IMG/VR virus record: IMGVR_UViG_3300046804_004848
Location: 62,001-126,000 of that record
Strand: one strand, 5' to 3'
From: a virus
DNA length: 64,000 nt
Shown here: in pieces, positions 1-64,000 of the stretch
How the letters are laid out: each line of letters begins with the position of its first letter
How positions within the stretch are numbered: position 1 is the stretch's first letter
Translations under genes and position numbers: made by a program
Notes under the pieces: model-generated
Seen by the model: the letters and a program-made list of their open reading frames with translations, nothing else
Database searches by the model: none
Told to the model about the DNA's origin: nothing

Positions 1-87
1 TTTGATACCTTCATAGGGCACATCAACCTTGACAACACCTATACACGCATCTTTATTAGTAAACCATGTTGAATTTAAAATTTTCAT
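1..87 (-). CDS. hypothetical protein, N-terminal fragment (cut by window edge)
   Basis: Reading starts at ATG 87 and runs off the left edge, so only 29 residues are visible (MKILNSTWF..., ending PYEGIK). Its ATG overlaps the stop of the next upstream gene as ATGA, which implies translational coupling. I recognise no domain; such short conserved proteins are common in T4-like phages. Confidence 0.6.
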   Translation of the reverse strand, partial: MKILNSTWFTNKDACIGVVKVDVPYEGIK

Positions 88-215
88 CTGTTAGCTTGCT
101 CCTGTACAGTTTCTTTTACTTTTTCCACACTATTGTCTAGTAATCTTGCTACACCACTAAAACCAACTGTGGCAATAATAATTCCGAAAATAGTACCAAA
201 TAGGAAGTTTTTCAT
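84..215 (-). CDS. small single-span membrane protein, 43 aa
   Basis: A 43-residue protein with a hydrophobic N-terminal segment (about residues 3-20, FLFGTIFGIIIATVGF) followed by a charged helix-forming tail (EKVKETVQEQ). The stop TGA overlaps the ATG of the downstream gene, and the start lies 3 nt past the upstream stop. Function is unknown. The tight overlap with neighbours on both sides is the main support. Confidence 0.6.
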   Translation of the reverse strand: MKNFLFGTIFGIIIATVGFSGVARLLDNSVEKVKETVQEQANR

Positions 216-217
216 GA

Positions 218-523
218 TTAATTTCCTGCAGTAAGACGAACTAATTCAGTAGCAAGACTAGGTGTGTAGTGACGATAGCTACGGATTTTGCTATATTTAT
301 TGGTATGTTTTTCTTTAAACTTAGGAGTGATTCCTACAGCTTTAAGGGCAGTAATATAAGTAGAAAAATCTAAATCTTCTTCAAGATAGGCATGATCGTT
401 ACGAATGTAACTGTAGGTGGTAATTTTATTAAGAATTCCCAATTTACTAAGACGTGCAAGTGGAACTTTAACCCATCCGTGTCCAGGATCCGTGTAAATC
501 GTGTCAATCAAAGTAGTCTTCAT
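218..523 (-). CDS. conserved hypothetical protein, 101 aa
   Basis: A 101-residue soluble protein with the N-terminal pattern DPGHGWVKVP, which I associate with small conserved phage and plasmid proteins of unknown function. The rest is basic and Tyr-rich, without catalytic motifs I can name. It starts at ATG 523 behind TAACAGGAGATAGAA, a good ribosome binding site. It is the first gene below a strong sigma70 promoter at 553-581, so it is probably expressed early. Confidence 0.75.
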   Translation of the reverse strand: MKTTLIDTIYTDPGHGWVKVPLARLSKLGILNKITTYSYIRNDHAYLEEDLDFSTYITALKAVGITPKFKEKHTNKYSKIRSYRHYTPSLATELVRLTAGN

Positions 524-552
524 TTCTATCTCCTGTTAATCACTATAGACAT

Positions 553-581
553 AGTATAGCAAATTAGGATATGTGTGTCAA
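553..581 (-). promoter_or_regulatory. early sigma70 promoter
   Basis: On the minus strand: TTGACA at 581-576, a 17-bp spacer containing TATCCTAATTT, then TATACT at 558-553. It drives the 101-residue gene starting at 523. The spacer core is shared with the promoters at 23993 and 30255. Confidence 0.8.
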
Positions 582-582
582 G

Positions 583-705
583 TTATTTTTGATTGTTGTG
601 AAAATGATGATCTAGAATACGTGCAATTTTTTCAATACCATGAATAATACCCAAACCAATCACAGTTAAAACAAGTAATAAAATCCATTCTTGTAGCCAA
701 CTCAT
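583..705 (-). CDS. small membrane protein, 40 aa
   Basis: A 40-residue protein starting MSWLQEWILLL, with one hydrophobic span at about residues 7-22 and a His-rich tail (DHHFHNNQK). The start is supported by the ribosome binding site ATAGGAGAATAAT. The stop lies directly before the promoter at 553-581. Function unknown. Confidence 0.6.
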   Translation of the reverse strand: MSWLQEWILLLVLTVIGLGIIHGIEKIARILDHHFHNNQK

Positions 706-714
706 ATTATTCTC

Positions 715-915
715 CTATAATTTACGGTTAGTGTCATATTTTAACATAGAAATTTCCCAATCATAGTACTCATCATCAGAAAGTGTTCGTTCACGAAACT
801 TTTTACATAATGTTACATAATAAGAATATGTAAACTCGTTACCTGTTTTTTGGCTCACAGTATCGTTGTAATCAAACAACGCTTCTTGATTTATACTATA
901 ATTATAAACAATCAC
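715..915 (-). CDS. hypothetical protein, 66 aa
   Basis: A 66-residue, Tyr-rich and charged protein (MIVYNYSINQ...). No domain is recognised. It starts at 915, directly against the end of the upstream gene at 917, in the same leftward run of small early genes. Confidence 0.55.
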   Translation of the reverse strand: MIVYNYSINQEALFDYNDTVSQKTGNEFTYSYYVTLCKKFRERTLSDDEYYDWEISMLKYDTNRKL

Positions 916-916
916 A

Positions 917-1342
917 TTAATCCCAATAAATGTAAATTCTTGTATTAGCGGATTTATTCCATCTTACTTTACATCCACTTTCTTTAATGATTGGAAGGAT
1001 ATCTATAAGATTTTGTAAACCTTTGTCATCACCACTAAAGCAAAATAAACTACCATTTGTTTGTTCAGGTTTGTGACATGGAAAGGTTGAGTAATCATCT
1101 TTGGTCATACCTTCAGGCAAAATATATTCATCTTTTTCTTCGTCATATTCACAGTCCATTGAACAATCTTGCTCATGATTAAATAAGACTTTTGATAAGT
1201 CTATACTTTGTCCCTTGAACACTCCTTCCTCATGTTGATAGGGAATTTCTTGCCATGCACATGTTTGGCAACATGGTAATGCCCAACCAACATACCAACC
1301 TTCTTTTTGTAAATTTTGTTGCAAATTTCTAAATGGATGCAT
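917..1342 (-). CDS. hypothetical protein with Cys pairs, 141 aa
   Basis: I start it at ATG 1342 (MHPFRNLQQN), because the longer reading would need a TTG start. The 141 residues contain CCQTC near residue 26, several further Cys residues, and an acidic stretch (DCEYDEEKDEY). The Cys spacing could bind a metal, but no known zinc-finger family is evident. It lies 5 nt after the next upstream gene. Confidence 0.6.
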   Translation of the reverse strand: MHPFRNLQQNLQKEGWYVGWALPCCQTCAWQEIPYQHEEGVFKGQSIDLSKVLFNHEQDCSMDCEYDEEKDEYILPEGMTKDDYSTFPCHKPEQTNGSLFCFSGDDKGLQNLIDILPIIKESGCKVRWNKSANTRIYIYWD

Positions 1343-1347
1343 AATAT

Positions 1348-1758
1348 TCACCAACTTGAGTTATAAAAAACTTTTAAACCAATAATAAGTTCAGCTTTGG
1401 CATCAGCAATAAACTGCAAATCTTGGTTACGATAATAATCATCTTTTGGGGTACCAAAGAAAAATCCTTCTATTTCAAGGGATTTTACATATCCGTTCTT
1501 AATGTCTCGTTCTAAATGGTTAAGATCATCCCATGTTAATTCAAGTTCAATCCCATTAAAACTTGAACCCCATGAACGATCAGAATTTGGGTCAGGTGTA
1601 CCACCTTTTTGTAACCAAAGTTTTTCCATCCACCCTTGTAAATTAGGGTGTTTACGCCAATAAGCTAATTCACGTGGTTTAGCAACATTTTTGTTTTCAT
1701 AGTATGCGTCATAATCACCTTGATTGGCAGACACGTATGCGTACTGATCTAATCCCAT
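1348..1758 (-). CDS. conserved phage protein of unknown function, 136 aa
   Basis: Residues start MGLDQYAYV and include ELAYWRKHPNLQGWMEKLW in the middle and GFFFG...DDYYR...FIADAKAEL near the end, a pattern I associate with conserved T4-like phage proteins of unknown role. The start at 1758 is chosen over an in-frame ATG at 1791. It has GGAG 6 nt upstream, and the longer start would lie inside the upstream membrane gene at 1781-1945. Confidence 0.75.
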   Translation of the reverse strand: MGLDQYAYVSANQGDYDAYYENKNVAKPRELAYWRKHPNLQGWMEKLWLQKGGTPDPNSDRSWGSSFNGIELELTWDDLNHLERDIKNGYVKSLEIEGFFFGTPKDDYYRNQDLQFIADAKAELIIGLKVFYNSSW

Positions 1759-1780
1759 GTTTTGCTCCGAATTGTAACGT

Positions 1781-1945
1781 TTAAACTTCATTCTTTAATT
1801 GTTTTTTACTGCAATCATACATCATACTACGTATGACTATGTTTTTATTTAAATCACATTCTAACATAAATTTTTGCTGTGCGTACATTGAACCAAGTAC
1901 ACTACCAAAAATAAATCCGATACCTGCTACAAGTGTTTTACTCAT
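1781..1945 (-). CDS. small membrane-anchored protein, 54 aa
   Basis: A 54-residue protein (MSKTLVAGIG...) with an N-terminal hydrophobic span (about residues 5-20) and a basic, Cys-containing tail. Its ATG overlaps the stop of the upstream gene as ATGA at 1942-1945, which supports it being real and co-translated. Function unknown. Confidence 0.6.
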   Translation of the reverse strand: MSKTLVAGIGFIFGSVLGSMYAQQKFMLECDLNKNIVIRSMMYDCSKKQLKNEV

Positions 1946-2160
1946 GTTGTTTTTAATATTTCAAAAGTTTTACGTGCACCATAGTTAATATGATAATCAG
2001 CTTCTTCATAATCTAGGTAAAAGTCACTATCACGGTCATAGTATTGTCCTGCAGTAGGATCATAATACAACACTTTACCTGATTCATACATAAAAGGTCC
2101 TTCAAGACCTTTCATTTTAGTATAGCGAGCGGGAATTGAGGGAATAATTTTGTAACCCAT
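1942..2160 (-). CDS. hypothetical protein, 72 aa
   Basis: A 72-residue protein rich in Tyr and Asp (YYDPTAGQYYDRDSDFYLD). It has a strong ribosome binding site (CAGGAGGTTGT) before ATG 2160 and is the first gene below the promoter at 2187-2215. No domain recognised. Confidence 0.65.
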   Translation of the reverse strand: MGYKIIPSIPARYTKMKGLEGPFMYESGKVLYYDPTAGQYYDRDSDFYLDYEEADYHINYGARKTFEILKTT

Positions 2161-2186
2161 ACAACCTCCTGTGTTATGACAAGATC

Positions 2187-2215
2187 AGTATATGATAAGT
2201 TTTATAGTTTGTCAA
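2187..2215 (-). promoter_or_regulatory. early sigma70 promoter
   Basis: TTGACA at 2215-2210 and TATACT at 2192-2187 on the minus strand, with a 17-bp spacer. It overlaps the last codon of the upstream gene and drives the gene starting at 2160. Confidence 0.8.
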
Positions 2216-2421
2216 ACCCAATATAAACTAAAATTAAGCAAATCAGATTCTTGTTGGAAGGATACAACACGTTCATTAAAGTTAAATCCTTGTCTCCAAG
2301 TATACGGACCAACACAATATTGTTTTAACCAATTTAAAATTTCTTGTATATTATCTTTGTTCTGCACAACAATTTTCGTAACATGCATATAAGTAATACC
2401 TGGTTTGATGATTTCGTACAT
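2212..2421 (-). CDS. hypothetical protein, 69 aa
   Basis: A 69-residue protein ending LLNFSLYWV. Its C-terminal half resembles the end of the 260-residue protein just upstream (WL..., then MFSLKWAT), so the two may share a small domain. It has its own promoter at 2424-2452. Function unknown. Confidence 0.6.
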   Translation of the reverse strand: MYEIIKPGITYMHVTKIVVQNKDNIQEILNWLKQYCVGPYTWRQGFNFNERVVSFQQESDLLNFSLYWV

Positions 2422-2423
2422 AG

Positions 2424-2452
2424 ATTATACATATTTATGTACCTATTGTCAA
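2424..2452 (-). promoter_or_regulatory. early sigma70 promoter
   Basis: TTGACA at 2452-2447, 17-bp spacer, TATAAT at 2429-2424 (full consensus hexamers) on the minus strand. It lies directly before the gene starting at 2421, so the transcript leader is very short. Confidence 0.8.
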
Positions 2453-2456
2453 GTAG

Positions 2457-3239
2457 TTACGTAGCCCATTTCAAACTAAACATAGTTGCATGTTCATCAT
2501 TATCAAAACTGAACCCTACGGTGTGATACATGTCAGGTTTACATAGTAACTCATAAGATAACTTACTACCTTGTAACCAAGTAACCATATCATTAAAATA
2601 TGCCATACTTGGTAATTCTACAAAGACATAATGTTTTGTTGGTGGATTTATTACGTTAGCTATAATATTATCTTTTTTATTTGTAAGCGTAATAGATGCT
2701 CCGTTGTTCCACGTCATAATACAAGTACTATAAGGTAAACTGTAGGTAGTTTCTATAATGTTTTCTTCACATTCACTCCATAGAAAATCTTGTGCATCAA
2801 CATCAAAATCATTATATTTCTCATCATTTGGATCAACAGGGTATCCATTAAGTTCTCTAACAATTTCTTCTAAATCAACATCACTAATCCACTCCCAACC
2901 TTTACCATCTGCATCTTCATTACATAAATCAAGCAAAAAATCTTTATCATGTATGGTAAAGTAAAGTTGAGTATCACTTGTACGATTCTCACACATTGAC
3001 AGTGCTATGGCACAAACTGAGTCTGAATCCCAATAATTATAGTAATCTAATTCATTTAAGCTACCGCTTTTTTGTTGAATATAAATCCAACCTTTAGATT
3101 CTTCGTTAGATTGACCTACGACTTTATCATGATAAGTCCATTCACTTATTTCTGAAATCCAACCTGTTACCCCAATTTCTTTAGGTAACCCATAAAGATC
3201 AATAAATTTTTTAACTTGCTTATATGCTTTAGTGTTCAT
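2457..3239 (-). CDS. hypothetical protein, 260 aa
   Basis: A 260-residue acidic protein without a recognised domain. Its last ~60 residues (from about TKHYVFVEL to MFSLKWAT) look like a separate small domain similar in pattern to the 69-residue protein downstream. The start overlaps the 3' end of the upstream gene by 11 nt. It lies in the early gene run, so a host-takeover role is possible but unsupported. Confidence 0.65.
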   Translation of the reverse strand: MNTKAYKQVKKFIDLYGLPKEIGVTGWISEISEWTYHDKVVGQSNEESKGWIYIQQKSGSLNELDYYNYWDSDSVCAIALSMCENRTSDTQLYFTIHDKDFLLDLCNEDADGKGWEWISDVDLEEIVRELNGYPVDPNDEKYNDFDVDAQDFLWSECEENIIETTYSLPYSTCIMTWNNGASITLTNKKDNIIANVINPPTKHYVFVELPSMAYFNDMVTWLQGSKLSYELLCKPDMYHTVGFSFDNDEHATMFSLKWAT

Positions 3240-3948
3240 TTTTCTTAAACCATTTTACAAAATTGCTATAGGATTTGACAAAAGTAAGGGTTCTTGTATC
3301 CTTTCCAACCCATTCATCCTTTGATATAACTTTTGTTTTTATATCAAAAAACGTGTCACTTGTGCTAATATATTGGACTAATGGAAAACCCGCAGGAATA
3401 AAAATTCTATATGGTTCGGGTTTGTGCTTAAACAAAATAAACACATTAGTGGTGTGACTGTAATAAAAATCAAGAAACCCAGGCATCACCGTGTAATTAA
3501 CTATGCCATGATGGTGATAAAATGGAGCAGTAGCATAAAAATTTGTAGGTTTTGATGCTTCTGCAACCCAAGGTGATTGTAATTTTAAGTGACTATACTC
3601 AGGGGCAAACTCACCAAATTGTTTACTATCATGGATGGTTCCACTTGAATTATTATGTGAAAAAAGATAGTTAAACGATTTATCAGGGTAAACATCTATA
3701 ACCAAATCGCACCACATAGGTAAAATTATACCATTTGTTAGCGTGTTTTTAATACCTGCACAACTCCTAACCGTTGGTGAATCCACCTCAATATTATAAT
3801 CCTGTTCTATTCTTTTATAAACAGGTTTTAATTTTTCAAACCATGATGGATAACATTTTGAGGTGTTTATTGGTGGTAATGCTTGGCTAATAATTCTATT
3901 TTCTTGTGTGCAAGAAAATGTTATACTAGTTTTTTTCTTAACAAACAT
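3229..3948 (-). CDS. conserved phage protein of unknown function, 239 aa
   Basis: 239 residues. The pattern YPSWFEKLKP near residue 34, then TVRSCAGIKNTLTNGIILP and WCDLVIDV, is one I associate with conserved T4-like cyanophage and pelagiphage proteins of unknown role. The start codon overlaps the stop of the upstream gene as TAATG. No catalytic residues can be assigned. Confidence 0.65.
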   Translation of the reverse strand: MFVKKKTSITFSCTQENRIISQALPPINTSKCYPSWFEKLKPVYKRIEQDYNIEVDSPTVRSCAGIKNTLTNGIILPMWCDLVIDVYPDKSFNYLFSHNNSSGTIHDSKQFGEFAPEYSHLKLQSPWVAEASKPTNFYATAPFYHHHGIVNYTVMPGFLDFYYSHTTNVFILFKHKPEPYRIFIPAGFPLVQYISTSDTFFDIKTKVISKDEWVGKDTRTLTFVKSYSNFVKWFKKNEH

Positions 3949-4481
3949 TACTTTTTAGTGTTAGCAAAAGGCCATGCATTTGGATTATTCTGCACAGGGT
4001 CTCCATCCTCATCTTCTTCAGTATCAGGATAATACTCTTCCAAAATATAATCTACAACATCCATGAGTACATCTTCACCCATTTCACTATCTAAGTCAAA
4101 AGTATTAACAAAATCCCATGATTCATTGTTTACATCATACCAAGCAAAAATACAAACTTCTTCTTTTGGACGATGTAAAATTAAATTCCAAGCAAAATCA
4201 TGTTCGGGAAATTCTCCTTCTTTACTATCTTTGTGGATAAAAATTGCATAACAACGCATATCTTTATTACCACCTTCCTCATAAACATACTCACCATCTT
4301 CATCTTCAGTTTCAAGATCACCGTATTGTTCAAAGATGCATTTGATGCCTGGGGTGTCGCTATAGTCAGTACCACGTTCCCATCCATCGTAATCATCAGG
4401 ATAAAACATATCATCAACCACATGTTGAAGTAATTTTTCAAGTCGCTCTAGTTGATCATCTTCAAGTTGCATAGTCATCAT
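3948..4481 (-). CDS. hypothetical acidic protein, 177 aa
   Basis: A very acidic 177-residue protein (ETEDEDGEYVYEE, DTEEDEDGD). The ribosome binding site is ATAGGAGAAAA. Its start overlaps the stop of the ABC/acetyltransferase gene, so it belongs to the coupled block running from 7197 down to 3948. No known domain; strong acidity is common in DNA-mimic and scaffold proteins, but that is only a possibility. Confidence 0.65.
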   Translation of the reverse strand: MMTMQLEDDQLERLEKLLQHVVDDMFYPDDYDGWERGTDYSDTPGIKCIFEQYGDLETEDEDGEYVYEEGGNKDMRCYAIFIHKDSKEGEFPEHDFAWNLILHRPKEEVCIFAWYDVNNESWDFVNTFDLDSEMGEDVLMDVVDYILEEYYPDTEEDEDGDPVQNNPNAWPFANTKK

Positions 4482-5536
4482 TTTTCTCCTATATATTCAT
4501 GTGACCAACACTCTCTATTAGCATGTGCAAGTAACGACTCAACAGAAAGCATTTGTTTATCATGCTGTGTACCACTTAACAAATAATCTTTGCGTTTCAT
4601 CTTGTTCTTACTTGTAGGTTTCCATAGAGGAGAGTTATCTCTATAACCACCCATTCTTGGATTAGCAGTTTTGCTAAAATAACGTTTACCTTGTTGTACG
4701 TGCATTTTAGCTATTGCATCACTAAATCTTACACCAATTCCTAATCCTTGAAAATCAGGTAAGATAACTGTGCGGTGTCCACGATAAGCATTTTTTAATG
4801 TTCCGCTAGGTTGTGGCAATACAGCAGCAAATCCTATGATAACATCATTCCATACTGCTGCCCAACATTTAGATGATTTATTCATGCTTCCACTTAAATA
4901 GTGATGTGGAGCGAAGGCTGTCCACAATTTTCTGTCAGCAGGTATGATTTCCAAAGTGATTGTTGGACGTTGCCGAAGTAACCCCCTTGTGAGTTCGCCC
5001 GTTGCGGTATCAAATACCCAATCAGGACGAAGCCACTCAACAATATCATAATGACATGTAGCAAACGTTACCTTTTGCAAACCCTCTGCTCTGATATAAC
5101 GATTAATCGCATTACTTAAACTTTTTGCTACATTGCGATCAACCACACTAGTAAATTCATCAATAACTGCACCACTTTGTAGCTGCCTAGCCATATCAGC
5201 ACGATGTTGTTCACCATTACTGCACACATGATATGGTCTACATAATGTGGGAATACTATTTAAACCAACCGCATGTAACTCATCTAAGCGATTAAAATGA
5301 CTACAGATTGCTTTATTTTTATCCCACTGTGGTATTTCAATATTTCCAATAGTTTTTAAGATACTAGATTTGCCACTGCCACTCGGACCGACAATCAACC
5401 CGATTTGATAATCAGTAGGTATGATAAATTGTGGAACTTCAAAGGTTGAAACACCTGTAAATTCATAATCAAAAGCAGTACTAACTGCTTTGACCATATC
5501 ATCAACAACTACTGTGGATGTAAGTATATTAGACAT
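4478..5536 (-). CDS. ABC-type ATPase fused to GNAT-like acetyltransferase domain
   Basis: 352 residues from ATG 5536. The N-terminal half is an ABC-class ATPase: Walker [10 protein letters not shown] near residue 50, a signature-like [15 protein letters not shown], and Walker [10 protein letters not shown]. The C-terminal half resembles a GNAT N-acetyltransferase, with a V-x-P-x-F-Q-G-L-G-I-G acetyl-CoA loop near residue 265. There are no membrane spans, so this is not a transporter subunit. The start overlaps the clpP stop by 8 nt. Known phage proteins of this composite type are of unknown function. The combination suggests ATP-dependent modification of a macromolecule, but the substrate cannot be read from sequence. 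Confidence 0.75.
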
Positions 5537-6125
5537 TTTCACGTTTCGCAATAATTTTATCAACTAACCCATAATTAATTGCTTCTTGTGCTGACATAAA
5601 CTTATCACGATCCATATCATGTTTAAAGTCATCATATGTTTTACCTGCGGTATTATGTTTTACATATAATTCAGTTAACATGTGTTTCATTTTAAGTATT
5701 TCTTTTAATGAAATTTCCATATCACTTACCATACCACGTGCTCCACCACTAGGTTGGTGAATCATATGACGTGCGTGTGGAAGTATATACCGTTTACCCG
5801 CTGCACCTGCTTGTGCTAAAAATGAACCCATACTGCATGCTTGACCCATAACGATAGTAGATACATCAGGTTTAATAAACTGCATGGTATCGTATATGCT
5901 CATACCATCGGTGACAGAACCGCCTGGGCTGTTGATGTAAAAACTAATATCCTTATCAGTATCTTCACTTTCTAAAAAAAGTAATTGTGCAACAATTAAA
6001 TTTGCACTAATTTCATTTACTTCACCATTTAAAATGACCACACGATCACGCAGTAATCTGCTGTATATGTCATAACTACGTTCACCACGACTAGTTTGTT
6101 CAACAACGATAGGTACTAAACTCAT
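5529..6125 (-). CDS. clpP: ClpP ATP-dependent protease proteolytic subunit
   Basis: A complete 198-residue ClpP, close to the usual ~200. The catalytic triad is present: Ser98 in GQACSMGSF, His123 in HMIHQP and Asp172 in [28 protein letters not shown] and the Gly-rich strand are intact. ClpP forms the tetradecameric chamber that degrades substrates unfolded by ClpX or ClpA. The phage also encodes ClpX (12183-13436) and ClpS (8394-8711), so a phage-made or hybrid Clp protease is likely. The start overlaps the upstream methyltransferase stop as ATGA, and the 3' end overlaps the ABC/GNAT gene. Confidence 0.97.
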
Positions 6126-6724
6126 GCTTTTTCCTTTTTAGATTTCTTGTCTTTTTTGTCTTTCTTAACCTTTTTATCTTCTTTTCTGCACTTTAGAGCA
6201 GCTTTGACTGAATCCCATATATCTACATTAAACTTTCCATACTCTGCTAAAGTATCAGGTTGATTACCAAATTTTGATAAACTGATAGGTGAAGGAACAA
6301 AATCTTGTGCCACTAAATAAAAATCAACATCCCAATCATAGGCTAGTGTTGAATTAGAGTAACCATTTTGGATAAAGTGATCATTTGCTTTTTTGTTAAG
6401 AAGTATTAAACCATCTAGAGTAACTGCGGTTTGATGGGTAGGGTCGCTAAAAAAAGCAGTGCTAAAATGGTATGGGAAAGCAAGTTCAACAACCGCATCA
6501 TGTTTACATATTCTATACATTTCTTTCCATGCATTTTTATAACCTGATTTAGACAAATGTTCTAATACATGATGAGCAACAATATGTTCAATAGAATTAT
6601 CTTCAAAAGGCCAATTTGCTTGTTCTAAATCTAATTGTATATCAGTCTTAACAAGGGTACTAACATCAACGTTTATAAAACCATCTATATATTTGTTACC
6701 ACATCCCAAATTAATCTTTTTCAT
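6122..6724 (-). CDS. SAM-dependent methyltransferase-like protein
   Basis: 200 residues. The N-terminal [18 protein letters not shown] is a class I methyltransferase motif I, followed by [26 protein letters not shown] (motif II/III region; quoted here only as a landmark ending at about residue 58). The tail is a Lys-rich run ([14 protein letters not shown]). Substrate is unknown. Both ends overlap neighbours by ATGA, between the DUF2452 gene and clpP. Confidence 0.8.
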
Positions 6725-7197
6725 TCTTCAACCTCTATCCATGTATAATCACCTAACCATTTAACTTTAGTAATATACTCATAATGTGCGGGTACACCCG
6801 TTGACCAATCTTTAGGACCAAGCAACGATAGACGTGTTTTTTGTATCTGACTATCAAACAATAACCAATATGTTTGACCGTGAGCTATTTGAAACCTATA
6901 TTCTGCTGCGTGAACCCAATCTGTAATATCTAACCTACGTTTAATTTGTGCTGCTTGATCTTGTAAAACATTTACAAGTTGCATAATCCTATCATATTCT
7001 TGCTGAGCATGCAACCTTGCAACGTTAAGCATAATATCTTTTTGTTGCGTAATGGGAACAAGGTCAAACTTTGGCGCACTAACTTCAACAGGATATTCTG
7101 TTACATTTCTATTGATAAAAATCGCAGGTAAACCTCCAATTTCAGAATCGTAACTTGTTCTACCCTTCATTGAGTTGGGTTTTTTATCTTCAGACAT
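6721..7197 (-). CDS. DUF2452 family protein
   Basis: 158 residues. The pattern YDRIMQLVNVLQDQAAQI, RRLDITDWVHAAEYRF and then YWLLFD matches DUF2452 as I remember it, a family of unknown function found in bacteria and phages. It is the first gene of the leftward coupled block (7197 to 3948). A weak sigma70-like promoter lies just upstream. Confidence 0.75.
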   Translation of the reverse strand: MSEDKKPNSMKGRTSYDSEIGGLPAIFINRNVTEYPVEVSAPKFDLVPITQQKDIMLNVARLHAQQEYDRIMQLVNVLQDQAAQIKRRLDITDWVHAAEYRFQIAHGQTYWLLFDSQIQKTRLSLLGPKDWSTGVPAHYEYITKVKWLGDYTWIEVEE

Positions 7198-7202
7198 GGT
7201 AT

Positions 7203-7230
7203 ATTATATCGTATAATTGTTTAGAAACAA
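7203..7230 (-). promoter_or_regulatory. possible sigma70 promoter, weak -35
   Basis: TATAAT at 7208-7203 with TTGTTT at 7230-7225, 16-bp spacer, on the minus strand, 6 nt before the DUF2452 start. The -10 is perfect; the -35 is poor. Confidence 0.45.
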
Positions 7231-7357
7231 TCATAAACTTATCCAATTATATGATTTTTTGCTCATATTTTGGTGGTAAAGGAGCATCCATAAGTTAAAC
7301 AATCTTAGAATTTTTCACAGTTATATTTACCAAAATAAAAAGCCGTAGATAATTTGG

Positions 7358-7364
7358 TTAAATA
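7358..7364 (+). promoter_or_regulatory. T4-type late promoter (TTAAATA)
   Basis: TTAAATA followed 21 nt later by ATG 7386, with AAGGAG as ribosome binding site between. It matches the TATAAATA late motif seen elsewhere in this window, with one change. Confidence 0.5.
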
Positions 7365-7385
7365 CTATACTAAGGAGATATTAAA

Positions 7386-7688
7386 ATGCTAGAAAAATTT
7401 GGCAAATTTTTAAGAGAATTATTTATTCACGGACCTAAAGGTTTAGAACCTGCACCACCTGCTGAAGCTAAACCCCTTGAGGCTAAACCTGCTCAAGATA
7501 GAGTAGAAGCACCTGCGCCAAAAGCGGAACTTAAACCTGTGCCTAAAGATAATGTTGTCATTGCACCTATTAAAAAAGAAAGAAAACCTGCAGCTAAAAA
7601 ACCTGCAGCAAAACCTGCATCTGAAGCAAAACCTAAGGCAGCACCTAAAGTAACTAAAGCGAAAAAACCACCTACTGCTAAAAAATAA
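7386..7688 (+). CDS. Ala/Lys/Pro-rich basic protein, histone H1-like tail
   Basis: 100 residues. A short N-terminal segment (MLEKFGKFLRELF) precedes ~80 residues of low-complexity Ala, Lys and Pro with repeated KPAA and AKP units. The composition is that of histone H1-like or nucleoid-binding tails, and a similar tail ends the protein at 52477-53193. It may bind DNA or act as a flexible linker. The ribosome binding site is TAAGGAGATATT. It precedes the degenerate phosphoesterase by 4 nt. Confidence 0.75.
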   Translation: MLEKFGKFLRELFIHGPKGLEPAPPAEAKPLEAKPAQDRVEAPAPKAELKPVPKDNVVIAPIKKERKPAAKKPAAKPASEAKPKAAPKVTKAKKPPTAKK

Positions 7689-7692
7689 CTGA

Positions 7693-8397
7693 ATGGATAT
7701 TCCGTTTTCATTAGATTTAATCAGTGATTTAAATTTATCAGACGATGAGCAATTTGATTGGACAGGTAACCAAACTTCATTATTTTGTATAGTAGCAGGT
7801 AATGTTGCACCAAGTTTAAGAAAATTACATCAGGTTTTAACACATTTAGGTACGCTATACAGGGGCGTTCTTTATATTGATGGGCAGCTTGAACATCAAA
7901 ATATACAACATTATGAGTCAAGAGTTGATCAAATTAAAACATTATGTGCCCCTATTCAAAATGTTATATACTTACATCAGCATGTAGTCATACTTAATGG
8001 TATAGCTTTTGTTGCAATTAATGGATGGTATCCTGTAAATTATCATAGTTACGATGCTACTCAACAAATGTATATTGATGCTCTTCGTATTAAAGATTTA
8101 GAATACCTTACTAGAACTATTAAAAACTTACAATCACATAATGATGCTAAACGTATATGCGTTATAACTAATAGTATACCAAGCGAACAATTAACATTTA
8201 AAGACCCTGATAATCATCTGCCTGACCCAATTGGTATCATTGTTTCATTAATGTCTGACATTAATCACAAAGTTGACCATTGGGTGTTTGGAAACTATAA
8301 TAAAATTATTGATGGTGTATATAATGGTAGACGGTATGTCAATAACCCCAAACTTCAAAATCAACCCTATTGGCCTAAACGAATTGTTTTAGGTTAA
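7693..8397 (+). CDS. degenerate calcineurin-like phosphoesterase (pseudoenzyme candidate)
   Basis: 234 residues. The order of elements follows a metallophosphoesterase: AGNVAPSL where GDxxD is expected, DGQLEH where GNHE is expected, VAINGWYP (the tlWy strand), ITNSIPS where THxxP is expected, and HWVFGNYN where WxxGHTH is expected. Nearly every metal ligand is replaced, so catalysis is unlikely. This fold assignment is my inference from motif spacing. The gene is cotranscribed with the basic protein upstream and converges on clpS with a 4-nt overlap. Confidence 0.5.
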   Translation: MDIPFSLDLISDLNLSDDEQFDWTGNQTSLFCIVAGNVAPSLRKLHQVLTHLGTLYRGVLYIDGQLEHQNIQHYESRVDQIKTLCAPIQNVIYLHQHVVILNGIAFVAINGWYPVNYHSYDATQQMYIDALRIKDLEYLTRTIKNLQSHNDAKRICVITNSIPSEQLTFKDPDNHLPDPIGIIVSLMSDINHKVDHWVFGNYNKIIDGVYNGRRYVNNPKLQNQPYWPKRIVLG

Positions 8398-8711
8398 TCA
8401 TCTACCTCTAGTTTAATTTGTAGTGGAAAACCATTAGAACGTGCTTCCATAGTCACTTCAATGCCTTTTTGTTCAGCAATTTCATACGGTAACACAGCAA
8501 CTACAGCACTGCCTGATTCATGTATATTATTAGTAATATCTATCGCAGTTTCTGCAGTGTATTGAAAATGGCTAATTAAAGTTGCAACAACAAATTCCAT
8601 GGTTGTAACACTATCATTGATGTAAATAATTTTATATAAAGGTGGTTGTGCCAACTTCATATTGGGTTTAATTCTTGTTTTTACATCACTTTTAGTATCA
8701 ATTTTAGCCAT
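8394..8711 (-). CDS. clpS: ClpS adaptor protein
   Basis: 105 residues, the normal length. The core PLYKIIYINDSVTTMEFVV corresponds to the N-degron pocket region; the second Asp of the usual NDD is Ser here. His in NNIHESGSAVV is the conserved pocket His, and IAEQKGIEVTMEARSNGFPL matches the C-terminal half. ClpS delivers N-degron substrates to ClpAP and blocks tagged substrates there. The phage has ClpP and ClpX but no ClpA in view, so it would use host ClpA or divert it. Transcription follows hsp20 on the minus strand. Confidence 0.92.
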   Translation of the reverse strand: MAKIDTKSDVKTRIKPNMKLAQPPLYKIIYINDSVTTMEFVVATLISHFQYTAETAIDITNNIHESGSAVVAVLPYEIAEQKGIEVTMEARSNGFPLQIKLEVDD

Positions 8712-8736
8712 ATATATTCCTCTTAAATGTGAGAGG

Positions 8737-8758
8737 ACAGCGTAGCAAACTACGCTGT
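8737..8758. terminator. hairpin between hsp20 and clpS
   Basis: ACAGCGTAG, loop CAAA, CTACGCTGT: a perfect 9-bp stem. No T-run follows on the minus strand, so it may act as an mRNA-stability or processing hairpin rather than a terminator. Confidence 0.5.
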
Positions 8759-8780
8759 TTACTCTGTATTTATTATTTTA

Positions 8781-9230
8781 TCACTTTGTATACGTGATTG
8801 CAATAGATTTTGGTTTCTTTTCTTCAGGAACTTTACGCTCTAGCGTAACACTTAAGATACCATTTTCTTGTATGGCACTAGTTACTTCAACATATTCAGC
8901 AATAGGCCATGAACGCTCAAATGAACGTGAGCCAATACCTTGATGAATATATTTGGTTTCTTGACCCTCTACTGTAGCAACTTGTCGCTTACCTTTAATA
9001 ATTAAGCTACGATTATGTACAGTAATATCAATTTCACCCTCTTTGAATCCTGCTACCGCAAGTTCAACAATATACTTGTCATCAGTTACTTCAATGACAT
9101 TGTATGGTGGGTAATTGGTAGTGATAGTTCCTTCATGTAAACGTGAAAGTTCATCAAACATACGGTCAAAACCAATACCAAATTTTGTGATTGTAGGAAT
9201 ATCAAACGAACGAAGTGTAAGATTTGTCAT
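8781..9230 (-). CDS. small heat shock protein (Hsp20/IbpA family)
   Basis: 149 residues with a complete alpha-crystallin domain: PPYNVIEVTDDKYIVELAVAG (landmark start near residue 41), GKRQ, IHQGIGSRSFERSWPI, and the closing NGILSVTLERKVPE. The C-terminal IAI in KSIAITY is the I-x-I motif used for oligomer assembly. It holds unfolding proteins for refolding or degradation. Neighbouring ClpS and the nearby ClpX suggest a protein quality-control module. Hsp20 proteins are frequent in T4-like marine phages. Confidence 0.95.
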   Translation of the reverse strand: MTNLTLRSFDIPTITKFGIGFDRMFDELSRLHEGTITTNYPPYNVIEVTDDKYIVELAVAGFKEGEIDITVHNRSLIIKGKRQVATVEGQETKYIHQGIGSRSFERSWPIAEYVEVTSAIQENGILSVTLERKVPEEKKPKSIAITYTK

Positions 9231-9330
9231 GTTATTTCTCCTTTATTTAAGCAAGATGACATTTGAATGTAGACCCAACCATTGGCATCTACATTAATAT
9301 ATATTTTACATTTTTTCGCAATATATGCTA

Positions 9331-10443
9331 TTATTTTTGGATAAACACATCATTGATTTGACGGTTTACTCTGATAAATGTAGTGCATTTAGGTAGTTGT
9401 TTAAGATTAGCTGCGCCAACATAGGTACACGTGCTGCGTAAGCCACCTAATATATCAAGTACAGTATTTTTAACTTGTCCTTTATAAGGTATTTCTACTG
9501 TACGTCCTTCGCTAGAACGATACTCTGCTACACCACCATGTGTTTTATTCATAGCAGTATCGCTACTCATGCCATAAAATTGTACGAATTTTTTAATGTC
9601 TAACATTGGTTCCATTTCATGGCTATGAGTATTATCATCATTCCAAACTGTAAGTGGATTAATTTCTGATGTATTATAATATTTTGTAATAACTTCTCCA
9701 CCACCTTCATCGTGTCCACCAAACATGCCACCTAACATTACAAAATCTGCTCCTGCACCAAAAGCCTTTGCAACATCCCCAGGACAAGTACACCCTCCAT
9801 CAGCAATAATATGTCCACCAAGACCATGAGCGGCATCTGCACATTCAATAATTGCACTAAGTTGAGGATAACCCACACCTGTTTGTACCCTAGTAGTGCA
9901 AACACTGCCTGGACCAATCCCCACTTTCACAATATCTGCTCCACGTAATATTAACTCCTGTGTCATATCTGCTGTAACTACATTACCTGCAATAATTGTT
10001 TTATCAGGCCAACGTGTTCTAACTTGTTCTACAAAGTCACCAAAATGTTCACTATACCCATTGGCTACATCAATACAAATAAATTGAGCACCAATACCTG
10101 TGATAATAGTGTTTAAGTTACGAAAATCTTCTTCACTAGTTCCTGTACTAACAGCATAATCATCTTTGTTTACATTAAATTCAGAAAAATTTTCAATGTC
10201 TTTGTTATAGGTTTTAATAAGGCAGGTAAATAACCTATGTTGACTTAATGTTTCTGCCATTTTTAAAGTGCCAACACCATCCATATTAGCAGCCATAATA
10301 GGAATACCTTCGTATTCATAACGGCTGTGTTTAAACCTATAAAATCTTAGCAAATCTACTTCTTTACGACTTGATAGTGTGCTTCGCTTTGGACGAATCA
10401 ATACATCCTTGAAATCAAGTAAGATTTCATTTTCAATTCTCAT
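9331..10443 (-). CDS. guaC: GMP reductase
   Basis: 370 residues that follow enterobacterial GuaC almost throughout: [48 protein letters not shown] with catalytic Cys182, [20 protein letters not shown], and TFIRVNRQ near the end. GuaC reduces GMP to IMP with NADPH, feeding purine salvage. It is ~23 residues longer than E. coli GuaC; the extra residues lie after GGHDEGGGE (about residues 255-280). The absence of CBS domains and the overall match separate it from IMP dehydrogenase. Confidence 0.95.
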
Positions 10444-10453
10444 GGGATTCCTT

Positions 10454-10654
10454 TTAAATAATTAAAAACATTAGAAAAAATGCTGATATTAATAAGAACA
10501 ATACACCAACTTCTTCACGAATATCTAGTTCTTTGTTAATTTGTTCTATATCTTGTGGTGGCATACTCATTTTAACCTGTGGGTCAACATTCCATCGTGA
10601 ACTTGAAAGTGTAACCACTCCTGCAATAAAAAATACTACAAAAAATATAATCAT
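10454..10654 (-). CDS. small membrane protein, two spans, 66 aa
   Basis: 66 residues with hydrophobic segments at about 2-16 ([15 protein letters not shown]) and 50-66 ([16 protein letters not shown]), joined by a polar loop. It lies between guaC and a homing endonuclease. Function unknown; the topology is compatible with a holin or an envelope factor, without direct support. Confidence 0.6.
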
Positions 10655-10659
10655 AATGT

Positions 10660-11412
10660 TTAAATTTTATCTTTTATAAAATTAGATAAATCGCTTTCCC
10701 ATACAATTGTTACAGTATATCCCAATGATTCAAAATATTTTTGTCTTTGATAATCTTCATTCCATTTTTCCTTGGCTGTTTTTTTAAGTTGATGATGGTA
10801 GAAATCTGCGTGAAATATATTAGGATTACAATGCCAATAGTCACCATAAACTTCTATGATTGACATAGTTTCTTTGTTTACATAATCAGGCTTATACTTA
10901 CCTATTTTTATATTTGGTTGATAACTTGGTAAAATATTTTCTAAAAGTTTTTCTTTTTTACTTCTAGACGATTGCTTTGCTAATTCAAACGCACATGTAA
11001 CTCCGTATTTTTCTAATACAGTTTTATCTCTTTTTGAATAATATTCTGACTTATGTTTTTTGCCAAAAAAGGGCTGTAATTCTGTGGGCAATTCTTTATT
11101 CCAAGGTATTTGTAATCCAACGGCATTTTTATTCCATGGAACTCTTCCTTTACATGCATTAGATAAATTCTTGATCCACGATTCTCTATTTTCCTCTCTA
11201 GTTTTGTATCTACAAGAATTCCAAATTCTAGATTCTTTCATTTCTGGATTTCTTTTCCAATGTAATTGTGCTGAACAAGATTTGGAACAACATTCAGTCG
11301 CAGATCTTTTAACAAAATTATCGCACATTGGGCACTGCTTATGACCTTTTTGATACCCACTCTTATTATCTTTTCTTAAAGATATTCCACATCCACATTT
11401 ACAAATATTCAT
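10660..11412 (-). CDS. homing-endonuclease-like protein (Vsr/PD-(D/E)XK type nuclease domain)
   Basis: 250 residues. The N-terminus has Cys clusters (CKCGCG, CPMCDN, CCSKSC), probably zinc-binding. The middle has repeated PWNK/FGKKH segments typical of DNA-binding modules in homing endonucleases. The C-terminus has KYKPDYVN, then IIEVYGDYWHCNP, and ends YFESLGYTVTIVWESDL, the pattern of a Vsr-like nuclease. It stands free between iscU and a small membrane gene, so it is best read as a mobile free-standing endonuclease. It is moderately AT-rich like its surroundings. Confidence 0.75.
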   Translation of the reverse strand: MNICKCGCGISLRKDNKSGYQKGHKQCPMCDNFVKRSATECCSKSCSAQLHWKRNPEMKESRIWNSCRYKTREENRESWIKNLSNACKGRVPWNKNAVGLQIPWNKELPTELQPFFGKKHKSEYYSKRDKTVLEKYGVTCAFELAKQSSRSKKEKLLENILPSYQPNIKIGKYKPDYVNKETMSIIEVYGDYWHCNPNIFHADFYHHQLKKTAKEKWNEDYQRQKYFESLGYTVTIVWESDLSNFIKDKI

Positions 11413-11438
11413 AACTTTATTTATTAAAGTTATTTGTT

Positions 11439-11825
11439 CTATGTTAGATTATGTTTTTTCTTGTAATCTGCTATTGCGGCTTCTATAGCAGACTCAGCCA
11501 AAATTGAACAATGAATCTTCAATGGCGGGAGTGCGAGTTCCTCTGCAATTTTCGTATTCTTGATAGACGTTGCTTCGTCCAAAGTTTTACCCTTAACCCA
11601 CTCCGTAACCAACGAACTACTTGCAATCGCTGAGCCACATCCATACGTCTTAAAACGTGCATCTGTAATAACACCATCTTCATTCACCTTAATTTGAAGT
11701 TTCATTACATCACCGCAAGCAGGTGCCCCAACCATACCTGTACCAATGGAAGTATCAGACTTATCAAAACTGCCCACATTTCTTGGATTTTCATAATGAT
11801 CAATAACCTGTTCACTGTATGCCAT
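11439..11825 (-). CDS. iscU: IscU iron-sulfur cluster scaffold protein
   Basis: 128 residues, full length. All three cluster-ligand cysteines are present: Cys37 in GAPACGD, Cys63 in YGCGSA and Cys106 in KIHCS, with Asp39 also kept. LPPLKIHCSILAE carries the HscA-recognition motif (LPPVK in bacteria). It assembles Fe-S clusters from IscS-derived sulfur. It is very close to bacterial IscU and by eye more GC-rich than its neighbours, both consistent with recent acquisition from a host. No IscS, HscA or IscA lies in the window, so it would work with host partners. Confidence 0.95.
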   Translation of the reverse strand: MAYSEQVIDHYENPRNVGSFDKSDTSIGTGMVGAPACGDVMKLQIKVNEDGVITDARFKTYGCGSAIASSSLVTEWVKGKTLDEATSIKNTKIAEELALPPLKIHCSILAESAIEAAIADYKKKHNLT

Positions 11826-11967
11826 CTTTTTTCTCCATGGGTATTGTAGTTTCTAAATTTTCTTGTCTTGGAGGATTATCGTTATACTTAGTTAAAAAAT
11901 TCTGCCACGCCTCTTCTTCTTCGGGACTTACTTCAATTTCCATCCATTTTAGGTGACTATCGTTCAT
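11812..11967 (-). CDS. small acidic protein, 51 aa
   Basis: A 51-residue protein (MNDSHLKWMEIEVSPEEEEAW...) that overlaps the iscU start by 14 nt in another frame. Its ribosome binding site is TAGAGGTGTGGT. It sits between rpsU and iscU in the same transcription direction. No domain is recognised. Confidence 0.6.
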   Translation of the reverse strand: MNDSHLKWMEIEVSPEEEEAWQNFLTKYNDNPPRQENLETTIPMEKKDGIQ

Positions 11968-11976
11968 ACCACACCT

Positions 11977-12186
11977 CTAATAAAGTTTTGTAGGTAATTC
12001 CTGTGTACGTAAATATTTTTTCCAACGACTTACTGCTTTGCCTCTAGCAATTTTTCTAGCGATGCTAGGTTTAGTATACTCTTGACGATCACGTAATTCT
12101 TGCATAATACCACTTTCAAGAACTTTCTTCTTGAATTTTCTTATGCCACTTTCAAATGACTGTCCTTCACGTATTACAACTTTCAT
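11977..12186 (-). CDS. rpsU: ribosomal protein bS21
   Basis: 69 residues, the usual length. It shows the S21 pattern: REGQSFESGIRKFKKKV, ELRDRQEYTKPS, a basic KIARGKA and the C-terminal TKLY (TRLY in E. coli). bS21 sits at the platform of the 30S subunit near the anti-Shine-Dalgarno and affects initiation. Its ATG overlaps the clpX stop as ATGA, so the two are translationally coupled. bS21 is among the ribosomal proteins known to be carried by phages; a phage copy could bias ribosomes toward phage mRNAs (inference). Confidence 0.95.
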   Translation of the reverse strand: MKVVIREGQSFESGIRKFKKKVLESGIMQELRDRQEYTKPSIARKIARGKAVSRWKKYLRTQELPTKLY

Positions 12187-13436
12187 TTCTTTCCTTTTTT
12201 CAATAAGGTTCCAAGATAAGATTCTGCTTTAGGTTCCCAAAGTTTATTTAGCAAATTTGGGTCAACAACATGACTTTTATCTATGATAATTTTTTGACCT
12301 TTTAAAAACTTAGTATAAAACATAACCTTAAGTAGCACACGCTCAATTTCACTTTGTAAACCACGTGCACCTGTTTTTAATTCTAAACAATTTTCAGCAA
12401 TTTGTTCAATGGCATCTGCTGTAAAACTTAACTCTATTTCATCCAAACTTAACAAATACTGATATTGCTCAATAAAATTGTTTTTAACTTTAGTCAAAAT
12501 TTGAACCAATTGTTCTTTAGTCAGTTCGTTAATAGAAACACGACATGTAAACCTACCTGTAAACTCAGGAATCATACCAAACTTGGTTAAATCATCAGGT
12601 GAAACTTGCGATAATATATGATCCATAGAAGCACTTTGTCCAACCATCGCAGAAAAACCAATACTATTACCATGCAATCTACGTGAAATAATATCGCTTA
12701 ATCCAACAAAAGCACCACCTGATATAAACAATATGTTTTTAGTATTGACTTCTAACATATCATTACTTGGATGTTTTCTTTTACCAAGCTGTGGTACTCT
12801 ACAAACAGTACCCTCTACAATTTTTAATAGTGCTTGTTGTACACCTTCTCCACTAACATCACGTGTAATACTTGCGCTTTCGCTTTTTCGTGCAATTTTA
12901 TCAACTTCATCTACAAAAATAATACCACGCTCTGCTCGCTCAATATCACCATCAGCAGCAGCTACTAATCGTTGTATCATACTTTCAACATCATCACCAA
13001 CATAACCTGCTTCAGTTAATGATGTGGCATCAGCAATAACAAATGGCACATCTAAATATTTTGCTACTGTTTTAGCCATTAGTGTCTTGCCACCCCCGCT
13101 TGCTCCGAGAATAAGTACATTGGCTTTTTGTATTTCTAACTCTTTAGTTTCTGCTGTGATGCGTTTGTAATGATTAGATACTGCCACACTAAGTAACATT
13201 TTGGCATTATCTTGTCCAATGATATATTGGTCTAAAAATGTTTTAATGTCATCAGCATAAAAACTTATTTTACGTGGTGAATCATCCTCAAGTGGTTCAT
13301 CATCCTTGAGCAAATCATTACATAAATCAACACAATCACTACATATTGCAGTGCCTTCACCGACAATAAGTTTCTTGACAACATTTTTATGTTTGCCACA
13401 AAAACTACACTCTTGAAAATGATAAACTTCACCCAT
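12183..13436 (-). CDS. clpX: ClpX ATP-dependent unfoldase
   Basis: 417 residues, complete. The zinc-binding domain has Cys10, Cys13, Cys32 and Cys35. Walker A is GASGGGKT (111-118), the pore loop GYVGDDVES (144-152), Walker B IIFVDE (172-177). The RKH loop that binds ssrA tags is at 220-222, and the ClpP-docking IGF loop at 259-261. KTGARGLQSEIE is the sensor-2 region. ClpX unfolds tagged proteins and feeds them to ClpP. With both the tag loop and the docking loop intact it should work with the phage ClpP at 5529-6125 and with the phage tmRNA tag. It is coupled to rpsU. Confidence 0.97.
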   Translation of the reverse strand: MGEVYHFQECSFCGKHKNVVKKLIVGEGTAICSDCVDLCNDLLKDDEPLEDDSPRKISFYADDIKTFLDQYIIGQDNAKMLLSVAVSNHYKRITAETKELEIQKANVLILGASGGGKTLMAKTVAKYLDVPFVIADATSLTEAGYVGDDVESMIQRLVAAADGDIERAERGIIFVDEVDKIARKSESASITRDVSGEGVQQALLKIVEGTVCRVPQLGKRKHPSNDMLEVNTKNILFISGGAFVGLSDIISRRLHGNSIGFSAMVGQSASMDHILSQVSPDDLTKFGMIPEFTGRFTCRVSINELTKEQLVQILTKVKNNFIEQYQYLLSLDEIELSFTADAIEQIAENCLELKTGARGLQSEIERVLLKVMFYTKFLKGQKIIIDKSHVVDPNLLNKLWEPKAESYLGTLLKKGKK

Positions 13437-13444
13437 ATTTTTAC

Positions 13445-14557
13445 TTATCTTCCTACACAGTTACGCACAGCTTTTGTTTCTAAACGTTGATAATTTTTCA
13501 AATTATGTAAGTCAGTATTGTTTAAATTAACTACATAAGACTTAGTTTCCCAACGGTCGCCCCTTATCAATCCTGTGTTACTTCCTTGCAACATAACATT
13601 GTTTACTTCAATGTTCATGTCACATAATTGCAACAACACATTATTTGCTGCATCTACAAAACTAAATTGTATACCGCTACGTGAACTTGCAAATGTATTA
13701 ACTAACTCTTTGTAGTTACCCTCGTTTAGAGTAATTAAATCTGATTCACCTATTATATTACCATTTTGTCGCATAGTAAGTTTTACTGAGCGAATACCAT
13801 TACTGTTTCTTGCCATATGTATAGCACAAGATGTATCTATGCGTGTGCCATCACTACAACGACTATCAAAAACATTTAACAATTGTGGTTTTACTTTAAT
13901 TGAATCTAATAATGACCACAAACCATGCATAAATTTATAGCTAAATTTGTATTCGTAATTAATCCTAAGAAAAGATTGACGATTGTTTACACCACTTTCT
14001 AAATTTTGTACTTTAATATCAAAAGCACCTTCAGGATAAAAATTAAAATATGCCTTGATTAAATTATCTTGTGTCTGTCTACTTTGTATGAGTGATTGTA
14101 TAGCAGCTTGATGTTGGTCACCTTGAATGCTTTCCATTTTATTGCTATCACCTAATATTCTACCATCAATACTATTAGGTGAGGTTGTAACATCCATTTC
14201 TATACTGTAACGTCTTTGCGCAACACGATTGTAAAATTCATCAGTGGCTAGAATTGTGTAGTTTTTAACGTAACAACTACTGCTTGAAACAACACGGTCA
14301 GTTGCCAAACGTCCATTGATAGAACTACGGTCACTTATTACACTACTCCCCCATGTTTGATTACAAGCTTCTCTAAACGCACCTTGTCTTGCACTTTCAG
14401 GTGAATCTGCCTCTACTTTAACTCTAATTTTTTGTGTTGGTGGGTTATTAGGTAAATTTTCAATGACAAATTTAGTGACGCTAACGATAGTCCATGTATC
14501 AGTGGCACAAACTATCGTAGGCATTGTAAGTAGCAATCCTGCAAGAAACCTTTTCAT
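13445..14557 (-). CDS. exported protein of unknown function, 370 aa
   Basis: 370 residues with a clear signal peptide (MKRFLAGLLLTMPTIVCA, cleavage likely after residue 18 before TDTW). The mature part has several Cys pairs, which suits the periplasm. It follows a lipoprotein gene by 1 nt, downstream of the promoter at 15275-15303, so the pair is expressed as an early operon. I recognise no domain. An envelope-modifying or superinfection-exclusion role is possible. Confidence 0.7.
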   Translation of the reverse strand: MKRFLAGLLLTMPTIVCATDTWTIVSVTKFVIENLPNNPPTQKIRVKVEADSPESARQGAFREACNQTWGSSVISDRSSINGRLATDRVVSSSSCYVKNYTILATDEFYNRVAQRRYSIEMDVTTSPNSIDGRILGDSNKMESIQGDQHQAAIQSLIQSRQTQDNLIKAYFNFYPEGAFDIKVQNLESGVNNRQSFLRINYEYKFSYKFMHGLWSLLDSIKVKPQLLNVFDSRCSDGTRIDTSCAIHMARNSNGIRSVKLTMRQNGNIIGESDLITLNEGNYKELVNTFASSRSGIQFSFVDAANNVLLQLCDMNIEVNNVMLQGSNTGLIRGDRWETKSYVVNLNNTDLHNLKNYQRLETKAVRNCVGR

Positions 14558-14558
14558 A

Positions 14559-15242
14559 TTATCGGCTCATCATACGACGAACATCTTGAATGTCGCCTGT
14601 ATGTCTTGCATCCCAACGATAAACAACGCTTACTACTTTTCCTCCATCAAGTACAGCGTTATCAACCAAACGCAATCCACTTAGAATACCTTTGTTATTG
14701 GTACGGATAAAATTATTCATAGTGGTAGCAATTTCTACTGCATCATTGCGTGTAGCAACGTTGACATTTTGTGGTGAACCTGCTGCTTGGGTAGGTTTAC
14801 CTTCAACATCAATGTCACTGATTGATACGTTTTGATTATCGTAATTACTTGCAATACGATTAGTTTTTTGGTCACGACCACGCTCAAGCGATTTACTAAT
14901 CATGTTTACACTAGTATCACTTGCTACAGTTTCTTTCCAAATAAAATCTATTAGTTTCTTCTTAGCATCAAGTTCTGCGACCTTGTACGCACTTTCTGTT
15001 GCGCTTGGGCTGTTACCCCAAACAGGAGCATATCCTGTTACTTCAATAGCTTTAATATCACGGAAAAACATACTGTATTCAACTTTTACACCACGTCTTT
15101 TAAAATCTTGTGTAACACGTTGCTCGCTTATTGCGGTTTGTTCGCCGCTGCGGATGCCTGGGTCGCTGAGCATTTTAGTTGCGGTTGAACATCCACCCAT
15201 GAACACAGTAAGTACAGCCATAGCTAAAAGACTTTTTTTCAT
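14559..15242 (-). CDS. lipoprotein, LPP20-like
   Basis: 227 residues. Signal peptide with lipobox (MKKSLLAMAVLTVFMGGC), so lipidation at Cys18. The segment from GYAPVWGNSPSATESAYK through AELDAKKKLIDFIWKE resembles LPP20-type lipoproteins (a repeated Ala-rich helix pattern). It heads a two-gene unit with the exported protein at 13445-14557 and has a strong early promoter. Likely located at the outer or inner membrane, facing the periplasm. Confidence 0.75.
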   Translation of the reverse strand: MKKSLLAMAVLTVFMGGCSTATKMLSDPGIRSGEQTAISEQRVTQDFKRRGVKVEYSMFFRDIKAIEVTGYAPVWGNSPSATESAYKVAELDAKKKLIDFIWKETVASDTSVNMISKSLERGRDQKTNRIASNYDNQNVSISDIDVEGKPTQAAGSPQNVNVATRNDAVEIATTMNNFIRTNNKGILSGLRLVDNAVLDGGKVVSVVYRWDARHTGDIQDVRRMMSR

Positions 15243-15274
15243 TTTTGCCTCACAAAAGTTTATAAGATAGGTGG

Positions 15275-15303
15275 AGTATACGTAATTTAAGATTTTTTGT
15301 CAA
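15275..15303 (-). promoter_or_regulatory. early sigma70 promoter
   Basis: TTGACA at 15303-15298, 17-bp spacer, TATACT at 15280-15275 on the minus strand, 33 nt before the lipoprotein start. It overlaps the final codons of the upstream membrane gene. Confidence 0.8.
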
Positions 15304-16858
15304 GTGATAAACGTGTTTCTATTTCTTCACGCTCTAAATCAGTCAATGAATCTATGTCTATACTGCCATTTTTAAGACATTCAATCAAATAATCTAGATA
15401 ACTTGCATCTGTTATATAGGTACTATTTTGTTGTTTATCCACAACAATCCACTTTTTGCCATTAAATTTAAATACAATATGTGGTATACGATCAATACGA
15501 ATAAATGTATCGCCACTAAGTGCTTCTTTTGGAAACTCTGTACCATAGTGTATTTCATTAGGCCATGGTTTGTCAGCAGGAAAAATCAAGTCAGGGCGTA
15601 AACCTTTTAATGCTGCCATGCTCGTACTTTTACCTTCAAACGAAACATATTCATCAGTAGACTTAAACAATGGTCGCAATTTGGTTACATTTTCAGTAAT
15701 AATTTCTTCATTATTGTTTTTTGTAAGTGGTACAGGTTTAAATTTAATTGAATCAACTTCACTCGTAGCAATTGTATTATCAGCAGTCAACGTAATATCA
15801 TCTATGGTTGGTTCAGGAACTGTAAGCTCAGTAACAGGTTGCTGCACAATAGATGGTGGTGTATATACTTGATGTGGGAAACGGATGCCTGGCACTTTGT
15901 CGTTCCAAGGTTTTGTTAAATAAACTTGTTCAACAGGTTTGGCTTCTTCTTTAACTTCTTCAATAACTTCAGGTACAGGTTCATCAGGTTGTACAGTGGC
16001 TTTAGGTTGGTCAATCTGACCGTCAGTCAATGCACTATCATCTTTTTCATGTTTTGGTTCATCTTCTTTACGTTTTTGTAAACGATCTTCTCGTTCCCAT
16101 TTAAGGGAATTATTAGCAGCAAGTATTAAAATAATAGCTAGTGGATCAAACACAGCTACAATTAATATTATAACCCAACGTACAGCACGTTCAAGCATAG
16201 TTGCGTCAGGATTATCATCATAAATTAATGCTGCTATGTACTTGATAGGTCCAACCTCTGCCTCTACTTGTCGTAATTGACTAGCTACAGGAGCACGTTG
16301 TTCATTTAATTCTTTAATTACATTTTGTGATTTTGCAATATCATTTTGTAACGCAGTACGTTCTTTTGCTTGTTGTCTGCGTATTGCTACTGCTCGTTCA
16401 GCATTTTGCTCAGTTGTACCACGTGATAACAATTGATCAACCTGACTATCCATCTGTTGCAATGCTTTTCTTGCAGTTTCTATATTATCACGCTCTGTTT
16501 TAATTTTTTCATCTAATAAAGCAACTTGTGCTGCAACATCACCTGTTGGTATGCCTTGGTCAATATGTGCTTTAGATAGATAACCAAAAATACCCATACT
16601 TGTCAAAAATGCTAACGCAATGACAGCAGTAGTTAGATAAGTTTTTATTACCCATCCTGAACGTTTCCAATACATGTGCAACCATACGGTAGTAGTGACT
16701 TTAGCAATTTCAAGTACACTACCCATGACAATAATGGATATAAAAGCACCTGCAAAAATGGCAGTTAATCCAATGATACTATAATATGCTGCTATAACAC
16801 TTATAGATAAAGCAACAAATAGTGTCCAACGACTATAGGTAAAAAAATCTCTGAGCAT
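15287..16858 (-). CDS. membrane protein with central coiled coil, 523 aa
   Basis: 523 residues. Hydrophobic segments lie at about 12-30, 32-52, 70-90 and, after a long coiled coil (about 105-205, LLDEKIKTERDNIETARKAL as landmark), a further span near 225-245 (VIILIVAVFDPLAIILILAA). The C-terminal half is an acidic, Pro-rich cytoplasmic tail. Similar proteins occur in T4-like marine phages without known function. It lies upstream of the exported/lipoprotein pair, so the three may form an envelope assembly. Confidence 0.7.
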   Translation of the reverse strand: MLRDFFTYSRWTLFVALSISVIAAYYSIIGLTAIFAGAFISIIVMGSVLEIAKVTTTVWLHMYWKRSGWVIKTYLTTAVIALAFLTSMGIFGYLSKAHIDQGIPTGDVAAQVALLDEKIKTERDNIETARKALQQMDSQVDQLLSRGTTEQNAERAVAIRRQQAKERTALQNDIAKSQNVIKELNEQRAPVASQLRQVEAEVGPIKYIAALIYDDNPDATMLERAVRWVIILIVAVFDPLAIILILAANNSLKWEREDRLQKRKEDEPKHEKDDSALTDGQIDQPKATVQPDEPVPEVIEEVKEEAKPVEQVYLTKPWNDKVPGIRFPHQVYTPPSIVQQPVTELTVPEPTIDDITLTADNTIATSEVDSIKFKPVPLTKNNNEEIITENVTKLRPLFKSTDEYVSFEGKSTSMAALKGLRPDLIFPADKPWPNEIHYGTEFPKEALSGDTFIRIDRIPHIVFKFNGKKWIVVDKQQNSTYITDASYLDYLIECLKNGSIDIDSLTDLEREEIETRLSLDKKS

Positions 16859-16864
16859 AGAATA

Positions 16865-17068
16865 TTATTTATCGGTTTTTTTACTGCAAAAACCGTACTT
16901 TCTTATACCATCGGCACACAATGCCGAGTTATCTGTGTGATAATATCGTAGTTCTTGTTGGGGTATAATATCTTTTTCAGAATAATTCTTGTCTAAAAAC
17001 AGTAATAAATTTCTAAATAATACAAGTATGATGCAAAAAAATATAAGTCTGTATAGATGTGAAATCAT
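16865..17068 (-). CDS. small membrane protein, 67 aa
   Basis: 67 residues with one hydrophobic span (about 6-25) and a polar tail containing two Cys (LCADGIRKYGFC). The tail could be periplasmic with a disulfide. It overlaps the upstream gene by 4 nt (ATGA type). Function unknown. Confidence 0.6.
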   Translation of the reverse strand: MISHLYRLIFFCIILVLFRNLLLFLDKNYSEKDIIPQQELRYYHTDNSALCADGIRKYGFCSKKTDK

Positions 17069-17511
17069 TTAGTGAGTTGATAAACCATCATAAAGTTATC
17101 ATATGCTGCTTTTACTGTGGGGTTTTGTAATTTTTGTGCAGCTTCATGCACAAGTGCAGCTAATCCACTCTCAACTGCTTCATATATACTAGGATATTGT
17201 AGTGGATGACATTCTTCTCCAAAAGCTTCAGACAATTTTATCCAAGCAATATTTTGTTCTTCAGTAATTGGAACTTTACTAGGGCGCATTTCCAAACTTT
17301 TACGCAATGATTTACTAATCTCCTCACGTGCAAATGTTGCTGCTGCAATTAATGGAGCAAATTCAGGATCTATGTTGTACTTGCGGATATAGTGGCCTGG
17401 GCGACTGATGACCAAATGACACCCTTCACTAAAAGCATTCTCAAAACTAGGATCATGTTCAAGAATAGGTATATACTTATGCCTAACTTTTTTATAAAAC
17501 GTTTCGCTCAT
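17065..17511 (-). CDS. hypothetical protein, 148 aa
   Basis: I start it at ATG 17511 (MSETFYKK), where the ATG overlaps the stop of the upstream membrane gene as ATGA. Soluble, mostly helical 148-residue protein. No domain recognised. Confidence 0.65.
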   Translation of the reverse strand: MSETFYKKVRHKYIPILEHDPSFENAFSEGCHLVISRPGHYIRKYNIDPEFAPLIAAATFAREEISKSLRKSLEMRPSKVPITEEQNIAWIKLSEAFGEECHPLQYPSIYEAVESGLAALVHEAAQKLQNPTVKAAYDNFMMVYQLTK

Positions 17512-17750
17512 AACGGGCAATCTTCACTAGCTTCTTTAATACGTTTGTATTTGATATAACTCTTGCTAACTTTTTCCTTGATAATTGAACCCAACCCAAT
17601 TAACGGAACCAAAGTCATACATGCAACAAATACATAAGGTTGTTGCACAATTGCACTAGAAATACCAACAACAAAACAAAAAATAATTAACCAAGTTTCT
17701 TTTTGCCATTGACTAGCTGACCACACAATATAACCGAATAAATTACGCAT
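17508..17750 (-). CDS. small membrane protein, 80 aa
   Basis: 80 residues, with two hydrophobic segments at about 20-36 and 40-58 and a basic C-terminal tail. It is 3 nt downstream of another two-span protein. Function unknown. Confidence 0.6.
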   Translation of the reverse strand: MRNLFGYIVWSASQWQKETWLIIFCFVVGISSAIVQQPYVFVACMTLVPLIGLGSIIKEKVSKSYIKYKRIKEASEDCPL

Positions 17751-17753
17751 TAT

Positions 17754-18005
17754 TTACTCCATCGGTGCAGGGTTAATTTTGTCACGCATTGCTTGGATAT
17801 TTTGATTCACATTGATAAGAATTGCGGTATAACCACAAGTGACAATACCCACTACTAAAATACCAAGGGCTGACATAACCGCAGGTAAAAAATTGTCAAA
17901 CATTTCGCCAACTAATGTGATACCTGCCATAACAACAAAAATTAACGCAAGCACTTTATTAAGTAAATCAAGTGACTCTACGATTTTACGATTGAAAGAA
18001 CCCAT
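17754..18005 (-). CDS. small membrane protein, 83 aa
   Basis: Start chosen at ATG 18005 (MGSFNRKIVE), which has TAAGGAGATACAA as ribosome binding site; the longer frame would enter the promoter. 83 residues with two hydrophobic spans (about 17-35 and 42-64). It heads the small-membrane-gene cluster and has its own promoter at 18030-18058. Confidence 0.7.
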   Translation of the reverse strand: MGSFNRKIVESLDLLNKVLALIFVVMAGITLVGEMFDNFLPAVMSALGILVVGIVTCGYTAILINVNQNIQAMRDKINPAPME

Positions 18006-18029
18006 TTGTATCTCCTTAAAGATAAAGGG

Positions 18030-18058
18030 ATTGTAGCACAATCCCTATGTTTAGTCAA
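18030..18058 (-). promoter_or_regulatory. early sigma70 promoter
   Basis: TTGACT at 18058-18053, 17-bp spacer, TACAAT at 18035-18030 on the minus strand, 25 nt before ATG 18005. The flanking GGGATTGTGCTACAATCCC forms an inverted repeat over the -10, which could act as an operator. Confidence 0.75.
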
Positions 18059-18067
18059 CAACCAAAA

Positions 18068-19321
18068 TTACTTCACTTCGTGAACTGAATAATCAGCCCA
18101 TTGTCCTCTCCAATTGTTGTACTCCTCGTCAATGCCTTCATCATCAAGAGCAACATCATCGTAATAAATTGTTTTAATATGTGAAGATCCATCTACATCA
18201 ACGGTATCAATTCTGAATTTAGCTAAATCTAAATTATCAGTTACTGTTAACGTATGTTGAAATGAACCACCTTTACCACCTTGCTTGTACATTAAGTAGT
18301 ATCCTTTACCATAAGTGTGTGGGTAAATTTCGTCTACTTCATTACTACAATCATAATAGGTTGCTTCATCACCGTGACCAATTTCAAATATTTGTGAAAA
18401 CTCACCTTCAAAAATAGTTTCACCATCGCTATTAATAATTTCAACATCAGCATCTTCTTCCATACCATAAAAGTCTATTACATCATTGAATTCATAATAA
18501 CCACTACTTGTAAAACGTGCTTCTTCAGGTGTGTCATTTTCATCAAAATCGTATTCTTCATTGATTGCAGCACCTAAGTCATAATAGTGCTCATCTTTGC
18601 TCCAATGTTCGTATTGTTCTTTGGTAATCTTACCAATACCAAGCTCAGTAGTGCGAGCAAAAATACGTATAATATATTCTCCTGCAGGATGAATACGCTG
18701 ATAAGCTTCATCTTCGTCATCATCAGTTGCATTTCTTAATTCATCTAGTTCATTTTCTAAATTAGTGATATCTTCATCTTCGGACTCATCAACTTCAATT
18801 TCATCAAGTTCTTTGTAAAGTTTTTGCATTTTGGCTTCTTGCTCAAGACCTTCAGGAGTAAGTTCTACCGCACTATCACACATTGGGCATACATCACCTG
18901 TATGATGAAATTCTAGTTCATCATCAGTATGAATAGTTCCATCTTCATTATAAAATTCAGTTTTGGTTTCGTACTTGCTACCTTTCCAACGACATTTGGT
19001 ACACTTGTGGGTAGGTGCAGGAGGTTCAGGGTCACTGTGCCAACTATTCTCATCACCTAGTTCATAAGTTACTTCATATCCACCTTTACGGTCACTATAC
19101 CAATCATCATATTGACGTTCCCACATAATTTCTACATCATTATCCCAAGCATGTTCAATAAGCTCATCAACATCGTATGTGCCATCTTCTACCGCATCAA
19201 GAATTGATTGTAGTTCATCTTCATCCTTGTCAGGATAAATTTCTTGTAACAAGTCTATATCAAGCTCAACGGCAAATTGACTATCAACACTATGCCATTC
19301 ATGTTTAACTAAAGTAACCAT
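18068..19321 (-). CDS. acidic protein with internal zinc-ribbon-like motif, 417 aa
   Basis: 417 residues, strongly acidic. Cys107/Cys110 (HKCTKCRWKG) and Cys145/Cys148 (VCPMCDS) make a four-Cys zinc-ribbon or rubredoxin-like site split by a ~35-residue loop. No other domain is evident. The ribosome binding site is AAAGGAAAAAT. Function unknown; the ribbon suggests nucleic acid or protein binding. Confidence 0.7.
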   Translation of the reverse strand: MVTLVKHEWHSVDSQFAVELDIDLLQEIYPDKDEDELQSILDAVEDGTYDVDELIEHAWDNDVEIMWERQYDDWYSDRKGGYEVTYELGDENSWHSDPEPPAPTHKCTKCRWKGSKYETKTEFYNEDGTIHTDDELEFHHTGDVCPMCDSAVELTPEGLEQEAKMQKLYKELDEIEVDESEDEDITNLENELDELRNATDDDEDEAYQRIHPAGEYIIRIFARTTELGIGKITKEQYEHWSKDEHYYDLGAAINEEYDFDENDTPEEARFTSSGYYEFNDVIDFYGMEEDADVEIINSDGETIFEGEFSQIFEIGHGDEATYYDCSNEVDEIYPHTYGKGYYLMYKQGGKGGSFQHTLTVTDNLDLAKFRIDTVDVDGSSHIKTIYYDDVALDDEGIDEEYNNWRGQWADYSVHEVK

Positions 19322-19330
19322 ATTTTTCCT

Positions 19331-19579
19331 TTATGAATATTTCAATTTAATGTACGTAATTTCCTCGTCAGGTATGTCTACCATAATATCACTTTCATCA
19401 CTTAAATAAAAGTTGTAATTAGTAATTTTGGATAACTCATTTAAACGATCACTTACTTTAGTCGCCATTGAATCTTTGTAAGTTAATTTTACAATGAACT
19501 TATATTCATGTGCTTTACATAATGACGTAAACCAATTAAACACCCATGGTTCATCAACATTAAAAATATTGACAATCAT
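19331..19579 (-). CDS. hypothetical protein, 82 aa
   Basis: 82 residues, soluble. Its ATG overlaps the ligase stop as ATGA, so it is translated with DNA ligase. No recognised domain. Confidence 0.65.
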   Translation of the reverse strand: MIVNIFNVDEPWVFNWFTSLCKAHEYKFIVKLTYKDSMATKVSDRLNELSKITNYNFYLSDESDIMVDIPDEEITYIKLKYS

Positions 19580-20919
19580 TTGTCATCCCTAAATCGTAGA
19601 AACCTTGGAAATCTCAATGAATGTGTACCATCTTGATTTTGTGTTACTGCATCAGCAAGAATTTCTACAGTGCGACCAACAATTACATTACGGTTTACCC
19701 AATAATCATCACGATCACCATCACTAAACCCACTACCAACGTTAACCACAATGTGCTTTCCATGATCTTCACCTTCGCAAATTAATGCGCCTAATCTATT
19801 TTTATTACGTCCTGTACCTGCTTCCACCCCAACAATCTCTAAATCTACTGAAATGGTTGGTTTCCATTTTAACCAAAATTTATTACGTTTGCACTCGTAT
19901 GGGGCATCAACACTTTTAATCATAATGCCCTCAAACCCTTGTGCTACACAATCGTTGGCATAACGCTCTAGTTGATCCTTACCCTCAGCAATGTCTAAAT
20001 CTACGACAATATGTGGCAACAATTTGACATGTGGCATATTTTCTAGGGCAGGACGCATATCTTCTAATATTTTAATTCGTTTGCTTAATTGTGCGTTCCA
20101 ATATCCACGCCTAAAATCTGCTAGCGGAAGAATATCAAACACATGGAACACACTGTCGCTAGCATCAGCATTGTCTTTTCTACGTGCTTGTCGCATTAAG
20201 TCTTGAAATGATTCGCCCATTACTTCACCATCAAGCACAAATCCTGTATTTAAATTACTTGATGATGCTAGACGTATCATACGGACAAAATTATTTTTTA
20301 CTTCTTCTTCAATGTGCGTAAAATTATTGAATACCTTACCATTACGACTGTAGCATGTTACAACAATTTTATCATCATAGTCAGAGGGTGGTATAACAAC
20401 CATTAATACTCGTACACCATCTAGTTTAGGTTCAAGACGTTTAAAACCCACCATTTCAGGGCGACCTTCGCTATCAGTAGCAAGTTGGCAAGAAAAAATC
20501 GGTATTTCGTATTCTGTATTTTTACAAATCTTGTTGATAGTTTTATCAGATATACCGCAACGTAAGTCTTTACCAATCACATTGATACAGAAATCATTCC
20601 ATGTTGGACTATTAAATCTTACGCTCATAGCTTCAATAGCATCATGAGCAGCATTACCTGTTAAACTACGTAAAGCTAATTCTACTAACAATGAGCTAAA
20701 GTCTTGCCATGGGTTTTCAGCATTCACAATACCAACAGTTGGTTCTACAGCTTTTACACCAAAAGTGGTAAATGGATCATAAGCAAAATATACAAATTTA
20801 AGAAAGTGTTTACAATTTTCATCACCAAGCGTAGCTAAATTTAAAACTTCTTGTATGACTGATTCTTTGTGTAAGCGACTATTACTCTCGTTCAGCTTAT
20901 AGATCCATGATTCAAGCAT
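19576..20919 (-). CDS. ATP-dependent DNA ligase (T4 gp30-like)
   Basis: 447 residues. Nucleotidyl Lys165 lies in EPKLDGVRV (motif I, KxDGxR). FVLDGEVMG is motif III/IIIa, GFEGIMIK motif IV and WLKWKP motif V. The N-terminal ~140 residues match the DNA-binding part of T4-type ligases in length. It seals nicks with ATP during replication and recombination, working with the UvsX/UvsY/gp32 set at 30-33 kb. No BRCT or NAD ligase features. Confidence 0.95.
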   Translation of the reverse strand: MLESWIYKLNESNSRLHKESVIQEVLNLATLGDENCKHFLKFVYFAYDPFTTFGVKAVEPTVGIVNAENPWQDFSSLLVELALRSLTGNAAHDAIEAMSVRFNSPTWNDFCINVIGKDLRCGISDKTINKICKNTEYEIPIFSCQLATDSEGRPEMVGFKRLEPKLDGVRVLMVVIPPSDYDDKIVVTCYSRNGKVFNNFTHIEEEVKNNFVRMIRLASSSNLNTGFVLDGEVMGESFQDLMRQARRKDNADASDSVFHVFDILPLADFRRGYWNAQLSKRIKILEDMRPALENMPHVKLLPHIVVDLDIAEGKDQLERYANDCVAQGFEGIMIKSVDAPYECKRNKFWLKWKPTISVDLEIVGVEAGTGRNKNRLGALICEGEDHGKHIVVNVGSGFSDGDRDDYWVNRNVIVGRTVEILADAVTQNQDGTHSLRFPRFLRFRDDK

Positions 20920-20921
20920 AA

Positions 20922-21416
20922 TTACACCTTAGTTTTGTGTTTGTTGATAGCTTCCCATAACATGTTTTCCACTAGTTGGTTTAGCGTTATGTCACGCTCA
21001 TGGGCTAAACTCATTAGATTATACATTTCTTCTTTATCTAATTCAAGTGGTACTTGCACTTTGGTATTGTATGGTTGTTTATTTACAATAGCAGTAAGTT
21101 TTTCAATAAAGTCCTCATCAGTTTCTAACGTAACATAATTAACTTCATCGTAAGCGTTATTCTCAACTACATTTTTATCTTTACATTCTTGACGATATGC
21201 TTCAACGTAATCAGGATTGATCAAACGATATGACCGTCTTTTTGCGTAATCGTGTACAGTGGCGTAATATACCTCTTGTGTTTGTGTATCAAAAGTAATA
21301 TCAGCACTTACTCCATCATGATCATTATCCCAATATGATAGGGTAAATGGGTGGTCACCAAAACATTTCCAAAGGTATTCTGTACCCTCAGATATTCTGT
21401 AATTAATTGCTTTCAT
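20922..21416 (-). CDS. hypothetical protein with C-terminal ribbon-helix-helix-like segment, 164 aa
   Basis: Started at ATG 21416, because a longer frame would overlap the upstream gene by about 100 nt. The C-terminal ~45 residues (VQVPLELDKEEMYNLMSLA..., then ITLNQLVENML) have the strand-helix-helix pattern of Arc/MetJ-type DNA binders. The N-terminal part is unrecognised. A transcription-regulator role is plausible. Confidence 0.6.
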   Translation of the reverse strand: MKAINYRISEGTEYLWKCFGDHPFTLSYWDNDHDGVSADITFDTQTQEVYYATVHDYAKRRSYRLINPDYVEAYRQECKDKNVVENNAYDEVNYVTLETDEDFIEKLTAIVNKQPYNTKVQVPLELDKEEMYNLMSLAHERDITLNQLVENMLWEAINKHKTKV

Positions 21417-21423
21417 GTAATCT

Positions 21424-21774
21424 TCAAGGTTTATCACTTTCTTTTCCTTCCAATAATCGTTTAAATGTTTGTCCTGCACGATACTTTTCTTCTTTACTTG
21501 TGCGGTTTTTATCATGGTTTTTACCAAATATCATACCATCATAACCACGTGCCCATTCTATACCTCGTAACCACATTTGTAAATCTTTTATGGTTCCAAT
21601 AAAAACTTCAGCATCACGTGAATACAAAGGTAATGCTTCATCATCTTTTGGTTTTACTGCAACTACATCACCAAATTCATTATAAAAATGCTTTGCGTGA
21701 CACATCATTAGACCAAGACGCTCACAATCTTCTTCAAGCCTACGTATTTCTTGGATTAAATTATATCCTGCCAT
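21424..21774 (-). CDS. conserved phage protein of unknown function, 116 aa
   Basis: 116 residues with KPKDDEALPLYSRDAEVF and WLRGIEWARGYDGM, a pattern I associate with conserved small proteins of T4-like cyanophages and their relatives. No catalytic assignment is possible. Confidence 0.7.
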   Translation of the reverse strand: MAGYNLIQEIRRLEEDCERLGLMMCHAKHFYNEFGDVVAVKPKDDEALPLYSRDAEVFIGTIKDLQMWLRGIEWARGYDGMIFGKNHDKNRTSKEEKYRAGQTFKRLLEGKESDKP

Positions 21775-21776
21775 GA

Positions 21777-21992
21777 TTATCGTGTATTTTTAAATGGGAT
21801 TAAATTACCGTTTTCATCATAGCGACCAATCATCACCCTACGATCATCCTTACTATAAGCAGGTCTATCTTTCCAATAATGCTTCTCAGCTAGGATTTTG
21901 CACTCAGGATCAATATTTAACTTGCCTTCTTCATCACGAATAAATCTGCTAACAAAAGGTGGCAATGCATTTGATGTTGTATTTTCTTCCAT
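21777..21992 (-). CDS. hypothetical protein, 71 aa
   Basis: 71 residues, charged, no domain recognised. It lies between the terminator-like hairpin at 22013-22027 and the conserved 116-residue gene, 2 nt from the latter. Confidence 0.6.
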   Translation of the reverse strand: MEENTTSNALPPFVSRFIRDEEGKLNIDPECKILAEKHYWKDRPAYSKDDRRVMIGRYDENGNLIPFKNTR

Positions 21993-22012
21993 AATATCCT
22001 CATAAAATTATA

Positions 22013-22027
22013 GGGGCATTACGCCCC
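22013..22027 (-). terminator. short GC hairpin, possible terminator
   Basis: GGGGC-GTAAT-GCCCC on the minus strand followed by TATAATTTTA. The stem is only 5 bp, so termination after the gene at 22048-22440 is likely partial. Confidence 0.45.
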
Positions 22028-22047
22028 ATAGTGGTTTAAATTAATAT

Positions 22048-22440
22048 TTACTTCTCTAGAACATAGGGTTTGTTCCACTTACCGATATTTACCCGAATAT
22101 AGTGCGAGCAATTGAAGTAATCAATTTGGGCATCACTTTCATCGTAGTAATCAGGACCGTACATCGCTTGTGTTACTTCAGTAAGAAATTCTTTAGCAAC
22201 ACCGCTAAAGTGGTCTTGAAACCAATAAGGGTTTACGTCAAGGTAATCACGGTCAGCTTTAAGACTTTGCTTGCATGTTTCATTAAAGTTACCTAGAAAG
22301 TCAATCTTACTAGACTTAATATTAAGAACTAACGTACTGTGATAATTCACACCTAACGTGGCTTTTACACCGTATTTCTTAAGAACTTGTTTGATGGCAA
22401 CTGCGAGGTTTTGCTTCTTTTCTTGGGAAACGTAAGCCAT
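22048..22440 (-). CDS. conserved hypothetical protein, 130 aa
   Basis: 130 residues starting MAYVSQEKKQNLAVAIK, then YGVKATLGVNYHSTLVLNIK. I recall this N-terminal pattern in conserved proteins of phages and plasmids with unknown function. It has a dedicated early promoter at 22480-22508 and a hairpin downstream, so it may be a single-gene unit. Confidence 0.7.
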   Translation of the reverse strand: MAYVSQEKKQNLAVAIKQVLKKYGVKATLGVNYHSTLVLNIKSSKIDFLGNFNETCKQSLKADRDYLDVNPYWFQDHFSGVAKEFLTEVTQAMYGPDYYDESDAQIDYFNCSHYIRVNIGKWNKPYVLEK

Positions 22441-22479
22441 TTGGCATCTCCTAGTTGGTTATCAATCACTACAGAAATA

Positions 22480-22508
22480 ATTATGCCACAATATGGATAT
22501 ACTGTCAA
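22480..22508 (-). promoter_or_regulatory. early sigma70 promoter
   Basis: TTGACA at 22508-22503, 17-bp spacer beginning GTATATCCA, CATAAT at 22485-22480 on the minus strand. Confidence 0.75.
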
Positions 22509-22516
22509 GCAGTTTT

Positions 22517-22729
22517 TTACCACTCATCAGTTGTTGTAATTGGGATACGAATTGTTGCCATTCTACCTTTAAATTGTTGATGAAATTCTAAGTCTACTTC
22601 ATACCCAATACCACTACCACCTGTTTTGATGATAGTAAAATGGTTGACTTCAAACTCTTTTAGAGTATCCATCAACTTTTGTAAGTCAGTATAATTAAGT
22701 GTTATTTTTTCTATCATTTCTTCGTTCAT
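22517..22729 (-). CDS. hypothetical protein, 70 aa
   Basis: 70 residues, soluble, with a Gly-rich turn (KTGGSGIGYEVD). The start overlaps the upstream stop by 4 nt. No domain recognised. Confidence 0.55.
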   Translation of the reverse strand: MNEEMIEKITLNYTDLQKLMDTLKEFEVNHFTIIKTGGSGIGYEVDLEFHQQFKGRMATIRIPITTTDEW

Positions 22730-22935
22730 AAATTGTACAATTGTTTAAGTTTGTTAGATATGGTTTTTTCAGGATCTTTGTATCCTTCAGTCCACCAAGC
22801 ATTTAGCATGCAATCATTTGCCACTGCCAATCCAATTTTTTCAATTGTATTTTCTAGTGGTAGATCTGATCCTACGATATAATCATGAGGTAAAATATTA
22901 TGTTCAGTGGCTATTTTAAGTAAACGTCTATTCAT
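22726..22935 (-). CDS. hypothetical protein, 69 aa
   Basis: Started at ATG 22935 (MNRRLLKIATEHN), which overlaps the stop of the upstream gene by 8 nt and has GGTGGAG just before it. A longer frame would overlap that gene by 89 nt. No domain recognised. Confidence 0.55.
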   Translation of the reverse strand: MNRRLLKIATEHNILPHDYIVGSDLPLENTIEKIGLAVANDCMLNAWWTEGYKDPEKTISNKLKQLYNL

Positions 22936-23149
22936 CTCCACCCCAATCTTTAAAATCTGTGCACTCCTCAAAACCAAGTTTGTATGCATCATACTCAGGT
23001 GTACCTTGTAGGGCAACTACACGTTGAGTGCTATATGTTGCACCAACGAAGTAATGTGGGTCAAATACACGACCATAGTATGCATCTGCGTTACCACGAT
23101 CATAAGCACCACCATGGCGAGTATATTGTACAGTTAATTCAGTATACAT
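22928..23149 (-). CDS. conserved small phage protein, 73 aa
   Basis: 73 residues. HGGAYDRGNADAYYGR followed by FDPHYF and a Tyr-rich tail is a pattern I recall from small conserved proteins in many phages of water bacteria. Function unknown. The downstream gene starts within its last codons. Confidence 0.65.
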   Translation of the reverse strand: MYTELTVQYTRHGGAYDRGNADAYYGRVFDPHYFVGATYSTQRVVALQGTPEYDAYKLGFEECTDFKDWGGDE

Positions 23150-23151
23150 AA

Positions 23152-23394
23152 TTATACAACCTCCTTTTTCAACTTACGGATAATTTCTTCCTCTTGATTT
23201 AAAGTGGCAAGAACCATATTTTCAATCAAAACATTTTGCTGACGCTTGAGAAGCAATGGCATTATACCAACGATCACACTTTCCAAGTAACCTGCTTCAT
23301 AACTATGACTACCGTAGTTTTTATGACTAGCTTCACCAAAAGCTTTAAGAACAAGCTTCATAGTTTCTTGGTTTTTTAAGGTACATGTTCCCAT
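23152..23394 (-). CDS. hypothetical protein, 80 aa
   Basis: Started at ATG 23394 (MGTCTLKNQETM), behind AAGGAGCAGAAA, rather than at a longer non-ATG start. Helical, basic C-terminus. It has its own promoter at 23427-23455. Confidence 0.6.
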   Translation of the reverse strand: MGTCTLKNQETMKLVLKAFGEASHKNYGSHSYEAGYLESVIVGIMPLLLKRQQNVLIENMVLATLNQEEEIIRKLKKEVV

Positions 23395-23426
23395 TTTCTG
23401 CTCCTTGTTTGCTAATTTATGTAAGT

Positions 23427-23455
23427 ATAATAACACCAAAGAAAAACATTGTCAA
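23427..23455 (-). promoter_or_regulatory. early sigma70 promoter
   Basis: TTGACA at 23455-23450, 17-bp spacer, TATTAT at 23432-23427 on the minus strand, upstream of ATG 23394. Confidence 0.7.
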
Positions 23456-23496
23456 CAGAAATAAAATTTAAAGAATGCTTTTATTTGCTTGGGTAG

Positions 23497-23503
23497 ATAA
23501 ATA
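23497..23503 (+). promoter_or_regulatory. T4-type late promoter for the GIY-YIG gene
   Basis: GATAAATA with its last A at 23503, exactly 5 nt before ATG 23509. In T4 the start site lies 6 nt after this base, so the mRNA would start at or next to the ATG. Confidence 0.6.
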
Positions 23504-23508
23504 TATTA

Positions 23509-23976
23509 ATGATATATTATACATACGCATATTTAAGAATAGATGGCTCTCCATATTACATCGGAAAAGGTAAAGGAAAGCGAGCATATCAAAAGCACAA
23601 AACATTTAATCCTCCTAAAGATAAATCAAAAATAGTTTTTTTAGAAACTAATTTGACTGAACTTGGTGCCCTAGCTTTGGAGCGCAGGTATATTCGTTGG
23701 TATGGTCGTAAAGATATTGGAACAGGAATTCTCCATAATAAAACCGATGGTGGCGATGGGGCATCTTTTTTCGGGAAAGAAAATAATCAATTCGGTAAAA
23801 AAGGAGAATTAAGTCATTGGTTTGGGAAGAAACGTCCATGGACAGATGAACAAAGAAAGAAGCAATCAGAAGTTCAAAAGCATACTAAAAAATATATTAG
23901 GACTCCTGAACATAATGCTATGATGTCACAGCGAGTTAAAGAGGCATTGTCACGTAAAAAACTTATTCCTCACTAG
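23509..23976 (+). CDS. GIY-YIG homing endonuclease with NUMOD-type tail
   Basis: 155 residues. [20 protein letters not shown] is a GIY-YIG-type catalytic start (Y-x-Y and [12 protein letters not shown]), with [10 protein letters not shown] containing the catalytic Arg region and a later Glu-bearing loop. [18 protein letters not shown] is a NUMOD3-like DNA-binding repeat. It is the only plus-strand gene in a long run of minus-strand early genes, which fits a mobile, free-standing endonuclease. It has its own late promoter with near-leaderless spacing. Confidence 0.9.
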
Positions 23977-23992
23977 TTATCTAACAGAAACA

Positions 23993-24021
23993 AGTATAGC
24001 AAAATTAGGATAAGTTGTCAA
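23993..24021 (-). promoter_or_regulatory. early sigma70 promoter, now antisense to the GIY-YIG gene
   Basis: TTGACA at 24021-24016, 17-bp spacer with TATCCTAATTTT, TATACT at 23998-23993 on the minus strand. It reads into the endonuclease gene backwards, then toward the gene at 23152-23394. Confidence 0.75.
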
Positions 24022-24197
24022 GCAGTTTTTGGTTCTTTAACTTCAAAGACAAATGAGTTGTTTATTTGCTCACTGTTGTCATCAGGGCATTTAAATTTAA
24101 CTGAAGTACCACTATATTTAATTTCTTTGGTTTCAAGAATTTTGATGAAGTTTATATCATGGCGACCATCACAAGCATAGCATTTAACAAATTTCAT
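24018..24197 (-). CDS. small Cys-containing protein, 59 aa
   Basis: Started at ATG 24197 (MKFVKCYACDGRH), preceded by AAGGAACTTGAG. It has CYAC near the start and FKCPDD in the middle, which could form a small zinc-binding site. Promoter at 24229-24257. Confidence 0.6.
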   Translation of the reverse strand: MKFVKCYACDGRHDINFIKILETKEIKYSGTSVKFKCPDDNSEQINNSFVFEVKEPKTA

Positions 24198-24228
24198 CTC
24201 AAGTTCCTTATCAATCACTACAGAACAT

Positions 24229-24257
24229 AGTATAACAGGGTTCAAAAGACCTGTCAA
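24229..24257 (-). promoter_or_regulatory. early sigma70 promoter
   Basis: TTGACA at 24257-24252, 17-bp spacer, TATACT at 24234-24229 on the minus strand. It drives the 59-residue gene. Confidence 0.75.
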
Positions 24258-24266
24258 CCTGTAGGG

Positions 24267-24488
24267 TCATTCAACTCCAAAATGTTTTTTAAGTTTACTT
24301 TCTGTAATTGAACCCACTTGACTAATTTCAATGCATTCCTTAACAATCAACTCGGCAAACTTTTGATTATAAATTTCCCTACCCTCAGTAAAAGAATAAA
24401 GACGATTATGGACTCGTTCCAGATGTGCTAATTCATCCTCAGCAAATCGTTCAGCCTGTTCAGCCAGTTCCTTAATTCGTTCGTTCAT
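24267..24488 (-). CDS. MNERI-family small protein, copy 1, 73 aa
   Basis: Started at ATG 24488. Shares MNERI(K/R)ELAEQAE at the N-terminus, KFA(E/L)LIVKEC in the middle and LK(K/E)HFGVE at the end with the protein at 24579-24926. This is a common phage protein family of unknown function; this copy lacks the ~40-residue insert of the other. Confidence 0.7.
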   Translation of the reverse strand: MNERIKELAEQAERFAEDELAHLERVHNRLYSFTEGREIYNQKFAELIVKECIEISQVGSITESKLKKHFGVE

Positions 24489-24498
24489 TCTTCTAATC

Positions 24499-24582
24499 CT
24501 AATTCTTTTGCCAGCCCCAAACAAAACCAGTGACAAAACCTATCACATAACAGGCCAGCAGTGCCAAACCAATCTCGTTCAT
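24499..24582 (-). CDS. very small membrane protein, 27 aa
   Basis: 27 residues (MNEIGLALLACYVIGFVTGF...) forming one hydrophobic span. The ATG overlaps the stop of the upstream MNERI gene as ATGA. It sits between the two MNERI paralogues. Plausible but short. Confidence 0.45.
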   Translation of the reverse strand: MNEIGLALLACYVIGFVTGFVWGWQKN

Positions 24583-24926
24583 TCTTCAACTCCGAAATGT
24601 TCTTTTAGACCTTGAATATTATCATAACACTTTTCAGCACAAATTTCAAAATTTGATTGAAAAACAGGATCTTCTTCTGATTCAGAAAGACCAAACAATC
24701 TTTCTGCTTCATTGTCGAGATATTGGCAACATTCTTTCACAATCAACAGGGCGAACTTTTCTCTACCTTTTTCACACGCAAACAAAAGACTGATGATTTC
24801 TGCTGGAGTGGCTACTCGCCATTCGCCATCTTCTCGTCGAAGAATTTCACGATCATTGTAATCCCACATGCCATCTATTACAGGTAGTTCAGCCTGTTCA
24901 GCAAGTTCTCTAATTCGTTCGTTCAT
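24579..24926 (-). CDS. MNERI-family small protein, copy 2, 115 aa
   Basis: 115 residues, the longer member of a tandem pair with 24267-24488, with the same N-terminal, central and C-terminal blocks and an insert around REDGEWRVATPAEI. The start overlaps the upstream gene by 17 nt. Function unknown. Confidence 0.7.
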   Translation of the reverse strand: MNERIRELAEQAELPVIDGMWDYNDREILRREDGEWRVATPAEIISLLFACEKGREKFALLIVKECCQYLDNEAERLFGLSESEEDPVFQSNFEICAEKCYDNIQGLKEHFGVEE

Positions 24927-25164
24927 TTTTTTGTTCCAATTTATGCTTCTCAGCAGCTTGTGTAGCTAAAATATAACGTGCGCTATCACTAATTTCTACC
25001 TTAACCGCAGGTTCAACTTTACGTGGTTCAGGCTCACTTTTTCTACCTGATACTCGTTGTTGTAAATCATGTTGAACACGTTGAGTCATGGTCATACGCC
25101 ATAACTCCATCATCACGTTACGTGCTCCACTTGAATCTGCTGAACCTACTGATTGAACTTTCAT
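24910..25164 (-). CDS. hypothetical protein, 84 aa
   Basis: 84 residues, Arg/Gln-rich with a Pro/Glu-rich hinge (KSEPEPRKVEP). No domain recognised. It lies 7 nt after the 98-residue gene. Confidence 0.55.
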   Translation of the reverse strand: MKVQSVGSADSSGARNVMMELWRMTMTQRVQHDLQQRVSGRKSEPEPRKVEPAVKVEISDSARYILATQAAEKHKLEQKNERTN

Positions 25165-25171
25165 ATGTACC

Positions 25172-25468
25172 TTACTTAACTAAGGTTGACAATTTCACAG
25201 CAGCACTAACTTTGCTGATTTTGGTATATGCTTCAGCAAGCGATTCTACTTTGGCATCACCAAGTACATCACGCACCATAGCTTCATACTTAACACTAGC
25301 ACGTTCGTGTTGGGGAACTACAGTGGCAACCGTAGCAGTACCGAAAAACGTCATGCTATCAAAATTAGCAGCAGTAATCAACGCAGTTTCAACCTTCTTT
25401 TCTGCTACCTTCAATAGAGCAATTTCAGCACGAATCTTGGCAAGTTTGTTTACTAGGGCTTTACTCAT
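25172..25468 (-). CDS. hypothetical helical protein, 98 aa
   Basis: 98 residues, Ala/Lys-rich and probably helical, with a N-terminal coiled-coil-like stretch (KLAKIRAEIALLKVAEKKVE). First gene below the promoter at 25505-25533. Function unknown. Confidence 0.6.
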   Translation of the reverse strand: MSKALVNKLAKIRAEIALLKVAEKKVETALITAANFDSMTFFGTATVATVVPQHERASVKYEAMVRDVLGDAKVESLAEAYTKISKVSAAVKLSTLVK

Positions 25469-25504
25469 TTCAATCTCCGTTAAGAATTAATCACCACAAA
25501 AACT

Positions 25505-25533
25505 ATTGTACATCAATTAAGATATATTGTCAA
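25505..25533 (-). promoter_or_regulatory. early sigma70 promoter
   Basis: TTGACA at 25533-25528, 17-bp spacer with TATCTTAATT, TACAAT at 25510-25505 on the minus strand. Confidence 0.75.
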
Positions 25534-25889
25534 TCACTAGAATCAACTTCCATGTGCTTGTTGCATTTTATACACACATATAAATTGTAGCAACGACCTA
25601 GGTTTTGCTTGCGCTCCCACTCATGACCATTGCAAGTTTCAGTAGGCAATGTATAACCATACCCGTTACAATGTGAGCAGTTTGAACGGAAGTGTGAATA
25701 ACGATGACGATTTTCTGCAGTATTGGGCTTATCGTGTAGTGGATAAGCGTTTAGTTTAAGATTCCACCCCCCATGGCATTCGCATACAGGACATGGTTTG
25801 GTATAACCTGTATTAACCATTGGTTCAAGCTTTTCAAAATCTACGAATGCATCAGGGTGAGTGTGATCCATATATTGAACGAGTGGCAT
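25530..25889 (-). CDS. zinc-binding protein with CxxC motifs, 119 aa
   Basis: 119 residues with four CxxC-type pairs: CPVCECHGGW, CSHCNGYGY, a single Cys in TETCNGHEW and CIKCNKH. This resembles the zinc region of DnaJ or small phage zinc-finger proteins. Promoter at 25919-25947. Confidence 0.7.
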   Translation of the reverse strand: MPLVQYMDHTHPDAFVDFEKLEPMVNTGYTKPCPVCECHGGWNLKLNAYPLHDKPNTAENRHRYSHFRSNCSHCNGYGYTLPTETCNGHEWERKQNLGRCYNLYVCIKCNKHMEVDSSD

Positions 25890-25918
25890 GTCTATCTCCT
25901 ATATCTGACTATAGAGAA

Positions 25919-25947
25919 ATTATAGTAAAAATTGGATATACTGTCAA
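25919..25947 (-). promoter_or_regulatory. early sigma70 promoter, full consensus
   Basis: TTGACA at 25947-25942, 17-bp spacer beginning GTATATCCAATTT, TATAAT at 25924-25919 on the minus strand. Confidence 0.85.
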
Positions 25948-25962
25948 GTTGTATTTTTACAA

Positions 25963-26199
25963 CTACTTCATGTATTCTTCAGGATCTTCTTGTTTAAATT
26001 TTGTCAAGTAATTAAAGTTTTTACGTTGCTGTACATCATCAGGTAACTGCAACAATTCTTTTACTTTTAGCCAATCTTCTTCAGTTAATAGTGGACTAAT
26101 TTCTAGAGCAGTTAGCCATATCAAACGTTCAAGACGTACTTGTTCGTAAGTACTACTAAATCCTGCACGTTTAACTAATTCAACTAATTTATCAGACAT
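25963..26199 (-). CDS. hypothetical protein, 78 aa
   Basis: 78 residues, helical and charged. It overlaps the upstream gene by 8 nt. No domain recognised. Confidence 0.55.
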   Translation of the reverse strand: MSDKLVELVKRAGFSSTYEQVRLERLIWLTALEISPLLTEEDWLKVKELLQLPDDVQQRKNFNYLTKFKQEDPEEYMK

Positions 26200-26419
26200 T
26201 TACAAAATCGTATGTTTTCTCAAAAATTTCACGGTCACAAATATACAGTTCACCGTTTATACCACGCATTAAATAATCACCTGCTTTACCTTGTGCATAG
26301 TCACCTTCTAAACTATTTACTCTAAATTCTTCATTAACTTGTACCGCATGTACAACAATAGGTCGCTTCATACAAGGTTTCATAGTGTCAACAGTTTCGT
26401 ACGTATCAAACAATTTCAT
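26192..26419 (-). CDS. conserved small phage protein, 75 aa
   Basis: Started at ATG 26419 (MKLFDTYETVD), which overlaps the upstream stop as TAATG. GKAGDYLMRGINGELYICD and IFEKTY form a pattern known from many phage and bacterial proteins of unknown function. Confidence 0.65.
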   Translation of the reverse strand: MKLFDTYETVDTMKPCMKRPIVVHAVQVNEEFRVNSLEGDYAQGKAGDYLMRGINGELYICDREIFEKTYDFVNV

Positions 26420-26553
26420 TACCAACATCCTTTACATTCATAAAAACCACGTGTAAGTGGCGAATAGGTTAATTCTTCTATCCAAAATCCTATGATAGCT
26501 CCAAGTAGTAAACACAATAGCGCACCTAGTATAACCCAAATAAAATTACTCAT
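26419..26553 (-). CDS. small membrane protein, 44 aa
   Basis: 44 residues with one strong hydrophobic span (about 4-24, FIWVILGALLCLLLGAIIGF) and a Cys-containing tail. The stop and the next start overlap as TAATG, which supports the gene. Confidence 0.6.
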   Translation of the reverse strand: MSNFIWVILGALLCLLLGAIIGFWIEELTYSPLTRGFYECKGCW

Positions 26554-26561
26554 AGATATAT

Positions 26562-26699
26562 TTAGAAATATTCAAGTAAGAATGCAGAAAAGTTACAAGC
26601 AGATACAATAATTCCAAACCATCCTAGCTTGTTATCCATATCATTAAAGTCTTTTGCTGCGATCATTAAAGTCAATACGCTGATAAACAAATAAATCAT
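26562..26699 (-). CDS. small membrane protein, 45 aa
   Basis: 45 residues starting MIYLFISVLTLMIAA, with two short hydrophobic segments (about 2-15 and 26-42). AAGGAGAACAA precedes the ATG, and a promoter lies at 26725-26753. Confidence 0.6.
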   Translation of the reverse strand: MIYLFISVLTLMIAAKDFNDMDNKLGWFGIIVSACNFSAFLLEYF

Positions 26700-26724
26700 G
26701 TTTGTTCTCCTTGCATAATACTAT

Positions 26725-26753
26725 AGTGTAACTCAACCCTATTGAGTTGTCAA
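26725..26753 (-). promoter_or_regulatory. early sigma70 promoter with inverted repeat in spacer
   Basis: TTGACA at 26753-26748, 17-bp spacer, TACACT at 26730-26725 on the minus strand. The spacer is ACTCAA-TAGGG-TTGAGT, a perfect 6-bp inverted repeat that could be an operator or a hairpin. Confidence 0.75.
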
Positions 26754-26778
26754 GTTTTTATTCTTCGGCATATGGGTA

Positions 26779-26786
26779 CATAAATA
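26779..26786 (+). promoter_or_regulatory. T4-type late promoter-like motif
   Basis: CATAAATA 41 nt before ATG 26828 of the polymerase gene. A leader with AAGGG as ribosome binding site follows. Confidence 0.4.
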
Positions 26787-26827
26787 TTGCCATATACATC
26801 TCACTTATATCTACACTAAGGGCACAT

Positions 26828-28501
26828 ATGGAAGAAAAGTTTAAGCAGTTAGAAGTACTAGTTAGTCATTTTGTAAGACCTCTACCCAAAGAAGCAGTAT
26901 ACGAAAATAGATTAGAAGAAGAACTTAGTTTAATCCTTGATCTTAATTTTGCAAAACATTTTTTACGTGTGGTAGAAATACTACGTATTACACATGATAT
27001 ACCACATATGACACGTGGTAGCGCAGGTAGTAGTTTAGTATGTTGGTTACTTGGTATTAGTGATGTTGACCCTATCAAAGAAAACATTCCACTATCACGT
27101 TTTATCAATCCTAAGCGTGATGACTTACCTGATATTGATTTAGATTTTCCACATTGGCAACAAGTTACGGTAATGAATCGTATATTTAACAAGTGGAAAG
27201 GACAATCAGCTAGAGTAAGTAATTACGTTACCTACAAAGAAAAAAGTGCGCTACGTGAAGCAGCTAAGCGATTTGGTGCAAAAGGTAGACTACCACGTGA
27301 TTTAAATTTAGAAAAACTTATACCTGATTATGCTGAAGATGCTAAAAAATTAGCAAATAAGTTACTTGGTAAGAAACGATGTATTAGTAAACATTGTGGT
27401 GGTATATTGATCTTTGATCGTGCTGTACCAAAAAGTTTAATCAATGCTGAAAATCAAATATTACTAGACAAGTATGAGATAGAAGATTTAGAACATTTTA
27501 AAATTGATATACTCGCTAATCGTGGGTTATCCCAATTATATGAAATTGACCCTACTAAAAACTTACTAGACTATCCTGAGTATGATGAAAAAACATCTGA
27601 GCTATTGAGCAGTGGTAATGTGCTAGGTGTAACTCAAGCAGAAAGTCCTGCTATGCGTAGACTGTTACGTGCGGTAAAACCAAAAAAACGTGAAGATTGT
27701 GTATTGGCTACAGCATTAATTAGACCTGTTGCCACACAAGGTAGACGTAAAGCAAGTTTTTTTCAAGATTGGAGCAAAGATAATTTTAATAACACTATTG
27801 TTTTTGAAGATGATGCTATCGTACTAATCAGTCAATTGTTAGGATGTGATCAATATACTGCTGATATGTGGCGTAGAGCATTTGCTAAAAAAGATGAAGA
27901 AAAGATCTTTGAGTTTATGAACATGATTGGCGATCATGAACATAAAGATGAAATATTTCAAGCATTGCGTGAGTTAAGTAATTTTGGGTTATGTCGTGCT
28001 CATGCCATTAATTTAGGTAGATTGATATGGGCAATTGCTTATCAAAAAGCACATAATCCACAAAAGTTTTGGCAAGCTACGTTAAAACATTGTCAGGGAA
28101 GTTATAGCCGTTGGGTATATCATCATGAGGCTAAATTAGCGGATGCTGTAATTAGTGTGTATGAAGGTAATGAATTATCAGAATTATCAAAAGAAGGTAG
28201 ATGGCATAGTAAAAAATTTATACCGTATTGTAATGAAATCCGCAAACCAGGCGAGGTTGAATTCTGTGGCTTGGTTGCCAACTATCGTGTATTCAAGAGT
28301 AAACCTAAAGAATACATTACCTTCGTTACATTGGGAACAGGCAATGGAAAATACTTAGATGTTATTGTTGACCGAGCCATTAGTCTGCACGACCAACCCA
28401 TACTATGGGGAATAGGACAATTAGGTTATAAAAACAATACAGAGTATGTTACTGTTAAAAAACACAAACGTTTAAAGATAAAGGATTTGATGAATGGTTA
28501 A
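26828..28501 (+). CDS. minimal family C DNA polymerase (DnaE-like alpha subunit core)
   Basis: 557 residues from ATG 26828 (MEEKF), preceded by AAGGG. The order of blocks is that of bacterial Pol III alpha: RGSAGSSLVCWLLGISDVDP, then FINPKRDDLPDIDLDF with catalytic Asp102 and Asp104, CGGILIFD, HFKIDILANRGL with the third catalytic Asp227, GVTQAESPAMRRLL, and RPVATQGRR. All three catalytic aspartates are present. The PHP domain at the N-terminus and the C-terminal tau-binding and OB parts of the ~1160-residue bacterial enzyme are absent. It may be a repair or replicative polymerase of the phage. The next gene overlaps its 3' end by 8 nt. Confidence 0.85.
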   Translation: MEEKFKQLEVLVSHFVRPLPKEAVYENRLEEELSLILDLNFAKHFLRVVEILRITHDIPHMTRGSAGSSLVCWLLGISDVDPIKENIPLSRFINPKRDDLPDIDLDFPHWQQVTVMNRIFNKWKGQSARVSNYVTYKEKSALREAAKRFGAKGRLPRDLNLEKLIPDYAEDAKKLANKLLGKKRCISKHCGGILIFDRAVPKSLINAENQILLDKYEIEDLEHFKIDILANRGLSQLYEIDPTKNLLDYPEYDEKTSELLSSGNVLGVTQAESPAMRRLLRAVKPKKREDCVLATALIRPVATQGRRKASFFQDWSKDNFNNTIVFEDDAIVLISQLLGCDQYTADMWRRAFAKKDEEKIFEFMNMIGDHEHKDEIFQALRELSNFGLCRAHAINLGRLIWAIAYQKAHNPQKFWQATLKHCQGSYSRWVYHHEAKLADAVISVYEGNELSELSKEGRWHSKKFIPYCNEIRKPGEVEFCGLVANYRVFKSKPKEYITFVTLGTGNGKYLDVIVDRAISLHDQPILWGIGQLGYKNNTEYVTVKKHKRLKIKDLMNG

Positions 28502-28814
28502 TACAAAAGGCAGACTACATATGCACAATCATAATGAACCAAACGGACGTGCATTTATTGTAGGTGAAAAAGCAGCATTACGTACACTAGGTGAAGCACT
28601 TATCAAAGCATCACATAGTATGATTGGTTTGGAAAATGTAGAACTTTATACAAGTGATGGGCACAAATATAAAATACTAATAACCTGTGATGTTACTGAA
28701 AACGAATGGCAAACACTACCTGTACCTTATGATAAAACTCATAATCCACAAACATTAGATATTGTAAAAACTTATGATGAAATAATGGAAACAAGGTCAA
28801 ATACCATATCTTGA
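28494..28814 (+). CDS. hypothetical protein, 106 aa
   Basis: 106 residues, starting within the last codons of the polymerase gene; AAAGG lies 9 nt before the ATG. GRAFIVGEKAALRTLGEAL is reminiscent of a small conserved phage protein. Its 3' end converges on and overlaps the minus-strand gene at 28797 by 18 nt. Confidence 0.6.
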   Translation: MVNTKGRLHMHNHNEPNGRAFIVGEKAALRTLGEALIKASHSMIGLENVELYTSDGHKYKILITCDVTENEWQTLPVPYDKTHNPQTLDIVKTYDEIMETRSNTIS

Positions 28815-29009
28815 CTTTAATTCTTTCTTTACCGCATCAATCGCCTTATCCCATCCTTCATCATCACCCATCCATTTAACCTTGCCTAATTCATCGGTTA
28901 AATCCTTTACGATAGATTTAGTAAGGGCAATAGCATAAGCATCACCCATATAGGCTAAATCAACGTCACGACTAGCTTTGGTCGCAATAGTGCGTAAGTG
29001 ATTGTTCAT
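28797..29009 (-). CDS. hypothetical protein, 70 aa
   Basis: 70 residues, soluble and helical. The ATG overlaps the stop of the upstream membrane gene (ATGA). No domain recognised. Confidence 0.55.
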   Translation of the reverse strand: MNNHLRTIATKASRDVDLAYMGDAYAIALTKSIVKDLTDELGKVKWMGDDEGWDKAIDAVKKELKSRYGI

Positions 29010-29152
29010 TCTTTAAACCACGGTTTAAGACATTCTTGCAAAAATTGTTTGGGATGAAATAATATCCATAATGGTAGATAAAGCAGTCCAAATAACAGTG
29101 CAAGAAACAAACCTAATGGTGTAAACTTGTTGTCTTTAATTAATAGTCTCAT
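29006..29152 (-). CDS. small membrane protein, 48 aa
   Basis: 48 residues (MRLLIKDNKFTPLG...) with one hydrophobic span at about 12-32. ATGA overlaps at both its start and its stop strongly support it as a coupled gene. Confidence 0.6.
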   Translation of the reverse strand: MRLLIKDNKFTPLGLFLALLFGLLYLPLWILFHPKQFLQECLKPWFKE

Positions 29153-29865
29153 GTTTGAAAACTTTCTTGAATTAGAACATTCATTGTATTTTTACCCTTA
29201 CCACCTAAAATCGTTAACCATGTACCTGATCCTGTACCCATCTCAAAGTGATCTTTAACTTTAGTCTCAAGTTTAACAAAACCACCTTTCTCAGTTAGAA
29301 ACTTTGTACCCTTGTACATGTATAGGTTGTCATTAGCATCTTTAATAATAAACTTGTCAACAGTACCATAAACAGTTGGCAACACTTCATGCTTGACTAC
29401 GGTACCCTCTACAATAATTGTATCTCCAACTTCACCCATTTTTACAGATTTTTTAACTTCTTTGGGTTCTTCTTCAGGTAATCCCACAACATCTGCAGGA
29501 CGCTCCCACAATAGTTTAGTTTTCTTGGGGTCAGGTTCCCATCCATCACGCAAGTTACCTTTACCACCTAATTTATAAAAAGCACGTACACCAACACGAT
29601 CAAGGATTGCGACATGGACAACAGGTACTTGACTACGTACACCATATCCTGCCCATACAGCAACAGAATCAATTGACAAGATACGCTCACCTGCTTTAAC
29701 TTCTATCCCATAAGGAGTAGTACGATCTTCTTTTTCAATCAGATCTTTAGGTTTGTCCATCCAAAACCAACGTTGTTTTAGTGACGTGTATACACCTTGT
29801 GAATACTTAATACGGGAACGCACAAAAATCATGTTTTCTTCAGCTTCACGATTCGCATACATCAT
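29149..29865 (-). CDS. hypothetical protein, 238 aa
   Basis: 238 residues, basic, Gly-rich in the C-terminal part (GTGSGTWLTILGGKGKN). No signal or spans. Promoter at 29901-29929, with a palindrome over the -35. Function unknown. Confidence 0.65.
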   Translation of the reverse strand: MMYANREAEENMIFVRSRIKYSQGVYTSLKQRWFWMDKPKDLIEKEDRTTPYGIEVKAGERILSIDSVAVWAGYGVRSQVPVVHVAILDRVGVRAFYKLGGKGNLRDGWEPDPKKTKLLWERPADVVGLPEEEPKEVKKSVKMGEVGDTIIVEGTVVKHEVLPTVYGTVDKFIIKDANDNLYMYKGTKFLTEKGGFVKLETKVKDHFEMGTGSGTWLTILGGKGKNTMNVLIQESFQT

Positions 29866-29900
29866 TTTTTGTTTCCTCTTGAAGTATTTACTATACTGTG

Positions 29901-29929
29901 ATTATAGATAAAAACTCTACCACTGTCAA
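29901..29929 (-). promoter_or_regulatory. early sigma70 promoter with palindrome over -35
   Basis: TTGACA at 29929-29924, 17-bp spacer, TATAAT at 29906-29901 on the minus strand. CCACTG-CTTGA-CAGTGG (29936-29920) forms an inverted repeat that overlaps the -35 and could be an operator. Confidence 0.8.
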
Positions 29930-30219
29930 GCAGTGGCAAAGTCGCTACGTGAAAACTGTTTTAAGAATGGTAATTCCCACTCTTTACAGAATGTCATATC
30001 GTCATCATCAAGAATGTTAAAGTTTACAACACACTCCTCGGCAAACTCATTACTAAAGTTAAATTTATTGCTGAGGATATTAGGGTTATCTTTGAAAAAG
30101 AAAACATCCTTAACAGAAAGGTTGTTTATGAGGTAGGTTTCACCACCCTTAGACTTCCAACGTGGAGCATCAGCAGTACCGTAGTTTTCGGAGTATTGAG
30201 TGTAAACTGCAATTTTCAT
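29926..30219 (-). CDS. conserved hypothetical protein, 97 aa
   Basis: 97 residues starting MKIAVYTQYSENYG, with KSKGGETYLI, a pattern I recall from conserved phage and bacterial proteins of unknown function. Promoter at 30255-30283; GGGGAATACG precedes the start. Confidence 0.7.
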   Translation of the reverse strand: MKIAVYTQYSENYGTADAPRWKSKGGETYLINNLSVKDVFFFKDNPNILSNKFNFSNEFAEECVVNFNILDDDDMTFCKEWELPFLKQFSRSDFATA

Positions 30220-30254
30220 CGTATTCCCCTTTGGTGTTGACTGACTATATGGGA

Positions 30255-30283
30255 AGTATAAGTGAATTAGGATAACTTGTCAA
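30255..30283 (-). promoter_or_regulatory. early sigma70 promoter
   Basis: TTGACA at 30283-30278, 17-bp spacer with TATCCTAATT, TATACT at 30260-30255 on the minus strand. Confidence 0.8.
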
Positions 30284-30296
30284 GCGTTTTTTTAAA

Positions 30297-30758
30297 TTAA
30301 ATTGTAATATCTTCCATTCCTGCAACACGCAATCGCACGATATGACCTAGCATAAAGTTTTTAGACTCAAGTGCTTTCATAATACCTAACCATTGATTAC
30401 GCATGAGCGCAACTTCATTGACTAGCGTTTCCATGTCAATAACATCTTGTTCAGCATCAGCATAGCGTTCAGCATCACGTGATGTTAATTGACGTGGATA
30501 ATTTTCAAGATACTTTTTAAAAGCAAGACTACGTGTTTTACGAAGTTGTCCATTCATATAATCTAAAACAGCTTCAATCTCTTGTAGTTGATTGAAACGA
30601 TGCTCGGTGATACCTGGGAGCATGGCTAACAATCGTTCAACACGTTCGCCTTTAATAATTTTTACTTCATATTTTGCTTGATTTAACTCATCTTGATAAT
30701 GGTCAATGAATTCAGGTAATGATGATAAGTTTTGAGTTACTGTATTGAACCAACCCAT
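30297..30758 (-). CDS. uvsY: UvsY-like recombination mediator
   Basis: 153 residues, like T4 UvsY (137) in length and in pattern: QLTSRDAERYADAEQDVI in the middle and LGHIVRLRVAGMEDITI at the end. UvsY loads UvsX onto gp32-coated single strands. The placement supports it: uvsX and gp32 lie just upstream at 31012-33351 in the same direction. Assignment rests on these motifs and on synteny. Confidence 0.8.
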   Translation of the reverse strand: MGWFNTVTQNLSSLPEFIDHYQDELNQAKYEVKIIKGERVERLLAMLPGITEHRFNQLQEIEAVLDYMNGQLRKTRSLAFKKYLENYPRQLTSRDAERYADAEQDVIDMETLVNEVALMRNQWLGIMKALESKNFMLGHIVRLRVAGMEDITI

Positions 30759-30761
30759 GAC

Positions 30762-31019
30762 TTACTCATTATCGTTCCAATCATCATAATCTTCGTCATC
30801 TGCGAAGTCCTCATCATCGTCATAATCTGCTTCATCATCTTGATATGCTTTTAAGGCATTAAGCATGTCTTTTTCACCTGCAAACGCTTCACGTACATCG
30901 TCAAAATGAACATCATGGTCAATCAATACATTAAGTACATCTTCAGAAGCATCACGCATATCGGTTGTGCTGATGTATCGTTTAAGTACTTCATAAACTG
31001 CTGCAACTGTGTCAAGCAT
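30762..31019 (-). CDS. acidic small protein between uvsX and uvsY, 85 aa
   Basis: 85 residues. The last 25 are almost all Asp and Glu. The start overlaps uvsX by 8 nt and the gene ends 3 nt before uvsY, so it is translated within the recombination operon. The acidic tail could mimic DNA or contact UvsX/UvsY (inference). Confidence 0.65.
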   Translation of the reverse strand: MLDTVAAVYEVLKRYISTTDMRDASEDVLNVLIDHDVHFDDVREAFAGEKDMLNALKAYQDDEADYDDDEDFADDEDYDDWNDNE

Positions 31020-32076
31020 TTTGTTCTGCCTCCGCTAGTTCAGTATTTACTAGTTTTTCACGTTGAGAAAATTCCTTCATTACCAAATCCATAATACCGT
31101 TTTCATTTTTTGTCCACTCTTTACGGAAGTAACGATGTACTTCACCATTTAAATCAGTATACATATAGCGGTTTCCTTCTCTAGTAACAAATCCTTTTTT
31201 ATCAATTAAGTCAAAAAAACCACTATAAGGATTCATACCTGTTTCGTATGGAATTTGTACTTCAACATCTTCAAATGGTTTGGCAAAACGTGTTTTCATT
31301 ACTTTACAACCTGCACGTATACCTAGCACATCGGATGTTTTGTTACCTTCTTCATCTTCTTTTAGTTTAAGTTTTTTCATTGCTACTAAAATACTACTAG
31401 CAAATACAAAACCTTGTCCACCACTTACGTTAGGATCAGGATTGTATGGGTCTTGTGAAGCATAGGTATGATTAGTTGCAACCAATCCTACATTGAATGA
31501 ACCAAACATGTTTACACAGTTAGTAACCAATGCTTTTAATGCTTTAGCTTTGCGTCCCATATCACCTTTAAGGTCACCACTATCAAATTGGTTTACTTCA
31601 GTAGGACTCATAAGCATACCTAAACTATCAATAACAAATAATACTTTAGGTCTTTCAGCAACAGGTGTTTCCTTATAGTCTTTCATAAAAGTTGAAATCG
31701 TTTTAGCAACATCATCAATCATTGCCATATTCATTTTCAACAATTTATCGTCGCTTGTATCTACACCTAGTGCATGTAACCAACTTTCATCAAGTGCATT
31801 TTCGCTGTCAATTAAAACAACAAAAATACCTTGTTCTTGTGCATTTTTTACGATATTACCACTGCAAATATATGATTTGCCACTACCACTTTCACCTGCA
31901 AATACAGTAACTTTTCCAAGTGGTACACCTTTATTAAAATCACCACTGATAAGATAGTTAAGGGCATAGTTGCCTGTTGAAATCCAATCAGTGGGATCAT
32001 GAAATCCTATACTAATTCCTTCAATACTTTTTGTTACGTCTTTACGAAATTTACTTATATCAAACGGTTTTCCCAT
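31012..32076 (-). CDS. uvsX: UvsX/RecA-like recombinase
   Basis: 354 residues. Walker A GESGSGKSY starts at Gly61; Walker B LFVIDSLGML lies near 147-156; VATNHTYASQDPY and GGQGFVFASSI correspond to the RecA L1/L2 region. This places it with T4 UvsX. It performs strand exchange for recombination-dependent replication and repair. It forms an operon with uvsY downstream and gp32 upstream. Confidence 0.95.
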   Translation of the reverse strand: MGKPFDISKFRKDVTKSIEGISIGFHDPTDWISTGNYALNYLISGDFNKGVPLGKVTVFAGESGSGKSYICSGNIVKNAQEQGIFVVLIDSENALDESWLHALGVDTSDDKLLKMNMAMIDDVAKTISTFMKDYKETPVAERPKVLFVIDSLGMLMSPTEVNQFDSGDLKGDMGRKAKALKALVTNCVNMFGSFNVGLVATNHTYASQDPYNPDPNVSGGQGFVFASSILVAMKKLKLKEDEEGNKTSDVLGIRAGCKVMKTRFAKPFEDVEVQIPYETGMNPYSGFFDLIDKKGFVTREGNRYMYTDLNGEVHRYFRKEWTKNENGIMDLVMKEFSQREKLVNTELAEAEQNA

Positions 32077-32081
32077 AGTCT

Positions 32082-32315
32082 TTACTTTGCAATAGAGTTA
32101 TTTGTATATACTTTAAATAATTGTTTATCAAGTATACTTGGAGCACTGTCAGCAAGACAATCAATTTCATAATCATTGGGGAAATGTTTTAGTGTTGATC
32201 TAGCACGATCACGTACTGAGCTTGGTACACGTGGGGTACGGCCTGGGTCGCATAGCTCTTCCAACAATTTTTTACCTTGCTTGAGTGCCCTGTATCTTTC
32301 ATCAGGTAGTGTCAT
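32082..32315 (-). CDS. BPSL0761-like protein, 77 aa
   Basis: 77 residues starting MTLPDERYRALKQGKKLLEE, then VRDRARSTLKHFPNDYEIDC. This resembles the BPSL0761 family, which I remember as mainly betaproteobacterial and of unknown function, so it hints at host origin. It lies 5 nt upstream of uvsX and 17 nt after a hairpin terminator. Confidence 0.6.
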   Translation of the reverse strand: MTLPDERYRALKQGKKLLEELCDPGRTPRVPSSVRDRARSTLKHFPNDYEIDCLADSAPSILDKQLFKVYTNNSIAK

Positions 32316-32332
32316 TTTGTTCTCCTAAAATG

Positions 32333-32354
32333 GAGTGGTGGAAACCCACCACTC
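32333..32354 (-). terminator. hairpin after gp32 gene
   Basis: GAGTGGTGG-GTTT-CCACCACTC, a perfect 9-bp stem on the minus strand, just past the gp32 stop. Only a short T-rich run (CATTTTAGG) follows, so termination may be partial. Confidence 0.65.
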
Positions 32355-32367
32355 AGCACACTGCTAT

Positions 32368-33351
32368 TTACGCTTGCGCAGTCTTCTTACTACGAATCAT
32401 AGCAAGAATGTTGGCAGTTGTATCAGAGGTTTGAGGTGTTGTAACCTTTACTTCAGAAGTTACAACAGGCTCCTCATCCTCATCTACTACAGGAGTTGAA
32501 ACTTGTTGACGTGGTGTAGCAACATATGAATCGTCATCATGGTAAGCAGTATCTTTAGATGCTTGTACACCACGTGGACGGAAATATGCTCCCCACTTGT
32601 CAGTATCGTATTCCTCACCATTAACACTAGCGTCAAACATTTCTTTCATAACACGTAGTTCGCTTTCGCTAGGTTTCTTTGGTAAGAAATCTTTTAAATT
32701 AAATAAACCATGCTTGTCTACAGCAGCATGCTCAGCCTCAGTGAGTGCACTTTCTTTACGTGCCCATCCACTTGTGCTGTAATCAGCATAACCACCTTTG
32801 CTAGTCTTAACGATTTTGAAATCAAGACCCTTCAAATAATGTGTGGGATTTTCCTCAATCTCAGGATCCATCAAACTACTCTTAATCACACCAAAAATTT
32901 GTGGTGAAATAATAAAACGACGAATTGGGTTTTCAGGTAAACTATCTTCCTTAAACGCAGAACCACGCACAAAACCTTGGAAAATATAAGTACGCTTTTT
33001 CCAATACTTGTTTGCAATTTCTTTCAATGATGCGTCTTTATACCATGTACGTACTTCAGCAAGAATAGGGCAATTGTCTCCATACATTTCAACGCATGGT
33101 ACTTTGACAAATACTTTCCTTGATTCTTGACCCTTGATACCACTAAATTCTAACGTAATTAAATTACGCTCAACCCAAAAATAATCATTCAATCCATCAG
33201 CATCAGGTAAGAAACGAACCGTAGTGGTTGTGTTTTCTTCCATATTCCAAAATGGATAGATGGCATTATCGCCTGTATATTGTGTGTTATTTTGGGGATT
33301 TGATTTGGCTTCTTGTGCAGCCAATTTTGCACGAATTGCAGCTAATGACAT
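32368..33351 (-). CDS. single-stranded DNA-binding protein, T4 gp32-like
   Basis: 327 residues (T4 gp32 is 301). The N-terminal basic region (IRAKLAAQEAK) is the cooperativity part. The core has YPFWNMEENTTTTVRFLPD and, further on, CVEMYGDNCPI and IFQGFVRGS, similar to cyanophage gp32. The C-terminal acidic, Thr-rich tail (DEDEEPVVTSE) fits the protein-interaction tail. It binds single strands in replication and recombination. A 112-nt leader with an inverted repeat precedes it (see 33421-33469). Confidence 0.9.
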   Translation of the reverse strand: MSLAAIRAKLAAQEAKSNPQNNTQYTGDNAIYPFWNMEENTTTTVRFLPDADGLNDYFWVERNLITLEFSGIKGQESRKVFVKVPCVEMYGDNCPILAEVRTWYKDASLKEIANKYWKKRTYIFQGFVRGSAFKEDSLPENPIRRFIISPQIFGVIKSSLMDPEIEENPTHYLKGLDFKIVKTSKGGYADYSTSGWARKESALTEAEHAAVDKHGLFNLKDFLPKKPSESELRVMKEMFDASVNGEEYDTDKWGAYFRPRGVQASKDTAYHDDDSYVATPRQQVSTPVVDEDEEPVVTSEVKVTTPQTSDTTANILAMIRSKKTAQA

Positions 33352-33420
33352 TTTATATTCTCCTTAAAAAGTTAAAAGTGTAGCTAAAATTGAGACCTAA
33401 GTGTAGTTGCGAGAACAACG

Positions 33421-33457
33421 AACACAGATTGAATAATACTTGATTTCTTTCTGTGTT
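33421..33457 (-). promoter_or_regulatory. leader hairpin of the gp32 gene
   Basis: AACACAG (33421-33427) pairs with CTGTGTT (33451-33457), a 7-bp stem with a 23-nt loop, in the leader between the late promoter and ATG 33351. In T4, gp32 represses its own mRNA through leader structure; a like role here is inference. Confidence 0.4.
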
Positions 33458-33462
33458 AAAAG

Positions 33463-33469
33463 TATTTAG
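33463..33469 (-). promoter_or_regulatory. T4-type late promoter-like motif upstream of gp32
   Basis: CTAAATA on the minus strand, 112 nt before the gp32 start. One base differs from the TATAAATA core. Confidence 0.4.
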
Positions 33470-33499
33470 GATAAACAGGTACGCAAAAAATATATATTC

Positions 33500-35401
33500 T
33501 TAACGTACTGAATTATGACCCATAAATTTGCGTAATTCACGTGCTTGTTTGATTGCTCGCTTGGCATCTTTACGCTTTTGGGCAGGTGTGCGTGTATCTT
33601 GCAAATCTTCAGGTGTTCCACCAATTGGGCTTAAACTATTTCCACCAAAATAATTTGGGTTATCAGCCTCATGTAATTCATGCCCCATACGTTTTTTCAC
33701 TATGTCCATAATATATTGTACATCATCATCACTTAATTGTGGACTCATACACTTGCGCCAATATCCAAATTTTTGTTCTTCAGATAAATTAGGATCAATT
33801 AATACCTTGCGCATATCTGTGCCACGTGGTCCATTTATATTCTTATATGGGTCATTCGTTTGTTGCCTACTTAGCACATCTAATGTTTCAAAATTATAAC
33901 TGCGCCCATTATACTCTTTTACATGACTCATGCTATCAGCACGATCATTACCAAATATAGCCGTAACATGCTTATATCCTAATTCATTTAACTTCTTCAA
34001 CGCACTCATCAATGTAGGCATACTATCGTCAGCAGCAACAAAAGATTGTTTGTGATTAGGAAATACTTTGTGATAGATAGATAATTTTTCACTAGGTGTA
34101 AGCGGATCATCTTCACCCATTGTTCTGCTTAATATCACATAAGGATCTGCACCTTGTTCATTAGCTGTGGTAAACACACTGTTAGCTAAGTACATATGCC
34201 CACGGTGACCCATACAACGACCAAAAGTTATTACCGCACGATCACTTTTACCATTACGACTAATTGATTCTTTTAAATACTTAGATTCATTTTTGAACTT
34301 ATTTGCTCTAGTAAATGCGCCACGTTTGACTAGTTTGATTGGGTTAACACCTTCGTTAATATCGTAAACAAATCCTTCACCACCACGTTGTCCATCAGGT
34401 AATTCTGCCTCAATGCCTAACTTGCGTAATGTACTTTCTTCAAGTTGGTCAACAATTAAATCTTTAATTTTCATAGTAGCACGTATCATCCTAAAAGTGT
34501 CATTAGCTCCATCTAAATGTGTTTTTAAATGTTCAGCCAATATGTTTTGTTCTTTGGCAGATAAACTATCACGTGCATAGGTAGTGAAATTATCTCCTAA
34601 ATTATGTAACGCATCTAAGTCATTTTCATTAATTTGACTGTTGACATATTCATATAGAATCTTTTTTATAACCATTGGTGATACAAACTCATTAATACTA
34701 TTACGCTTTTGTTTGGCAAAGTTCCAATATTTTTCTAATAATGTACGTTCTAATTTTGGTGAATCACTTGTATGTAATGGTGGAATAACAACAACTTTAT
34801 TACCTGTAAAACTATTGGCATAATCACCTACAGGATATCGTCTACCACCTGTAGCGGGTAAGTCACGAAAATATGCAGTGGCGGCACATCCACTTACACT
34901 ATTGGCAATACGTTGTCCTAATTGACTTTGTGGGTTTATTTTATAAATTACAGTATTTGGGTTACATTGGAAACAATTTTCTAAAAGACCTGGCGAATTT
35001 TTGTATAACAATCCTGCTTCTAAGTAACCACGAAAATCCTTTGGCGTTGCTGCTTCATATATTTCATACAATGCTGCCATATCACGTGCAAATTGTTCAC
35101 GCTCAAATGTACGCTTAGGTTTACGTCCAATATATTGTTCATATACTGCTTGTGGACTGTCTACAATATCACGACTATATTTGTCACCAAAGTGAAAACG
35201 ACCATTGTCTGTCCTACCGAAAATTATAGCAGGACTACCATCCCATTTTACTTCAAGTGGTTGACGTTTAATAATACCTGCAATACACTCAAGCACACGT
35301 TTTATACCACGTGCGCCTTCTATGTAAATTAAATCTTCAAGGTGTTGGAATTCACGACCAACAGGTGGTTTAGCAGATTCCAACAGTATTGATGTTGACA
35401 T
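33500..35401 (-). CDS. fusion of nucleotidyl (ligase-like) domain and HxGH nucleotidyltransferase domain
   Basis: 633 residues from ATG 35401. The N-terminal part has LEVKWDGSPAIIFGR with Lys52 in the KxDGxP position of RNA/DNA-ligase adenylation. GGEGFVYD and KLVKRGAF further on fit motifs IV and V. The C-terminal ~230 residues contain ITFGRCMGHRGHMYL, the GxFxPxHxGH-type motif of NMN/FMN/cytidylyltransferases. Related T4-like marine phage proteins exist, of unknown substrate. It directly follows the 941-residue gene (1-nt gap). Confidence 0.7.
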   Translation of the reverse strand: MSTSILLESAKPPVGREFQHLEDLIYIEGARGIKRVLECIAGIIKRQPLEVKWDGSPAIIFGRTDNGRFHFGDKYSRDIVDSPQAVYEQYIGRKPKRTFEREQFARDMAALYEIYEAATPKDFRGYLEAGLLYKNSPGLLENCFQCNPNTVIYKINPQSQLGQRIANSVSGCAATAYFRDLPATGGRRYPVGDYANSFTGNKVVVIPPLHTSDSPKLERTLLEKYWNFAKQKRNSINEFVSPMVIKKILYEYVNSQINENDLDALHNLGDNFTTYARDSLSAKEQNILAEHLKTHLDGANDTFRMIRATMKIKDLIVDQLEESTLRKLGIEAELPDGQRGGEGFVYDINEGVNPIKLVKRGAFTRANKFKNESKYLKESISRNGKSDRAVITFGRCMGHRGHMYLANSVFTTANEQGADPYVILSRTMGEDDPLTPSEKLSIYHKVFPNHKQSFVAADDSMPTLMSALKKLNELGYKHVTAIFGNDRADSMSHVKEYNGRSYNFETLDVLSRQQTNDPYKNINGPRGTDMRKVLIDPNLSEEQKFGYWRKCMSPQLSDDDVQYIMDIVKKRMGHELHEADNPNYFGGNSLSPIGGTPEDLQDTRTPAQKRKDAKRAIKQARELRKFMGHNSVR

Positions 35402-35402
35402 A

Positions 35403-38228
35403 TTATAGACCTGATAGTTTTCTAATCCTATCAAGTGATCCTTCTTCAAGATCCATTGGGACTTTATCTTTTTTATGTTTTACTTCACCACGCTTATCAG
35501 CTTGTTTTTTATCTTTGTGTTTGCCCATACCCCCACCACCAATTCCTGCCATAGCATTTTTGGCTACAGGGTTACGTACTTTTACTGAAGATTCTTTGTC
35601 TTTAGATGCTTCTTTTACAGGGGGATTAGAATATAAACCGACAACTTCTTTATACGCAGGTTTTAAGTGAGTATTAATATAATCTAAATATTGTCCTTGT
35701 TCATTAGGACGCACAAATTTTTTAATTCTTTCTTCTACATAAGGAATTGCTTGATAGATATATTTTAGTAAATGAGGAATAACTTTGGGATTTTGCCATA
35801 AATCACTTTTAGTCATTTCAGTCCATTTTATACCATTAATCACAGGTCCTTGATAGGTGCGAAACATATCTAATAATTCATTAGTTGCTGCTTGATCAAT
35901 ACCATGATTTTTCAGTGCAGCACTTTTAAATGATATAAACATACTCCAAGCTTGTAACAACTCAAATAATTTCTTTTCTGTTGCGTTTTTGGGTATACCT
36001 TCATCTAACATTGCGTTTTCATTGGCTTTATTTTTAACACAATTAGGATATTTTTTACCAAACATTGTTTTCATACCATCTTTATGATAGCCTTTCCAAC
36101 ATGCTTCTTCAATTTCACCTTCAAACTCTTTTAAATATTCCTCTACTGCAGCACTAGGTTGCTGTGTACGTTGTTTGAGCATCTTTGCTGTATCATCTGC
36201 TGCACGTACAAAACCTTGGTCATCAAAACGTTTCTTTTGTTTTTGTAACAAAGCTCGCATTTCATCAGGTGTAGGCATCTTACCTTTAAGCTCATTAACT
36301 TGCTCACCACCCTTAGTCACGAGTATTGCTGCAGGTGCACTACCTACTTTTACAGTCTTTACAGTAAACCCACCACCAAGCACACTTTGTACATAACCTT
36401 TTAATTCTTGTGGAGTAAATCCTTTTTGGAACGTTCCTGCAGTTGTAATGATACTATTAGGTTCATCTTGTGGCTCACCTTTTGCAGATAAAACATCTTT
36501 GCCACGTGTTGTGATAAGTGCTGAACCACCTTGCATAAGGATACGACCAATATCTTTTACTGCTGCATCACGCCAACCTTTATCATTAGGTATAACATTA
36601 AGAACATTTAATGATACAATTTTTGCGTATGACTCATCAGGTATACTATCAACACGATCAAAGTTAGGCTTAAATCCTGCCTTAGGATGCATTTCATAAC
36701 TATCAGCACCAATCTCTGATGAACCTAATCCCAATCCCGCACCAAAGTCTAATGTCTTGCCTTGCGGTCCGTCTACTTTATCTAACAAACCTTTTGCATA
36801 ACGATAGGTGGGTAAAGTACCTGCAATTTGTGTTTTTTGTGACAAACGTGGGTCATAATCTTCACGCATGCCACCTTCAGGAGCAGGTGGAGGTGGAGGA
36901 GGTGGTGGAACATCTTGTGGCGCAGGTGCTGCTGTTTTTGGGGCAGCTTTTGGAGCAGGTGTTGGAGCAACAGCAGGAGTTTCTTCTGCAGAAATTTTAT
37001 CAAGAATTTCCTCATAGTGTTTATCTTGTGCATTTTCTTGCATCCAACCAATGATAATAGGACGTGCATCTTGGTCAGGTTTACTCATACCTGCTTTTTG
37101 TAAGCGTGAATTTAACGCAGGTTCGTCAAGAATACCTTCAATTTCATTGATAGCATTTTTGCCATCAGGTCCTAATGTTAAGAACTCGCTATCTGCTCCA
37201 AGTAAATCTACTAAATCATCAAGTGAACCTGTTGATGTTGGATGTAATACTTCATTAACAATACCACTAGCCCACTCGTTAAAATCATTGACTTCAGACA
37301 TTTCTGTTATGTTCTTAGACAAACGATGTAACACAGGAATTGCGCTTTCTACACGTGGATCTAAGCGTTGTGTTAAAAACATTTGTGAAATGGATGTGTC
37401 AACATTGTCTTCGTTTAATGTAGGTTTCCAACTTTCAAAATACTTATTATATCCACGTGAACCTTGTAACTGTTTAACAGTTTCACGCAATGCTTGATAA
37501 TGATTTTGCGCTTCGTTTACTAATTTTATTGCGCTTTCGTTAAATTGTTTGTTGCGTGTGGCACGTACAAAACCACCTAAACGGTTGATATCTTCTGCTA
37601 TTTCGCTAATATGGTTCCAACGCTCATCATTATAACGACCACCTTCAGCTAAATGTCTAGCATATGCTCTTGCTACGCTTGGTTTTTTGGTATCAAGTAA
37701 AAATCTTTCACCTGTTTCTGTTTCTAAAAAAATCTTTTGAATATTACGAAAACGTGCATCAGTTTCTTCTAATGGTCGGCTATGTTTAAGGATCATCTTC
37801 ACCGTACCAGGATTCTTATCGCTATAACTTGTATGGCGTGTACCGTAATAACCTTCATCTAATTTTTTCTGATGTTCACGTTTTTTCATATCAGTAGCTA
37901 ACCTATCAATATTTTTTGTTTTAAAATCTAACTGATGCATCATGGCAAAGCGTTTTAATTGTTTAACAAACTGAAACCAATCATCGCTACCATCATCTTC
38001 ATTCATAATAGCATCATCATAATACAAATTTAATGACTTAGTACCGTCAATTGATACGGTTGCAGTTGCTTTTTCATTGCCATTAGGTGCGAATTTAAAC
38101 TGAAATAATTCAGCATCATCGGGTATAGGCACTTGTTTACCACTACTATCATATGGAATAGCATCCATACCTTTAGCATCTAAAAAATTGTCTAAGTCTA
38201 CATTGATAAGTTCATTATTCTTTGGCAT
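35403..38228 (-). CDS. large multidomain protein with internal methyltransferase-like domain, 941 aa
   Basis: 941 residues. An N-terminal region of ~420 residues has no recognised fold. A poly-Pro hinge (PPPPPPPPAP near 445) comes next. A methyltransferase-like domain runs from about 485 to 630 (GKTLDFGAGLGLGSS, SLNVLNVIPND, ALITTRG). A Cys-bearing ACWKGYHKDGMKTMFGKKYP near 710 resembles a motif common in phage structural and core proteins. The end is SLDRIRKLSGL, similar to the N-terminus of the protein at 41756-41953. It is under a late promoter, beside terminase, so a virion or head role is likely. Confidence 0.6.
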   Translation of the reverse strand: MPKNNELINVDLDNFLDAKGMDAIPYDSSGKQVPIPDDAELFQFKFAPNGNEKATATVSIDGTKSLNLYYDDAIMNEDDGSDDWFQFVKQLKRFAMMHQLDFKTKNIDRLATDMKKREHQKKLDEGYYGTRHTSYSDKNPGTVKMILKHSRPLEETDARFRNIQKIFLETETGERFLLDTKKPSVARAYARHLAEGGRYNDERWNHISEIAEDINRLGGFVRATRNKQFNESAIKLVNEAQNHYQALRETVKQLQGSRGYNKYFESWKPTLNEDNVDTSISQMFLTQRLDPRVESAIPVLHRLSKNITEMSEVNDFNEWASGIVNEVLHPTSTGSLDDLVDLLGADSEFLTLGPDGKNAINEIEGILDEPALNSRLQKAGMSKPDQDARPIIIGWMQENAQDKHYEEILDKISAEETPAVAPTPAPKAAPKTAAPAPQDVPPPPPPPPAPEGGMREDYDPRLSQKTQIAGTLPTYRYAKGLLDKVDGPQGKTLDFGAGLGLGSSEIGADSYEMHPKAGFKPNFDRVDSIPDESYAKIVSLNVLNVIPNDKGWRDAAVKDIGRILMQGGSALITTRGKDVLSAKGEPQDEPNSIITTAGTFQKGFTPQELKGYVQSVLGGGFTVKTVKVGSAPAAILVTKGGEQVNELKGKMPTPDEMRALLQKQKKRFDDQGFVRAADDTAKMLKQRTQQPSAAVEEYLKEFEGEIEEACWKGYHKDGMKTMFGKKYPNCVKNKANENAMLDEGIPKNATEKKLFELLQAWSMFISFKSAALKNHGIDQAATNELLDMFRTYQGPVINGIKWTEMTKSDLWQNPKVIPHLLKYIYQAIPYVEERIKKFVRPNEQGQYLDYINTHLKPAYKEVVGLYSNPPVKEASKDKESSVKVRNPVAKNAMAGIGGGGMGKHKDKKQADKRGEVKHKKDKVPMDLEEGSLDRIRKLSGL

Positions 38229-38249
38229 GATAAATCCACTTTTATAGTG

Positions 38250-38256
38250 TATTTAT
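38250..38256 (-). promoter_or_regulatory. T4-type late promoter
   Basis: GATAAATA on the minus strand (38257-38250), 21 nt before ATG 38228. It overlaps the terminase stop codon. Confidence 0.6.
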
Positions 38257-39830
38257 CAGGTTATAGAACTTAATGTCATTATAAAGGGCATGGGTTCAAC
38301 GTATTCACTGTGGTCACGAATATGTGTATCTAAATCACTATGATAATTTTGAAGGTGCTGTAAAATACGTACAACAAGTAATGTTGCCATTACTAAGTCA
38401 TCTGTTTCGCCTATTTTAGCAGCATAACTACCTTGTGCTGCAACAAAAGACTTGAGTTCTGTCACTAATGCTTTACTTTTAAGCACCATTTTTTGACTTT
38501 CAATAAGGTTTTTAAGCTTACTACATGCTGCTAGTTTACTTTTTTGTGTTGTATTGAAACCTTTTCTATAACGTTTTACTGCACCCACCTGTTTAGGCTC
38601 ACTTAACATCGTACCTTTAATATTTTCTTCACCATATTCTGATAAAGAAATTAAAGCAGCTTCACCAATCGTATTGTTCTCTAAACTATAATATAAATTA
38701 TTAGGTTCATTGGTACATTCTACAATATAATCATTAATCTTTGCTAGTAACTTAATTTGTTCAGGTATGGTAGTTCTATTATGTTTCCACTCTCCAATTT
38801 GTGTGGTAGTATTAGCTTCAAAAATTTGTATAGCAGCAGGGTCACTACCTGTACCTAAACTTGGGTCTAATCCCACACAGTAAATATTTCCTTTTTTTGG
38901 TTTAGAATACCATCTTATTTGACCCATACGTTCAATGGGTTCAATGCCTTCAAGCGTAGTTAACATTAGTGGATTAATTAATGTTTCATCACCAATAACA
39001 AATTCACAACCAATTTCTCGTCTAAATCTTTCTTCACCAAGTTGGGATTTCATGGATTCAGCCCATGCGTCATCACGGCCTGGTTGCTCGCTCCAATGTG
39101 CTTTATATGCTTTAAAACCATTAATTCCTAATTCTGTATCATTACCATACTCATCTTGAGTTTTATTAGCTGCTTTCCAAATTAATGCAAACTGATCTTC
39201 ATCACTATTTGGGGTACTTGTTATAATTGCCTTACCACCTGTTGCTAGTGTAGGAGCAATAGAAGTCCAAAATTCTTTAGCTATACTTGGTCTAACGAAC
39301 GCAAATTCATCAAGATATAATAATGATATAGAAAGACCACGACCTGTATTTTCTGTTGTAGTAGCACTAATAATTCTACTACCATTTTCAAAATCTAATG
39401 ATCCTTTGTTATAAGTTACAACACCTGCTTTAATATGAGTAGGACAGTTTTCATAACCATAACGTATACGTTGCATAATTTCCTGCGAACCTGCATACTT
39501 ATGCGCTGCTACTAAAATTGTACTGTCGGGAACAAACATGGCATACCAAAGTAAATAACCTGCAGCACTTGTAGATTTACCACTTTGACGTGGCATCAAA
39601 GATATTGAATAACGATAATTATGATAAGTTTCAATTAAACGTTTTTGATAATCATATGGATGATAATTCATACTACCCTTAGTAGGGTGTTGAATCATGA
39701 AAAAATTATCCATAAAATACAGATAACCTGTATTAGGATCACAGCATTTTAAGAAATCTTGTAACTGTTTGTCATCCTTAAATGATGTTAACTCATAAGG
39801 ATTCTTAATAAGTTGAATACTACTATTCAT
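38256..39830 (-). CDS. terL: terminase large subunit, T4 gp17-like
   Basis: 524 residues. ATPase: MPRQSGKST (Walker A, Lys85) and LLYLDEFAFV (Walker B, Asp174-Glu175), with a coupling motif ITSTPNSDEDQF. Nuclease: VGLDPSLGTGSD with catalytic Asp322 and later ETDDLVMA. It packages DNA into proheads and cuts it at headful. Adjacent genes are virion proteins. The small terminase and portal lie outside this window. Confidence 0.95.
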   Translation of the reverse strand: MNSSIQLIKNPYELTSFKDDKQLQDFLKCCDPNTGYLYFMDNFFMIQHPTKGSMNYHPYDYQKRLIETYHNYRYSISLMPRQSGKSTSAAGYLLWYAMFVPDSTILVAAHKYAGSQEIMQRIRYGYENCPTHIKAGVVTYNKGSLDFENGSRIISATTTENTGRGLSISLLYLDEFAFVRPSIAKEFWTSIAPTLATGGKAIITSTPNSDEDQFALIWKAANKTQDEYGNDTELGINGFKAYKAHWSEQPGRDDAWAESMKSQLGEERFRREIGCEFVIGDETLINPLMLTTLEGIEPIERMGQIRWYSKPKKGNIYCVGLDPSLGTGSDPAAIQIFEANTTTQIGEWKHNRTTIPEQIKLLAKINDYIVECTNEPNNLYYSLENNTIGEAALISLSEYGEENIKGTMLSEPKQVGAVKRYRKGFNTTQKSKLAACSKLKNLIESQKMVLKSKALVTELKSFVAAQGSYAAKIGETDDLVMATLLVVRILQHLQNYHSDLDTHIRDHSEYVEPMPFIMTLSSIT

Positions 39831-39848
39831 TACATATCTTAAAATATC

Positions 39849-41729
39849 TTAATTGACTTCTTGCCATTCAATACTTGCATAAACATCTTGGTTAGTACCA
39901 ATAGTTGCGGCTGTCATTACATATTCGTACATTACATTAGTAAAAGGCTGTCTTTGTAGTTGAACTTCAAAACCAAATGATTCCTGACTTGGAGCTGCCG
40001 CAGTTTGATTACTTGACATAATAAATCCTTCAGTAACAATTTCTCCACTACTGACCGCAGTAGGTGCTAAATTATATTCAACGGGACTTGATGCTCCGAT
40101 GCCAGTCCATGTTCCACCAGTAGTTACTGCTCTACTATAGATACGGTACTTAAATGTACTTTGTGCTACGGGTGCTATGGTAAAGAATGTAGGCAATACA
40201 ATACTATCAGGACAAGTGCTTAATAATCTTATGCTTAACAATGGCTTAAAGCTAGTGTCGTTGGGTAATTGTATTGGAGTACCCAAATTATGTCCAATAC
40301 TTCTAGGTGTTCCTGACAATGAGTAACCACCTTCACTAATTACTGTACTACAAATTTGTCTTAGTGTGCTAGAACTACTTGCTGTACCTGTGTTCTCAAT
40401 TTCAAATCTTAGTGGCAAACTACCTGTAGACATGTATGTTGTAGTGTTACCTGGTATATTAGCATGGTTAAATGTATGTACAACAATATATTGACCACCA
40501 ATGATGAATCCTGTGCGAACGCTACCTACACCTAACCATTCAATGTCACAGAAAAAGATTTGGTCTACTGCCGTATTCAACTCAACACCACTAGGTCCAA
40601 GACCATTTAATGGATCACCATTCCAACTACTTTGTGCTACTCTATTTTCAACTACACTACCTGAACTATAACTACGAATGACCATATACAGTGTGCTGTC
40701 ACTTTGTTCAAAATAAATGCCATTCTGACTGTTGAAATAACCCACACGTTGGCGTAGATTAGGTTTAGCAATATTCATACAGAATGATGAATAAATTAGT
40801 AAACTCTTACCAGGCTGATATGGGAATACTTTATATGTTTCTGCATATACTTTATCACCGCTAGCAGTATTAACTGCCATAGCAAATGTGCTACTGTTAC
40901 TATCAAATGTATACGTACCTGCACCTGCTGTATTGCTAGCAAATTGATTATGATTGTAGTATCTAGTTTGTGTATCAAATAATGTTTGTGGATTACTTAC
41001 ACGCAATCTACCAAAACTATCACTTTGTGTTGGCGCAAAAAAGCTTGCATTATTTACACCTTCTACGTATAATGGATTAGTTACACTGTTTACATTACTG
41101 TCTTTTGATACAGATATAGGATTACCTGTATCATTTTTAATTTCAACTTCGGGCATTGTTCCAATATTAACGTTTCCTGTAATACCAACATTACCATCAA
41201 CCGTTAAACTACCACCACCATCTACTACTGTAACATTAGCAGTAATTCCTGCTATATTTCCTGTAATACTACTGACTGCAACAGTACCTGTTACAGCAGC
41301 ATTGACATTCCCACCTGTTATATTGGCATTGACATTGGGCATTGTTCCAATATTAATATTACTAGTAATTCCTGCTATATTTCCTGTAATACTACTGACC
41401 GCTACAGTACCTGTTACCGCAGCATTTACATTGGGCATTGTTCCAATATTTACATTACCACTTACGCCTACGTTACCACCTGCGATTGTAACGTTACTAT
41501 TGCCATCAATACTTACAGGCATCCATGGTACTGTTAGGTTACCTGAATTACCAACTTCAGAAATATGTGCATCGATATTACCAGGTATATTTACATTACC
41601 TTCAATGACAATATTTCCTGTAAAACCTGTGCGTACATAAACATTACCACTTGTTTCATCTAAAGCAAGTGCTTGGTTGATATTACGTAAATACCATGGG
41701 GCTACATTGGATGGGTTAGGTTCTGCCAT
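39849..41729 (-). CDS. virion structural/tail-fibre-like protein with Asn/Gly-rich repeats
   Basis: 626 residues. The N-terminal ~210 residues are repeats built on (G)NVNIGTMPNVN and AAVTGTVAVSSITGNIAGIT, likely a beta-solenoid or spacer. The rest (from about FFAPTQSDSFGRLRV) is a beta-rich domain like those in marine phage virion proteins. No lyase or peptidase motif. A late promoter at 41749-41755 precedes it. Confidence 0.7.
   Translation of the reverse strand: MAEPNPSNVAPWYLRNINQALALDETSGNVYVRTGFTGNIVIEGNVNIPGNIDAHISEVGNSGNLTVPWMPVSIDGNSNVTIAGGNVGVSGNVNIGTMPNVNAAVTGTVAVSSITGNIAGITSNINIGTMPNVNANITGGNVNAAVTGTVAVSSITGNIAGITANVTVVDGGGSLTVDGNVGITGNVNIGTMPEVEIKNDTGNPISVSKDSNVNSVTNPLYVEGVNNASFFAPTQSDSFGRLRVSNPQTLFDTQTRYYNHNQFASNTAGAGTYTFDSNSSTFAMAVNTASGDKVYAETYKVFPYQPGKSLLIYSSFCMNIAKPNLRQRVGYFNSQNGIYFEQSDSTLYMVIRSYSSGSVVENRVAQSSWNGDPLNGLGPSGVELNTAVDQIFFCDIEWLGVGSVRTGFIIGGQYIVVHTFNHANIPGNTTTYMSTGSLPLRFEIENTGTASSSSTLRQICSTVISEGGYSLSGTPRSIGHNLGTPIQLPNDTSFKPLLSIRLLSTCPDSIVLPTFFTIAPVAQSTFKYRIYSRAVTTGGTWTGIGASSPVEYNLAPTAVSSGEIVTEGFIMSSNQTAAAPSQESFGFEVQLQRQPFTNVMYEYVMTAATIGTNQDVYASIEWQEVN
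41241..41309. repeat. 69-bp direct repeat, copy 1
   Basis: Near-identical to 41364-41432 (differences at a few third positions). It encodes one of the repeat units of the virion protein; the repeat period is 123 nt (41 residues). Confidence 0.85.
41364..41432. repeat. 69-bp direct repeat, copy 2
   Basis: Second copy of the repeat at 41241-41309, offset 123 nt, in the same reading frame. It could allow in-frame expansion or loss by recombination. Confidence 0.85.
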
Positions 41730-41748
41730 AATAATATCTCTATTAATT

Positions 41749-41755
41749 TATTTAT
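41749..41755 (-). promoter_or_regulatory. T4-type late promoter
   Basis: GATAAATA on the minus strand, 19 nt before ATG 41729. Confidence 0.55.
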
Positions 41756-41953
41756 CTAAATTGGTTTTTCTCCCGTTAGATGAGTTTGGGCAAACCATAA
41801 CTTAAACCACGCAGGGTCGCCAGGCCTAATATTTTTCTCTCGCATTATTTGCGCTTTTTGGGTAGCAGACATACTTATTGCTGCACCATAATCAGATGAA
41901 TTTGGCAGGGTAATACCTGCCAATTTTCTTAAATCGTCTAATTCATCACTCAT
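41756..41953 (-). CDS. small conserved phage protein, 65 aa
   Basis: 65 residues starting MSDELDDLRKLAGI. The LDDLRKLAG block resembles the C-terminal LDRIRKLSG of the 941-residue protein. The end (RPGDPAWFKLWFAQTHLTGE) is a pattern I recall from pelagiphage-like genomes. It has a late promoter 5 nt upstream of the ATG, so its mRNA should be leaderless. Confidence 0.65.
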   Translation of the reverse strand: MSDELDDLRKLAGITLPNSSDYGAAISMSATQKAQIMREKNIRPGDPAWFKLWFAQTHLTGEKPI

Positions 41954-41958
41954 AAAGA

Positions 41959-41965
41959 TATTTAT
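41959..41965 (-). promoter_or_regulatory. T4-type late promoter, leaderless spacing
   Basis: CATAAATA on the minus strand ending at 41959; 5 nt separate it from ATG 41953. Confidence 0.65.
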
Positions 41966-41977
41966 GAGTGTTTTGTA

Positions 41978-42673
41978 CTATTTTAAATCAAGTGCTCTAG
42001 CTTTGTGTGCTACTACACAATAAAAATGTTCCATGACTTTTTTATCGGTACCATCTTCATTTTTGCCAACAATAAGCTCAAACTGTAAATTTTCAAATTT
42101 ATCAATATCAAATCCTGTACGCTGTAATAATGCTGCTAACATGCGCTCACCAAAAATACTATAATGGTTTAAATTATATTCATGCAAACGATCACAGTTT
42201 GGTGCAGGAACTTCAATATAGATGTATTTTTGATGTTTTAATACTCTATTATATTCTGCTAAGGTAAACAATGGGTATGGACTATGCTCTAATGCATGTC
42301 TGCAAAAGATTAAATCTGTACTTTCATCAATATACCCTTTTTGTTGTGGCAAAAAACTTAAATCAAATGGTTCAACAGGATGTCCATTATCCTTACACAT
42401 CTTAATATCATTATCACTTAAGGTAATTCCAACATAATTGGTATAACCTTTTTGTTTGATTTCGTCCATAAAGTACCCAGGCCCGCACCCCATGTCTAAA
42501 ATTCTAGCATCTTTTGGTAACTCAAGTGGGTCAATATACTTTTCAACTACAGATTTTGTAAGTTGTTGATGAAAACCGCTAGGTCCTTCATCGTAAATAT
42601 GTGTTGCTAACCATTCATGATACCATTTTAACTTGATAGCATCAACTGTTTTGTTAATATCAATATTTTTCAT
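41978..42673 (-). CDS. SAM-dependent methyltransferase
   Basis: 231 residues from ATG 42673 (MKNIDINK), preceded by GAGGAACACT. Motif I is ARILDMGCGPGYFMDEI; IFCRHALEHSPYP is the motif II/III region; ILEVPAPN-like YIEVPAPNCDRL follows. The substrate is unknown. It sits among head-associated late genes and may modify a virion component or a small molecule. Confidence 0.85.
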   Translation of the reverse strand: MKNIDINKTVDAIKLKWYHEWLATHIYDEGPSGFHQQLTKSVVEKYIDPLELPKDARILDMGCGPGYFMDEIKQKGYTNYVGITLSDNDIKMCKDNGHPVEPFDLSFLPQQKGYIDESTDLIFCRHALEHSPYPLFTLAEYNRVLKHQKYIYIEVPAPNCDRLHEYNLNHYSIFGERMLAALLQRTGFDIDKFENLQFELIVGKNEDGTDKKVMEHFYCVVAHKARALDLK

Positions 42674-42722
42674 AGTGTTCCTCTGTAACACTACTTATAC
42701 GCAGTAAAGACTTATTAAAAAA

Positions 42723-43094
42723 TTATTTAAAGCCTTTGAATGATTGTATTGGACTTGTTTTATTAGTGTCTTTTACTTCCAAACTACGCATATCACCTTG
42801 ATTAAAATCATGCATATCTGAACCTACCGCAGCATATGCTACTTTTAACATATCTTGTTCTTCTTTTGTATAAGGGTGAGCCGTATTATAGCGTCCCGTA
42901 TAACTTTCTGAGTCTAAAGTCACAGGCTTTGTCCCGTCTGTACAAGCAACTGCCATCATAACACGATTAAGTTCATAAATACGATCCATACCTTCAAGGT
43001 CACGAAATTTATGTAAACCACGTGATGCTTCTTTCGCACGTACAGGTGGTTCGCCAATACTGTTTTGTTCTGTTATAAATTCTTTAGCTCGCAT
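42723..43094 (-). CDS. capsid-targeted internal protein candidate, 123 aa (MRAKEFITE)
   Basis: 123 residues. The N-terminus MRAKEFITE resembles the T4 IPIII capsid-targeting sequence MKTYQEFIAE, with a putative I-x-E cleavage site after Glu9. The middle (ASRGLHKFRDLEGMDRIYEL) resembles conserved marine T4-like phage proteins. The C-terminus KTSPIQSFKGFK is shared with the protease-like protein at 44206-45123. Likely packaged in the head (inference). Confidence 0.6.
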   Translation of the reverse strand: MRAKEFITEQNSIGEPPVRAKEASRGLHKFRDLEGMDRIYELNRVMMAVACTDGTKPVTLDSESYTGRYNTAHPYTKEEQDMLKVAYAAVGSDMHDFNQGDMRSLEVKDTNKTSPIQSFKGFK

Positions 43095-43096
43095 AA

Positions 43097-43531
43097 TTAA
43101 TCGTCTTTTCCAATTTTGTAAGGTTTACCTTTGGGGTAAAATTCACCTTTTATTGTATTACTAGGTTTACGAATGATAGTTTGTGTCTTCAAAACTTTGG
43201 GTTCTTTAGGATTATATTGTTTTATAACAAATGGTAAATTCACTTTAGTAAGTAAATCCATAAATACCGCTTCAGTTTCAGGTGGCAAATCTGAGATTTC
43301 TTTACCAAATTTTTGATATTCTTTCTTAAACATGCGTACTAATTCACCACCTGATATGGGTGGATCGTTTTCATAACGATATAATTGGTCTAAAAAATGA
43401 CTACCAAATTTTACATCAATGCCTAATTTTTCCCATAACTTATCAGCAAAACGCTCTACTGCATCAAGCTGTTCTTTTGATAAATGGGGGCGGTCTTCCG
43501 CATCTTCCCGTAAAATTTCGTAAATTTTCAT
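43097..43531 (-). CDS. capsid-targeted internal protein candidate, 144 aa (MKIYEILRE)
   Basis: Started at ATG 43531. N-terminus MKIYEILRE with a putative L-x-E cleavage site after Glu9. The body (FGSHFLDQLYRY, then GGELVRMFKKEYQKFGKEI) is like conserved proteins of pelagiphages and cyanophages. Function unknown. Confidence 0.6.
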   Translation of the reverse strand: MKIYEILREDAEDRPHLSKEQLDAVERFADKLWEKLGIDVKFGSHFLDQLYRYENDPPISGGELVRMFKKEYQKFGKEISDLPPETEAVFMDLLTKVNLPFVIKQYNPKEPKVLKTQTIIRKPSNTIKGEFYPKGKPYKIGKDD

Positions 43532-43532
43532 A

Positions 43533-44204
43533 TTAGTCCATGTAAACGTAAGCAGTGTCACCTGCTAAAGTTGCATTAGCAGATCCTATACTTCTAATGC
43601 CTAAATCAGGATATGCGACTAAAACTTTAGCATCAAATTTGCTCAATCTTGGCTGCGGACCATCTTTGTTTATTTTAACAATGTTATAATCTTTTCCATT
43701 GTAACTTAATGTATTTCCTTTTACTGTAACATTTTGAGTGGGTTGAGCCAATGGCTGTGAATCTGATTTGTTAGTTATTGATTGTAACGCTGCTTTTGTA
43801 TCATTACCCAAATCTCTTGAACCAACATAATCAGTTGTTTCCCTACCATTAGCAACTTTTATAACTTGAAAACTATCAGCACCACTTTTAACTATAATAG
43901 TACCATCTGTAGTATCTCTTACGCCATTTAGAAATCTATTATTTGCATCTTTATAAACAATTTGTTCAAAATCATTGGCTAGAGGTTTAACTACTTGTAT
44001 CTTTGATGCATTTGCAGCAACTTGCTGTGCAAAACTTTGGCTCATAGAGCCATCTGCTTGTGGACTAACTCTTCTAGTATTGTCGCTTGCATCTGCCTTA
44101 CCAAATGCGCCCATAGCAGCTAATGCGGTAGCACCTGTAGCAGCAGCTTTGCGCCAATTAATTTCATCAACTCTATCTTCATTAATAATTTCTACGATTT
44201 TCAT
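43533..44204 (-). CDS. capsid-targeted internal protein candidate, 223 aa (MKIVEIINE)
   Basis: 223 residues. N-terminus MKIVEIINE with a putative I-x-E site after Glu9. A hydrophobic stretch (WRKAAATGATALAAMGAFGK) follows at 17-36. The rest is beta-rich without a recognised domain. Adjacent to two other proteins with the same type of N-terminus and to terminase-region genes. Confidence 0.6.
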   Translation of the reverse strand: MKIVEIINEDRVDEINWRKAAATGATALAAMGAFGKADASDNTRRVSPQADGSMSQSFAQQVAANASKIQVVKPLANDFEQIVYKDANNRFLNGVRDTTDGTIIVKSGADSFQVIKVANGRETTDYVGSRDLGNDTKAALQSITNKSDSQPLAQPTQNVTVKGNTLSYNGKDYNIVKINKDGPQPRLSKFDAKVLVAYPDLGIRSIGSANATLAGDTAYVYMD

Positions 44205-44205
44205 T

Positions 44206-45123
44206 TTAAAACCCCTTGAATCCTATGACAGGACTTACTTTGTCAACATCCTTGCTTTCTTTACTACCTTTTACCCCAACTATTTTTTTGTTGTCAGGCA
44301 TACCAATTTTCTTTAATGCTGCTGCAATAATTTGATCAATATGTGGATCAAAACTTACAATAAATTCTTTATCCGAAAATACATCTAACATACCATTTTC
44401 ATCAAATGGATTAATGTCATCATCTTTACGTGCTTGTGCACCACGTGCTGCAGCAATCGCTACACCAAACTTGTATTGTAAATATGGATTACCACTATTA
44501 ATATCAGGCAATACATAAGCATGTGGCAAACTATCTGCTACTTCATGTGTTAATGACCCTTCACGACTTTCCTTCAACTTTTTTTGCTTCTTAATCCATG
44601 TATCAGGTATAACACCATGGGTTTCAACAAAGTAATCATGCAATTGTTTTGGAGTAATACTATACTTTTTAGCTATTTTCTTCATTAAACGGTCAATTGT
44701 ATCGTAATCTGTCTTGTCTAATTTGAGCAAACCTTGACGTAATTCTGCACAACATGCTCGTTCTTTACTCTCATATATGGTAGCATCCATTTTACCATAC
44801 TTACGCATCATACGTCCTGCTACAGCATTGGCTTCATCTTCTATTCTTTGTTCACGCTTTGGGTTCATCTTTGCTTTTGCTGTGCCAATTTCAAATTGTT
44901 TAGCATGAACTAATTCATGGCATAATGTACGCATAACGTCTGCTGTATTACGGTCACCAACATGCACCCATATTGTATTATTAGGTGTGGTTGAACCAAA
45001 TGTTCTATGCTTAGTCACTACTGATTTATCATCACTAAATCGTATCTGTGGCTCATTCTCAATACCTAAACGACCAATGACCCAATTCGCAAACGTAAGC
45101 AATTTTTTGTGTTTTTTATCCAT
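44206..45123 (-). CDS. zinc metallopeptidase-like protein, 305 aa
   Basis: 305 residues. LCHELVHAKQFEIG gives HExxH (His69, Glu70, His73); Glu97 in EDEANAVAGR is a fitting third ligand. This SprT-like/phage peptidase pattern occupies the first ~110 residues. The C-terminal SPVIGFKGF is shared with 42723-43094. It has a divergent late promoter with 5-nt spacing. The substrate is unknown; a virion-borne protease is one possibility. Confidence 0.75.
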   Translation of the reverse strand: MDKKHKKLLTFANWVIGRLGIENEPQIRFSDDKSVVTKHRTFGSTTPNNTIWVHVGDRNTADVMRTLCHELVHAKQFEIGTAKAKMNPKREQRIEDEANAVAGRMMRKYGKMDATIYESKERACCAELRQGLLKLDKTDYDTIDRLMKKIAKKYSITPKQLHDYFVETHGVIPDTWIKKQKKLKESREGSLTHEVADSLPHAYVLPDINSGNPYLQYKFGVAIAAARGAQARKDDDINPFDENGMLDVFSDKEFIVSFDPHIDQIIAAALKKIGMPDNKKIVGVKGSKESKDVDKVSPVIGFKGF

Positions 45124-45128
45124 TATAT

Positions 45129-45150
45129 TATTTAGCGTTGATCATAAATA
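45129..45150. promoter_or_regulatory. divergent pair of T4-type late promoters
   Basis: Minus: CTAAATA ending at 45129, 5 nt before ATG 45123. Plus: CATAAATA ending at 45150, 5 nt before ATG 45156. Both imply leaderless mRNAs. Confidence 0.65.
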
Positions 45151-45155
45151 TATAA

Positions 45156-46016
45156 ATGAGAGCTAGAGAATTTATTACTGAATCAAGTGATGACATTGAT
45201 GAAATGGCATTGTCCACTTACCAACCGATGGGGGATTTTGCAAAATCAGGACCATTTAATACTGTTGATAGAAGATTAGTTCCACATCCTACTAATAAGT
45301 TAAAAACACAAAAGTTTTTTGAAAAAACTCCATATGATTTTAGATTATTTTTTAGTAACATCAGTGGCACAGGCAAATATATAGAATATGGCCCAATGAC
45401 AACTGATCAAATTAGAACTATTTTTGGAAAGCAATCTGATCAAATCATTGATGGAAGTGATGACGCAATAACCGTAGTCTTTGTTGGTAATAAAGGTGAT
45501 GCTAGAGTGATGCTTACACCATGGATAATGGCACATCGTTTTGGACATGCTATACAAGCAGGTACAAGAAACAATAGAGGATGGAGTACTTGGTCAGAAG
45601 CTGAAAAGCATTTTTTTAGTGCTGTAAACAATATGCTCGCAGAATACTACAGCAGGATATCAGCAAGATTTAATACTAACTTTAGTTTAGAATTAACTCC
45701 TGAATACAATGCATTATTCAATGCTATTGGCACACAGCGCAGTAGTCGCACAGGACAAATTCGTAGACCTTATGAATTTTTGTATGAATTATTTGCACAA
45801 TATTTAGGTACAGGCACTGTAACACTAAATCCTTTACCAACTAACCTAGGATATGGGCGTAAAGTTTTTGGTAATCCAACACAGTATTTAAATATTAAAC
45901 CTGAATATCGTGATGAAAATGAACGAAAAGAAGCATCTGAACGATTAGCTAATGATATGAATTATATGTTTGATGACGTTTTAAACTCTAGTGTTGGTAA
46001 AATATTTGTAATTTAA
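45156..46016 (+). CDS. capsid-targeted protein candidate with HRxxH site, 286 aa
   Basis: 286 residues. N-terminus MRAREFITE like the T4 capsid-targeting signal, with I-x-E cleavage after Glu9. WIMAHRFGHAIQ has the spacing of a HExxH zinc site with Arg in place of the catalytic Glu, so it may bind metal but not hydrolyse. Similar proteins occur in pelagiphages and cyanophages. Function unknown. Confidence 0.65.
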   Translation: MRAREFITESSDDIDEMALSTYQPMGDFAKSGPFNTVDRRLVPHPTNKLKTQKFFEKTPYDFRLFFSNISGTGKYIEYGPMTTDQIRTIFGKQSDQIIDGSDDAITVVFVGNKGDARVMLTPWIMAHRFGHAIQAGTRNNRGWSTWSEAEKHFFSAVNNMLAEYYSRISARFNTNFSLELTPEYNALFNAIGTQRSSRTGQIRRPYEFLYELFAQYLGTGTVTLNPLPTNLGYGRKVFGNPTQYLNIKPEYRDENERKEASERLANDMNYMFDDVLNSSVGKIFVI

Positions 46017-46036
46017 TAAAACGAAAGCTATAATAA

Positions 46037-46798
46037 ATGAAGTTTAATGAGTTTAATATACCATCAATTGGCATAAACATACGTAGCGATGGTGACATAC
46101 ACTATGCTGATCTTATTGTAGATGGTAAAAAATATTACGAAAGTAGGCGTGGACCATCCCTTAACCCATACATAGGTAAACGTGTTGGCATCGTTCGTAC
46201 AGGTACAGGTAAGGCAGTCGCTATAGGTTCTGCTATTGTTGGCGAACCTATTGTTGTAGATGAAGAAACATTTAGAAAACTAGAGCGTAAACACCTTGTA
46301 CCACGTGATTCTAAGTTTGATATACAAAGTGGTACAACAAAATACCTATACCCTATGCTACAACCTATTAGATTTAGCCAAGAATATCCTGTTGGTCATG
46401 GAATAATAGCTAGAAAAATCATACATGAAGGTAAATTTCCATTTAAAAATAAGAACAAAATATATACATTATTAGTACAACAAACTGATAGCGGACCATT
46501 TGATGGGGGATGTGTAGTTTTTGCTCAAGCATTACAGAAAAAATATGGTGGTAAAGTGGTTGTACTAATTGCTGATACACCATATGGCAAACGTGCAGAT
46601 CATGCTGTGTTAGAATTGCCTAATGGTCAATTAATGGATGCTGATGGTATTGCTGCACCTAAAGAACTTATACAACGATTTATTAGAAATGAAAACGTAG
46701 AGTTTCCAATCATTGGATATCGTGATATTAACGATAACGATTTACCTGATGCACCACGTAATGATGAACTAGCTATACAAATAGCTAAACTATTATAA
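46037..46798 (+). CDS. ASCH-like domain joined to papain-like domain, 253 aa
   Basis: 253 residues. The N-terminal ~120 residues resemble an ASCH domain: YADLIVDGKKYYESRR, GKRVGIVRTGTGKA, then YPMLQPIRFSQEYP (RNA-binding-like beta barrel). The C-terminal part has FDGGCVVFAQALQKKYGG, HAVLELPNGQ and LMDADG, with Cys-His-Asp in order, as in papain-like or transglutaminase-like folds. Both assignments are inference from motif order. It follows the HRxxH gene by 20 nt. Confidence 0.5.
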   Translation: MKFNEFNIPSIGINIRSDGDIHYADLIVDGKKYYESRRGPSLNPYIGKRVGIVRTGTGKAVAIGSAIVGEPIVVDEETFRKLERKHLVPRDSKFDIQSGTTKYLYPMLQPIRFSQEYPVGHGIIARKIIHEGKFPFKNKNKIYTLLVQQTDSGPFDGGCVVFAQALQKKYGGKVVVLIADTPYGKRADHAVLELPNGQLMDADGIAAPKELIQRFIRNENVEFPIIGYRDINDNDLPDAPRNDELAIQIAKLL

Positions 46799-47047
46799 CC
46801 CCATCCAATTTCTAGGACGTTCAATCTTCATAGTTTCGTTCTTGCACTTTTCTGCAAGACTAATAGCACCAACTTTAGCACCTTCACTACCACCTTTGGC
46901 AATATCAGAGATAGCTGCCCAACAAGCAGTTTGACTCATGGTATTGTCTTTGCTAATAGCCTTAGCAGCATCATAGTATAATTGATCTTTGCTTGATGCA
47001 CATCCTGCTAATAAAACTACGAAACCAATTAATGCAATGTTTTTCAT
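46793..47047 (-). CDS. small lipoprotein, 84 aa
   Basis: 84 residues with a signal peptide and lipobox LLAGC (Cys16). The mature part has AAKAISKDNTMSQTACWAAI, seen in small phage lipoproteins as I recall. It is the last gene of the leftward unit with the spanins, so an envelope or lysis-linked role is plausible. Confidence 0.7.
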   Translation of the reverse strand: MKNIALIGFVVLLAGCASSKDQLYYDAAKAISKDNTMSQTACWAAISDIAKGGSEGAKVGAISLAEKCKNETMKIERPRNWMGL

Positions 47048-47056
47048 AATAATTCC

Positions 47057-47245
47057 TTATTTGACTTCTCTAATTGAGCCAATTTGGTGATCTTGTAAAT
47101 TGTATTGTCTTTTCATTAGGATTTTAGCCATGTTTAAGTTTTGTGCAGTTACAGTGAATTCAACCTGCCCACTATAGCCTTGCTGCTTTACAGTGACCTT
47201 AGCCATGTACAACTTATAATCCTTTGTTATATCTGCAACTTTCAT
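47057..47245 (-). CDS. conserved small phage protein, 62 aa
   Basis: 62 residues ending GSIREVK, with KLYMAKVTVKQQGYSGQVEFTV-like beta strands (first 20 residues given only as a landmark up to VTVKQQ). This type occurs in cyanophages with unknown function. The start overlaps the upstream outer spanin by 4 nt. Confidence 0.6.
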   Translation of the reverse strand: MKVADITKDYKLYMAKVTVKQQGYSGQVEFTVTAQNLNMAKILMKRQYNLQDHQIGSIREVK

Positions 47246-47550
47246 TTTACTTCATCAAAAATCTTTTTTTGTTCAGTGTACCACTCTTGCCAACCTTCTA
47301 CTTTAGTTGAGCATTGATAATATAACGTATAATTTTCTACTACAGTTTTTAACATTTCAGTAATAGCAACCTTATCACCTTGTATGGTTTTAAGTTGCTC
47401 ACATTTTTTCATTAATTCAGGTGTGGCTTGCGGAAATTCACGTTTTACAGGAATTGGCTGTTTTTGAAATAGTGAACATCCACCCAAAGTAAACAATACC
47501 ATGATAAAACATACGGCAATCAAAAAACGAGCATCGTTGGAGATTGTCAT
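47242..47550 (-). CDS. outer-membrane spanin lipoprotein (Rz1-like)
   Basis: 102 residues. Signal peptide with lipobox TLGGC (Cys25) followed by a Pro/Lys-rich start (QKQPIPVKREFP) and a helical part (MLKTVVENYTLYYQC). The start overlaps the inner-spanin stop as ATGA. Paired with it, it should fuse outer and inner membranes at lysis. Confidence 0.75.
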   Translation of the reverse strand: MTISNDARFLIAVCFIMVLFTLGGCSLFQKQPIPVKREFPQATPELMKKCEQLKTIQGDKVAITEMLKTVVENYTLYYQCSTKVEGWQEWYTEQKKIFDEVK

Positions 47551-48053
47551 TTTTTATCACCTTTTGCTGCTTCATTCATTTTAGCAGCAGTATTATGCGC
47601 ATCAATTATATCTTGTGGAATAGGACAATTTTCTACAAACTTAATGACTTCTTCAATCTTAACACGTTCAGGTCCTTCTACTGTTTTGAGAATTTCACGG
47701 TCTCTATATCTATCAACATATTTAATAATATCCTGACCTTTTTCTTTTACAATTTGAGTTTGAGTAACTACTTTTTCTTGAATTTCTACATTCTTTTGTG
47801 CAGCTTTGACTTCAGCCTCTTTAATCTTTACTTCCATTTCTTTGACTTTCATCTGCCAAATCATTTCATTAGCATATCCACCTTCAAGATAAACACCAAT
47901 AGTAAAGACTAAAATACTAATAATTTGAATGGGTAATTTATATTTGTTAACAAAAGGAATAAACCCTAGTACAAACCCTAGAATTATTCCAACAAAACCC
48001 GCAGCAAATATGGCATGAATAGCCCATTCAGGTAATAAAGATAATATCCACAT
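47547..48053 (-). CDS. inner-membrane spanin (Rz-like)
   Basis: 168 residues from ATG 48053 (MWILSLLPEW). Two or three hydrophobic segments (about 9-30 and 41-58) are followed by a coiled coil (MKVKEMEVKIKEAEVKAAQK) and a C-terminal CPIPQDIIDAHNTAAKMNE, the Rz-type end. Late promoter 5 nt upstream. Confidence 0.75.
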   Translation of the reverse strand: MWILSLLPEWAIHAIFAAGFVGIILGFVLGFIPFVNKYKLPIQIISILVFTIGVYLEGGYANEMIWQMKVKEMEVKIKEAEVKAAQKNVEIQEKVVTQTQIVKEKGQDIIKYVDRYRDREILKTVEGPERVKIEEVIKFVENCPIPQDIIDAHNTAAKMNEAAKGDKK

Positions 48054-48058
48054 ATTGC

Positions 48059-48076
48059 TATTTATCGTACTAAATA
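48059..48076. promoter_or_regulatory. divergent pair of T4-type late promoters
   Basis: Minus: GATAAATA ending at 48059, 5 nt before ATG 48053. Plus: CTAAATA ending at 48076, 5 nt before GTG 48082. The same spacing on both sides helps fix the GTG start. Confidence 0.65.
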
Positions 48077-48081
48077 TTTTT

Positions 48082-49041
48082 GTGCGTAAGTTAATCAATA
48101 TACAAAAAGTACAAGAAACACCTTTTCAAAATGTTGCTTGGATTATGTCAAATCTTTGCAACTACGATTGTAGTTTTTGTTATCCAATCAATAAGCGTGG
48201 TGATATACATTTTGAAAAATTAGATGTTTATCGTAATCTTGTAGACAATATTTGTGTAGATTATACACCTACTAAGTTTATTTTCAATGGTGGAGAACCC
48301 ACATTGTACAGCAATTTGTCTGAATTATTTGAGTATATTATAGAAAAAAATGCTTCTAATCATATCAGTATGATTACTAATGGTAGTAGAACATTACGGT
48401 GGTGGCAAGAATTTACTAGCAAACCACGTATTCATGACATTATTTTTACCTATCACACAGAACAAGAAGTGTTTTTTAAAAACAATATTGATGCTTTTGT
48501 TGAAAAAATAAACCTTTTTCATAGTATGCCTGTACATGTCACAATATTATTCACTGCACCACCTACTAATTTTGAATCAACTTTTACAGCATTTGATTAT
48601 ATTCAACAGCGTGTCGGTGCAAATTGTCAACTAAAACCTATCTTAGGTTCAGAACTTTTACCTTATAGTGCAGAACAATTGCAGTTATTTCAACAATACT
48701 CAAATGTCAAAGGTAAACTAGCAGCAACCAAAGTTTACCCTAAAACATTACTAACACAAAAATCTATAGTTACTTTTGATGATAACTCTACCATTTCAAT
48801 AAGTGACCCAAAAGATTTTATGCTACAAAAACTTAATTACTTTAAAGGAATGGAATGTGATATTGGTTTAAATAGTATTGTAATTTTTGGTACAAAAATA
48901 TATCGTGGTAAATGTCGTGTAGGTGGAGAAATTGCTACGATTTACGATAAAGATATCTTTTGTAATAATTCAGTGGTTTGTGATAAAATAACGTGTTTAT
49001 GCAATCGTGACTGTTTAGAATCAAAACGTTTACTTATGTAA
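48082..49041 (+). CDS. radical SAM protein with SPASM-like Cys-rich tail
   Basis: 319 residues, started at GTG 48082 because of the late-promoter spacing. Cys26, Cys30, Cys33 (CNYDCSFCYP) bind the SAM cluster. NGGEPTLY is the GGE motif. The C-terminus has CDIGL, GKCRVGG and CDKITCLCNRDC, probably for auxiliary Fe-S clusters. The reaction is unknown. It ends 12 nt into the convergent aminotransferase gene, and phage IscU might support its clusters (inference). Confidence 0.8.
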   Translation: MRKLINIQKVQETPFQNVAWIMSNLCNYDCSFCYPINKRGDIHFEKLDVYRNLVDNICVDYTPTKFIFNGGEPTLYSNLSELFEYIIEKNASNHISMITNGSRTLRWWQEFTSKPRIHDIIFTYHTEQEVFFKNNIDAFVEKINLFHSMPVHVTILFTAPPTNFESTFTAFDYIQQRVGANCQLKPILGSELLPYSAEQLQLFQQYSNVKGKLAATKVYPKTLLTQKSIVTFDDNSTISISDPKDFMLQKLNYFKGMECDIGLNSIVIFGTKIYRGKCRVGGEIATIYDKDIFCNNSVVCDKITCLCNRDCLESKRLLM

Positions 49042-50247
49042 AAAATTAATAATAGTTTGTGTAATACGTTCAACTTCACCATCAGTTAATTCAGGATAAA
49101 TTGGAAGTGACAATGTATGCGCACAAAATTGCCAAGAATTCTCTAAGAAGGAACAGTTATTCTTAGCTAATCTATATCTTGATAAATTTTGTTTGTAATG
49201 TATTTTAGTCTCTATACCATGTAAAAGTAAGTATTCTTGCAAACGATCACGATTCTCTACACTAATTGCAAACTTGTTAACGCTATGATATGCATACATA
49301 CGTTCTTCTTTTGATTCACATAAGTTTGCAATATCATGTTTAGCAAATTCACGCATATAATAGGCAGCAATATCTTTTCTGCGTTGTTGCCATGCTTCAA
49401 TATACTTAGTACGTACTAAAACATGTGCACAATCAATTTCACTTAGCTTACTATTGGTTCCTAATTGTGTAGCATAAATGCTATTTTCTGAACCATTTTT
49501 GCAAATTGCTCTAATATGGTCTGCTAAATTATCATAACTAGTAACAATAACACCACCATTACCACTAGCATTTAAGTTTTTTGTAGGATCTAAACTAATT
49601 GCCATAGCGGTAGACATTTCATTTCTACCACTTAACCAATGTTGCGCACCATCTTCATATACTTTACCACCACGTATAGTAATTGTGCTCAATGCTTTAA
49701 ATCGTAAATCATTTTCTTTATAATTATTGTAATATGGTTTTGCACCATATAACCCTACAATACAAATATCATAAATGATATCAGGATTTTGTTCAACAAT
49801 TTTTGTAACTTCATCCCACTTCATCATACCATATGCGTCAACATCAACCAAAGTAACATTGTAACCATGACGAATAAAAGCATGTAATGTAGCTTTATAG
49901 CTTACATCAGGTAAAAGGATATGACTTTCTTTTTTTCTGTATGATGTTACTAATTTATTAGCTTCAGCAATAATTTCTAAAGCTTGTGTTCCACTATGCA
50001 CTGCAAATGCATGTTTATAGTGTAAATACTCACAAAAATATTCTTCTAAATCAAACTTGTGCTTACCACTAACTAGTTTACCACTTTTTAATACTTCATC
50101 AGTGACACTGAGTAATTCATCTTTAATAGATTCGTACTGTCTATCTAAACGAATAAATGGAATACTATTTTGAGAGTTTTGATTGCCAATAGGTGCTGTC
50201 TGCGAGCCACTTGTAATAGCATTCCAAACCGATTTCAAAGTCAACAT
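49030..50247 (-). CDS. DegT/DnrJ/EryC1-type sugar aminotransferase
   Basis: 405 residues from ATG 50247. Features: VHSGTQALEI (PLP phosphate region), YEDGAQHWL, and SLDPTKNLNASGNGG with the PLP Lys223. This is the fold-type I family that makes amino sugars for lipopolysaccharide or glycosylation. It overlaps the epimerase 3' end by 83 nt; the true start could be further in, though no later ATG lies before the conserved region. Confidence 0.85.
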   Translation of the reverse strand: MLTLKSVWNAITSGSQTAPIGNQNSQNSIPFIRLDRQYESIKDELLSVTDEVLKSGKLVSGKHKFDLEEYFCEYLHYKHAFAVHSGTQALEIIAEANKLVTSYRKKESHILLPDVSYKATLHAFIRHGYNVTLVDVDAYGMMKWDEVTKIVEQNPDIIYDICIVGLYGAKPYYNNYKENDLRFKALSTITIRGGKVYEDGAQHWLSGRNEMSTAMAISLDPTKNLNASGNGGVIVTSYDNLADHIRAICKNGSENSIYATQLGTNSKLSEIDCAHVLVRTKYIEAWQQRRKDIAAYYMREFAKHDIANLCESKEERMYAYHSVNKFAISVENRDRLQEYLLLHGIETKIHYKQNLSRYRLAKNNCSFLENSWQFCAHTLSLPIYPELTDGEVERITQTIINFLHK

Positions 50248-51133
50248 ATGGATTATACTCAAAGTCTATTTTAGCTAATTCTGAATTTAACTTACCCCTA
50301 CTAGGATAGTCAATGTTTTTAGGATTAATAACTATATTTCCTTTACCAACTATCTGTACCGCTAACTTGGCAGCATCATATAATGTAATTTTGTCAGATT
50401 GATTTCTAGTAAGGTTATAGGTTTTATTTACTGCGTTCTTAGAAATAGAAGCATTCGTTACACCCCATGCTACATCTTCAACATAACTAAAGTCTAATAC
50501 TTCATGCTCACCTTCTACGATTAAATCTTGTCCACGCATAGCATTGAGTAAAAACTTACTTAATACTCTATCTTCAACGTCTAATGGTCCGTACACTGCA
50601 CTTGGTCTAAGTATCGTATATTCACGTTTGTATTGCTCTGCCCATAACTTCACTAACTTTTCACCTGTTAACTTTAATGTTCCGTATATATCAATAGGGT
50701 TAGTAGGATGCGATTCATCAATAGTTCCACTCCAATTACCATATACCATACTACTACTGACATATACAAATCGTTTAACATGGTGGTTTTTACATAGTTC
50801 TAATAAGTTTAACAATCCTTCTGTTAAGGTATATGCACCATAAGTAGGATTAGCATTAACAATTTTTGAACGTGGCATTGCTGCAAGGTGTATGACAGTA
50901 TGTGGTTTAAGCATATTGAACACCATATGCAATTGTTTATCTGCAATATGAAAGTTATGTACAATGGATTTGAGTTCACTCTTACGTTCTTTAACTAGAT
51001 AGCAAAGTTCATCTTTTGGGATAAACCCATAATCAGTACAATTATCAATAATTCGTACTTCATGCTTACGCTTTTCAAATTGTCGTACGACATTATGTCC
51101 AATAAAACCTAATCCACCTGTTACAAAAATCAT
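50165..51133 (-). CDS. NAD-dependent sugar epimerase/dehydratase (extended SDR)
   Basis: 322 residues. GGLGFIGHNVV (residues 6-16) is the NAD-binding GxxGxxG; VYVSSSMVYG has the Ser; IYGTLKLTGEKL has YxxxK. Typical of nucleotide-sugar epimerases and dehydratases. With the adjacent aminotransferase it likely makes an amino sugar used on the host surface or the virion. Confidence 0.9.
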   Translation of the reverse strand: MIFVTGGLGFIGHNVVRQFEKRKHEVRIIDNCTDYGFIPKDELCYLVKERKSELKSIVHNFHIADKQLHMVFNMLKPHTVIHLAAMPRSKIVNANPTYGAYTLTEGLLNLLELCKNHHVKRFVYVSSSMVYGNWSGTIDESHPTNPIDIYGTLKLTGEKLVKLWAEQYKREYTILRPSAVYGPLDVEDRVLSKFLLNAMRGQDLIVEGEHEVLDFSYVEDVAWGVTNASISKNAVNKTYNLTRNQSDKITLYDAAKLAVQIVGKGNIVINPKNIDYPSRGKLNSELAKIDFEYNPYVDFEIGLECYYKWLADSTYWQSKLSK

Positions 51134-51134
51134 A

Positions 51135-51428
51135 TTATTTCCATTTTAATATATATAAATCTAATGCATTATCATCAAATGCTGCACGTACAATACAACG
51201 ATAACCATAAGTTTCAACATCAATCATTATTGCGTATACCATATCACTACTATGTTGTTTGACCCATTTACCTTTTTCAGTAGTCAACCACTCACCCAAA
51301 GGTATAGATGCATATAATTCAGGATCTTCTACATCACCCATCCGAAAACTACAAACCTCAACATAAGTGACATTTTGCATTAGATGCGCCACTTTGCCAT
51401 TAGTAGGTTCAAGTAAGTTTTTAATCAT
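51135..51428 (-). CDS. hypothetical protein, 97 aa
   Basis: Started at ATG 51428, which overlaps the thyX stop by 8 nt (ATGATTAA). 97 residues ending LDLYILKWK, similar in pattern to the ends of two early proteins (FSLYWV, FSLKWAT). Function unknown. Confidence 0.6.
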   Translation of the reverse strand: MIKNLLEPTNGKVAHLMQNVTYVEVCSFRMGDVEDPELYASIPLGEWLTTEKGKWVKQHSSDMVYAIMIDVETYGYRCIVRAAFDDNALDLYILKWK

Positions 51429-52104
51429 TGGTAACCAATTCTGTTGCCATAGGAAAGACACTTGCGATTACCTTTGCGACTTCTTCTGCGATTAATTGAT
51501 GCTCTTTTTGTGTACCATTACCACTGCGTAGCTCAATGAAGTGTACCCACGAACGAATAGTCCCACTCATGTAAAGTCTGCTTTCCATCAATCCTTCGGG
51601 CAATACTGCACGTGCTTGTTCTTTAGCAATGCCATTATTTACTGCCCATGTATAAGCATTTTTTGCTGAGACAATAACTTCAAGTTGTTTAAGTGCCCAT
51701 TCTTCTTGCAATATACCATGTTCAACAGTATTTTCTAATTCAATACTATTTTGACGGTTTTTGGTGTCTTGTAAACGTGCCTCACGTACGACAAAATTTA
51801 AATCTTTAGTTGGGTCTGCATAACGTTGTGAGAATTCTTGAAAACTAAAACTACGGTGTCTTAGAATTTGTCTAGCAATATCACGTGTGGTTGTGATTTC
51901 CATACATGCACTGACCATTTCTAATGGTGACCAATGTGCGTTTTTAATAAGATAACGTATTAATTTTTCGCTAGTTTCAGTATTAAGTTGGTTAGATGGA
52001 TTACTAACTCTAGCGCAATATGCAATTAAATCTTGGGCATCTTCAATACCAAGATTTTTAAATTCTTCTGTTGGCTGTGAGTAAGATAATAATTTTACAT
52101 TCAT
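51421..52104 (-). CDS. thyX: flavin-dependent thymidylate synthase
   Basis: 227 residues. The ThyX signature RHRSFSFQEFSQR is at 82-94. The flanking WSPLEMVSACMEI and PEGLMESRLYMSG blocks match. ThyX methylates dUMP to dTMP using folate and FAD, supplying dTTP in an AT-rich genome. Promoter at 52126-52153. Confidence 0.95.
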   Translation of the reverse strand: MNVKLLSYSQPTEEFKNLGIEDAQDLIAYCARVSNPSNQLNTETSEKLIRYLIKNAHWSPLEMVSACMEITTTRDIARQILRHRSFSFQEFSQRYADPTKDLNFVVREARLQDTKNRQNSIELENTVEHGILQEEWALKQLEVIVSAKNAYTWAVNNGIAKEQARAVLPEGLMESRLYMSGTIRSWVHFIELRSGNGTQKEHQLIAEEVAKVIASVFPMATELVTND

Positions 52105-52125
52105 GTTTGATCCTTTTAATCATGT

Positions 52126-52153
52126 ATTATACATATACATTTTATAAAATCAA
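52126..52153 (-). promoter_or_regulatory. sigma70 promoter of thyX
   Basis: TTGATT at 52153-52148, 16-bp spacer, TATAAT at 52131-52126 on the minus strand, 21 nt before ATG 52104. Confidence 0.65.
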
Positions 52154-52171
52154 ACATGAACTTATCTAAGT

Positions 52172-52468
52172 TTAAAGATTTTTCAGTAGATCATCAGTAG
52201 TAGGTTGTACAGTTTCTGCTATATTTTCTATATCAAGCACAAACTCAATACTAATCATTTCATCATCAAGCTCACGTAATTTATCAGCGATAATTTCTTC
52301 TACCTCATCAGGATCATGTCCTGACTTAATAAGTGACTGAATATTTAACGTACGTTGTTTTCTACCTTCCAATCGTACAACTAATTTCTTTATAAACTGT
52401 ACAGGAATTTTAATCTTGTCAACGTCATCAACAATTTGTTCCCATTTTTGGAAAATTTCGGGTGACAT
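52172..52468 (-). CDS. conserved phage protein, 98 aa
   Basis: 98 residues with KIPVQFIKKLVVRLEGRKQR, a pattern known in T4-like cyanophages, and VQPTTDDLLKNL at the end. Function unknown. It lies 8 nt below the 238-residue late gene. Confidence 0.65.
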   Translation of the reverse strand: MSPEIFQKWEQIVDDVDKIKIPVQFIKKLVVRLEGRKQRTLNIQSLIKSGHDPDEVEEIIADKLRELDDEMISIEFVLDIENIAETVQPTTDDLLKNL

Positions 52469-52476
52469 GATTTAAT

Positions 52477-53193
52477 TTATGCTGTTGCTGCTTTTGCCTT
52501 AACAGTTGTTTTTTTGGCAGCAGGTTTTTTAGCAGTTACTTTTTTGGTTGCTGCTTTTTTTGGTGCAGGTGCATGTTCAACCATAGTACCCTCCATTTGC
52601 GCTGCTTCCTTTATTAGTCTATCTGCTTCCGCTAACAATCCTTTAGCCTCTGCGCTCATTTTTGCTGCTTGTTGGCGCAAATTATTAGCTAACTCATAGT
52701 CACCAAGCATATCTTGATGTACACCCATTAAACGGTCAGCAGCAGGGGTTTCACCACGCATACGTTTAGCAATGTCAGCAGGATCTTGTAATCCTTGGCT
52801 AGCATCAATTTCAGCTAATCTACGTACTGCTGCTTCACCTTGTTCCATTTCATTGAGCAACTTGTTTAGCTCATTTAAACGAATATGTTGCTTAGGAGCA
52901 GGAGTCATCATAATATGTTCAGTATTGACTTTTTTAAGCATACCCTCACTATGCAATACTTGTAGGATAATCTTACCATCACGTGTGTGAGTGCGATTGA
53001 GTGCTTCAGCTAATTCTTTGCTTGATTGTCCGATATCGCTTTCAATACTTGCAATAAGTGGGTCATGAATATTTTGATTTAACAATTGGGTATAAACAAC
53101 AAGTGCCATGTGGTCTTCGCCTGGGAGTTGTCTAAAAACGACTGCCACTTTGCGATCACCATGCATCCCAATATGTTTTAAAAATCTTGCCAT
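52477..53193 (-). CDS. conserved phage protein with histone H1-like tail, 238 aa
   Basis: Started at ATG 53193 (MARFLKHIG), preceded by AGGAGAATACCA. The N-terminal MARFLKHIGMHGDRKVAVVF is like conserved T4-like cyanophage proteins. A helical middle (residues ~100-205) leads to a ~35-residue Ala/Lys tail (KKVTAKKPAAKKTT). Likely a late DNA- or virion-associated protein. Confidence 0.65.
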   Translation of the reverse strand: MARFLKHIGMHGDRKVAVVFRQLPGEDHMALVVYTQLLNQNIHDPLIASIESDIGQSSKELAEALNRTHTRDGKIILQVLHSEGMLKKVNTEHIMMTPAPKQHIRLNELNKLLNEMEQGEAAVRRLAEIDASQGLQDPADIAKRMRGETPAADRLMGVHQDMLGDYELANNLRQQAAKMSAEAKGLLAEADRLIKEAAQMEGTMVEHAPAPKKAATKKVTAKKPAAKKTTVKAKAATA

Positions 53194-53223
53194 TGGTATT
53201 CTCCTAATATCTAGTACCACAAA

Positions 53224-53230
53224 TATTTAG
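53224..53230 (-). promoter_or_regulatory. T4-type late promoter-like motif
   Basis: CTAAATA on the minus strand, 30 nt before ATG 53193. Confidence 0.45.
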
Positions 53231-53240
53231 GAGCATAGCG

Positions 53241-53570
53241 TTATGTAATTTTTATTTTACTTTTAAGGTGTGGGTTATGGTTAGAGAAAAATTTATGTCC
53301 AACTTGCCTAATCTGTTCAACAATGACTTGTGGTGTATGCTCAAAACATAACCTAATATCTTCTTCAGATAACGTGGAAACAAATGCATATATTTCATAT
53401 GCACGTTGTGGATTAAATTGTGCTCGCAAAATTAATTGATGCAATGGAACTGTTTGTGCTCTTTCATCTTTTAATATTTTCCAAACATTGGTCTCATCCA
53501 TTTTTGACACATTAAACAATGCTTCCAAACCAAATTCATCCCAACTTGCAATATAATTAAAATTACTCAT
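53241..53570 (-). CDS. conserved phage protein, 109 aa
   Basis: 109 residues, soluble and helical (SWDEFGLEALFNVSKMDE..., WKILKDE). Known-looking from T4-like marine phages, function unknown. It overlaps its upstream neighbour by 4 nt. Confidence 0.6.
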   Translation of the reverse strand: MSNFNYIASWDEFGLEALFNVSKMDETNVWKILKDERAQTVPLHQLILRAQFNPQRAYEIYAFVSTLSEEDIRLCFEHTPQVIVEQIRQVGHKFFSNHNPHLKSKIKIT

Positions 53571-53824
53571 TTTTTTAACAAAAAATAAACAGTTTCAAGC
53601 TCAACTAATAATTTTTCTAAACGTTCATCAGTCTTAGCTAAATCTCTACAATTTAAATAATCTTCTAAATTTAAACCTGCACATTGTTTACCAAAATCCC
53701 ATTCCTTAGTAGTTACACCATTATGAACAGATTTATAAATTCTTTCCTCACCATTTTCAGTAAGGAAAGAATTATACGCACCTATCTTATTGGCACTGAA
53801 AGTATTAGACCAAAATATGTCCAT
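53567..53824 (-). CDS. hypothetical protein, 85 aa
   Basis: 85 residues, no domain recognised. Its start overlaps the stop of the VWA gene by 1 nt, so it belongs to that operon. Confidence 0.6.
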   Translation of the reverse strand: MDIFWSNTFSANKIGAYNSFLTENGEERIYKSVHNGVTTKEWDFGKQCAGLNLEDYLNCRDLAKTDERLEKLLVELETVYFLLKK

Positions 53825-55125
53825 TATTTTTTATGATCATCATAAATTGCCCATGTTCCAAATGGAGGATTAGGGTTTGGATCACCATGAATAATCCATG
53901 TTGTATCGCAATAATTTGCATCACCCCATGAACCACAAGGATATCCATCAGTGAATACGACTAAGCGTTTTGGTTCAATATTTTCATCTTTAAGAAATTT
54001 AAAAATCGCATCAAAGTCTGTACCTCCACCACCTTTTAAAACATAATCAGTGATGCTATCCATGTTTTCAGAATTAAACTCTTGTAAGTTATAGCACTTG
54101 GTATCAAACGAAAACACGTGAATCTTATAATTAGTAAACATATCCATGATACCTTGAATTTCACTAAGGAAATCCTTACCTTGTGCATCATTGATACTAC
54201 CACTCATATCAACCCCTACGCAAATATCAATTTCTTCACTAAAATTCATAGAGGGTAAAATAGCATCAAGATGCCAACCACGCTTGCTAGGACGTAAGAA
54301 AGTATAATCATCACGCATAGTAGAAACAATATTAGTTTGAAGCAATTCTCTCCAAGGCATTTTAGGATCGGTAATATCATTAATCATGCGTTCAACACCC
54401 CTAGGAATTGAACCTGCTTCACTGCTACGTGCGGCATTGATGATATTTTGTTTGATTTCCTGACGCAATTCCTCACGCTCAGCATCAGTCATTTTCTTAG
54501 GTCCGTTCTTACTGCGACCTGTTTTATCCATATCTCCATCATCATCACTATCGGACTCACCTTCACCATCACCTTCAAGGTGCTCATCAATCATTTTATC
54601 AATGAGTGCGTCCATACTAATGGTTTTGACGTTCTTCATCAAATCATCATAGATTTCTTCAGATGATTTACCATCATACTTAGGTTCATACAAGCATGGT
54701 ACAGTGGTAATAAACTGACCTACATTGTGTCGTTTAAGGTCAGCGTTTACTGCGTAATCATTTGCAATGTTAAACATTTGACGGTCACGGTGACCGATCC
54801 TACCAATGTGATCATATACAACGTGAAGTACTTCATGACCAACAAGAAACTCTACCTCACCACGTGTAAGCTTCTTGATAAAACGACTATTGTAATAAAA
54901 ACGCTTACCATCAGTTGCTGCTGTAGCTAACCATTCATCCCCATTGATAAGTTTCAAACGGGTAGCAAGATTACCAAAAAACGAATGTTTGAGCAGCAAT
55001 GCTACACGTGCGCTTGTAAGAATGTCACGTGCTTCACGATCAAGCACAGGGTCAAACGGACCGATAAGGTCTTCAAATTCTTTTTTGAGTTTTTTGTTTT
55101 CTTTGGTATTTGCAGTGGTTGTCAT
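53824..55125 (-). CDS. VWA-domain protein with metallopeptidase-like N-terminus
   Basis: 433 residues from ATG 55125 (MTTTANTKEN), preceded by AAAGGAACATTT. The N-terminal HEVLH (97-101) with NIANDYAVN as further ligand region resembles DUF2201-type metallopeptidases. An acidic linker is at 185-200. The VWA domain has MIDAS DMSGS (306-310) and FTDGYPCG. Such proteins pair with MoxR AAA+ ATPases, and one lies directly upstream. Role: metal-dependent chaperone or assembly factor (inference). Confidence 0.85.
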   Translation of the reverse strand: MTTTANTKENKKLKKEFEDLIGPFDPVLDREARDILTSARVALLLKHSFFGNLATRLKLINGDEWLATAATDGKRFYYNSRFIKKLTRGEVEFLVGHEVLHVVYDHIGRIGHRDRQMFNIANDYAVNADLKRHNVGQFITTVPCLYEPKYDGKSSEEIYDDLMKNVKTISMDALIDKMIDEHLEGDGEGESDSDDDGDMDKTGRSKNGPKKMTDAEREELRQEIKQNIINAARSSEAGSIPRGVERMINDITDPKMPWRELLQTNIVSTMRDDYTFLRPSKRGWHLDAILPSMNFSEEIDICVGVDMSGSINDAQGKDFLSEIQGIMDMFTNYKIHVFSFDTKCYNLQEFNSENMDSITDYVLKGGGGTDFDAIFKFLKDENIEPKRLVVFTDGYPCGSWGDANYCDTTWIIHGDPNPNPPFGTWAIYDDHKK

Positions 55126-55150
55126 AAATGTTCCTTTACGTAATAGCACC

Positions 55151-55179
55151 ATCATAACATAGATACTATTTTAAATCAA
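55151..55179 (-). promoter_or_regulatory. possible sigma70 promoter of the VWA gene
   Basis: TTGATT at 55179-55174, 17-bp spacer, TATGAT at 55156-55151 on the minus strand, 26 nt before ATG 55125. Confidence 0.5.
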
Positions 55180-55181
55180 GT

Positions 55182-55199
55182 GGGGGCATCTCAGCCCCC
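55182..55199 (-). terminator. GC hairpin between moxR-like and VWA genes
   Basis: GGGGGC-TGAGAT-GCCCCC on the minus strand, a perfect 6-bp GC stem. It is followed by the possible promoter above, so the two genes may be regulated separately. Confidence 0.55.
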
Positions 55200-55211
55200 T
55201 TATCAAGCAAC

Positions 55212-56366
55212 TTACTTTGGTGTTACTGCTTCCTTGATGTACTTACCATATTTTTTATGGAAGTCGGTCAAAGTCTTAAGTTTGGTTGGGTCCATGTTCA
55301 ACTTGTAGGTTTTCAGTGCGATCCTTGCACCCATGATAACCAACTCAGTTTCAAAATTATCCATCATAAATTTAAAGAAATTGTCGCACATTTCGTGAAA
55401 CTTTTTCTCAGGTACTTTATTGTTGTCACTCAAGTCTTTCAATTCGTAGCACATACTAACAGTGAGTGAGTACATGGCACTAACTTCTTTAACTTGAAGT
55501 TCGCTAACTTTACCTTCAAGAATATCCATAGGGTCAGGCATTTTGTCAACAAGCTTACGGTGTGCCATAAACTTTACGGCAAGACCTTCACCAACAGTAC
55601 CCGCAACAATCTTAGTAAGCAAATCTGATGGAACTTTATCGCACTCTTGCAGAATTTTACTTACTGCGCACCAACTACGAGGAGTGGCAAACGCATGACC
55701 ACTGTTACGACCATCAAAATCGTACATGTCATTTTTAGCGAATGACAAGTATCCAACTACATCTTTATGTATATTGTTTTGTACTGCCCATGTTTGCCAT
55801 ACACCAAAGTCAGGGCGAACATCCATATGAACAAAACGGTTTGATAGTGGTGATGGCATACGATAAGTAACACCTTTGTCACTATCACGGTTACCTGCGG
55901 CAACAATGATTACATTGTCAGGTACACGATACTTACCAACACGACGATCAAGAACCAACTGATAAGCAGCAGCTTGAACAGTAGGTGCAGCAACATTCAT
56001 TTCATCCAAGAACAAAATAACACGTTCATATTGTTCAGCAAATTTAGCATCAGGAAACTCTGATGGTGGTGCCCAATCAAGGGTACCTTTAGTTTCTTCA
56101 AAATCTTTAGTATTTTCATTATACGCAAAATAAGTTTTATCTGCGTTAAAGAAGGGAATACCTTTAATATCAGTAGGATCAATTTGTCCTAAACGTACTT
56201 CACGTACTGCCCAACCGTTTTTACGTGCGATTGAACGGATAAGATCACTTTTACCGATACCTGGGGGACCCCACAAGAACATAGAAAGTTTAGTATCAAT
56301 TAAACTATGAAGCGCAGATTCTGCTTCATCAATTGTTAGACTAAAACTAGTATCAATTTTTCCCAT
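55212..56366 (-). CDS. MoxR-type AAA+ ATPase
   Basis: 384 residues. Walker A GPPGIGKS (33-40), Walker B VILFLDE (Asp121-Glu122), sensor 1 IIVAAGNR, and LSNRFVHMDV with the arginine finger region. The IDPTDIKGIPFFNADK segment is MoxR-typical. It probably remodels protein complexes with the VWA protein downstream. Promoter at 56414-56442. Confidence 0.9.
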   Translation of the reverse strand: MGKIDTSFSLTIDEAESALHSLIDTKLSMFLWGPPGIGKSDLIRSIARKNGWAVREVRLGQIDPTDIKGIPFFNADKTYFAYNENTKDFEETKGTLDWAPPSEFPDAKFAEQYERVILFLDEMNVAAPTVQAAAYQLVLDRRVGKYRVPDNVIIVAAGNRDSDKGVTYRMPSPLSNRFVHMDVRPDFGVWQTWAVQNNIHKDVVGYLSFAKNDMYDFDGRNSGHAFATPRSWCAVSKILQECDKVPSDLLTKIVAGTVGEGLAVKFMAHRKLVDKMPDPMDILEGKVSELQVKEVSAMYSLTVSMCYELKDLSDNNKVPEKKFHEMCDNFFKFMMDNFETELVIMGARIALKTYKLNMDPTKLKTLTDFHKKYGKYIKEAVTPK

Positions 56367-56413
56367 CATGTATCCTTTGTAAGTTGGCTAGGTATTGCAT
56401 CAGCAATGTTTGA

Positions 56414-56442
56414 ATCATAGCCTTATTAGCGTATGTTGTCAA
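56414..56442 (-). promoter_or_regulatory. sigma70 promoter of the MoxR-like gene
   Basis: TTGACA at 56442-56437, 17-bp spacer, TATGAT at 56419-56414 on the minus strand. Confidence 0.7.
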
Positions 56443-56446
56443 GTGG

Positions 56447-56704
56447 TCACTGCGTTAAAGTTACAACAAGCAACCATTTTTCCAACACATCAATAGCGTT
56501 GTTAATTTCCAACAGTTTTTCTTTTTGTGCAATACTCGGTGTGGCACGATTACGATATTGTACATTTAAAATATTAAGTTCACGAACTAATTTATCTATG
56601 TTTTTCAATAACTTATGTGCGTCACCATAGTAACCATTTAAATTTTTAATATGGCGATATAGTTCTTCACGCTTTTCATTCCATTCATACACACTAGTAA
56701 GCAT
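56447..56704 (-). CDS. hypothetical helical protein, 85 aa
   Basis: Started at ATG 56704, since a longer start would lie in the porin terminator. Helical, with coiled-coil character (KNIDKLVRELNILNVQYRNR). Function unknown. Confidence 0.55.
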   Translation of the reverse strand: MLTSVYEWNEKREELYRHIKNLNGYYGDAHKLLKNIDKLVRELNILNVQYRNRATPSIAQKEKLLEINNAIDVLEKWLLVVTLTQ

Positions 56705-56717
56705 ACCATTACTTATA

Positions 56718-56744
56718 AAAAAAGAGGGCATAGCCCCCTTTTTT
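56718..56744. terminator. strong bidirectional Rho-independent terminator after the porin gene
   Basis: Minus strand: AAAAAAGGGGGC-TAT-GCCCTCTTTTTT, a 12-bp stem with one mismatch and a T-run on both strands. Confidence 0.85.
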
Positions 56745-56766
56745 AACCACCTAAATTTAGCAAAAT

Positions 56767-57786
56767 TTAGAAACGATGACGTACACCAACACCTGCTACA
56801 CGAGTATCAGCCCATGCTGCATTGGTACGGTTAACTCCGTCATTACTGTAATTAGTATCACGCACTGCTGCATACATGTCTGTACGCTTGCTTAACGCAT
56901 GTGACAAACCAATTGCCCATGAAGATGTTTCTGCTGACTTATTGCCAACAAAATTGTGCTCATGCTTGGCATAACTAACCATTGCTGTATTTGCACCACC
57001 TAATGGCATGCTTGCACCAACACTGTAACCTGTATCTTCTTTGGTTACTGCGTCACTATGCTGTACACGATTCCATTGTGCAAAAACTTTTGCAGCTTTC
57101 ATGCTGTATGATGCACCAACAATTGTTGAACTCATGCTTGGCTTACCTGCACCTTGCTCAACATCTTGCCATGTTGCTGTAAGACCGATTGGTCCTGCAA
57201 AGTACATTGCACCAACACTTTTACCTGCTTGCTTAGTGCCTGTTGCATCATCTACAACACCTGCACTATAAACACCTGTAAGTGCTAATGGACCTGCATT
57301 AGTTTTAACTAAGACACTGTTGTTCCAACCTGTGTCAGAACCACCTCCACCTAAATTAAAATTACTTACACCATAACGTGCGGTAACAATAGGAGAGAAA
57401 ACAAAACTATCACCTAATGCATTAAATGCAATGGTTGAAATAAACATTGGAGTTGTAACACGACCAACCTGAATTTCACCTGCTTTGCTTGCTAAACTAA
57501 CATAGGCATTTCTTGCGTAAAATGTATCACCATTAAAACGACCTTGTGCTGCTGTGTCAGGACGTAAAAATGTCTCAAGAACTGCTGTTGCAGTAACATC
57601 ACCAAGTTTTTCAGTTGAACGTACACCAATATAACTTGTAGTCATACCACCTGAACTTACTTGATTTGTAGTTTGCTTTGCTGATGTTTGTCCATAAAAC
57701 GCATCCGCTAATCCATAAATGGATGTTTGTGCAGTAGCAACTGAACAAGCACTTGCAACCAACGCTGCAATTAAAAGTTTTTTCAT
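56767..57786 (-). CDS. Gram-negative outer-membrane porin
   Basis: 339 residues, a complete trimeric-porin type. Signal peptide MKKLLIAALVASACSVATAQ (cleaved after residue 20), mature start TSIYGLADAFYG, strands such as SYIGVRSTEKLGDVTA and RNAYVSLASKAGEIQVGR, and a final Phe (VGVRHRF), required for insertion by the BAM machine. It resembles porins of Burkholderiales/Methylophilales. It has a late-type promoter and a strong terminator of its own. A phage-made porin could replace the host's receptor or restore uptake during infection (inference). Confidence 0.9.
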   Translation of the reverse strand: MKKLLIAALVASACSVATAQTSIYGLADAFYGQTSAKQTTNQVSSGGMTTSYIGVRSTEKLGDVTATAVLETFLRPDTAAQGRFNGDTFYARNAYVSLASKAGEIQVGRVTTPMFISTIAFNALGDSFVFSPIVTARYGVSNFNLGGGGSDTGWNNSVLVKTNAGPLALTGVYSAGVVDDATGTKQAGKSVGAMYFAGPIGLTATWQDVEQGAGKPSMSSTIVGASYSMKAAKVFAQWNRVQHSDAVTKEDTGYSVGASMPLGGANTAMVSYAKHEHNFVGNKSAETSSWAIGLSHALSKRTDMYAAVRDTNYSNDGVNRTNAAWADTRVAGVGVRHRF

Positions 57787-57835
57787 ACTTAATTCCTCTT
57801 AAATTAAAAAATACACATTAAAATGTGTGCCTAGA

Positions 57836-57842
57836 TATTTAC
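57836..57842 (-). promoter_or_regulatory. T4-type late promoter of the porin
   Basis: GTAAATA on the minus strand, 49 nt before the porin ATG. The leader has an ACACAT-TTTA-ATGTGT hairpin (57812-57827) and the ribosome binding site AAGAGGAATTAAGT. Confidence 0.5.
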
Positions 57843-57897
57843 TTATGTTTAAAATTAACCACAAATAAACAAATTTCTTACGTAATAACTACTAATA

Positions 57898-58149
57898 CTA
57901 CTCATCATCCCATAGTTTTTTCTGTTCATGTCGCTGTTCCTGTATAGTTTTTTGATTAAAAACCTTTCTAGGATTTGAGCACAATAAACATTTGGGATTG
58001 CCACAATTCATTGCATGATGTTTAGCAAATTTATGTGGTTCCTCAACAATAAAACCATGTTCTTTAGCAATTTTTACTTGCTTATTGACAGCATTGTCGT
58101 TTTGAAGTCTTCTACGACTATGTTTAAATTTGTCGTGTTCTTCACTCAT
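57898..58149 (-). CDS. conserved phage zinc-binding-like protein, 83 aa
   Basis: Started at ATG 58149 (MSEEHDKFKHSRRR), 5 nt from a late promoter. HHAMNCGNPKCLLCSNPRK carries three Cys and two His in a compact knuckle. This CGNPKCxxCxNPRK block is widespread in T4-like marine phages. Function unknown. Confidence 0.75.
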   Translation of the reverse strand: MSEEHDKFKHSRRRLQNDNAVNKQVKIAKEHGFIVEEPHKFAKHHAMNCGNPKCLLCSNPRKVFNQKTIQEQRHEQKKLWDDE

Positions 58150-58154
58150 AATAA

Positions 58155-58161
58155 TATTTAT
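58155..58161 (-). promoter_or_regulatory. T4-type late promoter, leaderless spacing
   Basis: GATAAATA on the minus strand ending at 58155; 5 nt to ATG 58149. Confidence 0.65.
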
Positions 58162-59339
58162 CAATTTTCAAGTTGATTTACTAAATTCATTGCAGTTGCA
58201 GGACTTATTGTCCAACCTAAATGTCCATGTCCTGTATGATAGTAAATATTTTTAACTTTACTTTCACGCACAATGGGCATCATATTTGGAGTCATTGGTC
58301 GCAAACACGCCCAACTACTATAACAGCTTGTATCTATACTTGGAAAGTTTTCATTTATCCAATTTAATAATGGCTCAATTCTACTTCTTGTAATGTCACG
58401 ATTATAACCACATAATTCTGCTGTACCTGCTACACGCAATCTTGTTCCTAATGTTGCAGTTACAATTTTTGCTTGATCATCCAACAAACTTACTTTAGGC
58501 ATAGCATTATAAGACTTTACATCTTGGGCATCAATGGTAATACTATATCCTTTTACAGGATATATAGGTAAACTTTCACCTAATACTTTAGCCAAGTGAA
58601 CACTTTCAACACCTGCTGCTATAACTACTTTATCAAATCCACCAAGTAATAACCGTGGATCATTAATTCCATTATTAAATGAAACGCATGCATTATACTT
58701 AAGACGTATTGTATCAAGTAAACCCTTACAAAACTTATGAATATCACCAACCCAATCATCTTGTGTCCATGCTGCTCCAATTAAACCTTCCATATCTTTT
58801 AGGTTTGGTTCAAGGTCAATTATTTCTTTAAGATTAGTAATTGTTTTCCATTCACACCCATGATTTTCATAGATATCTTTGGCATCAAAAGCAGCATTAA
58901 AGTATTTTTGTTCTTTGTAAATATGTAAAATACCACTTTTGCTTTGATCAAATTCTAAATTTTCATCTTTTATAATTTGTTTATATAACGCTCTACTTTC
59001 TAGACCAAGCTTAATAGTTTCAATCGTATTTTGTTTATAAACATTGCTAGCAGTATGTTGTAAAAATTTGATAATCCATTTTATTTTATCTAAGTCTAAT
59101 GTAGGGTGAATCAATAATGGAGCATCTTTTTTTAACATCCATTTTAATCCTTTCAAAACATTAGCCCATGTTGTCCATACTTCGCTATTGCTTACACTGA
59201 CTTGTCCACCATTAGCATAGCTTGTACGCATTGCAGCGTAGCGTTCTTGTTCAAAAATGGTAACATCATGTCCACGTTTAGACAAAAAATATGCAGGTAC
59301 TACTCCTGCAATACCTGCACCAATAATTGCTATACGCAT
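58161..59339 (-). CDS. dadA: D-amino-acid dehydrogenase-like FAD oxidoreductase
   Basis: 392 residues. FAD-binding IIGAGIAGVVPAYFL with GxGxxG, then YANGGQVSVSN (the DadA SxANxGQ region), YPVKGYSITID, RVAGTAELCG, and LRPMTPNMMPIV and HTGHGHLGWT near the end. These blocks follow E. coli DadA. It deaminates D-amino acids to 2-oxo acids, passing electrons to quinone. In a phage this might recycle D-Ala from peptidoglycan or feed respiration (inference). It lies 3 nt below ahpD. Confidence 0.85.
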   Translation of the reverse strand: MRIAIIGAGIAGVVPAYFLSKRGHDVTIFEQERYAAMRTSYANGGQVSVSNSEVWTTWANVLKGLKWMLKKDAPLLIHPTLDLDKIKWIIKFLQHTASNVYKQNTIETIKLGLESRALYKQIIKDENLEFDQSKSGILHIYKEQKYFNAAFDAKDIYENHGCEWKTITNLKEIIDLEPNLKDMEGLIGAAWTQDDWVGDIHKFCKGLLDTIRLKYNACVSFNNGINDPRLLLGGFDKVVIAAGVESVHLAKVLGESLPIYPVKGYSITIDAQDVKSYNAMPKVSLLDDQAKIVTATLGTRLRVAGTAELCGYNRDITRSRIEPLLNWINENFPSIDTSCYSSWACLRPMTPNMMPIVRESKVKNIYYHTGHGHLGWTISPATAMNLVNQLEN

Positions 59340-59342
59340 TTA

Positions 59343-59858
59343 TTATCCCACTAATAATTTACATGCTGCGTTCATAACTGCTGCAATACGACCAATATCA
59401 CGTAACTGTTCAACAGTATAACCTTCTTTCTTAAGGGTATCATAATGTGCTTTTACACAAAAATGACACTTACCAACAATACTTGCACATAAACTATACG
59501 CTTCAAAATTAGCTTTAGTTGTGCCACCATGTGTGCCAATAACATTCATGCGTAACTGAGCAGGTAATCCCTTTAAATTTGCATCACCTGTCATTTCAAC
59601 ATACGGATACCATACATTATTTTGTGCCATTATACTTGCTGCTGCCATAGCTGCATCACGTTCTTTAGTATCTTGTATTACCCCATATAATCTTTCTACA
59701 ATACCACCATTACCTGTTGCTGCTGCTGCGGCTAGTGCGCAACATTCTGCTACAATTGGATCTAATGTTGAACGTAAAATTACTGCATCTAAATTTAACT
59801 TAATATCTTTAGCATAATCAGGTAAACCTTCTTTTAATACATTAACCCAAACCGACAT
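59343..59858 (-). CDS. ahpD: AhpD-like alkylhydroperoxidase
   Basis: 171 residues. The CxxC site is in GKCHFCVKAHYD with the His 4 residues on, as in mycobacterial AhpD (Cys130-Cys133-His137). The N-terminal helical repeat matches. AhpD reduces the peroxiredoxin AhpC, which is encoded nearby at 60652-61215. The start overlaps the terC 3' end by 17 nt. Confidence 0.9.
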   Translation of the reverse strand: MSVWVNVLKEGLPDYAKDIKLNLDAVILRSTLDPIVAECCALAAAAATGNGGIVERLYGVIQDTKERDAAMAAASIMAQNNVWYPYVEMTGDANLKGLPAQLRMNVIGTHGGTTKANFEAYSLCASIVGKCHFCVKAHYDTLKKEGYTVEQLRDIGRIAAVMNAACKLLVG

Positions 59859-60528
59859 TACTTTCTCCTTTATGTTTCCTTATTCTAGTCCTGTAGTATT
59901 GTTTCATAGTTAAAACTACAGCTAGAACATACGGTAAACCATATTCTGACCAATCATGCAATGGATCAATATACTTGTCAACAAATGGTTCACCAATAAT
60001 CATCTTAAATGCAACTGCGTATAATACAAAAGCACCAATAAAAATAGTATCAGGATATTTTTCAAGCAATTTAGCAACCATTGTACTACCAAATAGTATA
60101 ATAGGTACACTTACCAATAAACCTATAATGATTAATGTCCAATTACCACCTGCTGCACCTGCAATGGCTAATGCATTATCTAAACCCATAACTGCATCTG
60201 CCATAACAATCGTACCCATAGCTCCCCAAAATGTCATAGAAGCCTTTATATCAGTATGGTCGCTGTTATTGGAGGTAAGTCTCCAAGCAATCCATATGAG
60301 TAAAAGTCCTCCTACAAACCGTAGCCCAGGTATCATCAATAAATATGTTAGCGCAGCAACACATAAAAAACGCACTGCAACAGCACCAAATGTTCCCCAA
60401 AACATTGCACGTTTACGCAAATGTTCAGGTAAATTCTTTGATGCCATTGCAATTACTAGTGCATTTTCACCACCTAAAACAATATCAATAAGAATAATTG
60501 CACCAAGTGCCCACAAAAACTCAATCAT
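59842..60528 (-). CDS. terC: TerC-family membrane protein
   Basis: 228 residues with about seven spans. IDIVLGGENALVIAMAS and ADAVMGLDNALAIAGAA are the paired TerC motifs with acidic and Asn residues in the membrane. TerC proteins are linked to tellurite resistance and manganese export. It is located between the AhpC and AhpD genes, so it belongs to a stress-linked unit. Confidence 0.92.
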   Translation of the reverse strand: MIEFLWALGAIILIDIVLGGENALVIAMASKNLPEHLRKRAMFWGTFGAVAVRFLCVAALTYLLMIPGLRFVGGLLLIWIAWRLTSNNSDHTDIKASMTFWGAMGTIVMADAVMGLDNALAIAGAAGGNWTLIIIGLLVSVPIILFGSTMVAKLLEKYPDTIFIGAFVLYAVAFKMIIGEPFVDKYIDPLHDWSEYGLPYVLAVVLTMKQYYRTRIRKHKGESNVGLG

Positions 60529-60652
60529 CTTTGTCTTTCTTATTGGATTTATCGTATAGGTAATTACCTAACATCACTGCTATTACTACACTAATAAAAA
60601 AGAAAAGAAATTTTACCTGATACACATCAAAAAGTGTTTCATATTCAAACAT
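60521..60652 (-). CDS. small membrane protein, 43 aa
   Basis: 43 residues (MFEYETLFDVYQVKFLFFFI...) with one span at about 14-32 and a charged tail. ATG overlaps the ahpC stop as TAATG and the 3' end overlaps terC by 8 nt, so it is part of that operon. Confidence 0.6.
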   Translation of the reverse strand: MFEYETLFDVYQVKFLFFFISVVIAVMLGNYLYDKSNKKDKDD

Positions 60653-61215
60653 TATAATGTCTCGCCACCAATAGAACGATTACATGCACAAAGTTCGCCT
60701 GTTTGTAATGCGTCAAGTACACGCAATGTTTCTTCAGGTGAGCGACCAACATTTAAATTATTTACTGTAACATGTTGAATAACATTGTCAGGATCAATTA
60801 TAAATGTAGCACGTAATGCAGCACCTGCAGGGTTATAAAAGACACCTAGTTGTTCAATAAGACTTAAATTTACATATTTCTCACCATCATAATGCTCACG
60901 TTGAGTATCAGCAAACTGAGTATGTGTAATTTTCTGTAAATCAGGATGTGCTTTTTGCCATGCTACTTTACAAAATTCGTTGTCTGTACTACCTGTGAGT
61001 AATACTGCATCACGATCTTCAAAGTCTTTGGCAAGTTTATCATAGGCTACAATTTCTGTAGGACATACAAAAGTAAAATCTTTTGGATAGTAAACGATAA
61101 TTTTCCATTTACCTTCAAAACTTTTTTCTGTGATTGTGAAGAATGCATCTTCAGGTTGATGGGGTTTAACCCCTGTAATTGCAAATGGTGTGAGTTTGTC
61201 ACCAACTGTTTTCAT
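60652..61215 (-). CDS. ahpC: AhpC-type peroxiredoxin
   Basis: 187 residues. Peroxidatic Cys51 in DFTFVCPTE and C-terminal Cys176 and Cys178 in GELCACNR, the three-Cys arrangement of mycobacterial AhpC that is reduced by AhpD. That partner is encoded at 59343-59858. It removes hydrogen peroxide and organic peroxides. The ribosome binding site is AGAAGGAGAAAATAA. Confidence 0.95.
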   Translation of the reverse strand: MKTVGDKLTPFAITGVKPHQPEDAFFTITEKSFEGKWKIIVYYPKDFTFVCPTEIVAYDKLAKDFEDRDAVLLTGSTDNEFCKVAWQKAHPDLQKITHTQFADTQREHYDGEKYVNLSLIEQLGVFYNPAGAALRATFIIDPDNVIQHVTVNNLNVGRSPEETLRVLDALQTGELCACNRSIGGETL

Positions 61216-61276
61216 TTATTTTCTCCTTCTGTGTGTGAAAAATGAAACTAATGTCTAGGACATTATATTCACATTT

Positions 61277-61283
61277 TATTTAT
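61277..61283 (-). promoter_or_regulatory. T4-type late promoter-like motif of the ahpC operon
   Basis: CATAAATA on the minus strand ending at 61277, 61 nt before ATG 61215. Confidence 0.4.
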
Positions 61284-61307
61284 GTTTTTGCAAGAAATTA
61301 GGACAAA

Positions 61308-61949
61308 TTACTTGTGTTGATTAACCCATTGTTGCGCAACAGGTGTTAATGGTTTTCTTAAAAATTGTTGTACTTTTTTATAGGCAGGTTTAAAATCAGG
61401 ATCCATATCGTTTAGTACTATGACAAAATTTGATCCAAATACTTGTTGTAGCGCATCTTTACCAACTTGCACTTCAGCATGTGCTTTTTTAACCACTTCA
61501 TCAGGTACGCTACGTTCACGCTTACGGTTACGCTCTATAGCAACGGGTAAACTTGTATTAACAAATACCATCATGGTTTGATAACCAAGTGCTTCTAATC
61601 CTGCTTTGGTTTTAGCTGTTTTTTCTGCATCTTTAGCAGTACCATCAATAATTAAACCTATACGACCATACAGTAAATTACTTTCTTTTGTTTTGGTCAT
61701 TTGTTTGGCACGTTGTCTTACTATATCACGTTTTTCTTGTTCTTCAGGTGGCATCTTTGGGTCTAGTTTATGTTTGCGCAATAAAAATTCAAAAGCATCA
61801 TCACTATTAATAGTGCGAAGTCCTGCTGCTTGTAATCCTAATTTATGTGCGACAAAACTTTTCCCTGAGCCTGGCCCACCTGCCATAAACACAGCTTTAA
61901 AAATGTTAGGGTCATTGACCCCTTCTTGCATAAACTCTCTTGTAAGCAT
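61308..61949 (-). CDS. P-loop kinase, zeta-toxin-like
   Basis: 213 residues. VFMAGGPGSGKSFVAHKL is the P-loop; TINSDDAF and LIIDGTAKD follow in zeta-toxin/UMP-kinase order; RNRKRERSVPD has Arg-rich lid residues. Zeta-type proteins phosphorylate UDP-N-acetylglucosamine; some phage relatives act on nucleic acids, so the substrate is open. The N-terminus MLTREFMQE is faintly like a capsid-targeting signal. Late promoter 7 nt upstream. Confidence 0.75.
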   Translation of the reverse strand: MLTREFMQEGVNDPNIFKAVFMAGGPGSGKSFVAHKLGLQAAGLRTINSDDAFEFLLRKHKLDPKMPPEEQEKRDIVRQRAKQMTKTKESNLLYGRIGLIIDGTAKDAEKTAKTKAGLEALGYQTMMVFVNTSLPVAIERNRKRERSVPDEVVKKAHAEVQVGKDALQQVFGSNFVIVLNDMDPDFKPAYKKVQQFLRKPLTPVAQQWVNQHK

Positions 61950-61956
61950 GATTATG

Positions 61957-61963
61957 TATTTAT
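61957..61963 (-). promoter_or_regulatory. T4-type late promoter
   Basis: CATAAATA on the minus strand ending at 61957; 7 nt to ATG 61949. Confidence 0.6.
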
Positions 61964-62385
61964 GCTTTTAGTTCACCACGCTCAATCAACTTTTGTTTAT
62001 TATAACGATGACCTTCTTGTACTAATTCTTTATTTTCACCTTGATACAATACAGCATAGTTATTATCAATCATCCATTGATTTAAGCTTGAACCATCTTC
62101 CATAATGAATACACCAAGTATGCGACCAAATTTGTCATCATTATTGTCAGCTTTCATCGTTTGTATGCTTTGCCAACTACCTACAGGTAATTTTTCTGCT
62201 AATTTTTTCTTTGATAGCATACCCCGTACTTTTTCTTCAGCAATAGATGTTCTACTTTCAGGAGTATCAATACCTGCCATACGTACTTTTTGATTAGCTA
62301 AAATAATATTAAAACCTAAATCTAAATCAATTTCAACCGTATCACCATCTACAACTTTGTTAATTCTACAACGATAAATGTACAT
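61960..62385 (-). CDS. staphylococcal-nuclease-like (thermonuclease) protein
   Basis: 141 residues. KVVDGDTVEIDLDLGF, VRMAGIDTPESRT and DKFGRILGVF are the three SNase blocks with the Asp, Arg and Glu active residues. No signal peptide is seen, so it likely acts in the cytoplasm or the virion. It degrades nucleic acids with calcium. Late promoter at 62405-62411. Confidence 0.9.
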   Translation of the reverse strand: MYIYRCRINKVVDGDTVEIDLDLGFNIILANQKVRMAGIDTPESRTSIAEEKVRGMLSKKKLAEKLPVGSWQSIQTMKADNNDDKFGRILGVFIMEDGSSLNQWMIDNNYAVLYQGENKELVQEGHRYNKQKLIERGELKA

Positions 62386-62404
62386 AAATATCCCCTTATA
62401 AAGA

Positions 62405-62411
62405 TATTTAT
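62405..62411 (-). promoter_or_regulatory. T4-type late promoter
   Basis: TATAAATA, the full T4 late consensus, on the minus strand (62412-62405), 19 nt before ATG 62385, with AAGGGG as ribosome binding site between. Confidence 0.7.
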
Positions 62412-62435
62412 AAAAAAGGCATCCTAAGATGCCTT
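62411..62435 (-). terminator. Rho-independent terminator overlapping a late promoter
   Basis: AAGGCATC-TTAG-GATGCCTT followed by TTTTATAAATA on the minus strand: an 8-bp stem whose T-run merges into the late promoter above. It ends the gene at 62457-63374. Confidence 0.8.
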
Positions 62436-62456
62436 GTAAATGTGTCTAATTAAAAA

Positions 62457-63374
62457 TTAGCCACCAAAAGGAACAAATTCTACACCTGTAGTTTGTAAAC
62501 CAACTAAATCAATTTGTGCTAATAACTCAGGGCGACTTGCGGCAACCATAAGTACATCAGCTTGTGAGTAACCATACTTTTCAATTGCATCAACTACTAC
62601 AGCGATTTCATCATACGTACCATCACGATTGAATACATTTTTCCATACATGTTTTGCAAAAGTTGCATTAGATGTGCTACCTGCGTCTGCTTTGTATTGG
62701 TCACTTGTTAAAATTTTGGCTGCAATTTCTTTCATGCTCCAACCAAGTGTTTCATCTAAATAGATTCCCGCACCAATAAGTTCAGGTGTTACATCATTTT
62801 TACCTAAAGCAGCAGCTAAAAGTGATATAATTTTACCCAAATCTGTATCAACTGTATCAAATGCAAGATGTTTGTCATCAAACTGTACTCGTTCATGATC
62901 ATCTAACACAAACGTTAAATTGCTTACAAGATGACTTGTAGCAATGATATCATGATTTGTATATGCTAGAGAATAATCAGAACTTTTGCCATTGATTTTA
63001 TAACTATCAATACCTGTAGAACCTTCTACATTAATATTAACATCAATTACACCATCACCAACACGACCATTACCTACCGTACCAAATGTAGCAACTTTAC
63101 CACCAATTCCTACTGTACCAACAGTAACAATAAGATTATTAGTTGGTGCAACTCCACCAAGCGAAGTCCCAGGAATCGTTATCGTATCCCCTGCTTGATA
63201 CCCTGCTCCACTACTTGCAACTGCTGCATCTAATGTAACAGTGTATTTTCCATTGGTTTTGACTACATCAAACTTTGCTCCAAGATCGGTTCCCCCTGTT
63301 AATCCTGTAACATTATCATAGGTAGCATTAATTGGATTATCTGTAATTGTAATTGTTGTTGTGCCTTTAGCCAT
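62457..63374 (-). CDS. virion/adhesin-like protein with DUF4214-like C-terminus
   Basis: 305 residues. The N-terminal half is Gly/Thr-rich beta repeats (GAGYQAGDTITIPG) as in marine phage structural proteins. The segment HERVQFDDKHLAFDTV, then WKNVFNRDGTYDEIAV and ADVLMVAASRPELL, resembles the DUF4214 region of secreted adhesins. Late-type promoter and AAAGGACAC ribosome binding site. Probably on the virion surface. Confidence 0.65.
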   Translation of the reverse strand: MAKGTTTITITDNPINATYDNVTGLTGGTDLGAKFDVVKTNGKYTVTLDAAVASSGAGYQAGDTITIPGTSLGGVAPTNNLIVTVGTVGIGGKVATFGTVGNGRVGDGVIDVNINVEGSTGIDSYKINGKSSDYSLAYTNHDIIATSHLVSNLTFVLDDHERVQFDDKHLAFDTVDTDLGKIISLLAAALGKNDVTPELIGAGIYLDETLGWSMKEIAAKILTSDQYKADAGSTSNATFAKHVWKNVFNRDGTYDEIAVVVDAIEKYGYSQADVLMVAASRPELLAQIDLVGLQTTGVEFVPFGG

Positions 63375-63400
63375 GCGTGTGTCCTTTAAAGTTAAACAAG

Positions 63401-63407
63401 TATTTAG
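63401..63407 (-). promoter_or_regulatory. T4-type late promoter
   Basis: CTAAATA on the minus strand ending at 63401, 26 nt before ATG 63374. Confidence 0.5.
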
Positions 63408-63427
63408 CCTTAATTAAGTTAATATGC

Positions 63428-63455
63428 AAAAAATAGGGGCACGAATGCCCCTATT
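63428..63455 (-). terminator. Rho-independent terminator of the tmRNA gene
   Basis: AATAGGGGCA-TTCG-TGCCCCTATT followed by TTTT on the minus strand: a 10-bp stem with a UUCG tetraloop. Confidence 0.9.
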
Positions 63456-63488
63456 GGTGGGTTTGGTTACAAGGTCTTTCCTACCTCG

Positions 63489-63530
63489 CTATTAGGCGTT
63501 TGCTGCTAATAGATATGTATCGTCGTTTGC
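63489..63530 (-). other. tmRNA-encoded proteolysis tag reading frame
   Basis: Twelve codons from the resume codon GCA (63530) to TAA TAG: A-N-D-D-T-Y-L-L-A-A-N-A. The first three residues and the Y-x-L pattern match bacterial tags. The C-terminus is A-N-A rather than the usual L-A-A, and the tag is two residues longer than that of E. coli. Confidence 0.85.
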
Positions 63531-63626
63531 AGATACTTATTTTGCTAGAATTACGTTCTTCGCCTATCGTGTTGTCCATATCCGTACTTGTTACCCCGTC
63601 GAAACCAAGTCTAGCCCATCATAAGT

Positions 63627-63878
63627 TTACTTTATGTATCTGTTAATAAGTTTAATACCTGCATACGTTCCTAACACAGTAAACATCATTTTGAATACTG
63701 TCATCCAATCTGTAGCATTACTTAGCGTTATCTTAAGAGGACCTGCTTCTATAGAATCCGTTGTTTTAGGTAAAATAAACCATTGTGCATAATAAACAAC
63801 AAGATCCCAGGAATACTGTAACACAAAATATGCAGCTATAGATATTAAAATGCCTGTAAATAACCCTTTACGATACAT
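63627..63878 (-). CDS. small two-span membrane protein inside the tmRNA intervening segment (holin candidate), 83 aa
   Basis: 83 residues (MYRKGLFTGILISIAAYFVL...) with a long hydrophobic N-terminal segment (about 6-36) and a second span near 60-77, ending NRYIK. The ribosome binding site TAAGGTG lies directly after the CCA of the tmRNA acceptor piece. The stop is 9 nt before the first base of the tag-coding piece. Size and topology suit a class II holin, and the spanins are encoded elsewhere in the window, but no holin family match can be shown. Confidence 0.75.
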   Translation of the reverse strand: MYRKGLFTGILISIAAYFVLQYSWDLVVYYAQWFILPKTTDSIEAGPLKITLSNATDWMTVFKMMFTVLGTYAGIKLINRYIK

Positions 63879-63890
63879 TAAATCACCTTA

Positions 63891-64000
63891 TGGTGGACTA
63901 GGGGGGATTTGAACCCCCGTCCGCAGCACTTTTCCATCAACTTCATACAACAATACTACTATTTATTTACCGCTTGGAATCTTACCTTCTACACCTTCAA
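63891..64000 (-). ncRNA. ssrA: tmRNA, acceptor piece of a circularly permuted gene (5' end cut by window)
   Basis: Read on the minus strand it ends GCGGACGGGGGTTCAAATC, then CCCCCTAGTCCACCA. This is the tmRNA T-arm (GGAC, 5-bp stem, TTCAAAT loop) with 3' acceptor strand CTAGTCC, discriminator A and encoded CCA at 63891. GTAGTATTG upstream parallels E. coli GTAGTACCG. A plain tRNA is excluded: no GGACTAG lies ~65 nt upstream. Its partner strand GGGCTAG is instead found downstream at 63617, which shows the permuted order. Confidence 0.9.

Follow-up and report, generated by a model that had tools for sequence, protein, structure and literature searches.

An old phage-only lineage of Burkholderiales-type porins and its possible part in purine import

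The auxiliary genes of phages mostly encode cytoplasmic enzymes or single phosphate-binding proteins. Among phage-encoded proteins of the outer membrane, Lc/NmpC of the temperate lambdoid phage PA-2 is an enterobacterial porin that is tied to receptor exclusion. On virus contigs from an oxygen-depleted zone, a virus-encoded OmpL porin adjoins glnK-amtB (PMC8115048), and BFVD holds OmpC-like barrels of uncultured Caudovirales; with these, phage porins as such are already on record. An earlier note on the DNA studied here had mentioned a methylophage that carries a porin, but none was found in the literature: the methylophage Melnitz, of host OM43, encodes the curli CsgGF outer-membrane pore, and the word porin is absent from its description (PMC9004378).

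The phage and its porin gene

The DNA analyzed here (the window) is a stretch of 64,000 nucleotides, positions 62001-126000 of a 137,959-base IMG/VR record. Its large terminase and the one of Pseudomonas phage PA5oct share 51% identity, and the record also carries the phage hallmarks UvsX, SSB, and DNA polymerase as well as 19 tRNAs; the contig covers 138 kb of a PA5oct-like myovirus with an AT-rich genome (about 65%). The earlier note had taken the porin to point to a betaproteobacterial host, and a host of Burkholderiales type is supported, both by the placement of the porin among Burkholderiales porins (see below) and, independently of the porin, by permuted beta-type tmRNAs. The window has a permuted (two-piece) beta-type tmRNA at 63492-63952 on the minus strand, with an 83-aa ORF between the pieces and the putative tag ANDDTYLLAANA, and RF01850 (beta_tmRNA) was found in two porin-bearing relatives, one with the Burkholderia tag ANDETFALAA. 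The tmRNAs of L027 and L028 are permuted without an inserted ORF, and that tag is present in one of these. The phage porin also provides a marker by which large phages of such hosts can be recognized.

The porin gene (56767..57786, minus strand) encodes 339 aa from ATG to TAA. As read from the sequence, the product begins with a Sec signal peptide of about residues 1-19 (MKKLLIAALVASACSVATA followed by QTS..., i.e., cleavage between ...VATA and Q) and ends in ...GVRHRF, an aromatic beta-signal with a C-terminal Phe. Residues 7-315 match PF13609 (Porin_4, Gram-negative porin) with an E-value of 2.3e-37 and 129.9 bits against a cut-off of 27, while PHROGs and NCBIfam hold no family for this protein. 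The claim that a complete porin is encoded on a phage genome thus stands. An AlphaFold2 model built with 16 viral homologues has 16 strands at moderate confidence (pLDDT 62.7, pTM 0.64) and an L3 of 41 residues (112-152) with a short helix. A Foldseek search of this model against solved structures returned BpsOmp38 (E 2e-18) and Omp32 as the top matches, which together with the model points to the 16-stranded general porin fold, and a profile of the wider subfamily retrieved Omp32 first among solved sequences.

The region upstream of the gene (57787..57856, minus strand) contains a T4-late-like motif, GTAAATATCT, a leader hairpin (ACACAT..ATGTGT), and an AGAGG ribosome-binding site. RTAAATA is enriched in the upstream intergenic DNA of the window genome (33 observed vs 8.4 +/- 3.2 expected), and a search for a sigma-70 consensus upstream of the window porin found none. 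Late expression in infection is therefore suggested for the window lineage only, and the late-type promoter that the earlier note ascribed to the gene does not extend to other lineages, in which the porin is promoterless behind a gene of cluster C7 or is preceded by sigma-70-like candidates that we rejected as being at chance level. The leader hairpin described in the same note is present but has little statistical weight, its z being -2.15 over a 44-nt stretch and about -0.6 over 60 nt; the relatives L031 and L038 also have a hairpin, similarly placed but of another sequence. The terminator is as strong as had been claimed: the intrinsic terminator AAAAAAGGGGGCTATGCCCTCTTTTTTT (56715..56770, minus strand) has a dG of -19.5 and a z of -3.8, and almost every relative has an intrinsic-type terminator behind its porin gene.

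Upstream of the porin on the same strand lie a D-amino-acid dehydrogenase-like FAD enzyme (58161..59339), which is two genes away and confined to the window's lineage, and a cassette at 59343-61215 that encodes an AhpD-family protein (59343..59858), a TerC/YjbE-family membrane protein (59842..60528), and an AhpC-like peroxiredoxin (60652..61215). The cassette is common to the window and several other porin-bearing phages. It was rejected as a porin-specific partner because AhpD is very common in phages: the viral stretches with a relative number at least 596, and the porin is missing from 76 of the top 80.

Several other neighbors are recorded here as observations in their own right. The cluster C7 gene of the window (62457-63374, minus strand) encodes a 305-aa protein with no Pfam match and only a weak baseplate-type PHROG match; its counterparts immediately precede the porin gene in L028 and L030 and are found close to it in other relatives. 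The gene at 53824-55155 (minus strand) matches PHROG 1314, "HNH endonuclease", while Pfam assigns it to the DUF2201 metallopeptidase/VWA type, and it is paired with a MoxR-type AAA protein. Between the porin and the MoxR gene of L026, and in this relative only, the opposite strand carries an insertion of two pairs of related ORFs (445/252 and 196/172 aa). The phage genome also encodes a nucleotide-cyclase-like domain (L019:11654-12883, plus strand; PF00211, E 3e-7).

Origin and spread of the phage porins

Scans of 2.9 million viral contigs yielded 20 IMG/VR contigs with porins 70-100% identical to the window copy, a count that leaves out five 25% matches. The porin of 3300043446_004379 is identical to the window copy, and this contig and the window phage probably represent the same population. 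Among the isolated-phage records of INPHARED there was no match to the phage porin, and a bacterial subfamily member gave one weak, unrelated contig. Across 84,980 species genomes, a pattern scan retrieved one distant bacterial relative (33% identical) and no close copy, and when genomes of Gammaproteobacteria and Burkholderiales were searched by profile and by protein, the best bacterial porin was about 39-43% identical (~39% by blastp).

A careful phylogeny unites the 19 viral rows in a single clade of phage sequences only (100/100), whose stem measures about 1.2 changes per site; the clade is nested in a 71-row subfamily of Burkholderiales porins with a support of 96/96. Within the subfamily, it does not pair with the guanine-deaminase clade in particular, and L046, which appeared as its sister in a quick tree, lost that position in the careful one. 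The absence of mixing with host sequences in the tree and the identity of at most ~43% rule out a recent acquisition from the host, so the label "host-type" in the earlier note fails if it is taken to mean a recent host copy. The same note had held that a phage-only clade unrelated to any host porin would tell against its view; half of this was found, since the clade is phage-only but is nested in a host subfamily.

The gene occurs in at least four unrelated phage neighborhoods, and phage genes flank it on both sides on all contigs long enough to show this. A median dN/dS of 0.14 among the phage porins indicates purifying selection. Between the window and L031, the porins are 75% identical while the MoxR and VWA genes are 58-62% identical, which would fit either phage-to-phage exchange of the porin or a stronger constraint on it. 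Across 80 loci with relatives of the MoxR gene, the porin is present in 6/6 of the nearest lineage and in 0/74 of the others, and is therefore accessory. All porin relatives are metagenomic, many are fragmentary, and the lineages are non-independent. As judged from these comparisons, the porin is an old phage-resident lineage of the Burkholderiales subfamily that has spread among several unrelated large betaproteobacterial phages.

A second group of phage porins (L334-L337) consists of another subfamily porin, about 42% identical to the bacterial H_L087; in L335 it adjoins a dCMP deaminase and lies near a TctC periplasmic receptor. A tree test of a single origin for both phage porin groups neither established nor rejected it (p-AU 0.256).

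The subfamily is set apart from ordinary PF13609 porins by an L3 signature, NPFGDSFxFSP...D[ST]GWxN, which the phage copies largely keep, together with R83, R92, and R109; by this signature and the 96/96 clade, the phage porin belongs to the subfamily. Its surface differs from that of the bacterial members, with an L5 shortened to 8 residues (bacterial median 19) and an L8 extended to 11 residues (2 in bacterial members), and both virus-specific forms are conserved inside the viral clade. Within this clade, the conservation of most loops matches that of the strands, across very different contexts and with no hypervariability, so nothing in the surface loops hints at an arms race. These patterns are those of a maintained channel whose surface has changed but is stable, and the L5 deletion and L8 insertion may reflect a changed function.

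Purine genes and the proposed role of the porin

The 3' end of a gene for an AtzT-like BMP/PnrA purine-binding lipoprotein lies at 63963..64000 on the minus strand, 6 kb upstream of the porin and on the same strand. The full gene (63963-65087 in window numbering) runs past the window end, corresponds to positions 125963-127087 of the genome (L022:464-1588), and encodes 374 aa with a PF02608 match of 193 bits. The closest solved relative is AtzT (PDB 6pi5; E 1e-120), which binds guanine with a Kd of about 110 nM (PMC6834077). Six of the eight ligand-site residues of AtzT are kept in the phage protein (S97, F98, E165, N169, W194, and N218), and the two differences, Y45W and N220D, are also found in 3s99, a structure deposited with adenine; the conserved purine-site residues thus mark the phage protein as AtzT-like. 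Just upstream of the BMP gene, L022:1917-2315 (minus strand, cluster C27) encodes a small glycine-rich protein of secreted type that is conserved near the BMP gene in L023, L032, and L034.

Relatives of this lipoprotein are rare in viral contigs (22 loci), and they tend to occur where the porin does. PF02608 was found on 6/14 porin-positive and 0/20 porin-negative phage records (Fisher p 0.002), some of the 8/14 porin-positive records without a BMP gene being fragments. Conversely, 6/9 BMP-positive viral contigs of at least 50 kb encode a PF13609 protein, which in one of the six is a different, smaller barrel. The two genes are 1.6-14 kb apart and not adjacent, and neither a permease nor an ATPase gene was seen beside the phage BMP gene. 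The window also encodes a GMP reductase of the GuaC type (9331..10443, minus strand; PF00478), present on 4/9 porin-positive and 2/20 porin-negative records and seen only in the window's own lineage. Because many porin-positive records are without a BMP gene and the GMP reductase belongs to one lineage, the number of independent lineages behind these counts is two or three.

The bacterial members of the subfamily point in the same direction. A guanine deaminase or related amidohydrolase is encoded within 1.5 kb of 11/48 subfamily porins, compared with 0/30 control porins and 0/11 outgroup porins; the eleven fall in one clade and are therefore not eleven independent events. On other branches, L113 and L046 are separate deaminase-type cases at distances greater than 1.5 kb. 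Individual neighborhoods include an 8-oxoguanine deaminase and an MFS transporter (L113), a guanine deaminase (L122), and a PRK12393 amidohydrolase with a biuret amidohydrolase (L118), and in L355 the order is adenosine deaminase, three Bmp proteins, two ABC permeases, an ATPase, xdhA, xdhB, xdhC, guanine deaminase, and porin. Seven host porins of the subfamily have a nearby BMP protein 53-64% identical to that of the phage. The subfamily thus recurs in bacterial purine clusters made up of a BMP-ABC importer, xdhABC, guanine deaminase, and porin. No guanine deaminase or related amidohydrolase was recognized adjoining the phage porins, and many bacterial members are likewise without one.

The earlier note had offered altered uptake as one of several roles, and this is the option favored by the co-carried BMP gene, the GMP reductase, and the purine clusters in which the bacterial relatives sit. 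If expressed late, as the motif in the window lineage suggests, and inserted into the outer membrane, the phage porin would admit small nitrogenous solutes to the periplasm, where the AtzT-like lipoprotein of the phage would capture purine and pass it to an ABC permease of the host. Salvage enzymes of the host would convert the purine to GMP, and the phage GMP reductase would then convert GMP to IMP, toward the adenine nucleotides needed by the AT-rich genome. That the porin is a functional, phage-adapted channel is very likely, and import is probably its main role. For purines as the main substrate, we would put the chances at about even; an identity of about 40% does not fix the substrate of a porin. 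The explanation that we prefer as a whole, a phage-owned channel for nutrient import in infection and specifically for purine scavenging, is likewise evenly poised. More tentatively still, the three proteins could form a dispersed, envelope-spanning route in which the porin, a guanine/adenine-binding lipoprotein, and the GMP reductase cooperate to bring guanine-type bases into the infected cell and turn them into adenine nucleotides for the AT-rich phage genome.

The channel could also serve general or phosphate-type uptake. As an Omp32-like, possibly anion-selective porin, it would let phosphate or organic acids diffuse in after host shut-off, with no special link to purines. We consider this rather unlikely, although Omp32, an anion-selective porin, is the closest solved sequence to the subfamily, the conserved residues include the basic R83, R92, and R109, and a TctC receptor is encoded near the second group of phage porins. 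In addition, at L020:5850-9119 (plus strand; genome 45850-49119) the phage has a gene for a PhoX alkaline phosphatase beside one for a PstS-like phosphate-binding protein, which makes phosphate an alternative substrate. Nevertheless, a linkage of PstS to the porin was rejected, with 4/9 porin-positive vs 4/20 porin-negative records and no clear enrichment; the L3 signature is that of the purine-cluster subfamily, unlike ordinary Burkholderiales porins; and co-carriage with a purine-type BMP protein is the stronger association.

Roles at the cell surface itself, which the earlier note had also raised, seem less probable again. The phage porin would here displace or dilute a host porin used as receptor, or its loops would be unbindable by competing phages, much as for Lc/NmpC of PA-2, and the virus-specific L5 and L8, being conserved in the viral clade, and a late-type promoter would fit such late surface remodelling. 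However, conservation in the extracellular loops is close to that in the strands, without hypervariability, and receptor replacement or superinfection exclusion leaves both the periplasmic purine-binding protein and the kept pore signature unexplained. Least credible is passive cargo or an artefact: the gene would have come from a bacterium only recently, or the contig would be chimeric, and the porin would have no role for the phage. The patchiness of the porin, found in 6/80 relatives retrieved via the neighboring MoxR gene, would suit this, but it is already contradicted by 20 contigs in at least four contexts, with phage genes on both sides where these are long enough, by the phage-only clade with an omega of 0.14, and by the lack of a close bacterial copy in the 84,980 species genomes.

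If purine import is the role of the porin, these phages would have an auxiliary import system that extends inward from the outer membrane as far as the interconversion of nucleotides. They would be re-plumbing the envelope of the host so as to supply the synthesis of their genomes, with a concrete candidate substrate.

Comparison with known systems

The closest relatives of the phage porin are the porins of Burkholderiales purine clusters, which belong to the same Pfam family, carry the same L3 signature, and form one clade with it (96/96). The phage clade differs from them in its identity of at most about 39-43%, its shorter L5, its longer, conserved L8, and the lack of an adjoining deaminase. 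Omp32 of Delftia (Comamonas) acidovorans (PDB 1e54/2fgq) and BpsOmp38 (PDB 8jto) have the same 16-stranded porin fold but are about 20% identical to the phage porin in structural alignment, have a different L3, and are encoded by chromosomal genes. Lc/NmpC of PA-2 is, like the window porin, a phage-encoded outer-membrane porin, but one that is enterobacterial and belongs to a temperate phage. Melnitz CsgGF is likewise a phage-encoded outer-membrane pore, but it is a curli secretion channel and not a porin. The viral OmpL (PMC8115048) is, as here, a virus porin co-carried with uptake genes; however, it is of Bacteroidetes type, and its companions are ammonium genes. As far as we have searched, what is new in the present case is an old, conserved phage porin clade tied to a purine-binding importer.
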